Positions 1 through 33,142 of a stretch of DNA of 33,142 nt are shown here, piece after piece. The DNA is from Deltaproteobacteria bacterium (GTDB lineage Bacteria > Myxococcota_A > UBA9160 > UBA6930): assembly GCA_029261775.1 (NCBI GenBank), contig JAJDAR010000344.1, positions 1 through 33,142 on the forward strand. Direction: 5' to 3'. A program made the translations under genes and the position numbers. The notes under the pieces were generated by a model that had not been told where the DNA came from, did no database searches, and was given only the letters and a program-made list of their open reading frames with translations. Position 1 is the stretch's first letter. Each line of letters begins with the position of its first letter.

Positions 1-17
1 GGGGTGGGCCGGGAGAG

Positions 18-137
18 CTAGAAGAGCGGCTCGTCGTCGGGAGCGTACGCGGTGATCTCGCAGGAGAGCGAGATGACCTCGAAGCTCGGCGGCTCGTAGG
101 CAGCCTGCTCGCGGCGCTCGGTGGGGTCGAAATCCAT
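18..137 (-). CDS. pqqA: PqqA-like precursor peptide (39 aa)
   Basis: This small gene is absent from the ORF track. I translated it by hand from the ATG at 137 to the TAG at 18. PqqA is the ribosomal peptide whose Glu and Tyr are cross-linked by PqqE and carved out to make the cofactor pyrroloquinoline quinone. The core reads PPSFEVISLSCEITAY. Glu27 and Tyr31 keep the E-x-T-x-Y spacing of known PqqA (typically E-V-T-x-Y), the Pro is at the expected distance upstream, and an acidic tail ends in Phe, as I recall for Methylobacterium PqqA. The Trp common in other PqqAs is Tyr14 here, and the leader is longer than in the usual 22-29 aa peptides. AGGA lies 8 nt before the ATG. Transcription runs leftward out of the window, where pqqB-E would be expected. 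A related RiPP using the same scaffold is the alternative. Confidence 0.75.
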   Translation of the reverse strand: MDFDPTERREQAAYEPPSFEVISLSCEITAYAPDDEPLF

Positions 138-144
138 GGTCAGG

Positions 145-175
145 ATCCTAGCAAAAGGGTTCCGGGACGGGACAA
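145..175 (-). promoter_or_regulatory. possible promoter of the pqqA-like gene
   Basis: Reading the minus strand, TTGTCC is followed after 19 bases by TAGGAT, with TGC directly before the latter as in an extended -10 element. The -10 would end only 7 nt before the ATG, so the transcript would be nearly leaderless. The same AGGA may instead serve as the ribosome binding site of a transcript from further upstream. The remaining gap to the sulfotransferase gene shows nothing else clear. Confidence 0.3.
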
Positions 176-225
176 GCGGAAGCCTGGGAACGGTTCACGG
201 AGGCGCAAGCCGGCCGGCCGAAGGG

Positions 226-1239
226 TCAGCGGAGCAGCACGTCGCAGCCGGTCCGCACCAGCCGCACCAGGCGACCCAGGGCGTTGTGCTGGATGTTGCG
301 CCGGGCGGCAACGAGCGCCCTCCGCTCCAGCGCATGCCGGGTCAGCCGCAGCTTGGAGGGGCCGGCCTTCCGGGGCTCGATGGCCGCGAGCGCCGCGCGC
401 AGCTCCGGCCCCGGCGTGCCCCAGCTCTCGAGGTCGGGGTCGGTCAGCCGGGCCACGATCTCGCGACACTGGACGAGGCGACCCTCGTCGCGGGCGAGCG
501 CGGCCGCCCATTTGTCGACCGAGGCCGTCGTGGGCCGGGTCTCCCGGCCCACGGTGACCGGGTCGCCGAGCCCGCGCGAGGTCTGCACCGGTGCCTCCTG
601 CTGCTCGCCGTAGTCGACCATGCCCGGCTCGAAGGGCAGACCGAGGAACTCGCAGACGGCGGACATCTCCCGCTCCGGCTCCTCGACCAGGCGCTCGTAG
701 CGCAGCGGGTGCAGGTTCACGGGTTTCTCCCGCAGGAACCGGGCGATGGCGGGGACGTAGCGCTCGAGAATCGGGTTGTGGGCATGGGCGGCCCGGTGGT
801 CGCCGTCGAAGAAGGAGTCGATCACGCTCGACCAGACGGCGACGGGGTGCCGGGTCAGCACGATGTACCGCGCGTCGGGATACAGCTTGGCCAGGAAGGG
901 CAGCACCAGCGCGTAGGCGGGCGTCTTGTCCAGGAAGTGGCTGCGGCCCGAAGGCGCGAGCGCGCACTCATAGAGATGGTCCGTTGCGGCCCGCAGGGCA
1001 TCGAGGTAGTCCTGCTCGCCCTTCGGGAGCAGCCCGACGAACTCGCGCAGACCGAGCTGGGTGATCACGGGGTCGTAGGGCGCCGCATCCACCCGATCGT
1101 GCAGGCCGAGGTGCGCCAGGGGCGGCATCAGGTGCGGCTCGACCGGCGCGAAGATCTGGGAGTGGGCGCCCAGCATCCGGGCGGTCAGCGTGGAGCCGGA
1201 GCGCGGCGCGCTGATCAGGAACACGAGCCGGTCTTGCAT
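226..1239 (-). CDS. sulfotransferase family protein (PAPS-dependent type)
   Basis: The 337-residue product looks like a cytosolic-type sulfotransferase, an enzyme that moves a sulfo group from PAPS to an alcohol or amine acceptor. The 5'-phosphosulfate loop is APRSGST at residues 11-17. The 3'-phosphate-binding strand is RYIVLTRHPVAVWSS, with Arg130 and Ser137/138. HFLDKTPAY near residue 101 also matches the family. The ORF track extends the frame upstream to 1407, but the ATG at 1239 has AAAGAGGA close before it and starts directly at the first beta strand, so I use it. It lies 55 bp after the GH1-like gene and 88 bp before the pqqA-like gene on the same strand, suggesting one transcript. 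The acceptor cannot be read from sequence. No signal peptide is seen. Confidence 0.85.
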   Translation of the reverse strand: MQDRLVFLISAPRSGSTLTARMLGAHSQIFAPVEPHLMPPLAHLGLHDRVDAAPYDPVITQLGLREFVGLLPKGEQDYLDALRAATDHLYECALAPSGRSHFLDKTPAYALVLPFLAKLYPDARYIVLTRHPVAVWSSVIDSFFDGDHRAAHAHNPILERYVPAIARFLREKPVNLHPLRYERLVEEPEREMSAVCEFLGLPFEPGMVDYGEQQEAPVQTSRGLGDPVTVGRETRPTTASVDKWAAALARDEGRLVQCREIVARLTDPDLESWGTPGPELRAALAAIEPRKAGPSKLRLTRHALERRALVAARRNIQHNALGRLVRLVRTGCDVLLR

Positions 1240-1294
1240 GGAGTCCTCTTTCGGTGGCTCGTCGCCCTGGACTGAGCGGGGGCCGGGTTTCCGT

Positions 1295-2467
1295 CTAGCT
1301 CGGGAAGCCGCGCTCCGCTCCGACCTCCGCCCACCAGCGCCACGGGTCCGGCGCGCCCGGCGGCGGAAGCGGCTCGTCATCGGCCGGGGTGGGCGGGGGA
1401 TCCGCATGGTAGGCCCGCAACGGCCGCCCGGCCTCGACGGCCGCGGCGACCTCGGCCAGATGGATGCGGTGGAAGCTGATCCAGTCGCCGGGCCCTCGGG
1501 TCGGCTCGCCCGGGCCCAGGCCGGAGACCGAGAGCTCGACCGGGAGGTCCCCGTCGTTCTTGGCCAGCTCGTCCAGGACCGCTGCGAGCCCCGCCGCCCG
1601 GCGCTCGGGGTCGCCGCGGACCTCGACGTCCACGGGCTCGGGGAAGGCGTCCAGGCCCAGCGCGTCGTCGGAGACGGCGCGGACCCTGCGCAGCGGTCGG
1701 AGCTCCAGGTCCAGGAAGTCCACGGGGAGTTGCACGCGCTCGAGGTCGTCGTCGAGCAGGCCGAGCCGGCGGGCGGCAGGTCCTTCCATGAACGGGTCCG
1801 GGTAGCGGCCGCGACGCACGGGGTCGAGCGTCATCCGGTGGGCGAAGTCGCTCCACCGGGCCGCGGCGTCCGCGTCCGTCTGCGTATCGTCGACGGGGTC
1901 GATGGGACCCATGCGCAGCGAGAGACCGATCCCAAGTCCGCTCCGCTCCGCGCGCAGCGCGCGGCCCGCCTCGGCCTGCGCGAGATTGGCCACGTGCATG
2001 CCGCGCAGGAACGCCTCGGGCCCCCGGCGCTCCGGCAGCGCAGGAGGTCCGGCCCGGGTGTCGTCGGCGACGGCACCGAGCACGTCCTCGAACAGCACCC
2101 AGTCGCAGCACAGGTCCCCGAGGCGGCGCGCGACTCGCGCGGCGTAGTCGGCAAAGCGACCGACCAGGTCGCGGTCGGGCCAGCCGCGGAAGCCCAACGC
2201 GGACGGCAGGGCGCCTCCGTGGAGAATCGGCAACGGCCGTACGCCGGTCTCGAGCCAGGTCTCGACCTGGCGCCGCAGGGCGTCGAGGGCCGGAGCGTCG
2301 GCGGCCCCGCGGCCGCGCGGTTGGACGGCGCCCCAATCGATCCGGAAACGCACGCTCGGCTCCGCCAGCTCGGCCAGGCGCGGCGCGTCGGTCCACGGTT
2401 CGGAGGGCAGCCGACCGGGACAGTGGAGACCGAGCCGGAAGGCCTCGGGAAGACGGATCCGAGCCAT
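1295..2467 (-). CDS. catalytically degenerate glycoside hydrolase family 1-like protein
   Basis: The 390-residue product follows the GH1 beta-glucosidase barrel: RFRIDWGAVQP (about 40-50), PLPILHGGALPSAL (78-91), RFADYAARVARRLGD (104-118), DPVRRGRYP midway, VDFLDLEL, and the late HLAEVAAAVEAGRPLRAY. Both catalytic motifs are lost. The acid/base NEP reads FEDV (126-129), the nucleophile ITENG reads VSGLG (about 314-318), and the WSLLDNFEW segment is replaced by a Pro-rich stretch. It is therefore unlikely to hydrolyse glycosides, and may bind sugars or have a changed activity. The start chosen is the ATG at 2467; the longer ORF-track frame runs into the divergent exosortase gene. It is first in a minus-strand run with the sulfotransferase and pqqA-like genes. 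The 97-bp divergent gap upstream shows no clear promoter. Confidence 0.7.
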   Translation of the reverse strand: MARIRLPEAFRLGLHCPGRLPSEPWTDAPRLAELAEPSVRFRIDWGAVQPRGRGAADAPALDALRRQVETWLETGVRPLPILHGGALPSALGFRGWPDRDLVGRFADYAARVARRLGDLCCDWVLFEDVLGAVADDTRAGPPALPERRGPEAFLRGMHVANLAQAEAGRALRAERSGLGIGLSLRMGPIDPVDDTQTDADAAARWSDFAHRMTLDPVRRGRYPDPFMEGPAARRLGLLDDDLERVQLPVDFLDLELRPLRRVRAVSDDALGLDAFPEPVDVEVRGDPERRAAGLAAVLDELAKNDGDLPVELSVSGLGPGEPTRGPGDWISFHRIHLAEVAAAVEAGRPLRAYHADPPPTPADDEPLPPPGAPDPWRWWAEVGAERGFPS

Positions 2468-2564
2468 CGGCGGAGTGTCTCCGAGCCGGCCCGCGCCGCA
2501 AGCGCGCCCCTGCCCCGGGGCGACCGGCCCGGCAGCCGCGCCGAATGGTACGGTCCGTGTTTCG

Positions 2565-3431
2565 ATGACCGACTCCGTTGCGCCTCGTTCCGATCTGCCC
2601 GGCACCGGGCCGACGCTCCGCGAAGGGCTCTTCCTCGCGGCGCTGCTGGCCGTCTTTGCGCCGGCGATCGCATCGATGGCGAGCATCTGGAGCACCTTCG
2701 ACTACCTCTCCCACGGCTACCTGGTGCCCGTCGTCTCGCTCTGGGCCTTCCTCCGTGAGCAGCCGCTGCGGGCCGGGGTGCCGATCCGCCCCGATCGACT
2801 CGGCGCTCTGTGGATCGGGCTCGCGCTGCTGCTGTATCTGGCGGGGCTGGCCGCGCGGGTCGTGAGCCTGCAGGGCCTGGCCCTGGTGCTGGCGATCGCC
2901 GGCGGGGTCTGGTTCCTGCGCGGCCCCCGTTGGCTGCGCGCCGCCGCCTTCCCGGTGGGCTTCCTGATCTTCATGGTTCCCCCGCCCTCGGCCTGGATCA
3001 CCCCGTTGATCGTCAAACTCCAGGTCTTCGTGTCGAGCGCCGCCGTCGCGGTGCTCCACGGTCTCGGGGTCACGATCGCGCGCAACGGGAACGTGCTGGC
3101 ACTCGCGAGTGGCGAGTCGTTGTTCGTGGCCGAGGCCTGCAGCGGCGTCACCTCGGTCATCACCCTGACGCCGCTCGCGGTCGTGCTGGCGGCGTACGTG
3201 CTGCGCGGCTTCCGGGCCCGGGCGCTGCTCGTGGTGGGCGTGATCCCCTTGGCGATGGCGGGGAACCTCGCCCGGGTCGTCGCGACGGTGCTGATCGCCG
3301 ATGCGCGCTCCGTGACCTTTGCGACCGAGGGGCCGCTGCACGATCTGCTCGGGCTCTCGACGTACGTGATCGCGTGCCTCGGCATGCTCGGGCTCGCGGC
3401 CCTGCTGCGCCGCGGCGAAGCCCGCGGGTGA
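2565..3431 (+). CDS. exosortase/archaeosortase family protease
   Basis: The product is a 288-residue polytopic inner-membrane protein with about eight hydrophobic segments. Exosortases process proteins carrying PEP-CTERM-type C-terminal sorting signals, commonly linked to exopolysaccharide and surface proteins. The active-site Cys is in EACSGVTS (Cys192), followed by the conserved Arg in GNLARVVAT (Arg237) and a His in PLHDLLG (His259), in family order. The ATG at 2565 is used because the 30 residues before it in the ORF track are Pro/Ala-rich and unlike the family. It overlaps queG by 4 bp (GTGA). No EpsI domain is fused, and no neighbour in the window shows a PEP-CTERM tail or a polysaccharide role, so its substrates and subfamily are unknown. 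Confidence 0.85.
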   Translation: MTDSVAPRSDLPGTGPTLREGLFLAALLAVFAPAIASMASIWSTFDYLSHGYLVPVVSLWAFLREQPLRAGVPIRPDRLGALWIGLALLLYLAGLAARVVSLQGLALVLAIAGGVWFLRGPRWLRAAAFPVGFLIFMVPPPSAWITPLIVKLQVFVSSAAVAVLHGLGVTIARNGNVLALASGESLFVAEACSGVTSVITLTPLAVVLAAYVLRGFRARALLVVGVIPLAMAGNLARVVATVLIADARSVTFATEGPLHDLLGLSTYVIACLGMLGLAALLRRGEARG

Positions 3432-4489
3432 CTCTCAGCGAGCGCGTCCGCGCGCTCGGCCTGGCGCTCGGCTTCGACCGGGTGGGCTTTGCGCGGGCCG
3501 AGCCGACCGAGCACAGCCGCTTCTTCCGCGAGTGGGTCGCCCGGGGCTATGGCGGCGAGCTCGGTTGGCTGACGTCCCGTGTGGAAGAGCGCGAGGATCC
3601 CCGACGCGTCCTGCCCGGTGCGCGCACGGCGATCGCGGTGGCCTTCGCCCACGGCGATCCGATCGACGAGCCCGGCGCTGCCGGCGTGGCCCGCTATGCG
3701 CTCGGCGACGACTACCACGACGTGCTCCTCGATCGGCTGCACGCCTTCGAGGCGGGGCTCGCCGCCCTCGTGGACGGGCCGCTCGCGACCCGCGCCTACG
3801 TCGATACCGGCCCGGTGCTCGAGCGGGTCGTGGCCGCGGCGGCCGGCCTCGGCTGGCAGGGCAAGAACACCTGCCTGATCGATCGGGAGCTCGGCTCCTT
3901 CTTGCTTCTCGGCGTCGTGCTGACAGACCTCGAGCTGCCTCCGGACACGCCGGAGCCGGACCACTGTGGGAGCTGTCGGGCCTGTCTGGACGCCTGTCCG
4001 ACCCAGGCCTTCGCCGCGCCGTACGTTCTCGATGCCACGCTTTGTCTCTCCTACTCGACGATCGAGCTGCGCGACGAGATCCCCGACACGCTGCGAGAGG
4101 GGCAGGGCCACTGGGTGTTCGGCTGCGACGTCTGCCAGACGGTCTGTCCCTGGAACCGGCCCGACCGCCGGCCGCTGCTGCCCGACCCGCTCGGTCTTCG
4201 CGCTCGGCTCGCTCCACGCGACGCGTGGCGGGCGCCGACCCTCGCCTGGCTGCTCGATCTGGATGAGGAGACCTGGCGGCGGCTGACCCGGCGCTCGGCG
4301 TTGCGGCGAGCCCGCTACCGCGGCCTGATCCGCAACGCCCTCGTTGCGGCCGGGCACAGCAGCGACCGATCGCTGCTTCCGGCGCTGCGCCGACATGCCG
4401 AGGGACCGGACGCGCTCCTCGCCGAGCATGCGCGCTGGGCCCTGGGGCGGCTGGAGGCCGCGCCGCCGCCGGGCCCCAGCGAGGCCTAG
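3428..4489 (+). CDS. queG: epoxyqueuosine reductase QueG
   Basis: QueG is a cobalamin- and Fe-S-dependent cytosolic enzyme that reduces epoxyqueuosine to queuosine in tRNA, the last step of queuosine synthesis. The two [4Fe-4S] motifs are CGSCRACLDACP (about residues 180-191) and CDVCQTVCPWN (about 233-243). Further family landmarks are GWQGKNTCLI and LCLSYSTIE. The C-terminal part (RNALVAAGHSSD and on) resembles the HEAT-like extension of the family, and 353 residues is a normal length. The GTG at 3428 overlaps the exosortase stop as GTGA, which decides the start over the much longer frame in the ORF track. No other queuosine gene is in the window. The 3' end overlaps the convergent methyltransferase gene by 4 bp. 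Confidence 0.95.
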   Translation: MTLSERVRALGLALGFDRVGFARAEPTEHSRFFREWVARGYGGELGWLTSRVEEREDPRRVLPGARTAIAVAFAHGDPIDEPGAAGVARYALGDDYHDVLLDRLHAFEAGLAALVDGPLATRAYVDTGPVLERVVAAAAGLGWQGKNTCLIDRELGSFLLLGVVLTDLELPPDTPEPDHCGSCRACLDACPTQAFAAPYVLDATLCLSYSTIELRDEIPDTLREGQGHWVFGCDVCQTVCPWNRPDRRPLLPDPLGLRARLAPRDAWRAPTLAWLLDLDEETWRRLTRRSALRRARYRGLIRNALVAAGHSSDRSLLPALRRHAEGPDALLAEHARWALGRLEAAPPPGPSEA

Positions 4490-5034
4490 CGGCTCGGCGG
4501 CTTGCGGGCGCGCAGGGACGCGAGCTCGAGGGGTCGCTCGCCCTCGGAGCGGCCCTCGCGGTAGGCCTCGGTCCGGAGCTCCGGAAAGAGCTCGCGGAGC
4601 TCATTCGGTTTCAGAAGAAAGTCAGGGTTCTCAGGCCCATAGCCAAGCTCCCTCTGGCAGAGGGTGAAGGTTTCGTAGAGCAGCAGGCCACCGGGCGCGA
4701 GCAACGACGCGAGCGCCCGGGCGAGCGGGCGGTGCAGGTAGCGGAAGACCAGCACCGCCCCGAAGCGGCCTGGCGCCAGGGGGATCGCGTGACCGGTCTC
4801 GAGATCGGCTCGGACGCAGCTCACCGGCAGCCCCTCCGCGCGAGCCGCTCCGGCCAGCTCGCGCAGCGCCGGCGCCTGGCGATCGAGGGCGATCACCCGC
4901 GCGCCGAGGGTTGCCACGGCGAGTGCGTGTCGGCCTCGTCCCGAGGCCAGGTCGAGGACCGGGCCCAGCTCGCCGGCCTCGCGGATCGCCACGGCGTGGT
5001 CCAGCAGCCAGGGCGAAGGATCGGCGCGGGTCAC
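4486..5034 (-). CDS. class I SAM-dependent methyltransferase (TehB-like)
   Basis: This short 182-residue Rossmann methyltransferase has motif I VLDLASGRGRHALAVA at about residues 26-41. The acidic end of strand 2 is VIALDR, motif III-like residues are VRADLE, and motif IV is VLVFRYLHRPL, followed by LLAPGGLLLYETF. The FRYLHRPL...YETF pattern is shared by a group of small TehB-like methyltransferases found in many bacteria; their substrate is generally not known, and tellurite resistance should not be assumed. The ATG overlaps the stop of the upstream phosphodiesterase gene as ATGA, implying translational coupling. Its 3' end converges with queG and overlaps it by 4 bp. Confidence 0.8.
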   Translation of the reverse strand: MTRADPSPWLLDHAVAIREAGELGPVLDLASGRGRHALAVATLGARVIALDRQAPALRELAGAARAEGLPVSCVRADLETGHAIPLAPGRFGAVLVFRYLHRPLARALASLLAPGGLLLYETFTLCQRELGYGPENPDFLLKPNELRELFPELRTEAYREGRSEGERPLELASLRARKPPSR

Positions 5035-5831
5035 GCTCCGGCCGCTGAGCCGGCCACGCCGACGAGTCGACCCGGGAAGTCGCTCATCAGCCCGTCCACG
5101 CCCAGCGCCAGCAGGCGCAGCATCTCGTCGCTGTCATTGACCGTCCAGACGTGAACCTGCACCTCGTGGTGGTGCGCGAAGTCGATGAGCTCGGGCGTGA
5201 CCAGCGGCTGGCCTCCGAAGCTCGGCGGGATCTGGAGCGCCATCGGCCCGGCAGGCGGGGTCTCTCCCGCGAGGGCGGCGCGCACGAAGCCCAGCACGTC
5301 TCCGACCGAGGCCCCCAGGGCCGGCTCGAGCGAACGGCGCACGACCGCGTCGCGCAGCGCACGCATGGTCGGGTCCTCGGCGGCCGCCAGCAGGATGCGG
5401 TCGGTGCAAGCCGCCACCCGGTCGAGCACCGCCTCGATCAGCGGTTCGCTCGCCGCCTTGATCTCGATGTTGAAGGGTACGTCCGGAAGTGCCCGAAGCA
5501 CCTCGCGAAGTGTGGGGATGCGGATGCCCTTTCCACGGAACGGGAAGGTCTCCCCGTCCGGGCTGAAGCGGTAGCCGGCGTCGAGCTGCTGGAGCTCGGT
5601 GAGGCTGCGCTCTGCGAGCGGGCCGACCGCGTCGGTGGTGCGGGCGAGGTCCGCGTCGTGGAAGACCACGACCTCACCATCTCGCGTCAGGTGGACGTCG
5701 GTCTCGATGGCCATCGCGCCCTGGGCGACAGCGCGCTCGAACGACTCGAGGGTGTTCTCCGGACACTCGCCGCTGGCGCCGCGGTGCCCGAAGAGGAGCG
5801 GGCGCTTGCTGCCGAAGAACGGGTGGGCCAT
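5031..5831 (-). CDS. glycerophosphodiester phosphodiesterase, cytosolic UgpQ type
   Basis: The 266-residue enzyme should hydrolyse glycerophosphodiesters (for example deacylated phospholipids) to glycerol-3-phosphate and an alcohol. The family motifs are complete: HRGAS with His16 and Arg17, ENT with Glu25 and Asn26, AIETDVHLTRDG with Glu43 and Asp45, the general acid His58 in VVFHD, NIEIK in mid-sequence, and VHVWTVND plus GVDGLMSDFP near the end. No signal peptide is present, so it resembles cytosolic UgpQ rather than periplasmic GlpQ. It shares an ATGA overlap with the methyltransferase gene downstream. Its start is only 27 bp from the divergent dCTP deaminase start. Confidence 0.92.
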   Translation of the reverse strand: MAHPFFGSKRPLLFGHRGASGECPENTLESFERAVAQGAMAIETDVHLTRDGEVVVFHDADLARTTDAVGPLAERSLTELQQLDAGYRFSPDGETFPFRGKGIRIPTLREVLRALPDVPFNIEIKAASEPLIEAVLDRVAACTDRILLAAAEDPTMRALRDAVVRRSLEPALGASVGDVLGFVRAALAGETPPAGPMALQIPPSFGGQPLVTPELIDFAHHHEVQVHVWTVNDSDEMLRLLALGVDGLMSDFPGRLVGVAGSAAGA

Positions 5832-5858
5832 CGGGCGTACGTTACCTTACGACGCCCC

Positions 5859-6371
5859 ATGACCGTCCTGACGCGTGATCCGATCCTCGCCGAGATCGAA
5901 GCCGGTCGGATCCAGCTCGAACCCTTCGAGCCCGACCAGGTGGGCCCCGCCTCCATCGACCTGACCCTGGGCGACGAGATCCGGGTGATCGTGGAGGGCA
6001 ACGGGCCGATCCCGCTGCGCGCCGACGTGGACTACCGGGACCACACCCGGATCGAGCGGCTGGACGCTCCGTTCGTGCTGGTGCCCGGCGTGACGATTCA
6101 CGGCATCACCCGCGAGCGCATCACCCTGGCGCCGGATCTGTGCGGCTTCCTGGAGGGTCGCAGCCGCTTCGCGCGGTTGGGTCTGATGATCCACGTCACC
6201 TCGGCCTTCGTGCAGCCCGGCGTCTCGAACCGCCAGGTCCTCGAGATCAGCAACGTCTCGGCGCGACCGCTCGAGATCCATCCGGGCGTGCGGATCTGTC
6301 AGCTGGTGGTGCTGCGGGCCGAGGGCCAGGCCGTGTACCGCGGGCGCTTCGCCGAGCAGGACACGCTCTGA
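5859..6371 (+). CDS. dcd: dCTP deaminase
   Basis: The 170-residue trimeric enzyme deaminates dCTP to dUTP for thymidylate synthesis. VGPASIDLTLGDEIRV at residues 28-43 is the N-terminal family motif (usually VQPSSIDLRLG-like). FLEGRSRFARLGLMIHVTS followed by VQPG and VLEISN is the active-site core, with Glu129 in the position of the catalytic Glu. Length is close to the family norm. The ATG at 5859 starts a typical N-terminus, and the longer ORF-track frame overlaps the divergent gene. No clear Shine-Dalgarno sequence precedes it, so leaderless translation is possible. dtd follows 19 bp downstream on the same strand. Whether it is mono- or bifunctional (deaminase plus dUTPase) cannot be settled here. 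Confidence 0.9.
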   Translation: MTVLTRDPILAEIEAGRIQLEPFEPDQVGPASIDLTLGDEIRVIVEGNGPIPLRADVDYRDHTRIERLDAPFVLVPGVTIHGITRERITLAPDLCGFLEGRSRFARLGLMIHVTSAFVQPGVSNRQVLEISNVSARPLEIHPGVRICQLVVLRAEGQAVYRGRFAEQDTL

Positions 6372-6390
6372 CCGCTGCCGGCTGCAGGCC

Positions 6391-6840
6391 TTGAGGGCCG
6401 TCGTCCAGCGGGTGCTCTCGGCCGAGGTGAGCGTAGGCGAGGAGACGGTGGGCTCGATGGGTCGCGGCCTGCTGGCCCTGGTCGGGGTCGCGGAGGGGGA
6501 CGGGGAAGCCGAGGCCCGCGCCCTGGCCAGCAAGCTGGTCCACCTGCGGATCCTCGCCGACGAGCGGGGGCGCATGAACCGCTCGCTGGCCGAGACCGGC
6601 GAGACGCTGGGCGTGGTCTCCCAGTTCACGTTGCTCGGGGACGCGCGCAAGGGTCGGAGACCGGCCTTCACGGAGGCCGCACCGCCGGAGCGGGCCGAGC
6701 CGCTGATCGAGCTGCTGGTCGAGCGGGCCCGGGCCGAGGGGGTGGCGGTCGTGACCGGTCGCTTCCGGGCGCACATGAAGGTGTCGCTGTGCAACGAGGG
6801 CCCGGTCACGCTGCTGATCGACACGGAGCGCCGTTTCTGA
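6391..6840 (+). CDS. dtd: D-aminoacyl-tRNA deacylase
   Basis: DTD removes D-amino acids wrongly attached to tRNA. The 149-residue product begins RAVVQRVLSAEVSV as in the family. It carries the two active-site signatures SQFTLLGDARKGRRP (about 76-90) and, near the end, NEGPVTLLI, which corresponds to the cross-subunit Gly-cisPro motif. The start is a TTG at 6391, read as Met; no other in-frame start fits the conserved N-terminus. CAGG about 5 nt upstream is a weak ribosome site. It lies 19 bp after dcd and is probably cotranscribed with it. The downstream gap of 136 bp holds a weak promoter-like pair and an inverted repeat. Confidence 0.95.
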   Translation: MRAVVQRVLSAEVSVGEETVGSMGRGLLALVGVAEGDGEAEARALASKLVHLRILADERGRMNRSLAETGETLGVVSQFTLLGDARKGRRPAFTEAAPPERAEPLIELLVERARAEGVAVVTGRFRAHMKVSLCNEGPVTLLIDTERRF

Positions 6841-6896
6841 GCTCCGCCGGGGCGGCAACCCCGGGCCCGGAGGCGGCGGCGTCTTTCGGCCCGCTC

Positions 6897-6925
6897 TTGA
6901 CCGCACGCCGGCCACTTTCGAGACT
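6897..6925 (+). promoter_or_regulatory. weak promoter-like sequence upstream of the small secreted protein gene
   Basis: TTGACC is followed after 17 bases by GAGACT. The -35 is good, but the -10 matches the consensus at only three positions. It could drive the 132-residue gene at 6977 separately from dcd-dtd. This call rests on pattern only. Confidence 0.25.
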
Positions 6926-6943
6926 GAGCCACGGATGGATTGT

Positions 6944-6961
6944 CTCGCCGCTCCAGGCGAG
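6944..6961. repeat. inverted repeat next to the ribosome binding site
   Basis: CTCGCC and GGCGAG form a perfect 6-bp stem around a 6-nt loop. It ends against the strong ribosome binding site GGAGGAGAGG of the gene at 6977. In RNA it could affect access to that site. No regulator is identified. Confidence 0.4.
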
Positions 6962-6976
6962 GAGGAGAGGAAAGAC

Positions 6977-7375
6977 GTGCGTGGAACCACCCGGCTCGTG
7001 GGAGTCGGCCTGCTCGCTCTGTGGATGGCGGCGGCGCCGCTCGCGGCTCACGCCGAGAGCCCGGCCAAGGAGTTCGGAATGGGCGCCGCGACAGTCGTGG
7101 CGAACCTGGTCTACGGGCCCGTCAAACTCGTCTACGCCCTCTGCGGGGGCCTCGTCGCAAGCATGGCCTACGCGTTCTCGGGCGGAGACGAGGAGGTGGC
7201 GCGGCCGATCGTCGATGCATCGCTGCGTGGCGACTACTTCGTCACGACGAATCATCTGCGCGGCAAGGAGGACCTCGAGTTCATCGGGCGCCGCCCCGCC
7301 CTTCGCCGCCTGCAGGACGACGGTGGGTGGGGCGCCCCGAGCGACGATCCGCCGCCGGACGATCCCGGGTTCTGA
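6977..7375 (+). CDS. small exported protein of unknown function
   Basis: I do not recognise a named domain. The 132-residue product begins with a clear signal peptide (VRGTTRLVGVGLLALWMAAA, then an AHA-ES cleavage site). A hydrophobic, Gly/Ala-rich stretch follows (VVANLVYGPVKLVYALCGGL) that may form one or two membrane segments. A polar part then contains RGDYFVTTNHLRGKEDLEFIG, and the tail is Asp/Pro-rich. The GTG at 6977 is chosen because GGAGGAGAGG sits just upstream and the signal peptide starts there; the ORF-track ATG at 6935 precedes both. From memory, similar short proteins with a KLVYAL...SGGD...GDY pattern occur in deltaproteobacterial genomes, but I cannot verify this. ccdA starts 135 bp downstream. 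Confidence 0.7.
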   Translation: MRGTTRLVGVGLLALWMAAAPLAAHAESPAKEFGMGAATVVANLVYGPVKLVYALCGGLVASMAYAFSGGDEEVARPIVDASLRGDYFVTTNHLRGKEDLEFIGRRPALRRLQDDGGWGAPSDDPPPDDPGF

Positions 7376-7382
7376 CCGGGGC

Positions 7383-7430
7383 GCCGGCTCGGGCCCGGGC
7401 ATCGGGAGGACGATGAGGCCCGGAGCCGGC
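7383..7430. terminator. GC-rich hairpin after the small exported protein gene
   Basis: GCCGGCTCGGGCC and GGCCCGGAGCCGGC pair over 13 bp with one bulged G, around a loop of about 21 nt. It begins 8 nt after the upstream stop codon. There is no T-tract, so a role as terminator or mRNA 3'-end protector is inferred from position only. Confidence 0.4.
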
Positions 7431-7435
7431 AAGGT

Positions 7436-7463
7436 CCGCGGGGCTGGCACCTGGCTCCCGCGG
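7436..7463. repeat. second hairpin in the ccdA leader
   Basis: CCGCGGG and CCCGCGG form a perfect 7-bp stem around 14 nt. A third small GGGT/ACCC hairpin follows near 7468-7480, and the ccdA ribosome site AAGGAG lies about 25 nt further on. Together with the previous hairpin, these structures fill most of the 135-bp gap. Confidence 0.35.
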
Positions 7464-7510
7464 GGACCGGGTGGGAACCCGCGCCCGGCCCTCGTCATCC
7501 AAGGAGCAGC

Positions 7511-8290
7511 ATGGCAGACGGACTGACCCTCGCGTCCCTTGGGGCGGCCTTTGCCGCAGGGCTGATCTCCGTCTTGTCGCCCTGCGTGATGCCGCTGATG
7601 CCTGCCTACCTTTCGCTGATCGGCGGGGTCTCCGTCGAGCAGCTCCAGAGCGAGGAACCCGACGAGGGCCTGCGCAGGCGGGTCCTCCTGGGCTGCACCG
7701 GCTTCGTCGGCGGCTTCTCGACCGTCTTCATCCTGCTCGGCGCCTCGGCGACGGCGATCGGGCACGTGCTGCAGACCTGGCGGGTGGACATCCTCGGGGT
7801 GGAGATCAGCGCCGTCCAGATCGCCGGCGTGGTGATCATCCTGATGGGTCTCCACCTGATGGGCTTGCTGCCGATCCAGGCCCTGTACCGCGACACGCGC
7901 TTCCACACCCAGGCGAGTCCGAAGAGCTGGATCGGGACCTATCTGGTGGGCGCGGCCTTCGCCTTCGGCTGGTCGCCCTGCGTCGGCCCCATCCTCGGCG
8001 GGATCCTGACCGTGGCCGGCTCGCGCGAGACCGTCGGCCAGGGCATGGCCCTGCTGGCCGTGTACTCGATGGGCCTCGGCGTTCCTTTCTTTCTCGCGGG
8101 CTGGAGCATCGAGTTCTTCTTCCGCACCCTCGCGCGCATGAAGCACCACTTCCGCCGCATCGAGATCGCCTCGGGCGTGCTGCTCGTCGGGCTCGGTGTG
8201 CTGGTCGCGACCCGACAGCTCACCGTGCTCAACGAGTACTTCGGTTTCCTGAACCGCTTCGTCGAAGCGGCCGAGGGGTGGTTGCTGTGA
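7511..8290 (+). CDS. ccdA: cytochrome c biogenesis protein CcdA
   Basis: CcdA is an inner-membrane thiol-disulfide transporter that carries electrons from cytosolic thioredoxin to periplasmic thioredoxin-like proteins for haem-protein maturation. The 259-residue product has six predicted membrane segments in two symmetric halves. Each half carries the redox motif: LSPCVMPLMPAY with Cys25, and WSPCVGPILGG with Cys157. AAGGAGCAGC lies just before the ATG. The next gene, a membrane-tethered thioredoxin-like protein, overlaps by 4 bp (GTGA) and is the natural electron acceptor. Dedicated cytochrome c genes are not in the window, so the final target of the pathway is inferred. Confidence 0.93.
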   Translation: MADGLTLASLGAAFAAGLISVLSPCVMPLMPAYLSLIGGVSVEQLQSEEPDEGLRRRVLLGCTGFVGGFSTVFILLGASATAIGHVLQTWRVDILGVEISAVQIAGVVIILMGLHLMGLLPIQALYRDTRFHTQASPKSWIGTYLVGAAFAFGWSPCVGPILGGILTVAGSRETVGQGMALLAVYSMGLGVPFFLAGWSIEFFFRTLARMKHHFRRIEIASGVLLVGLGVLVATRQLTVLNEYFGFLNRFVEAAEGWLL

Positions 8291-8778
8291 GGCGTATCGC
8301 GTTCGGGCTCGTGCTGGCGATGGCGCTCGGCTGCGGCGCCGGCCCCGATCCTGACCTGGCGGGGGACGAGCTCGAGCCTGCCCCTGCGTTCTCGCTCTCG
8401 ACCCTCGAGGGCGGCACGGTGAGCCTCGAGGACCTGCGCGGGCGGCCGGTGGTGATCGATTTCTGGGCGACCTGGTGTGCGCCGTGCATCCGTCAGATCC
8501 CCGTGCTGAACGCCCTGCTCGACAGCCGCGGGGACGAAATCTCCGTCGTCGGCATCTCCGTGGATGCGAGCGGAGCCGAGGTCGTGGGGCCCTTCGCCGA
8601 GGAGCACCAGATCGACTACACGGTCCTGCTCGGCGACGAGCGACTCGCGCATGCCTATGGCGCGCGGGGGTTCCCGACCCTCTTCGTCGTGGACGCCGAA
8701 GGCCGGATCTCGGAGGCGCACGTGGGGGTCGTGACCCTGCCGCAGCTCGAGGAAGCGCTCGAGCGAGCGGGCGGCTAG
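8287..8778 (+). CDS. TlpA/ResA-like thioredoxin-fold lipoprotein
   Basis: The 163-residue product has an N-terminal hydrophobic segment ending in ALGCG, a plausible but imperfect lipobox with Cys16. A TlpA/AhpC-type thioredoxin fold follows. The active site is WATWCAPC (Cys64, Cys67), the strand before it is PVVIDFW, and the cis-Pro loop is ARGFPTLFVVD. It probably faces the periplasm, keeps apocytochrome or other thiols reduced, and receives electrons from CcdA encoded just upstream. The GTG at 8287 overlaps the ccdA stop as GTGA; a GTG at 8278 is an in-frame alternative. A GC-rich hairpin follows the stop. Confidence 0.88.
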   Translation: MRRIAFGLVLAMALGCGAGPDPDLAGDELEPAPAFSLSTLEGGTVSLEDLRGRPVVIDFWATWCAPCIRQIPVLNALLDSRGDEISVVGISVDASGAEVVGPFAEEHQIDYTVLLGDERLAHAYGARGFPTLFVVDAEGRISEAHVGVVTLPQLEEALERAGG

Positions 8779-8792
8779 GGCTCTCACGGCTC

Positions 8793-8808
8793 GGCCCCCC
8801 GAGGGGCC
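8793..8808. terminator. short hairpin after the tlpA-like gene
   Basis: GGCCCC and GGGGCC form a 6-bp all-G/C stem closing a CCGA loop, 14 nt after the stop codon. No T-run follows, so terminator function is tentative. Confidence 0.35.
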
Positions 8809-8815
8809 TCGTTCC

Positions 8816-8870
8816 GGGTTTGGCCTGAGGCGGGTTTGCCCTGAGGCGGGCTTGGCCTGGGGCGGGCTGG
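8816..8870. repeat. 16-bp imperfect tandem repeat, about 3.4 copies
   Basis: Units GGGTTTGGCCTGAGGC, GGGTTTGCCCTGAGGC and GGGCTTGGCCTGGGGC run head to tail, followed by a partial GGGCTGG. They lie between the tlpA-like gene and the Crp-like gene, upstream of the chosen start of the latter. They could be a simple slippage repeat or a set of protein-binding sites. The period of 16 does not match a helical turn exactly. Confidence 0.8.
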
Positions 8871-8950
8871 CCCGAAATGAAGCGGCCCGGGCGGGGCGGC
8901 CCGAGCGGGGCCGGCTCAAGTCCGGGCCTCCGCACGTCGAAGCGCGGGCC

Positions 8951-9601
8951 GTGGGGAACTCGGCGAACAGCGGCGTCCATGAGGACACAGGGTTCTCCGT
9001 CCGGCGCGTCTTCGAGCGCCAGCTGGCCCGAGGCGACCTCCTGTTCGCCGAAGGGGATCCGGGGCTCCTGGTCTACGTCGTCCAGAGCGGCCACCTCGAG
9101 CTGAGCCGGGAGGGCCCGGACGGGCCCCGCTTGATCTCCCGCAAGGGACCGGGCGAGCTGATCGGGGAGATGGACGTCCTGCTCGGCGCCAAGCGCGGCG
9201 TCTACGCCAAGGCGGCCACCGATGCCTCCGTGCTCGAGCTCGATGGCGCCACCTTCGAGACGATGTGCACCGAGCAGCCCGAGATCGCCATCCGGGTGAT
9301 CCAGCAGCTGGCCGCGCGGGCCAAGGATCTCGAGCGTCGCCTCGCGGCCCTCGGCGGGGACGACATCCTGCGACCGCTGGTGCGCGTGCTCCTGCGGCGC
9401 GCACGGCCGGGCAGCGACGACGGCGGCGTGGCGAACAGCCTGCGCGAGCTTGCGTCGGAGGCGGGTCTCACGCTCCTCGAGACGCATCGGGCGCTGGGAC
9501 AGCTGGTGGACCGCAGGGTCGTGAAGCTCGTGAAGGATCGCCTCGAGGTCGCAGATCTCGAGGCCCTGGCGGCCACGGTCGAGGAGCCGGACGAGGGCTG
9601 A
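8951..9601 (+). CDS. Crp/Fnr-family cyclic-nucleotide-binding-domain regulator
   Basis: The product of about 216 residues has an N-terminal cNMP-binding beta-roll: LFAEGDPGLLVYVVQSGHLEL, then GPGELIGEMDVLLG. A long dimerisation helix with QLAARAKDLERRL follows, and then a winged helix (LRELASEAGLTLLETHRALGQ, closing with VKLVKDRLEVADLEAL). It is likely a transcription factor. The phosphate-binding segment keeps an Arg (AKRGVYAKA), but the usual Ser/Thr next to it is Gly, so cAMP binding is doubtful and the ligand is unknown. The start is uncertain. The ORF track begins at a TTG inside the tandem repeat; the GTG at 8951 is the first start giving a normal N-terminus, without a clear ribosome site. 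Confidence 0.82.
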   Translation: MGNSANSGVHEDTGFSVRRVFERQLARGDLLFAEGDPGLLVYVVQSGHLELSREGPDGPRLISRKGPGELIGEMDVLLGAKRGVYAKAATDASVLELDGATFETMCTEQPEIAIRVIQQLAARAKDLERRLAALGGDDILRPLVRVLLRRARPGSDDGGVANSLRELASEAGLTLLETHRALGQLVDRRVVKLVKDRLEVADLEALAATVEEPDEG

Positions 9602-9609
9602 TCCCGCTC

Positions 9610-9639
9610 GGCCACCGCGAAGCCTCACGAGCGGTGGCC
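9610..9639. terminator. 9-bp perfect hairpin after the Crp-like gene
   Basis: GGCCACCGC and GCGGTGGCC pair perfectly around a 12-nt loop, starting 9 nt after the stop codon. It is the best terminator candidate in this half of the window, although no T-tract follows. The next 190 bases before lptD hold two small inverted repeats (CTCGA-TT-TCGAG and CTTCC-TTCAC-GGAAG) and no convincing promoter. Confidence 0.5.
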
Positions 9640-9832
9640 TCTGTGGACGCGTGCGGGGCCCTCAGCAGGCCCTACGACGCGAAGCCCTCGATTTCGAGCG
9701 CGTTTTCGCCCGCCTTCCTTCACGGAAGACTCATCACGCGCGTTGCCCCTGGCGCATGGGCTTCGTTACCGTGCGCGACGGCGGTGGTGCCCAGCGTGCG
9801 GTGTGGGGGGAACGTTGCGGGGCTTCGAGCAG

Positions 9833-12481
9833 ATGGCAGAGCAACGAGCCCAGCGCGCGGGACGCAGTGCCCGGTCGCAGAGCCTCGCGTGGCTCCTGGC
9901 CATGATCGGCCTCCTGGCGCTCGCGGCCGCACCGGCCTCGGCCCAGGGGCTGTTCGGCGCGGGAGAGGAAGGCTCGGCCGACAAGGAGCCCTTCGACATC
10001 ACGGCCGACACCGTGGAGTTCGATACCGCCCGCCAGGTCTACGTCGCTCGCGGCAACGTGCGGCTCGAGCAGCCCAAGCGCGTGCTGACCTCGGACTGGA
10101 TGGTCTTCAGCGACAAGACCCGCGAGGGCGTGGCCAGCGGCAACGTCGTGGTCACCGAGGGCAGCGACCAGCTCCTCGCCGACGTCCTGCACTTCGAGAT
10201 CGACGACCTGCAGGGCATCGTCTTCGAGGGGCGCCTCGAGATGGGCGGCAACAACTTCATCGCCACCGGCGATACGATCAAGCGCACCGGGGAGCAGGAG
10301 TACATCTTCGACCAGGCGGTGTTCACCACCTGCCGCTGCCCGGAGGGCGAGATCGAGCCCTGGACCATCGAGGCCGACGAGGCCGATCTCGAGTTCGGCG
10401 GCTACGCGGTCACCAAGAGCACGACCTTCAACATCCTTGGCGTCCCCGTCCTGTGGTCGCCCCGGATGTGGTTCCCGCTGAAGACCGACCGCCAGACGGG
10501 CTTCTTGTTCCCGGTCTTCAATGCCGCCTCGCGGAACGGCTTCGACGTGGGGCTGCCCTTCTTCTGGGCCGCCGCCGACAACGTCAACGTGCTGATCACG
10601 CCGCACTACCTGACCGAGAACGGCTTCAAGCCCGAAGCCAAGATCGACTACGTCTTCGGGCCCCGCTCGTGGGGCGAGCTGTACGCCACCTGGATCCGGG
10701 ACGAGGACACGAACCCGAACAACCTCTCCACGCCCTTCAGCCAGGACCGCTGGGCGATCGAGTGGCTGCACGATCACGAGCTGCCCTACGGGCTGCGCTG
10801 GAAGACCCAGGCGCGCTTCCTCTCCGACAACAACTACACCTTCGACTTCCGGGACATCTCCGAGGTCCGGGACGATCGCTACGTCGAGTCCGTCAGCTTC
10901 CTCGAGACGCGGTTCGGCAGCCTGGGGCGCTACGGCCTGACAGGCGCCATCCACTACGCCGAGGACCAGCAGAACCCGGACAACCAGGACCGGGACAAGT
11001 TCCTGCTCCAGCGCATGCCCGACATCCGGCTCTCGGGCCTGCCCACGGAGCTTCCGGGTCCGCAGCTGCCCGGGCTGCTCGATCGGGCGGTCTACAGCTT
11101 CGACTCCCGCTACACGCACTTCTGGGCCCGGGATGACGTCCGCGACGCGCTGCCCTTCGCCACGATCGTGAACGGTGTCTTCGCCGACACCGGCATCGAC
11201 GCCATCCCGAACGGGGACGAGCGAGACCGGCAGGGGCGCAAGATCCTGCCGGACGGCAGCATCGAGCTGCGGGACGGAACCATCACCACGTCGGCCGCCA
11301 TCCTGGCCGCCAACATGAACCCGAACATCGATCCGCTCACGCTGCTCCCCTCGCCGGACGGCAGCCTCGACGACTTTCCGTTGGGCCAGGAGGGCGACGG
11401 CCGCTTCCAGGAGGGCGAGCCCCTCGCGGACCGTGGGCACCGGGTCGTCGTGAATCCGCGCATCGCCTTCCCGTTCCGGGTGGCGGACGCCATCGAGGTC
11501 CTTCCCGAGCTCGGCTGGCACGGCACCTTCTACAACACCGACAACCAGAGCACCGACTTCCGGAACCTGTTCACGGCGATGATCGACGTCCGGAGCCGGT
11601 TCCAGCGCGAGTACCAGCTGCCGGGCTGGGTGCGGGAGGGCGAGCGCGCGCTCCACGTGATGGAGCCGAGCGTCACGTACACGGGCGTCGAGGGAACCTC
11701 GCAGCGCAAGAACCCGCTCTTCATCCCGGCGGCCTTCGTCGAGCAGGAGCGCTTGCGGCAGCTCGAGCCGACCAGCATCACGCGGAACCCCTCGGACCGC
11801 ATCTCGGACGTCCAGGCCATCACGCTCGGCCTGAACAACCGGTTCTACCTGCCGGGTCGACCGTTGGAGGAGACGATCGGCCCCCCGCGACTCTTCGCGG
11901 ACTTCGCCGTCTCGCTCCATCACGACTTTGCCGACAGCGACCTGACGAGTCTCTACCTCGACGGCATGGCGACGCCCTGGCAGGGCATCCGCACGCGCTT
12001 CAACCTGGGCTTCGATCTCGACGACCCGCAGCTGCGCGAGGCGCTCTTCTCGATCGGCTACGGGGCACCCGAAGGCCACGACCTGCGAATCGCCTATCGG
12101 CTGGTGCGCGACGTCCCGCGCTTCTTCGAGAACTTCTCTTTCGACGACGAGCGCTTCGACAGCTTCAACGACGGCTTCGTGGAGATCAATCAGCTCGACT
12201 TCCTGGCGCGCCTGGCTGTGACCAAGAACTGGGCCTTCACCTACCGCGTCCGGTACTCCTTCGAGCAGACCATCGCGCTCACGAACCAGGTCGGCGTGGA
12301 GTACCTCTCGCGGTGCGAGTGCTGGGCGATCCGCGCGGAGCTGCAGGACAACCGGAACCGGGGCCTCGAGTTCAGCTTCCGCTACCGGATCCTCGGTCTC
12401 GGCGACGACACGACCCGACCCTTCTCGGGACGCAAGCGCGGCGAGCGGGATCCGCTCGTCGAGGACGCAGAGCCGCTCTAG
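9833..12481 (+). CDS. lptD: LPS-assembly outer-membrane protein LptD
   Basis: LptD is the outer-membrane barrel that, with LptE, inserts lipopolysaccharide into the outer leaflet. The 882-residue product has a signal peptide ending ASA-QG near residue 37. An OstA/LptA-like jellyroll follows (DITADTVEFDTARQVYVARG and similar repeats, about 45-200), then a long aromatic-rich beta-barrel region. It carries two CxC pairs, Cys167/Cys169 (TTCRCPEG) and Cys828/Cys830 (RCECW). These are placed like the N- and C-terminal cysteines that form the inter-domain disulfides of E. coli LptD. The start is taken as the ATG at 9833; a TTG at 9815 with GGGGGG upstream is an alternative. It stands apart from its neighbours, with gaps on both sides. 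Confidence 0.92.
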   Translation: MAEQRAQRAGRSARSQSLAWLLAMIGLLALAAAPASAQGLFGAGEEGSADKEPFDITADTVEFDTARQVYVARGNVRLEQPKRVLTSDWMVFSDKTREGVASGNVVVTEGSDQLLADVLHFEIDDLQGIVFEGRLEMGGNNFIATGDTIKRTGEQEYIFDQAVFTTCRCPEGEIEPWTIEADEADLEFGGYAVTKSTTFNILGVPVLWSPRMWFPLKTDRQTGFLFPVFNAASRNGFDVGLPFFWAAADNVNVLITPHYLTENGFKPEAKIDYVFGPRSWGELYATWIRDEDTNPNNLSTPFSQDRWAIEWLHDHELPYGLRWKTQARFLSDNNYTFDFRDISEVRDDRYVESVSFLETRFGSLGRYGLTGAIHYAEDQQNPDNQDRDKFLLQRMPDIRLSGLPTELPGPQLPGLLDRAVYSFDSRYTHFWARDDVRDALPFATIVNGVFADTGIDAIPNGDERDRQGRKILPDGSIELRDGTITTSAAILAANMNPNIDPLTLLPSPDGSLDDFPLGQEGDGRFQEGEPLADRGHRVVVNPRIAFPFRVADAIEVLPELGWHGTFYNTDNQSTDFRNLFTAMIDVRSRFQREYQLPGWVREGERALHVMEPSVTYTGVEGTSQRKNPLFIPAAFVEQERLRQLEPTSITRNPSDRISDVQAITLGLNNRFYLPGRPLEETIGPPRLFADFAVSLHHDFADSDLTSLYLDGMATPWQGIRTRFNLGFDLDDPQLREALFSIGYGAPEGHDLRIAYRLVRDVPRFFENFSFDDERFDSFNDGFVEINQLDFLARLAVTKNWAFTYRVRYSFEQTIALTNQVGVEYLSRCECWAIRAELQDNRNRGLEFSFRYRILGLGDDTTRPFSGRKRGERDPLVEDAEPL

Positions 12482-12501
12482 GGGCACAGCCGGGCAGCGT
12501 G

Positions 12502-12531
12502 TTGCACGGCCCCTCGGGGGTTTGCTAGCTA
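12502..12531 (+). promoter_or_regulatory. possible trp operon promoter
   Basis: TTGCAC is followed after 18 bases by TAGCTA, with TGC directly before it as an extended -10. The match of the -10 hexamer is poor, so this is tentative. No TGG-rich leader peptide frame is seen between it and trpE, which argues against classical attenuation. Confidence 0.3.
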
Positions 12532-12572
12532 CGGTCTTTCCCGGCCGTTCGTCCCGTCGGAGCCCCGGAGCC

Positions 12573-12596
12573 GCCCGCCGCCCGCGGGAGGCGGGC
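12573..12596. repeat. GC-rich hairpin in the trpE leader
   Basis: GCCCGCC and GGCGGGC pair over 7 bp around a 10-nt loop that itself holds the palindrome CCCGCGGG. An outer CCCGG/CCGGG stem could extend it with bulges. It ends about 33 nt before the TTG start of trpE, within the probable leader RNA. Confidence 0.4.
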
Positions 12597-12629
12597 TCCC
12601 GGGCTGCGCCCCTTCCCGCAGGAAGCACT

Positions 12630-14117
12630 TTGCTCCGCCCTCAGCCCGACGAGTTCGCGAGGCTCGCCACCCAGGGCAACCTGGTCCCGGTGGCGCGGGA
12701 GATCCTCGTCGATCTGGAGACGCCGCTCTCGGTCTTCCGCAAGCTCGACGACGGCCGGACGGCCTTCCTGTTCGAGTCCGTCGAGGGCGGCGAGAAGTGG
12801 GCCCGCTACAGCTTCATCGGCACCGGCGCGCGCGCGATCTTCCGGGCGCGCGGGCGCGACATCGAGTGGGAGGAGGGCGGCGAGACGCGCCGCTTCCAGA
12901 GCGAGGGCGACCCGCTCGAGGTGCTGCGCGCCCACCTGGCCGAGGTCCACCCCGTCACGCTGCCCGGCGAGGAGCTGCCGCGCTTCACCGGGGGCGCGGT
13001 CGGCATGGTGGGCTGGGACTGGGTGCGCTTCGTCGAGGAGATCCCCGACGCCAACCCCGACGAGCTCGGGCTGCCCGACCTGTGGTTCCACTTTCCCGAG
13101 ACGGTCGTGGTCTTCGACAACGTGCGACACACGGCGCTGCTGGTCCGGCACGTCCAGATCCGGCCCGGGGACGACCCGGCGGCCCTGTACGCGGAAGCCG
13201 TGAAGGCGATCAACGCGACGGTGGAGACGTTGCGCGCAGCGGGGCCCGCGGAGCCCCGGCACGAGGCCGTGCGCGCTCCGATGGAGGTGCGCTCGAGCAT
13301 GAGCCGCGAGGCCTTCCAGGCCGCGGTCAAGCGCGCCAAGGAGTACGTGGTTGCGGGCGACGTCTTCCAGGTGGTCCTGGGCTTCCGGCACACGGTCCCG
13401 CTGCAGGTCGATCCCTTCCTGCTCTACCGCATGCTGCGGCACATCAATCCGAGCCCGTACCTCTTCTACATGCAGATGGAAGGTCCCGTGCTGATCGGGT
13501 CCTCGCCCGAGATCCTGGTGCGCCTCGAGGGCGACCAGGTCGACGTGCGGCCGATCGCGGGCACGCGCCAGCGGGGGCGGGACGCCGAGCACGACCGGGC
13601 GATGGAGGAGGAGCTTCGCACCGATCCCAAGGAGATCGCCGAGCACGTGATGCTGGTCGACCTGGGGCGCAACGACGTGGGGCGGGTCGCCCGGGTCGGG
13701 AGCGTCGAGGTCACGGAGTACGCCTCGATCGAGCGCTACTCCCACGTGATGCACATCGTGTCCAACGTGCAGGGCCGGCTCGCCGAGGGGCAAGACTGGC
13801 TCGATCTGCTCCGCGCGACCTTCCCGGCCGGCACCCTGTCCGGCGCTCCGAAGGTGCGTGCGATGGAGATCATCGATGAGCTCGAGACGGTGCGGCGCGG
13901 GCCTTTCGGTGGCTGTGCGGGGTATCTCGACTACTCGGGCAACATGGACCTGGCGATCACGATCCGCACCATGCTGGTTCACGAGGGCGAGGTCTCGCTG
14001 CAGGCGGGGGCCGGCGTCGTGGCGGATTCGGTGCCGGAGCTCGAGTTCAAGGAGTGCAACAACAAGGCGCGCGCCATGATCCAGGCCATCGACATGGCCC
14101 GGGAAGGCGACGACTGA
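12630..14117 (+). CDS. trpE: anthranilate synthase component I
   Basis: TrpE converts chorismate plus ammonia (delivered by TrpG) to anthranilate, the first step of tryptophan synthesis. The 495-residue product carries the N-terminal feedback-site segment LFESVEGGEKWARYSFIG, like the LLES motif of Trp-sensitive enzymes. The chorismate-binding core follows: PSPYLFYMQ, IGSSPEILVR, RPIAGTRQRG, ELRTDPKEIAEHVMLVDLGRND, then PAGTLSGAPKVRAMEIID and FGGCAGYLDYSG. The start is a TTG with AGGAAG close upstream; the ORF-track start lies in the untranslated leader. It is first in trpE-G-D-C-F, and trpG follows after 3 bp. Confidence 0.96.
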   Translation: MLRPQPDEFARLATQGNLVPVAREILVDLETPLSVFRKLDDGRTAFLFESVEGGEKWARYSFIGTGARAIFRARGRDIEWEEGGETRRFQSEGDPLEVLRAHLAEVHPVTLPGEELPRFTGGAVGMVGWDWVRFVEEIPDANPDELGLPDLWFHFPETVVVFDNVRHTALLVRHVQIRPGDDPAALYAEAVKAINATVETLRAAGPAEPRHEAVRAPMEVRSSMSREAFQAAVKRAKEYVVAGDVFQVVLGFRHTVPLQVDPFLLYRMLRHINPSPYLFYMQMEGPVLIGSSPEILVRLEGDQVDVRPIAGTRQRGRDAEHDRAMEEELRTDPKEIAEHVMLVDLGRNDVGRVARVGSVEVTEYASIERYSHVMHIVSNVQGRLAEGQDWLDLLRATFPAGTLSGAPKVRAMEIIDELETVRRGPFGGCAGYLDYSGNMDLAITIRTMLVHEGEVSLQAGAGVVADSVPELEFKECNNKARAMIQAIDMAREGDD

Positions 14118-14120
14118 GCG

Positions 14121-14717
14121 ATGCCGCGCCTCCTGCTGATCGACAACTACGATTCCTTCTCGTACAACCTCTTCCAGTACCTGGGCGAGCTCGGAGCCGA
14201 GCTCGAGGTCCTGCGCAACGATGCCGCCTCGTTGGAAGCGCTGCTGGGCCGCAAGCCCGACGGCCTGGTCGTCTCGCCCGGTCCGGGGCGACCCGAGGAC
14301 GCCGGGCTTTCGGTGCCCGCCGTCCGGGCGTTCGGAGAGGCGGGCATCCCGGTGCTCGGCGTATGTCTCGGGCACCAGGCGATCGGCGCGGCCTTCGGCG
14401 GGCGCATCGTCGGCGCGCGCACCCTCATGCACGGCAAGGTGTCGCCCATCCACCACGAGGGCGAGGGCGTCTTCGCGGGGCTGCCATCCCCGTTCGAAGC
14501 GACCCGCTATCACAGCCTGGTGATCGACGAGTCGAGCCTTCCCGACGCGCTGCGGATCACCGCACGGACAGAGGACCGCGAGATCATGGGCGTCGTGCAC
14601 CGCAGCCTGCCGATCGAGGGGGTGCAGTTCCATCCCGAGTCGATCCTGACCGGGGAGGGCAAGCGCCTGCTCGGAAACTTCGTGGCGCGCTGTGCGCCAC
14701 GCCAGGGCACGTCGTGA
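14121..14717 (+). CDS. trpG: anthranilate synthase component II (glutamine amidotransferase)
   Basis: This 198-residue class I amidotransferase frees ammonia from glutamine for TrpE. IDNYDSFSYNLFQYLGELG opens the protein. The nucleophile Cys is in GVCLGHQAIG, the oxyanion region is VVSPGPGRPEDAG, and the His-Glu pair is in GVQFHPES near the end. It sits 3 bp after trpE and overlaps trpD by 4 bp (GTGA), supporting a role in tryptophan synthesis. In many bacteria such a subunit also serves 4-amino-4-deoxychorismate synthase in folate synthesis; no pabB is in the window to judge that. Confidence 0.95.
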   Translation: MPRLLLIDNYDSFSYNLFQYLGELGAELEVLRNDAASLEALLGRKPDGLVVSPGPGRPEDAGLSVPAVRAFGEAGIPVLGVCLGHQAIGAAFGGRIVGARTLMHGKVSPIHHEGEGVFAGLPSPFEATRYHSLVIDESSLPDALRITARTEDREIMGVVHRSLPIEGVQFHPESILTGEGKRLLGNFVARCAPRQGTS

Positions 14718-15742
14718 GCCTGCGCGAGGCCATCGAGTGCGCCCTCGACGGGCGGGAGGTCGCGGCGGAGCTGCTCGAATCGGCGTTCGGCACGATCATG
14801 GACGGAGAGGCCAGCGACGCCCAGATCGCGGCGCTGCTCGTTGCGCTGCGGGCCAAGGGGGAGACCACCCAGGAGATCGCGGCTCTCGCACGCGTGCTGC
14901 GGGCGCGGGCCGAGACCGTGCCGCTGGCGGATCCGCGGACCGTCGATACCTGCGGGACCGGCGGCGATGGTGCGGACACCTTCAACGTCTCCACCGTGGC
15001 CGCGTTCGTGGTCGCGGGGGCCGGGGTGCCCGTCGCCAAGCACGGCAACCGGGCCGCATCGAGCCGGACCGGCAGCTTCGACGTCCTGGAGGCCCTGGGC
15101 GTCGAGGCCGATCTGCCGATCGCGGAGGCGGCGCGGGTTCTCGCCGAAGTCGGAATCGGGCCCTTCTTCGCGCGGCGGGCCCATCCGGCCATGCGCTTCG
15201 TGGCGCCGGTGCGCCAGCAGCTCGGCGTCCGGACGATCATGAACTGCATGGGTCCGCTCCTGAACCCGGTGGGAGCCCGCCGCCAGCTCGTCGGGGTCTT
15301 CGCCGAGGTGTGGGTGGAGCGGCTCGCCCGAGCCCTCGCCGAGCTCGGCGCCGAGCGCGCACTGGTGGTGCACGGCAGCGACGGGCTCGACGAGATCACG
15401 ATCACCGGCCCGACGTCGGCGATGCTCCTCGAGGAGGGAAGGCTGCGGGCTCTGCAGCTCGATCCCGCAGAGATCGGGATCGATTCGGCCTCCGCCTCGG
15501 AGCTCCGTGGAGGCGACGCCCAGGAGAACGCGGCGATCGCCCGCAGCATCCTGGACGGCGAGCCCGGGCCGCGCCGCGACATCGTGGTGGCCAATGCCGG
15601 GGCCGCGCTCTGGGTGGCCGGCGCGGCCGGCGATTGGCCGGAGGGCGCGGGCCTCGCTCGCCGCAGCCTCGATTCGGGCGCCGCACGCGCCAAGCTGGCC
15701 GAGCTGGTCCAGGCGACGAAGGGACGGTCGGGCGCGGCGTGA
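14714..15742 (+). CDS. trpD: anthranilate phosphoribosyltransferase
   Basis: TrpD joins anthranilate with PRPP to give phosphoribosyl-anthranilate. The 342-residue product shows the PRPP/Mg site TCGTGGDGADTFNVST, the KHGNRAASSRTGSFD loop, the anthranilate region HPAMRFVAPVRQQLGVRT and MNCMGPLLNPVGA, all in normal order and length. The GTG at 14714 overlaps the trpG stop (GTGA), and its own stop overlaps the trpC start in the same way. It is separate from TrpG, unlike the fused enterobacterial form. Confidence 0.96.
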   Translation: MSLREAIECALDGREVAAELLESAFGTIMDGEASDAQIAALLVALRAKGETTQEIAALARVLRARAETVPLADPRTVDTCGTGGDGADTFNVSTVAAFVVAGAGVPVAKHGNRAASSRTGSFDVLEALGVEADLPIAEAARVLAEVGIGPFFARRAHPAMRFVAPVRQQLGVRTIMNCMGPLLNPVGARRQLVGVFAEVWVERLARALAELGAERALVVHGSDGLDEITITGPTSAMLLEEGRLRALQLDPAEIGIDSASASELRGGDAQENAAIARSILDGEPGPRRDIVVANAGAALWVAGAAGDWPEGAGLARRSLDSGAARAKLAELVQATKGRSGAA

Positions 15743-16524
15743 CGATCCTCGACGAGATCCTCGAGCGAAAACGCGACCTGGTGGGTGCTGCGCAAGCGCA
15801 GGTGCCGGCCGACCGGCTGCGCAGAGAGGCCGTGGCGGTCGCACGCCCGCCGGCAGGGTTTCGGCGTGCGCTTCGGGATTCGCCGCCGCCTCGCATCATC
15901 GCGGAGCTGAAGCGCCGCTCGCCGAGCAAGGGCGAGATCCGTGCCGACTACGACCCGGTCGTGCTGGCCCGCGCCTATGCCGAGGGCGGCGCTGCGGCGC
16001 TCTCGGTGCTCACGGACGAGCCCTACTTCGGGGGCTCCCTCGACGACCTCCGAGCTGCCCGGGGGGCGACCGGACTGCCGATCCTGCGCAAGGACTTCGT
16101 GATCGGTCCCTACCAGATCGACGAGGCCCGGGTCGCGGGGGCCGATGCCGTGCTGCTCATCGTGAAGGCCCTGTCCCAGGAGGACCTCGTCTCGCTCCAT
16201 GCCCACGCCCGCGGCCTCGGGCTCGACGTACTGGTCGAGGTCCACGATGAAGAGGAGCTGGATCGCGCGGCGGCGTGTGGGGCAGATCTGATCGGGATCA
16301 ACAACCGGGACCTGACCCGATTCACGACCGATCTGGCGGTGACCGAGCGTCTCCTGCCCAAGGCGCCGGCCGAGGCGGTCGTCGTCACCGAGAGCGGTAT
16401 CATGACCTTCGAGGACGTGAGCCGCCTCTCGCGTGCCGGGGCCCACGGCTTCCTCGTCGGGGAGTCCTTGATGAGACAAGCCGACGTGACCCAGGCGCTC
16501 AGCCGACTTCGGGGGACCTTTTGA
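15739..16524 (+). CDS. trpC: indole-3-glycerol phosphate synthase
   Basis: TrpC closes the indole ring from carboxyphenylamino-deoxyribulose phosphate. The 261-residue (beta/alpha)8 protein has IIAELKRRSPSKGEIR with the catalytic Lys, LSVLTDEPYFGGS, LPILRKDFVIGPYQI, the LVEVHDEEEL strand, IGINNRDL and VTESGI, as in the family. It is monofunctional and not fused to TrpF. Its GTG start overlaps the trpD stop (GTGA), and its stop overlaps the trpF TTG start (TTGA). Confidence 0.96.
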   Translation: MTILDEILERKRDLVGAAQAQVPADRLRREAVAVARPPAGFRRALRDSPPPRIIAELKRRSPSKGEIRADYDPVVLARAYAEGGAAALSVLTDEPYFGGSLDDLRAARGATGLPILRKDFVIGPYQIDEARVAGADAVLLIVKALSQEDLVSLHAHARGLGLDVLVEVHDEEELDRAAACGADLIGINNRDLTRFTTDLAVTERLLPKAPAEAVVVTESGIMTFEDVSRLSRAGAHGFLVGESLMRQADVTQALSRLRGTF

Positions 16525-17177
16525 CCGTACGCATCAAGATCTGCGGAATCGTGCACCCGGACGACGCCGCGGCCGCCGTCGATGCCGGCGCGGACATGAT
16601 CGGCCTCAATTTCGTCCCGGGCTCACCGCGCTGCCTCACCCTCGACGCCGCGGCGAAGATCGCGGACCGCGTCGAAGGCCAGGTCGAGCGGGTCGCGATC
16701 TTTCGCGACGCCCCCTGGTCCGAGATCGAGCGGGTCACGCGCCGGGTCCAGCTCGAGCGCATCCAGTTCCACGGCGACGAGTCGGAGGAGGAGATCGAGC
16801 TCGTCGACTATCCCGTGATCAAGGCCGTGCGCGGCGCGGATCGCGAGGCGGCGGTGCGTTACCCCGGAGCCTTGCTGCTGCTCGATCACCCGACGCAGGG
16901 CGGCGGCCAGGGCCAGGCCTGGAACTGGAGCGAGGCGACCGAGCTGATCGCTGAGGGTTACGACCTGATGCTCGCGGGCGGTCTCACCCCCGACAACGTG
17001 CAGGCCGTGCTGGGAGAGCTCGGCGACTACCTGCCGTGGGGCGTGGACGTCGCGACCGGCGTCGAGCAGCCTGGAGCCGTCCGCAAGGACGCGTCGCGGA
17101 TCGCGTCCTTCGTCGCCGCCGTGCGCCAGGCGGAGAAGCTCGAGAAGCCCGAGAAACCGGAAGGCGAAGAGGCCTAG
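16521..17177 (+). CDS. trpF: phosphoribosylanthranilate isomerase
   Basis: TrpF performs the Amadori rearrangement between the TrpD and TrpC steps. The 218-residue barrel starts TVRIKICGI with the catalytic Cys, then MIGLNFVPGSPR, VAIFRDA, IQFHGDE, the phosphate loop residues AGGLTPDNV, and WGVDVATGVEQPGAVRKD with the catalytic Asp. The start is a TTG in TTGA overlap with trpC. The tail is low-complexity (KLEKPEKPEGEEA). The last codons and the stop fall in the first copy of a 25-bp tandem repeat. The operon ends here without trpBA, meeting convergent coaE. Confidence 0.94.
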   Translation: MTVRIKICGIVHPDDAAAAVDAGADMIGLNFVPGSPRCLTLDAAAKIADRVEGQVERVAIFRDAPWSEIERVTRRVQLERIQFHGDESEEEIELVDYPVIKAVRGADREAAVRYPGALLLLDHPTQGGGQGQAWNWSEATELIAEGYDLMLAGGLTPDNVQAVLGELGDYLPWGVDVATGVEQPGAVRKDASRIASFVAAVRQAEKLEKPEKPEGEEA

Positions 17178-17236
17178 GCTGCGTTCGGGCGAAGAGGCCT
17201 AGCCTGCGTTCGGGCGAAGAGGCCTAGCCTGCGTTC
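17163..17236. repeat. 25-bp tandem triplication across the trpF/coaE convergent stops
   Basis: GGGCGAAGAGGCCTAGCCTGCGTTC occurs twice exactly at 17187-17211 and 17212-17236. It is preceded by a 24-bp copy at 17163-17186 with one base change (CCTAGG for CCTAGC). Each unit contains CTAG, giving TAG on both strands. The first copy supplies the trpF stop (17175-17177) and the third supplies the coaE stop (17224-17226). AGGC-CTA-GCCT within each unit is also a short inverted repeat. The copies are nearly identical, so the duplication looks recent. Confidence 0.92.
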
Positions 17237-17877
17237 TGCGAGGACGGCTCCTCGCCGGTGAGGGTGCGGAACAGCTCGTCGACCTGCCGCTCGGTCTCGC
17301 GCAGGTCCCCGCCGTTCTCGATCACCCAGTCCGCCAGCTCGCGCTTCTCGTCGATCGGCATCTGGGCACGCATGCGCTGTGTGGCGTGCTCGGCACTCGC
17401 GCCGTCTCGAGCCTGCTGACGCTCGATCTGGAGCGCCTCGGGGGCGTAGACCAGGATCACGCCGTCGACTGCGTCGGCCGTCGTGGGGCGACCGCTGTCC
17501 CGCGCCTTGCGCGCGCTCTCGAAGAGCAGAGGAACGTCGACGAGGACGAGGGGGGCGTCGGAGCCGCGCGCTTCGGCGACCCGGCGCGCGAGCTCGGCGA
17601 CGATCGGGCCGCCGGTCAGGCGCGCGAGGGTGGCGCGGGCCTCGGGGTCGGCGAACACGTGGGCGCCCAGGGCCTTGCGGTCCAGGCTGCCGTCCGGCCT
17701 GCGGAAGCGCTCGCCGAAGGTCTCGAGGATCTCGTCGTGGAGCGGCGCGCCCGGCGCCTGCAGTTCGTGGACGATCGCGTCGGCATCGACGATCCGCGCA
17801 CCGCGCTTCTCGAAGAGCTGCGCCACGGTGCTCTTGCCCGTGCCGATTCCGCCCGTCAGCCCCACCACTCTCGGCAT
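17224..17877 (-). CDS. coaE: dephospho-CoA kinase
   Basis: CoaE phosphorylates dephospho-CoA, the last step of coenzyme A synthesis. The 217-residue P-loop kinase has GLTGGIGTGKST at residues 6-17, then IVDADAIVHEL with the catalytic Asp, LVLVDVPLLFE for the acceptor site, and RMRAQMPIDEKRELADWVIENGG as the lid and C-terminal region. Length is normal. Its final residues (SSQNAG) and stop are encoded inside the third copy of the 25-bp repeat. The GGDEF gene lies 52 bp upstream on the same strand, so the two may be cotranscribed. Confidence 0.96.
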   Translation of the reverse strand: MPRVVGLTGGIGTGKSTVAQLFEKRGARIVDADAIVHELQAPGAPLHDEILETFGERFRRPDGSLDRKALGAHVFADPEARATLARLTGGPIVAELARRVAEARGSDAPLVLVDVPLLFESARKARDSGRPTTADAVDGVILVYAPEALQIERQQARDGASAEHATQRMRAQMPIDEKRELADWVIENGGDLRETERQVDELFRTLTGEEPSSQNAG

Positions 17878-17929
17878 CGGCCGAGCATGGCACGGGAGCG
17901 CGCGAGCGCCAGCGAACGGAGTCGGTCCC

Positions 17930-19432
17930 TCAGCGTGGCCCGGTCTCGTCCTCGCCGGGCGGCTCGTGGACCCGGACGCAGTTCTTGCCGGCGGCCTTCG
18001 CGCGATACAGGGCTTCGTCGGCGCCCAGGAAGAAGGCCTTGCGGCTGCCCTGGTAGCGGTTCACGCCGATCGAGACGGTCATCTTCACGAGGCGCATCGT
18101 GTCGTCGAGGATGAAGGAGGCCTCGGCGACGGCCGAGCGAATCTTCTCCGCCAGAAGCACGGCCCCTTCGAGACTCGTGTTGGACGCGAGCACCACGAAC
18201 TCCTCGCCGCCGTAGCGCGCCACCAGGTCGGCATCGCGGCTGTTGTCGTTCAGGATCTCGGCCAGGCCGGTGAGCAGCTCGTCCCCGGCCGCGTGGCCGA
18301 GCTGGTCGTTGAGCCGCTTGAAGTCGTCGATGTCGATCACCAGGATCGAGAGCTGCTCCTGGGTGCGGGCGACCCGCTTGATCTCGCGGGTGAGGAAATC
18401 CTGGAAGAAGCGGTGGTTGTGCAGCTTGGTCAGTCCGTCCGTGATCGACAGCTGTCCGAGCACCTCGTTGGCGGCCTGCAGGGCCTCGTTCTGCTGAACC
18501 AGCCGCTCGTTCGCCCGCTGGAGGTCGCCACGCTGATCGCGCAGGTCGCCGATCATCGCGTTGAAGGTGCGCGTCAGCAGAGCGAGCTCGCGCTCCGCGG
18601 GGACCGGCGACACCTCGACGTCGAGCTGGCCTTCGCTGACCTGGCGGGCTGCATCCGAGAGGGCGTGGATGGGACCGACCACGGCGTTGGTGACGCGGCG
18701 CGAGACGAGGGCCATCAGCCCGGTCAGGACCAGGCTCAGCAGCAGCGCGCTGGTCAGAAGGCCGAGGACCGGCGAGAACACACTCGAGAACGGAACCTCC
18801 AGGACGAGCCGGGTGCGCATGCCGGGCACCCCGCGGCTGCCGCCGAAGACCAGCTCGCCTGCGGGATTGCGGTAGATCGTAGGCGTCTCCGGCCAGCCGC
18901 CGGCCGGCGGGCTCGGTGCGCCCGCGACCGTCGGCTCGGGCGCCCACTGGATGCGGGCATCCGCGGGGAGCAGGCTCGGCGCCAGGAGCTGCTCGCGGTA
19001 GGCGGTCGAGACCCAGGCAACGCGACCGCCCTCCGGATCCACCCACCCGGGCGAGGGCTGGCCCGCGCGGGTCAGCCAGTACAGGCCGGGCGTACCGGGC
19101 CCTTCGGCCAGCGGCTCGACCGCGTCGAACATCGGGCCCGGCTCGAGGGCGGGCGATGCTTTGGCCCCGAGATCGGGGACGACGCGTGCCATCGCCCCCT
19201 CGAGGCTCGCCGGTACGGCACGTTCCATCGTGGCCGACACCAGCCGCTGCGCGGCGACGACCCCGAGCGCCAGCAGCGAGAGCGCCCCGAGCAGGACCGA
19301 GCCCAGCAGCAGCAGGCGCAGCCGACCCCCGAGGCTGCCGCCGCCGAAGGTCTCGTCGCCGGCGCCCCCAGCGGGGCTCGGTTCTCGGGCCTCGCCGTCA
19401 GGCGAGCTCTCGTCGTGGGTGGATTCGGACAT
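17930..19432 (-). CDS. membrane diguanylate cyclase with HAMP and GGDEF domains
   Basis: The 500-residue protein should make cyclic di-GMP in response to an extracytoplasmic signal. A polar N-terminus is followed by a membrane segment (about 35-62), a periplasmic domain of about 160 residues without a recognised fold, and a second membrane segment (about 222-243). A HAMP linker (VTNAVVGPIHALSDAARQVS) and a short coiled coil (RANERLVQQNEALQAANEVL) come next, then the GGDEF domain from about 330. The catalytic motif is GGEEF at 408-412. An intact inhibitory site RDAD lies at 399-402, so product inhibition is likely. No EAL domain is present. It is transcribed toward coaE and divergently from pheA. 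Confidence 0.93.
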   Translation of the reverse strand: MSESTHDESSPDGEAREPSPAGGAGDETFGGGSLGGRLRLLLLGSVLLGALSLLALGVVAAQRLVSATMERAVPASLEGAMARVVPDLGAKASPALEPGPMFDAVEPLAEGPGTPGLYWLTRAGQPSPGWVDPEGGRVAWVSTAYREQLLAPSLLPADARIQWAPEPTVAGAPSPPAGGWPETPTIYRNPAGELVFGGSRGVPGMRTRLVLEVPFSSVFSPVLGLLTSALLLSLVLTGLMALVSRRVTNAVVGPIHALSDAARQVSEGQLDVEVSPVPAERELALLTRTFNAMIGDLRDQRGDLQRANERLVQQNEALQAANEVLGQLSITDGLTKLHNHRFFQDFLTREIKRVARTQEQLSILVIDIDDFKRLNDQLGHAAGDELLTGLAEILNDNSRDADLVARYGGEEFVVLASNTSLEGAVLLAEKIRSAVAEASFILDDTMRLVKMTVSIGVNRYQGSRKAFFLGADEALYRAKAAGKNCVRVHEPPGEDETGPR

Positions 19433-19599
19433 GATCGAGCGCCCCGGTATCGGACGGACGGGGGACCGGCTTGATCCGCGGTCCAGGTTCCAACCCCGCG
19501 AGAAGCCTATGCTTTTAGCGATTCTGCGAGCCGCCGCTGGAGCTTCGGGGCAGAAGCGGCTAACTCCCCGTAAGCGCGAAGGATTTCGAACCGGGGCGT

Positions 19600-19628
19600 T
19601 TGACCGCCCTGTGGCCCTCGGATATATT
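19600..19628 (+). promoter_or_regulatory. sigma-70-type promoter of the pheA-hisC-tyrA-rpsA cluster
   Basis: TTGACC is followed by exactly 17 bases and then TATATT, the best promoter match in the window. Start of transcription would be near 19635, leaving a leader of about 70 nt before pheA. The rest of the 271-bp gap to the GGDEF gene is less G/C-rich at would-be codon positions than its surroundings and holds a GCTTC/GAAGC hairpin near 19546. No Phe-rich leader peptide is seen downstream of the promoter. Confidence 0.7.
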
Positions 19629-19703
19629 GCGCCAGTCTTTTCGAGGGGTTAGCGGCCTTCGCGCCGGTCCATCCCAGCCTCTCTCGACCCTCTTCGAGGT
19701 CAC

Positions 19704-20891
19704 ATGAGCGAGCCCGGCTCCCGCACACCCGCGGCGGCGTCCGATGGGGACGCGAGCGATTTGCCTTTTTCGGCGGAGCTCGCGGAGCTGCGCGCGGAGA
19801 TCGATGCGGTCGACCGGCGGATCCTTGCGGAGCTGAACCGACGCGCCGAGCTCGTGTTGCGCGTCGGCGAGCTCAAGCTCGACCGGGGCGCAGGCATCTA
19901 CAGCGCCGCGCGTGAGCGGGACCTGACGGACCGGCTGACGGCTGCGAACCCGGGTCCGTTTCCCGATGCCGGTGTGCGGCCCGTCTTTCGCGAGATCGTC
20001 TCGGCGACTCGATCGCTCGAAGCCCGTCTCCGGGTCGCGTACCTCGGACCGGAAGGCACCTTCTCCCATCTGGCCGCGCGCGAGACCTTCGGCGCCCATG
20101 CGGAGTACGTCGCGGCCGCCACGATGTCCGAGGTCTTCGCCATCGTCGAGCGGGGCGAGGCCGAGCACGGCCTGGTCCCGGTGGAGAACACCACCGAGGG
20201 CGTCGTGACGCCGACCCTGGACGCGTTGCTCGCCTCCGAGCTCGCAATCTCGGGCGAGAGCCTGCTGCGCATCTCGCACCACCTGATGTCGGCTTCGGGG
20301 CGGATGGAGGACGTGCGGCGGGTCGCCTCCCACCCCCAGCCGCTGGCCCAGTGCCGCATCTGGCTGGATCGTCACATCCCGCAGGCCGAGCGCCAGGAGA
20401 TGCCGAGCACGTCCGCCGCGGCGGAGCTCGCCGTGCGGGAGGCCGACGTAGCCGCGATCGGCAGCTCGCTGGTCGCCGAGCTGCGCCAGCTGCAGATCAT
20501 CGCCGGCTCCATCGAGGACCAGCGCGACAACACCACGCGTTTCCTGGTGATCGGGGGCGACTCTCCGCCGCCGAGCGGCAACGACCTGACTTCGGTCGCC
20601 TACACCGTGCGCAAGGGCAAGTCCGGTGCGCTGCACGATCTCCTGAAGCCCTTCGCCGACCACGGCGTGAACCTGACGAGCATCCAGGCGCGTCCGCTGA
20701 AGGGCACGCCGTGGGAGTACGTCTTCTTTCTCGACGTCGAGGGCCACACCAAGGAGGGCGAAGTGCTGGCGGCCCTCGAGGCGGCTGCCGTGTTCGCGAA
20801 CTCGCACCGCGTGCTGGGCTCGTTTCCGCGCGCCACCGAGGCCCGCAATCCTTCTCGCCAGCCGGTCGGCTCCCCGCGGTCCTCCTCGTGA
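19704..20891 (+). CDS. pheA: bifunctional chorismate mutase/prephenate dehydratase
   Basis: The 395-residue P-protein converts chorismate to prephenate and then phenylpyruvate. An AroQ-type mutase domain (about 24-104; AEIDAVDRRILAELNRRAEL, IYSAARERDL) is followed by the dehydratase domain (about 107-290; AYLGPEGTFSH, VPVENTTEGVV, NTTRFLVIGG). A C-terminal ACT domain (about 298-375; KSGALHDLLKPFADHGVNLT) comes last. In the ACT domain the usual ESRP phenylalanine-site motif reads QARP, which may alter feedback control. The ATG has GAGG 4 nt upstream, inside a small CCTC-TTC-GAGG hairpin that could partly mask it. It overlaps hisC by 4 bp (GTGA) and is first in the supraoperon. Confidence 0.95.
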   Translation: MSEPGSRTPAAASDGDASDLPFSAELAELRAEIDAVDRRILAELNRRAELVLRVGELKLDRGAGIYSAARERDLTDRLTAANPGPFPDAGVRPVFREIVSATRSLEARLRVAYLGPEGTFSHLAARETFGAHAEYVAAATMSEVFAIVERGEAEHGLVPVENTTEGVVTPTLDALLASELAISGESLLRISHHLMSASGRMEDVRRVASHPQPLAQCRIWLDRHIPQAERQEMPSTSAAAELAVREADVAAIGSSLVAELRQLQIIAGSIEDQRDNTTRFLVIGGDSPPPSGNDLTSVAYTVRKGKSGALHDLLKPFADHGVNLTSIQARPLKGTPWEYVFFLDVEGHTKEGEVLAALEAAAVFANSHRVLGSFPRATEARNPSRQPVGSPRSSS

Positions 20892-21991
20892 AGCAACGCA
20901 CCCTCCGCGAGCGCGTGAAGCCCCACCTGGCCGCGCTCGAGCCGTACCAGCCCGGAAAGCCGATCGAAGAGCTCGAGCGCGAGCTCGGCATCGAGGGCTC
21001 GATCAAGCTCGCCTCCAACGAGAACCCGCTCGGGCCGTCTCCACGCGCCGTCGCCGCAGTCGAGCGCGCCGCGGCAGGCGTGCACCGCTATCCCGACGGC
21101 GCGAGCTTCGCTCTGCGTGCAGCCCTCTCCGAGCGCCTCGAGGTCGCTCCCGGACAGCTGGTCTTCGGCTGCGGCTCCGACGAGCTGCTGGAGCTGGTGG
21201 CCAAGGCCTTCGTCGGACCGGGCGACGAGGTCGTGTATGCGTGGCCTTCGTTCGCGATGTATCCGATCGTGACCCAGGGCATGGGCGGGACGCCGGTGCC
21301 GGTGCCGCTGGACGACGCATTGGTGCACGACCTGCCGGCCCTGGCCGCGGCGATCACGGATCGCACCCAGGTCGTGATCGTCTGCAATCCCAACAATCCG
21401 ACCGGCACCAGCGTGGGTGCCGAGGCCTTCGATCGCTTCGTCGAGGCGCTGCCCGAGGATCTGCTGCTGGTCGTGGACGAGGCCTACGTCGAGTATGCGC
21501 GGCGGCCCGACTTTCCGGATGCGCTGGCCTGGGTGGAACGCCGCCCGGCGACCCTGGTGATGCGGACCTTCTCCAAGATCTACGGCCTGGCCGGCCTGCG
21601 GGTCGGCTACGGCGTCGCGGGCGCCGAGCTTGCCGGCTACCTGGAGCGCGGGCGCCATCCCTTCAACCTGAACCTCCTGGCCGAGGCCGGCGCGCTGGCC
21701 GCGCTCGAGGACGGCGAGTTCGTCGAGCGCTCGCAGCGACTGAACGCGGAAGGGGCCGAGCTGCTGACCCGCCAGCTGGAGGCGCTCGGGTGCGAGGTCT
21801 GGCCCACCGATACGAACTTCCTGCTGACCCGGGTCGGAGCCGGGGCCTTCGAGGCCCTGCAGCAGCAGGGTGTGATCGTGCGGCCGATGGGGGGATTCGG
21901 TCTCCCCGAGCACATCCGCGTCACGATCGGGACGCCGGAGGAGAACGAGCGATTGATCAAGGCGCTGCGCACATGGCGGGAGTCGCGGTGA
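20888..21991 (+). CDS. hisC: histidinol-phosphate/aromatic aminotransferase
   Basis: This 367-residue fold-type I PLP enzyme is of the HisC family. Landmarks are IKLASNENPLGPS, HRYPDGAS, GCGSDELLELV, VIVCNPNNPTG, DEAYVEY, the PLP Lys in TFSKIYGLAGLRVGY, and FNLNLLA. HisC enzymes make histidinol phosphate, but those located between pheA and tyrA commonly transaminate phenylpyruvate, hydroxyphenylpyruvate or prephenate. That role is inferred here from the gene order, and dual use is possible. The start is a GTG in GTGA overlap with pheA. Confidence 0.92.
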   Translation: MKQRTLRERVKPHLAALEPYQPGKPIEELERELGIEGSIKLASNENPLGPSPRAVAAVERAAAGVHRYPDGASFALRAALSERLEVAPGQLVFGCGSDELLELVAKAFVGPGDEVVYAWPSFAMYPIVTQGMGGTPVPVPLDDALVHDLPALAAAITDRTQVVIVCNPNNPTGTSVGAEAFDRFVEALPEDLLLVVDEAYVEYARRPDFPDALAWVERRPATLVMRTFSKIYGLAGLRVGYGVAGAELAGYLERGRHPFNLNLLAEAGALAALEDGEFVERSQRLNAEGAELLTRQLEALGCEVWPTDTNFLLTRVGAGAFEALQQQGVIVRPMGGFGLPEHIRVTIGTPEENERLIKALRTWRESR

Positions 21992-22899
21992 AGCCGCACT
22001 TCGAGACGCTGAGCGTGATCGGCCTCGGGCTGCTGGGCGGCTCGCTGGTGGCCGCGGCACGCGAGCGGGGCCTGGCCGACCGCGTGATCGGCGTCAGTCG
22101 CCGCGCCGTCACGGCCGAGCAGGCGCTGGCCCGCGACATCGTCGACGAGGCGACGACCGACCTGGCCCGCGGCGTCCGCGGGGCCGACCTGGTCGTGCTG
22201 GCGACTCCGGTGTTCGCCATGGAGGAGGTGCTGCGCGCTGCGGTGCCGCACCTGCGCGAGGACGCCCTGGTCACCGACGTCGGGAGCGTCAAGGGCGCTC
22301 TGGCCGACACCTTGCCCGGCCTGCTGCCGCCGGGTGTGCGCTTCGTCGGCTCGCACCCCATGGCCGGCAGCCACGCCAGCGGGCTCGAGCACGCGCGGGC
22401 CGATCTGTTCGAAGGCGCGGCCTGCGTGGTCGCGCCCGGCTCCGAGCCCCGCGATACCGAGCGGCTGGTCGCGTTCTGGAAGGCGCTCGGCATGCGGGTC
22501 GAGCTGCGCGCCGCCGATCGGCACGACGAGGAGGTGGCCTGGATCAGCCACCTGCCTCACGCCGTGGCCTTCGCCTTCGCCCGGGCGCTCGAGCGCGCGC
22601 CGAGCGGCTCGGTCGCCCTGCGCGGCACCGGCTTCCGCGACTTCACGCGGGTGGCTCGCAGCGAGCCCGACCTCTGGGCCGACATCCTGGTCACGAACCG
22701 CAAGGCCCTGGCCGGGCCTCTTCACGAAATGAGCGAGCGGCTCGCCGAGCTGGCCCGCTGCATCGAAACCGGAGACCCCGACGCGGTCTCCGCCTATCTC
22801 AACGCTGCCGGGGACCAGCTCCAAGGCAGCGACGACGCCCGATCCGGGGGCGATAACCCGGAAATCCAGGCTGCCCCCGTGGCGGCCACCAAGGAGTGA
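21988..22899 (+). CDS. tyrA: prephenate/arogenate dehydrogenase TyrA
   Basis: TyrA oxidatively decarboxylates prephenate or arogenate on the way to tyrosine. The roughly 303-residue product has the dinucleotide-binding GLGLLGGSL, VTDVGSVKGAL, the catalytic GSHPMAGSHASG, and HLPHAVAFA. No ACT or mutase domain is fused. The end of the second strand reads GVSRR rather than having the Asp typical of NAD-specific forms, hinting at NADP use (inference). The GTG at 21988 overlaps the hisC stop (GTGA) with GGGAG 5 nt upstream; the ATG at 21973 is an alternative adding five residues. The tail of about 30 residues is low-complexity. rpsA follows within 11 bp. Confidence 0.93.
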   Translation: MKPHFETLSVIGLGLLGGSLVAAARERGLADRVIGVSRRAVTAEQALARDIVDEATTDLARGVRGADLVVLATPVFAMEEVLRAAVPHLREDALVTDVGSVKGALADTLPGLLPPGVRFVGSHPMAGSHASGLEHARADLFEGAACVVAPGSEPRDTERLVAFWKALGMRVELRAADRHDEEVAWISHLPHAVAFAFARALERAPSGSVALRGTGFRDFTRVARSEPDLWADILVTNRKALAGPLHEMSERLAELARCIETGDPDAVSAYLNAAGDQLQGSDDARSGGDNPEIQAAPVAATKE

Positions 22900-22910
22900 A
22901 GACACTTCAC

Positions 22911-24635
22911 ATGAATCAAGACGTAGCAACCGGCGGTTCTTTCGCCGAGCTCTTCTCGCAGACCGAGAAGAAGATCAAGGAAGGGGAGGTCGTCAAGGGA
23001 CGGATCCTCTCGATGGACGACGACCACGTACAGGTCGACGTCGGAGGGAAGTCCGAGGGGTTCGTGGACCTCTGGGAGTTCATGGACGAGCAGGGCAAGG
23101 TCCTCATCGCCGTAGGCGACGTGGTCGATGTCCTGGTCGAAGAGGCCGAGGACGACGAGGGCCGCATCGTGCTCTCGAAGGACAAGGCCGATCGGGTCAA
23201 GATCTGGGACCAGATCAGCGAGGCCTACGAGGCGGATCGAGCGGTCGAAGGCCGCATCCTCTCGCGGGTCAAGGGAGGGCTCTCCGTCGACATCGGCGTC
23301 AAGGCCTTCCTGCCGGGCTCCCAGGTCGATCTGCGACCCGTCCGGAACCTCGAGAACCTGCTCGGGGAACGCCTCGAGTTCAAGATCATCAAGTTCAACC
23401 AGCGTCGTGGGAACATCGTGCTCTCGCGTCGTGCGCTCCTCGAGAAGGAGCGTGAGACGATGCGGGCGACCACCCTGGAGACGCTCCAGGAGGGTCAGAT
23501 CATCGACGGCGTGATCAAGAACATCACCGACTACGGTGCGTTCATCGATCTCGGCGGCATCGATGGCCTGCTCCACGTGACCGACATGTCGTGGGGTCGC
23601 GTCAACCACCCGAGCGAGTTGTTCCGGGTGGGCGACGAGATCAAGGTCAAGGTGCTCAAGTTCGATCCCGAGAGCGAGCGGGTCTCGCTGGGTCTGAAGC
23701 AGATCCAGCCCGATCCGTGGGTGGATGCAGCGATGCGCGACCCGATCGGTGTGCGCGTGAACGGCAAGGCCGTCTCGCTCACCGACTACGGTGCGTTCAT
23801 CGAGCTCGAGCCCGGCATCGAGGGCCTGGTCCACGTCTCGGAGATGTCCTGGACCAAGCGGGTCAAGCACCCGTCGAAGGTCGTGAACATCGGCGAGCAG
23901 GTGGAGTCCGTGGTGCTCGACGTGGATGAGTACAACCGCAAGATCTCGCTCGGGATGAAGCAGATCGAGCCGAACCCGTGGGCCGTGATCGAGGAGAAGT
24001 ACCCGATCGGCACCCACGTCTCCGGCGAGATCCGCAACATCACGAACTTCGGGGTCTTCGTCGGCCTCGAAGAGGGGATCGACGGTCTGGTGCACGTCTC
24101 GGACATTTCGTGGACCGAGAACATCAAGCACCCGAGCGAGAAGTTCGAGAAGGGTGACGTCGTCCAGGCCGTCGTGCTGAAGATCGACCGGGAGAACGAG
24201 AAGTTCTCGCTGGGCATCAAGCAGCTCGAGGGCAATCCCTGGGACGACATCCTCAAGAAGTACCCGCTCGGGAGCGAGATCACCGGCGAGATCACGAACG
24301 TGGTGGACTTCGGCGCCTTCGTGAAGCTCGAAGAGGGCATCGAGGGGCTGATCTACAGCGCCGAGCTCGCCCAGGAACCGGTGGAGAAGCCTGCGGATGT
24401 CGTCAAGGCAGGCGACTCCGTGACGGCGGTGATCACGAAGGTGGACCCGGTGGATCAGAAGATCTCCCTGTCCATTCGAGCGCTGTCGGATCGCGAGCAG
24501 CGGGAGGCCCTCAAGAAGATGGCCGCCCAGCAGTCCGCGACCCAGACGGCGACCTTGGGCGATGTCGGTGCGCTGGCGAAGCTCAAGCAGAAGCTGGAGC
24601 AAGGCGGCGGCGACGACGCCGGTGAAGAGGGCTAG
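22911..24635 (+). CDS. rpsA: 30S ribosomal protein S1
   Basis: S1 binds mRNA on the small ribosomal subunit and unfolds it for initiation. The 574-residue product contains six S1 OB-fold repeats at about residues 24-90, 108-172, 193-262, 278-347, 365-434 and 452-520. Repeats 3-6 are the most regular (for example NITDYGAFIDLGGIDGLLHV and similar), as expected for RNA-binding repeats. The C-terminus is Gln/Lys-rich and acidic. The ATG at 22911 is preferred; a GTG at 22896 overlaps the tyrA stop and would add five residues, and AAGGAG lies 14 nt before the ATG. Its position after tyrA without aroA or cmk is unusual. Confidence 0.97.
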   Translation: MNQDVATGGSFAELFSQTEKKIKEGEVVKGRILSMDDDHVQVDVGGKSEGFVDLWEFMDEQGKVLIAVGDVVDVLVEEAEDDEGRIVLSKDKADRVKIWDQISEAYEADRAVEGRILSRVKGGLSVDIGVKAFLPGSQVDLRPVRNLENLLGERLEFKIIKFNQRRGNIVLSRRALLEKERETMRATTLETLQEGQIIDGVIKNITDYGAFIDLGGIDGLLHVTDMSWGRVNHPSELFRVGDEIKVKVLKFDPESERVSLGLKQIQPDPWVDAAMRDPIGVRVNGKAVSLTDYGAFIELEPGIEGLVHVSEMSWTKRVKHPSKVVNIGEQVESVVLDVDEYNRKISLGMKQIEPNPWAVIEEKYPIGTHVSGEIRNITNFGVFVGLEEGIDGLVHVSDISWTENIKHPSEKFEKGDVVQAVVLKIDRENEKFSLGIKQLEGNPWDDILKKYPLGSEITGEITNVVDFGAFVKLEEGIEGLIYSAELAQEPVEKPADVVKAGDSVTAVITKVDPVDQKISLSIRALSDREQREALKKMAAQQSATQTATLGDVGALAKLKQKLEQGGGDDAGEEG

Positions 24636-24655
24636 CGAGCCCGCAGTCCCACGAT

Positions 24656-24687
24656 CGCGGGGAGTCGGGGAAACCCGGCTCCCCGCG
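24656..24687. promoter_or_regulatory. 14-bp GAAA-capped hairpin between rpsA and ihfB
   Basis: CGCGGGGAGTCGGG and CCCGGCTCCCCGCG pair over 14 bp, with one G-T wobble, closing a GAAA (GNRA) tetraloop. It starts 21 nt after the rpsA stop and ends 20 nt before the ihfB ATG. No T-tract follows, and a ribosome site comes directly after. A partial terminator, RNase processing site or RNA-protein binding site is more likely than a full terminator. Confidence 0.75.
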
Positions 24688-24707
24688 ACGGAGAGGCGGA
24701 GAGACCG

Positions 24708-25031
24708 ATGACGAAGAGCGGACTCATCGAGAAGGTGGCGGAGCTGACCCCGCACATCTCGAAGAAGGATACGGAGATCGTGGTGAACACGATCTTCGAC
24801 TCGATGACGGATGCCCTCAAGGAGGGCGAGCGCATCGAGATCCGGGGCTTCGGCAGCTTCCAGGTCAAGGTTCGGGAGGCCCGCGAGGGGCGGAACCCGA
24901 AGACCGGGGAGGAAGTCCACATCCCCGCCAAGCGGACGCCGTTCTTCAAGGTCGGCAAGGAGCTGAAGGAGATGGTCGACAACTCCTCGGCGCCTCTCGA
25001 CGAATCGCCCGACGACGACTCGAACCTCTAG
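24708..25031 (+). CDS. ihfB: integration host factor beta-like DNA-bending protein
   Basis: The 107-residue HU/IHF-family protein starts MTKSGLIEKVAEL and has RIEIRGFGSFQVKVREAREG, followed by the DNA-intercalating arm GRNPKTGEEV with its Pro. These match IHF beta, and rpsA-ihfB is a conserved gene pair in Proteobacteria. It would bend DNA in recombination, replication and promoter architecture, usually as a heterodimer with IHF alpha; no partner gene is in the window. A tail of about 15 residues rich in Asp/Ser (LDESPDDDSNL) extends past the usual end. GGAGAG lies just before the ATG. Confidence 0.88.
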   Translation: MTKSGLIEKVAELTPHISKKDTEIVVNTIFDSMTDALKEGERIEIRGFGSFQVKVREAREGRNPKTGEEVHIPAKRTPFFKVGKELKEMVDNSSAPLDESPDDDSNL

Positions 25032-25079
25032 TTCCGGCTCTCCGGAACCCATGGCTCACTGCAGGAAGGACCGCTCCGC

Positions 25080-25427
25080 GTGAAGTGGCTGCGACGACTG
25101 ATCGTGCTCGCGCTGATGGTCGGCTTTGCGTACGTCTCCTATCGACTCCCGCAGGACAACGACGTGCTGGTCAACGTCGACCTGCTGGCCTGGCAGGCCC
25201 CCCCGGTTCCGCTGTGGGTAGCCCTCGGGCTGGCCTTCCTGGTCGGGGTGCTGTGCGCGAGTGCCGGGCTGCTCTTCCAGCTGGCGAAGAAGAGCCTGGT
25301 GGCGCGGCGCTATCGCAAGACCGTGCGCGGCCTCGAGGCCGAGATCCACAAGCTCCGCAACCTGCCGCTGGCCGGGGCGGAGGCTACGCCTGCGGCGGAG
25401 GAGTCGCCGGTCCCTGGCGCTCCGTGA
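25080..25427 (+). CDS. lapA: LapA-domain (DUF1049) inner-membrane protein
   Basis: This 115-residue protein has two membrane segments (about 6-22 and 45-68) separated by a short loop with NDVLVNVDLL. A cytosolic helix, KKSLVARRYRKTVRGLEAEIHKLRN, follows. This is the layout of LapA (YciS), which acts with LapB in controlling LPS synthesis through FtsH and LpxC in E. coli. The GTG start at 25080 follows CAGGAAGG. The LapB-like gene is 76 bp downstream, supporting the assignment. The C-terminus is Ala/Pro/Glu-rich. Confidence 0.82.
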   Translation: MKWLRRLIVLALMVGFAYVSYRLPQDNDVLVNVDLLAWQAPPVPLWVALGLAFLVGVLCASAGLLFQLAKKSLVARRYRKTVRGLEAEIHKLRNLPLAGAEATPAAEESPVPGAP

Positions 25428-25433
25428 GCCGGG

Positions 25434-25455
25434 GGCGAGGCAAGGTGACCTCGCC
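25434..25455. repeat. hairpin between lapA and lapB
   Basis: GGCGAGG and CCTCGCC form a perfect 7-bp stem around an 8-nt loop, beginning 6 nt after the lapA stop. It may stabilise the upstream mRNA or lower downstream expression. No T-run follows. Confidence 0.45.
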
Positions 25456-25503
25456 GGCCAGGCGCCGCGAGGGGGGCTCCGAGCCTGACCGGGCCGGCAG
25501 GCC

Positions 25504-26535
25504 ATGAGCTTCTGGCAGCGCGTCTTCCGCAAGGGGGAGTCACCGCAGGAGGCCCCGGACTCCGCGTTCCGCGAGGCCCTGCTGCGACTGCTCGACCGCG
25601 ACCTCGCGAGCGCGGAGGAGGCTCTCGTGCGCGCCGCGCAAGAGGACTCGTCGGACGTCGACGCCTTCCTCGCACTGGCCGCGCTGTATCGAACACGCGG
25701 CGAGATCGGCCGGGCGATCCGGATCCACCAGAACCTGCTGCTGCGCAGCGACCTCGGCGCCGTGAGTCGCGACGCGGCGCTGTCGGGGCTCGCCATGGAC
25801 TTCCAGCGCGGTGGGTTCCTGCAGCGCGCCATCGCGGCCTTCGAGGAGCTGCTGGAGCGAAATCCCCGCCACGAGGCCGCCCTGCGCGCGCTCGGCGAGT
25901 TGCACGGCGACGCCCGTGACTGGAAGCGCGCCCTCGAGATGTGCCGCCGACTGGCCAAGGTGACCGGCGAGGAGGCGCGGGTGGACGAGGCGGCCCTGTA
26001 CGTCCGGGCGGCGAATGCGGCCCAGGCGGAGGGACGCACCGACGACGCGCGCCGCGATCTGAAGAAGGCGCTGCGCCGGGATCCCGACCATGTCGACGCG
26101 TGGATCGCGCTCGGGGCGCTCGAGGCGGAGCGCGGCAAGGACAAGCGGGCGTTGGCGGCGTGGGCCAAGGTGCCCTCCATCGACCGGCGCGCCGGCCCCC
26201 GGGTCTACCCCCAGCTCGAGTCGAGCTTTGCCGCGGTCGGTCGGCCGCGCGAGTTCGAGACCTTCCTGCGCAAGCTGCTCGACGAGCGGCCCGGCGACGC
26301 GGCGGCGCGGCTCGCGCTGGTGCACTGCCTCCTCACGCGGGGCGACGCGGCCCTGGCGGAGACCGAGGCGCGGGCGCTGCTGGAGCGGGATCCGGCCAGC
26401 CTGGCCGGGCAGGGTGCCCTGCTGCGCGCACTGCTCGGCAAGGGCGAGACCGAGGCGGCCTTGAAGCAGGCGACCGAGCTACTGCAGGCCCTGGGACAGG
26501 CGGGCCTGCTGGACCACCGGGAGGCGCTCTTGTGA
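25504..26535 (+). CDS. lapB: LapB-like TPR protein without anchor or rubredoxin domain
   Basis: The 343-residue TPR-repeat protein matches the LapB (YciM) core: LAALYRTRGEIGRAIRIHQNLL, then LAMDFQRGGFLQRAIAAFEELLERNP, and RDWKRALEMCRRLAK. In E. coli LapB is tethered by an N-terminal membrane helix and ends in a four-Cys rubredoxin-like domain; it helps FtsH degrade LpxC and thus limits LPS synthesis. Here the N-terminus (SFWQRVFRKGESPQEAPD) is polar, and no CxxC pair exists. The protein is probably soluble, perhaps recruited by LapA. It is placed directly after lapA and before mutS. A generic TPR scaffold is the alternative. Confidence 0.78.
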   Translation: MSFWQRVFRKGESPQEAPDSAFREALLRLLDRDLASAEEALVRAAQEDSSDVDAFLALAALYRTRGEIGRAIRIHQNLLLRSDLGAVSRDAALSGLAMDFQRGGFLQRAIAAFEELLERNPRHEAALRALGELHGDARDWKRALEMCRRLAKVTGEEARVDEAALYVRAANAAQAEGRTDDARRDLKKALRRDPDHVDAWIALGALEAERGKDKRALAAWAKVPSIDRRAGPRVYPQLESSFAAVGRPREFETFLRKLLDERPGDAAARLALVHCLLTRGDAALAETEARALLERDPASLAGQGALLRALLGKGETEAALKQATELLQALGQAGLLDHREALL

Positions 26536-26563
26536 GGGGTCGGAGCGCTGGGAGGAGCGCGTC

Positions 26564-29242
26564 ATGAGTGGCGCAGCGAAATCGGCCCGCGACACGCCGA
26601 TGATGCGCCAGTACCTGGCGATCAAGGCGCAGGTGCCCGATGCCTTCCTCTTCTACCGGATGGGCGACTTCTACGAGCTGTTTCTCGACGACGCGGAGCG
26701 CGCGGCCCCGCTGCTCGACATCACGCTCACCACCCGCGACAAGAACAAGCCGGACCCGATCCCGATGTGTGGCGTGCCCGTGCACAGTGCCGACGGCTAC
26801 GTGCGCAAGCTCGCCGAGCTCGGGCACCGTGTGGCGATCTGCGAGCAGACCGAGGCTGCCAGCGCGAGCGGGCCCCGCAAGCTGGTGCGCCGCGAGGTGG
26901 TCGAGGTGGTCACACCGGGGCTGGTCGGCGACCCGGCCGGGCTGCCCGCGACCCGCGAGGTGGCGTTGGCGGCGCTCACGGCGAGTGAGCAGGGCCATGG
27001 GCTGGCCGCCCTCGACGCCTCGACCGGCCACTTCCGGGCGACCCGCTCTCATGCGGGCGAGCACCTGCCGGCAGAGCTGGTCGACGAGCTCGAGCGGATC
27101 GCTCCGCGCGAGCTGCTGCTCTCGGCCGAGCTCGCGCGCCGGCACGGTGAGAGCCTGCGAGAGCGGCTGGGGGAGACGGTGCTGCGCGAGACGGACGACG
27201 CGTCGTTCGCCGTCGAGTCCCTACCCGTGACCCCCCACGGGCTCGTCGCGGATCCGGCGGATCCGCGCATGACCGCGGCGGCGGGCATCCTCCGCTATCT
27301 CGCCGATCACCAGCCGGCCAGCCTGGGACAGGCGCCGCGCCTGCGCACCTACGAGCTCGGGGATGCGATGATCCTCGACGCGGCGACCTGCCGGCACCTG
27401 GAGCTGTTCGAGAGTCAGGAGGATCGCGGCCGCACCGGCACGCTGATCGAGCGGATCGACGACACGAAGACCGCGCTCGGTGCGCGCTGCCTGGCGCAGT
27501 GGATGGCCTATCCGCTGGTCTCGCCCGAGACGATCCGCGCGCGGCAGGACGGCGTGGCCGCGCTCGCGGAGCGCGACCGGGCACGCTCGCGCCTGCGCGA
27601 GGCGCTGCGCGGGGTGCGGGACCTGGAGCGGATCTTCGCGCGCTGCCAGCGGCCCGGTGCCGAGCCCCGGGACCTGGCGGCGCTGCGCGATTCGATTGCC
27701 GCGCTGCCCGACGTCGGCGCCGCCCTCGAGCTGGAGGCCGCGGAGCCGCTGGCGGGCACCCGCGCGCCGCTGCCGGCTCCCGCCCCCCTGCCCGAGCTGC
27801 AGACGCTCCTGCAGGAGGGCCTGGTGGAGCAGCCGAAGGCCCTGCCGCGCGGCTCGCGGGGTGCGCTCGAGACCGGCTACATCCGCGTGGGGTTCCGCGC
27901 CGAGCTGGACCACGTACGCGAGAGCGCGTCCAAGGGACGTGACTGGATGGCCGGGCTCGAGGCGTCGGAACGCGAGCGGACCGGCATCCCGAACCTGAAG
28001 GTGCGCTTCCACCCCGTCCATGGCTACTCGCTCGAGGTCACCAAGACGAACCTCGAGCGGGTGCCCGACGACTACGAGCGCCGCCAGACGCTCGCGAACG
28101 CGGAGCGCTACACGACCGCGGCCCTGCGCGAGATGGAGAGCTCGGTGCTCGGCGCCAACGAGCGCGCGGCGGGCCTCGAGCGCGAGATCTTCGAGGAGCT
28201 GCGGCAGGTCGCGCTCGCGGCCGCTGCCGAGATCCGCGCCGCGGCGGCGGCCGTCGCGGAGCTCGACGCCCTGCAGTCCCTGGCCGAGATCGCCCGCCGG
28301 GACGGCTGGGTGCGGCCGAGCGTGGACGAGGGCTGTGAGCTGCGGGTCCAGGCCGGGCGGCACCCCGTCGTCGAGGGCCTGATGAGCCGCAGCGGTGGGG
28401 AGTACGTTCCGAACGACACATCCCTCGATCCCGAGGACACACGCCTCCTGCTCATCACCGGACCGAACATGTCGGGCAAGAGCACGTACCTGCGCCAGGT
28501 CGCGATCCTGGTCCTGCTGGCGCAGATGGGCAGCTTCGTGCCGGCCGAGGCGGCCCACGTCGGCGTGGTCGATCGCGTGTTCACCCGGGTCGGCGCCTCG
28601 GACCGCCTGGCGCGCGGAGAGTCCACCTTCATGGTGGAGATGCGGGAGACGGCCGAGATCCTGGCGCAGGCGTCGCCGCGCAGCCTGATCATCCTCGACG
28701 AGATCGGGCGCGGAACCAGCACCTTCGATGGGCTGTCGATCGCCTGGGCCGTGGCCGAGTACCTGCACGACACCCCCGGTCTCGGGGCCCGCACCCTCTT
28801 CGCCACCCACTACCACGAGCTGGCCGATCTGGCCCACGCCCGTGCCGGGGTGCGCAACGCGCACTTCGAAGCGCGCGAGTGGAAGGAGGAGGTGCTCTTC
28901 TTGCGGCGGCTCGTCGAAGGGCCCGCGAACCGCTCCTACGGCATCCAGGTGGCGCGGCTCGCCGGCCTTCCCAGCCAGGTGGTCGAGCGCGCGCGGGAGA
29001 TCCTGGCTCGTCTCGAGAAGGACGAGCTCTCCGCCGATGGCAGGCCGCGCCTGGCGGCACCGGTGGACGCGCCCGAGCCGGGCGGGCAGCTGGCGCTGTT
29101 CTCGGGGGCCGCGAGCAGCGCGACGGAGCAGGCGGTGCTCGACGCGCTGCGCGCCAGCGATCCCGACACCTTGACGCCTCTCGAAGCGCTCCAGCGGCTG
29201 GCCGCCTGGCGGCAGCGGCTCGGTGACGAGGAAGACGCATGA
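26564..29242 (+). CDS. mutS: DNA mismatch repair ATPase MutS
   Basis: MutS recognises mispairs and starts repair. The 892-residue product has the mismatch-reading Phe36-Tyr-Glu38 in RMGDFYELFLDDAE, the connector, lever and clamp regions, and the ATPase with Walker A GPNMSGKSTYLRQ (about 633-645). The segment VGASDRLARGESTFMVEM, Walker B and signature LIILDEIGRGTSTFDGLS, and FATHYHEL complete it. A C-terminal region with PLEALQRLAAWR resembles the tetramer-forming end of long MutS1 proteins. GGGAGGAG precedes the ATG. Its stop overlaps the amidase start (ATGA). No mutL is in the window. Confidence 0.97.
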   Translation: MSGAAKSARDTPMMRQYLAIKAQVPDAFLFYRMGDFYELFLDDAERAAPLLDITLTTRDKNKPDPIPMCGVPVHSADGYVRKLAELGHRVAICEQTEAASASGPRKLVRREVVEVVTPGLVGDPAGLPATREVALAALTASEQGHGLAALDASTGHFRATRSHAGEHLPAELVDELERIAPRELLLSAELARRHGESLRERLGETVLRETDDASFAVESLPVTPHGLVADPADPRMTAAAGILRYLADHQPASLGQAPRLRTYELGDAMILDAATCRHLELFESQEDRGRTGTLIERIDDTKTALGARCLAQWMAYPLVSPETIRARQDGVAALAERDRARSRLREALRGVRDLERIFARCQRPGAEPRDLAALRDSIAALPDVGAALELEAAEPLAGTRAPLPAPAPLPELQTLLQEGLVEQPKALPRGSRGALETGYIRVGFRAELDHVRESASKGRDWMAGLEASERERTGIPNLKVRFHPVHGYSLEVTKTNLERVPDDYERRQTLANAERYTTAALREMESSVLGANERAAGLEREIFEELRQVALAAAAEIRAAAAAVAELDALQSLAEIARRDGWVRPSVDEGCELRVQAGRHPVVEGLMSRSGGEYVPNDTSLDPEDTRLLLITGPNMSGKSTYLRQVAILVLLAQMGSFVPAEAAHVGVVDRVFTRVGASDRLARGESTFMVEMRETAEILAQASPRSLIILDEIGRGTSTFDGLSIAWAVAEYLHDTPGLGARTLFATHYHELADLAHARAGVRNAHFEAREWKEEVLFLRRLVEGPANRSYGIQVARLAGLPSQVVERAREILARLEKDELSADGRPRLAAPVDAPEPGGQLALFSGAASSATEQAVLDALRASDPDTLTPLEALQRLAAWRQRLGDEEDA

Positions 29243-30468
29243 GGGCCGTCGCAAGGGGGGCGCGCGGTCGCTGGACGGGCTGGGCAGGGCTCTGCCTGCT
29301 CCCGCTGCTGCTCGGCGTGGAGCGCCCGCCGGGCCTGGCCGACGTGCGGGACGTGCGGCACTGGTCGTACCCCAACTACACCCGCGTCGTCGTCGAGCTG
29401 TCGTCCGGCGTCGACACCACGGTCAAGCGGCTCGCGGCGGACCGCGCCTCGGGCAAGCCCGACCGGCTCTACCTCGATCTGCCGAACGTATGGGTCGGCC
29501 TCCGCTACGCCGACCCGATCCCCGTCGGAGACGGCCTCTTGCGCGGCATCCGGCTCGGCCAGAATCGCAAGACGGCCACGCGCGTGGTGATCGATCTGCA
29601 GCGCTACGAGCGGCACCGGCTGTTCCGCCTCAGCTCGCCGGATCGGGTCGTGATCGACGTGTTCGGCAGCGGCGCCCGGCGCTCCGAGAGCGAGGAGCGC
29701 GCCGCGCCGGAGGGCGCTCCCAAGGCGCGCCGTGGCGCGATGGCGCCCCGGCCGAGCCCGCCGACGGTGATCCGCGACATCCACACGATCGTGGTCGATC
29801 CGGGTCACGGCGGCAGCGACCCGGGCGCGACCGGTGTGGGCGGCCTGCGCGAGAAGGAGGTGACCCTGCGCGTCTCGCGCGAGCTCGCCACCCGGCTGCG
29901 CGATCGCGGCTTCGAGGTGCATCTCACCCGCGAGAAGGACGTGCACCTCAGTCTCGAAGAGCGCACGGCCTTTGCCGAGGGGGTCGGAGCCGACGTGTTC
30001 CTCTCGATCCACGCCAATGCGGCCCAGCGGCGCGGCGCCCACGGGATCGAGACGTACTACCTGGACAAGGGGCATCGGCGCCACTCGATGCGGGTGGCCG
30101 CCCGCGAGAACGGGGTCCCGGCGTCGCAGCTCGACGACCTGCAGCGAGCCCTGGCGGGCCTGAAGGTGTCCGAGATGTCGCAGATGTCCGCGCGGCTCGC
30201 CGAGACGGTTCATGGGAGCGTGGTCAGCGGCGTGCGCCAGACCCACGGCTCGGTCAAGGATCTGGGCGTCAAGCGCGGCCCCTTCCACGTGCTCTTCCTG
30301 TCCGGGATGCCCTCGATCCTGGTCGAGACCGGCTTCGTCACCCATCCCCAGGAGGCACGGCGCTTGCGCAGCCGCTTCTATCGAGACGTCCTGGCCGAGC
30401 AGATCGCGCGCGGGCTCTCGCGCTTCCGGAGCGAGCGGGCCTCGCGCCTGGCGGGGAGGTCCTCGTGA
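29239..30468 (+). CDS. N-acetylmuramoyl-L-alanine amidase with AMIN domain (AmiC type)
   Basis: The 409-residue enzyme cleaves septal peptidoglycan between MurNAc and L-Ala for daughter-cell separation. An N-terminal signal segment (GWAGLCLLPLLLGVE) directs export. An AMIN domain (about 33-143; RHWSYPNYTRVVVELS, VVIDLQRYERHRLF) probably targets it to the septum or envelope. A Pro/Arg-rich linker leads to the zinc amidase_3 domain (from about 180) with IVVDPGHGGSDPGATG, LREKEVTLRVSREL, FLSIHANAA and ILVETGFVTHPQEA, which give the His-Glu-His zinc ligands and catalytic Glu. The start overlaps the mutS stop (ATGA), and its stop overlaps glnD (GTGA). A regulatory helix that AmiC-type enzymes use for EnvC/NlpD control may be in the insert near KVSEMSQMS. 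Confidence 0.93.
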   Translation: MRAVARGARGRWTGWAGLCLLPLLLGVERPPGLADVRDVRHWSYPNYTRVVVELSSGVDTTVKRLAADRASGKPDRLYLDLPNVWVGLRYADPIPVGDGLLRGIRLGQNRKTATRVVIDLQRYERHRLFRLSSPDRVVIDVFGSGARRSESEERAAPEGAPKARRGAMAPRPSPPTVIRDIHTIVVDPGHGGSDPGATGVGGLREKEVTLRVSRELATRLRDRGFEVHLTREKDVHLSLEERTAFAEGVGADVFLSIHANAAQRRGAHGIETYYLDKGHRRHSMRVAARENGVPASQLDDLQRALAGLKVSEMSQMSARLAETVHGSVVSGVRQTHGSVKDLGVKRGPFHVLFLSGMPSILVETGFVTHPQEARRLRSRFYRDVLAEQIARGLSRFRSERASRLAGRSS

Positions 30469-33142
30469 TCGAGGAGCCGCATCTCGACGCGCACATCCCG
30501 CCGTTCAGCCCGGGAGAGAAGCGGGACTCCCGCGAGGTGGCGGCGGCCGCGCGGGACTACCTGGCAGGCCTGCGCACCTGGCTGGCCGCGCTGCACGAGC
30601 GCGGCGACTCGGGCCAGGCCGTCAACCACGCGCATGCGGATGCGCTCGATCGGCTGCTCCGGCGCCTCCATGAGGTGGCCGAGTTCACCTACTACAGCGA
30701 CGCCGGAGAGTTCGACGCGCGGGTCTCGATCATCGCGGTCGGTGGCTTCGCACGACGCGAGCAGGCGATCTGTTCGGATGTCGATCTGCTCTTCCTGCAC
30801 GACGGCGAGACCATCAGCCCCCTGGCCGCGCGCGTCGCGGAGTGGATCCAGTACTGCCTGTGGGATGCGGGCGTGGAGGTGGGCGCCGCGCTGCGCACGA
30901 TCGAGGAGTCGATCGCCCTCGGGCAGTCGGACATCACCGCGCGCACCTCGATGCTGGGCGCCCGCTTCCTCTGCGGGGACTCGACGCTCTTCCACGAGTT
31001 CACGACCGCAGTTCGCGATCGTCTGATCCCGGACCTGGCGGAGTTCATCGCCGACCAGCGGGAGGCCTGGGACCAACGCCACGCCAAGTTCGGCGACTCC
31101 CTCTACCTGCTCCAGCCCAACGTGAAGGAGGGCGCCGGAGGCCTGCGGGACTACCACTCCGCGTGGTGGGTGGTGCGCGCGTCCGAGCCGCTCTTCCGGG
31201 AGCTCGACGACCTGCTGTACACGGGTCTGCTGACGGAATCGGAGATGGCAGAATACCGCGACGGGCTGCAGTTCCAGTGGCGGATGCGCAACCAGCTCCA
31301 CCTGCTGGCCAAGCGTCGCACGGATCAGATGAGCTTCGAGATCCAGGAGGAGCTGGCTCGCGACCTGGGCTTCGACGACGATGCGTCGGACGACTCGGAC
31401 CTGCCCGTCGAGCGGTTCATGCGGGAGTACTATCGGCACGCCCGCGCGGTCCAGAACTTCTCCGAGATCGTGATCGAGCAGTGCGAGGCGCGGGCTCGCC
31501 CCCGCCAAGGCGCGCCCGACACCCAGCTGGCCGAGGACGGCTTCCGCGTGGCGGCCGACCACCTGGAGATCCCCCACGCGGCACACCTGCGCCAGAAGCC
31601 CGTTCGCCTGCTCACGGCCTTCGCCGTGGCCCAGGAGCACGACGTTCCGCTCTCCCGGACCGCCCAGCGCTACGTGCGCGAGCACCTTCATCTGATCGAC
31701 GAGGGCTTCCAGCGCGATCCCGAGGCGGCCGACGCGCTGCTCCGGATCCTCGGCTCCGAGCGCCGGGTCATGCGCACCCTGATGATGATGAACGAGGTGG
31801 GCGTGCTCGGCCGCTTCCTTCCGGAATGGGAGCATATCGTCTGCCGTTGGCAGCAGGTCATCTACCACACCTACACGGTCGACGTGCACTCGATCTTCCT
31901 GGTCGAGGAGCTGCGCCGGCTCTGGCGGGGCAAGCACGCGGAGACGCTTCCCGAGCTGACGGATCTGGTGAGACAGGCGCCCGACCTGCCCGTGCTCTAC
32001 CTGGGATGCCTGCTGCACGACATCGGCAAGGGTCTCGGGGGCGACCACTCGAACAAGGGGGCCGACCTGGCCCGGGTCTGCTGTGAGCGTCTGGGCCTCG
32101 ACCCCGATCGCATCGAGCGGGTGATCTTCGTCGTGCGCTGGCACCTGCTGATGTCGCACGTGGCCCAGCGCCGCGATCTCTCGGACCCGAAGGTGATCGT
32201 CGATCTGGCGCGGACCTGCGGCGACCGCGAGAACCTGCACAACCTGTACCTGGCGACCTTCGCGGACATGCGGGCCTCGTCGGCCTCCGCATGGACCGAG
32301 TGGCGCTACGAGCTGCTGAAGGAGCTGTTCGAGCGCACCTCGGAGTTCCTCGAGTCGGGCAACGACGATCCGCGCTTTGCCCTCGACCAGGTGGATGCGC
32401 GGGTCGAGACGCGGCGGCAGGCGGCCGCCCGCGAGCTGGCCGAGCTGGGTGTGGACGAGGGACGCGTCGAAGCCCACTTCGACGCCATGCCGCAGCGCTA
32501 CTTCCTCTCGCACACGCCGCGGCAGATCGCCCGCCATGCGCGGGTGATCTTCTCGCTCGGCCCGGACCGCGATTTCGCGACGGCCGTGCGGACCATGCGC
32601 GGAGACTTCAGCGAGTTCATCCTGGCGACCCACGACGTACCGCGGCTCTACGCCAACGTGGCCGGCTCGCTGACGGCTGTGAGCATCAACATCCTCGGCT
32701 CGAACGTCTACACGTCGCGGACGGGGCTGGCCCTCGAGGTCTTCCGGGTGTCGACGCCGGAGGGCGGCGAAGAGGAGCGCGAGCAGAAGTGGGCCGAGCT
32801 GGAGGAGATGATCCGGCGGGTCCTGGCGGGTGAGGTGGACGTGGAGGCGCGGGTCAAGGGCCGTGCCCGGGCCTTCGGCCAGACGGCAATGCCCTCTCCG
32901 CGGCCGCCCCGGGTGCAGATCCGCAACGACGTCTCCGACTTCTACACCGTCGTCGACATCACCGCGAACGACCGCGCCGGCCTGCTCTATGACTTGACCC
33001 ACACGCTCTCGAGCCACGACCTCGAGATCTTCGTCTCCAAGGCGACCACGGTCCTCGATCAGGTGGCCGACACCTTCTACGTGAAGGGCCCCGAGGGCAA
33101 GAAGCTCACGGACGAGAACCTCGTGAAGGAGCTCGAGACCGC
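30465..33142 (+). CDS. glnD: bifunctional PII uridylyltransferase/uridylyl-removing enzyme (right end cut)
   Basis: GlnD senses glutamine and adds or removes UMP on PII proteins, controlling nitrogen assimilation. The frame is open to the window edge, so the ORF track omits it; I translated it from the GTG at 30465 (GTGA overlap with the amidase gene), giving 892 residues. The nucleotidyltransferase motif is VGGFARREQAICSDVDLLF (from about 91), followed by LQPNVKEGAGGLRD. The HD domain has TYTVDVHSIFLVEELRRL and LLHDIGKGLGGDHSN (about 515). Two ACT domains follow at about 718-765 and 823 onward (VDITANDRAGLLYDLTHTLS). Only a few C-terminal residues are likely missing. Confidence 0.94.
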   Translation, partial: MIEEPHLDAHIPPFSPGEKRDSREVAAAARDYLAGLRTWLAALHERGDSGQAVNHAHADALDRLLRRLHEVAEFTYYSDAGEFDARVSIIAVGGFARREQAICSDVDLLFLHDGETISPLAARVAEWIQYCLWDAGVEVGAALRTIEESIALGQSDITARTSMLGARFLCGDSTLFHEFTTAVRDRLIPDLAEFIADQREAWDQRHAKFGDSLYLLQPNVKEGAGGLRDYHSAWWVVRASEPLFRELDDLLYTGLLTESEMAEYRDGLQFQWRMRNQLHLLAKRRTDQMSFEIQEELARDLGFDDDASDDSDLPVERFMREYYRHARAVQNFSEIVIEQCEARARPRQGAPDTQLAEDGFRVAADHLEIPHAAHLRQKPVRLLTAFAVAQEHDVPLSRTAQRYVREHLHLIDEGFQRDPEAADALLRILGSERRVMRTLMMMNEVGVLGRFLPEWEHIVCRWQQVIYHTYTVDVHSIFLVEELRRLWRGKHAETLPELTDLVRQAPDLPVLYLGCLLHDIGKGLGGDHSNKGADLARVCCERLGLDPDRIERVIFVVRWHLLMSHVAQRRDLSDPKVIVDLARTCGDRENLHNLYLATFADMRASSASAWTEWRYELLKELFERTSEFLESGNDDPRFALDQVDARVETRRQAAARELAELGVDEGRVEAHFDAMPQRYFLSHTPRQIARHARVIFSLGPDRDFATAVRTMRGDFSEFILATHDVPRLYANVAGSLTAVSINILGSNVYTSRTGLALEVFRVSTPEGGEEEREQKWAELEEMIRRVLAGEVDVEARVKGRARAFGQTAMPSPRPPRVQIRNDVSDFYTVVDITANDRAGLLYDLTHTLSSHDLEIFVSKATTVLDQVADTFYVKGPEGKKLTDENLVKELET

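What the first reader, a model, noticed from the sequence alone, without database searches (positions are those of the whole stretch)
25080..26535. LapA-LapB pair in which LapB lost its membrane anchor and rubredoxin domain
The E. coli LapB membrane helix and four-Cys C-terminal domain are needed for LPS control through FtsH/LpxC. Here only the TPR core remains, next to a two-helix LapA. Either LapA recruits a soluble LapB, or the system works differently in this lineage.
Basis: partly seen in the sequence, partly recalled or inferred. Interest (0 to 1): 0.6.

Follow-up and report, generated by a model that had tools for sequence, protein, structure and literature searches.

The report
LapB without membrane anchor or zinc domain
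In a lineage of uncultured Myxococcota, the lipopolysaccharide-control protein LapB has lost two parts that are essential in E. coli, and a conserved motif in its partner LapA suggests that LapA now holds it at the membrane; this would give LapA a job, which is an open question.

Summary
Window 25504-26535 encodes a 343-aa, nine-TPR LapB directly after a two-helix LapA (25080-25427), in the order rpsA-ihfB-lapA-lapB-mutS. It has no transmembrane (TM) helix and no rubredoxin domain, and neither is encoded nearby. It is a true LapB: sequence, predicted fold and gene order all agree. No second LapB was found in the genome.

The form belongs to an order of Myxococcota (apparently the UBA9160 lineage). 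On the LapB tree the losses were stepwise: the TM was lost once at the base of the class, and the zinc domain once in this order. E. coli H181, which docks the rubredoxin, is present in 40/40 zinc-bearing and 0/49 zinc-less LapBs.

New clue: LapA's cytoplasmic helix ends in LRNLP. The motif is present in 94/99 LapAs paired with LapB and in 0/24 LapA-like proteins of LapB-less genomes. E. coli LapA lacks it.

Best reading: a reduced LapB tethered by LapA, with LpxC as probable client. YejM (DUF3413) is absent; FtsH is present. Against an LpxC-only role, some genomes keep LapB without lpxB, lpxC or lpxD. Tethering and LpxC handling are inferred, not shown. I call it a new variant of a known kind.

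The parts
22896..24635 (+). rpsA (ribosomal protein S1), upstream neighbour; marks the conserved block
   Evidence: ORF and S1 repeats; same neighbour in relatives and in full-length-LapB Magnetococcales
24708..25031 (+). ihfB (integration host factor beta), upstream neighbour
   Evidence: NCBIfam IHF-beta 132 bits, above cut-off 115
25080..25427 (+). lapA, two-helix inner-membrane protein
   Evidence: PF06305 E 7.9e-10; orthologues directly before lapB in 29 of 30 loci
25305..25370 (+). LapA cytoplasmic helix and motif, residues 76-97 (RRYRKTVRGLEAEIHKLRNLPL); proposed LapB-docking element
   Evidence: near-invariant columns; presence tracks LapB
25504..26535 (+). lapB, reduced form: nine TPRs only
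   Evidence: NCBIfam LapB 6.5e-56; AlphaFold2 pLDDT 91, nine helix pairs; Foldseek TM 0.66-0.73 to solved LapB
25504..25554 (+). LapB N-terminal stub, residues 1-17 (MSFWQRVFRKGESPQEA), in place of the TM helix; W/F plus R/K, predicted disordered
25657..25740 (+). TPR2, residues 52-79; best-kept repeat; its equivalent is needed for LpxC binding in Salmonella LapB
   Evidence: PMC11025326
25993..25995 (+). Ala164, aligned with E. coli LapB His181 (rubredoxin-docking residue)
   Evidence: role of H181 from PMC8745692
26536..26563 (+). 28-bp gap between lapB stop and mutS start; no room for a zinc domain
26564..29242 (+). mutS, downstream neighbour
   Evidence: in LapB-less relatives lapA is followed directly by mutS

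Best explanation
This is a true LapB that lost its TM helix (ancestrally in the class) and then its rubredoxin domain (in this order). It is a soluble or peripheral nine-TPR adaptor held at the inner membrane by LapA: LapA's second helix runs on into the cytoplasm and ends in an LRNLP motif that docks into LapB. [quoted passage not shown] Shown by computation: orthology, the two losses and their order, the loss of the rubredoxin-docking histidine, the LapA motif's link with LapB, and the presence of LpxC and FtsH. Inferred: the LapA-LapB contact, membrane localisation, LpxC binding and delivery to FtsH.
For: LapB models, LapB-specific fold and shared rpsA-ihfB-lapA-lapB order. One change each for TM and zinc loss on a 78-row tree, SH-aLRT 99. 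H181: 31/31 full-length, 9/9 TM-less with zinc, 0/49 zinc-less. LapA motif: strict pattern in 94/99 LapAs paired with LapB and 0/24 in LapB-less genomes; in G005, G007 and genus g24, lapB is cleanly absent between lapA and mutS and the LapA motif has decayed; an unpaired LapA paralogue in the window's genus also lacks it. TPR2 keeps 53% identity to E. coli against about 14-26% for the other repeats, and TPRs 1-4 suffice to bind LpxC in Salmonella (PMC11025326). LpxC and two FtsH-type M41 peptidase genes in the own genome. YejM absent in 19/19.
Against: Genus g25 (G032, G245) keeps reduced LapB and a motif-bearing LapA, yet no LpxC or LpxD was found in either, nor LpxB in G032. G078 and G111 keep full-length LapB with none of LpxB, LpxC or LpxD found. 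So LapB cannot serve LpxC alone, and TPR2 conservation is no proof of LpxC binding. The motif predates the TM loss, and E. coli LapA lacks it. The fused LapA-LapB model did not place the motif on LapB. On phylogenetically independent pairs the motif-LapB link has too few supported events for significance. In Salmonella, LapB without its TM fails to lower LpxC (PMC11025326).
Confidence: 0.5

Rival explanations
1. Soluble LapB acts as a direct LpxC-binding inhibitor or sequestering partner, not as an FtsH adaptor; LapA only concentrates it at the membrane.
For: In Salmonella, overproduced LapB lacking the TM partly restores LPS without lowering LpxC (PMC11025326); E. coli LapB inhibits LpxC directly (review PMC13333357); the E. 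coli TM helix contacts FtsH specifically (PMC9356133) and is gone here.
Against: In the E. coli complex the rubredoxin lies next to the LpxC substrate site, and that domain is missing here. No direct test.
Confidence: 0.2
2. The conserved task of LapA-LapB is a wider envelope-assembly scaffold whose clients are not limited to LPS enzymes; LpxC control is an added role, possibly absent here.
For: LapA-LapB kept in genus g25 and in G078 and G111 although the lipid A genes searched were not found; LpxC without LapB in G005, G007, G008 and G012; E. coli LapB co-purifies with many envelope enzymes (PMC12444477).
Against: Genus g24 lacks LpxB, LpxC and LpxD and has lost LapB too; most LapB-bearing genomes of the order hold LpxC. 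Draft genomes may miss genes.
Confidence: 0.2
3. LapB binds the membrane by itself through the short W/F- and R-rich N-terminal stub, and LapA is not the anchor.
For: The stub pattern occurs in 45 of 58 TM-less LapBs (37/49 and 8/9), resembling the juxtamembrane W..RR of E. coli.
Against: Predicted disordered in the window protein; absent in 13 of 58; does not explain why the LapA motif tracks LapB.
Confidence: 0.07
4. Artefact: truncated gene, wrong start or assembly error.
For: Draft metagenome-assembled genome.
Against: Same form in tens of independent assemblies with conserved gene order; no upstream open frame and no downstream space.
Confidence: 0.01

Closest known systems
E. coli LapB (YciM), PDB 4zlh, 7t6d, 8v24
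   Same: Nine TPRs in the same superhelix; TPR2 53% identical; encoded next to lapA
   Different: E. coli has an N-terminal TM helix (binds FtsH and YejM), a C-terminal rubredoxin and His181, all essential or reported as such; here all are missing
TM-less, zinc-bearing LapB of the sister order (L075, L084, L087, L088, L090, L095, G114 and others)
   Same: No TM, same W/R stub, same ihfB-lapA-lapB order, LapA with LR[TN]LP
   Different: Keeps the four-cysteine domain and the docking histidine; about 361-365 aa
E. coli LapA (YciS), Pfam LapA_dom PF06305
   Same: Two helices, small, cytoplasmic helical tail, first gene of the lapAB pair
   Different: E. coli tail (RKIKRLENQLSP) lacks the LRNLP motif
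Other TPR adaptors (PilW, PEP-CTERM PrsT and similar)
   Same: TPR repeats
   Different: Much weaker scores (PrsT 2.2e-19, PilW 1.6e-13 against 6.5e-56 for LapB) and no LapA neighbour

Membership tests
LapB (lipopolysaccharide assembly protein B) | LapB-type TPR core of nine repeats | tested here: met
   NCBIfam 6.5e-56, below equivalog cut-off; nine helix pairs, TM 0.66-0.73 to LapB and at most 0.49 to the other TPR folds in the listed top 50
LapB (lipopolysaccharide assembly protein B) | Encoded directly after lapA | tested here: met
   29 of 30 loci
LapB (lipopolysaccharide assembly protein B) | Groups with LapB on a tree, not with other TPR families | tested here: inconclusive
   Tree of LapBs only, no other TPR family included; the family choice rests on model scores and fold
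LapB (lipopolysaccharide assembly protein B) | N-terminal transmembrane helix | tested here: not met
LapB (lipopolysaccharide assembly protein B) | C-terminal rubredoxin domain with CxxC pairs, docked through His181 | tested here: not met
LapB (lipopolysaccharide assembly protein B) | Binds LpxC and stimulates its proteolysis by FtsH | not testable with these tools
   LpxC and FtsH genes present; binding not testable
LapA | LapA_dom and two membrane helices | tested here: met
   helices in the L067 model
E. coli-type YejM-LapB-FtsH circuit | YejM (DUF3413) antagonist present | tested here: not met
   0 of 19 genomes, E. coli control positive

The most novel reading that the evidence does not exclude
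LapA is the general membrane receptor of LapB: the LRNLP motif at the end of LapA's cytoplasmic helix docks on LapB. This LapA-LapB module, not LpxC proteolysis, is the conserved core; LapB's own TM and rubredoxin are dispensable additions, and in a few lineages the module persists without lipid A synthesis, with another client.
Probability: 0.3. Interest if true: 0.75.

Novelty: new variant of a known kind. Interest (0 to 1): 0.58.

Why it matters
In E. coli and Salmonella the membrane anchor is needed for LapB to control LpxC, and the anchor and rubredoxin are reported as essential, yet an order of bacteria does without both. This separates the ancestral task of LapB from later additions. 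LapA's role is an acknowledged open question (PMC12444477); the LRNLP motif makes it testable by point mutation. The few lineages with LapA-LapB but no detected lipid A genes point to a function beyond LpxC.

Tried and rejected
Unrelated TPR family: rejected by LapB model scores, fold and gene order. Second full-length LapB or separate LapB-type rubredoxin in the genome: not found; the one PF18073 hit is RadA. Hidden TM in the lapA-lapB gap: the frames of those 76 bp read out hold no hydrophobic stretch. Idea that the LapA motif arose to replace the TM: rejected, since lineages with full-length LapB carry it too. LpxC C-terminal tails: mostly small non-polar endings in this order, with and without LapB; uninformative. 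Mixing LapA-only and LapB-only rows misaligned. Independent-pairs test of motif against LapB: seven pairs on the best tree, one on supported branches, no power; under its relaxed pattern 84/85 with and 1/24 without LapB carry the motif. No paper found describing a TM-less, zinc-less LapB or the LapA motif, but only open-licence papers were searched.

Full report
Observation. The window carries rpsA (22896-24635), ihfB (24708-25031), lapA (25080-25427), lapB (25504-26535) and mutS (from 26564), all on the + strand. LapA matches Pfam LapA_dom at 7.9e-10. The 343-aa LapB has the NCBIfam LapB models as its five best hits (best 6.5e-56 over model positions 28-347 of 388; 190 bits, below that model's equivalog cut-off of 363), so the TM part and the rubredoxin part are the missing ends. 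The frame opens only five codons before the ATG, the last 60 residues hold no cysteine, and 28 bp separate it from mutS. The own genome has no other LapB: other matches are generic TPRs at 3.6e-6 or worse. The only Zn_ribbon_LapB hit above cut-off is in RadA.

Identity. AlphaFold2 on an alignment of 29 relatives gives pLDDT 91, nine helix pairs and a disordered first 16 residues. Foldseek finds solved LapB structures at TM-score (query) 0.66-0.73; the other TPR folds among the 50 listed hits reach at most 0.49. The rpsA-ihfB-lapA-lapB order is shared with full-length-LapB Magnetococcales.

Lineage and history. Close relatives are uncultured Myxococcota, including records labelled UBA9160 and UBA6930 (filing them under one class of that name is my reading). 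LapB is found in 34 of 41 genomes of the order sampled, and all those read in full lack both parts. In the phylum sample LapB occurs in 50 of 284 genomes: 40 in this order, 7 in another order of the class, 3 elsewhere. The sister order has LapB without TM but with the zinc domain (about 361-365 aa); the three other Myxococcota found (G041, G078, G111), Nitrospirota, Desulfobacterota-like records and Magnetococcales have both. On a 78-row tree the labels need two changes: the TM-less clade (58 rows) and the zinc-less clade (49 rows) each have SH-aLRT 99.

Docking histidine. In E. coli the rubredoxin docks on the TPRs, and changes that prevent docking, such as at His181, inactivate LapB (PMC8745692). 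This column is H in 31/31 full-length and 9/9 TM-less zinc-bearing LapBs, and in 0/49 zinc-less ones. TPR2, needed for LpxC binding in Salmonella LapB where TPRs 1-4 suffice (PMC11025326), is 53% identical to E. coli; other repeats 14-26%.

LapA. In the model of a relative (L067), LapA's second helix runs from the membrane into the cytoplasm and ends at the motif. The motif LE.E..LRNLP is near-invariant in this order. A strict pattern is found in 94 of 99 LapAs beside any LapB form; the five others are near variants (LRKMP, LRTVP, RNLAL). It is found in 0 of 24 LapA-like proteins from LapB-less genomes: six in this order and 18 in other Myxococcota. In G005, G007 and four genomes of genus g24, lapA is followed directly by mutS and its tail has decayed. 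A second, unpaired LapA-like protein in the window's genus also lacks the motif. The link is not statistically established on independent branches, and E. coli LapA lacks the motif although E. coli has LapB.

Function. LpxC and two M41 (FtsH-type) peptidase genes are in the own genome; YejM is absent in 19 of 19 genomes with E. coli as positive control. In E. coli the LapB TM makes specific contact with FtsH (PMC9356133), and YejM sequesters LapB through it (PMC13333357). In Salmonella a TM-less LapB does not lower LpxC but partly restores LPS (PMC11025326). A TM-less LapB therefore needs another route to the membrane or acts as an inhibitor. LapA is the obvious candidate tether; this is inference.

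Limits. Genus g24 lacks LpxB, LpxC, LpxD and LapB together. But genus g25 keeps reduced LapB with no LpxC or LpxD found (G032, G245; LpxB also not found in G032), a related genome (L059) gave no LpxD, and G078 and G111 keep full-length LapB with none of the three found. G005, G007, G008 and G012 have LpxC without LapB. TPR2 keeps its signature in the g25 LapBs, so its conservation does not prove LpxC binding. All are draft genomes. For G003 and G039, which lack LpxC but have LpxB and LpxD, an assembly gap is likely.

Verdict. A genuine, secondarily reduced LapB that misses two features of the family as defined in E. coli: a new variant of a known kind. The fresh lead is the LapA motif.

Noticed in passing
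G030, G110, G135, G257 (genus g24); L213-L216: No LpxB, LpxC, LpxD or LapB found; LapA kept but with decayed motif; lapA followed directly by mutS.
   Followed up: partly
G032, G245 (genus g25), genome of L059; also G078, G111 (L166, L167): LapA-LapB retained although lipid A genes were not found (LpxC and LpxD in G032, G245, G078, G111; LpxB in G032, G078, G111; only LpxD tested in the L059 genome). Suggests a task beyond LPS, or recent loss.
   Followed up: partly
G000:C550 (L238), G004:C503 (L239), G001:C39 (L240): A second LapA-like membrane protein in three of the five genomes of the window's genus searched, lacking the LRNLP motif.
   Followed up: partly
G008, G012 (genus g5): LpxC and LpxB present, but neither LapA nor LapB found.
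   Followed up: no
G000:C104 and G000:C148: Two FtsH-type M41 peptidase genes in the own genome.
   Followed up: no
L037 and L170-L196, LpxC C-termini: LpxC tails in this order mostly end in small non-polar residues (such as PARASA, VRATA), with and without LapB.
   Followed up: partly
window 25504-25554 and relatives: W/F- and R-rich N-terminal stub in 45 of 58 TM-less LapBs, resembling the E. coli juxtamembrane stretch.
   Followed up: partly
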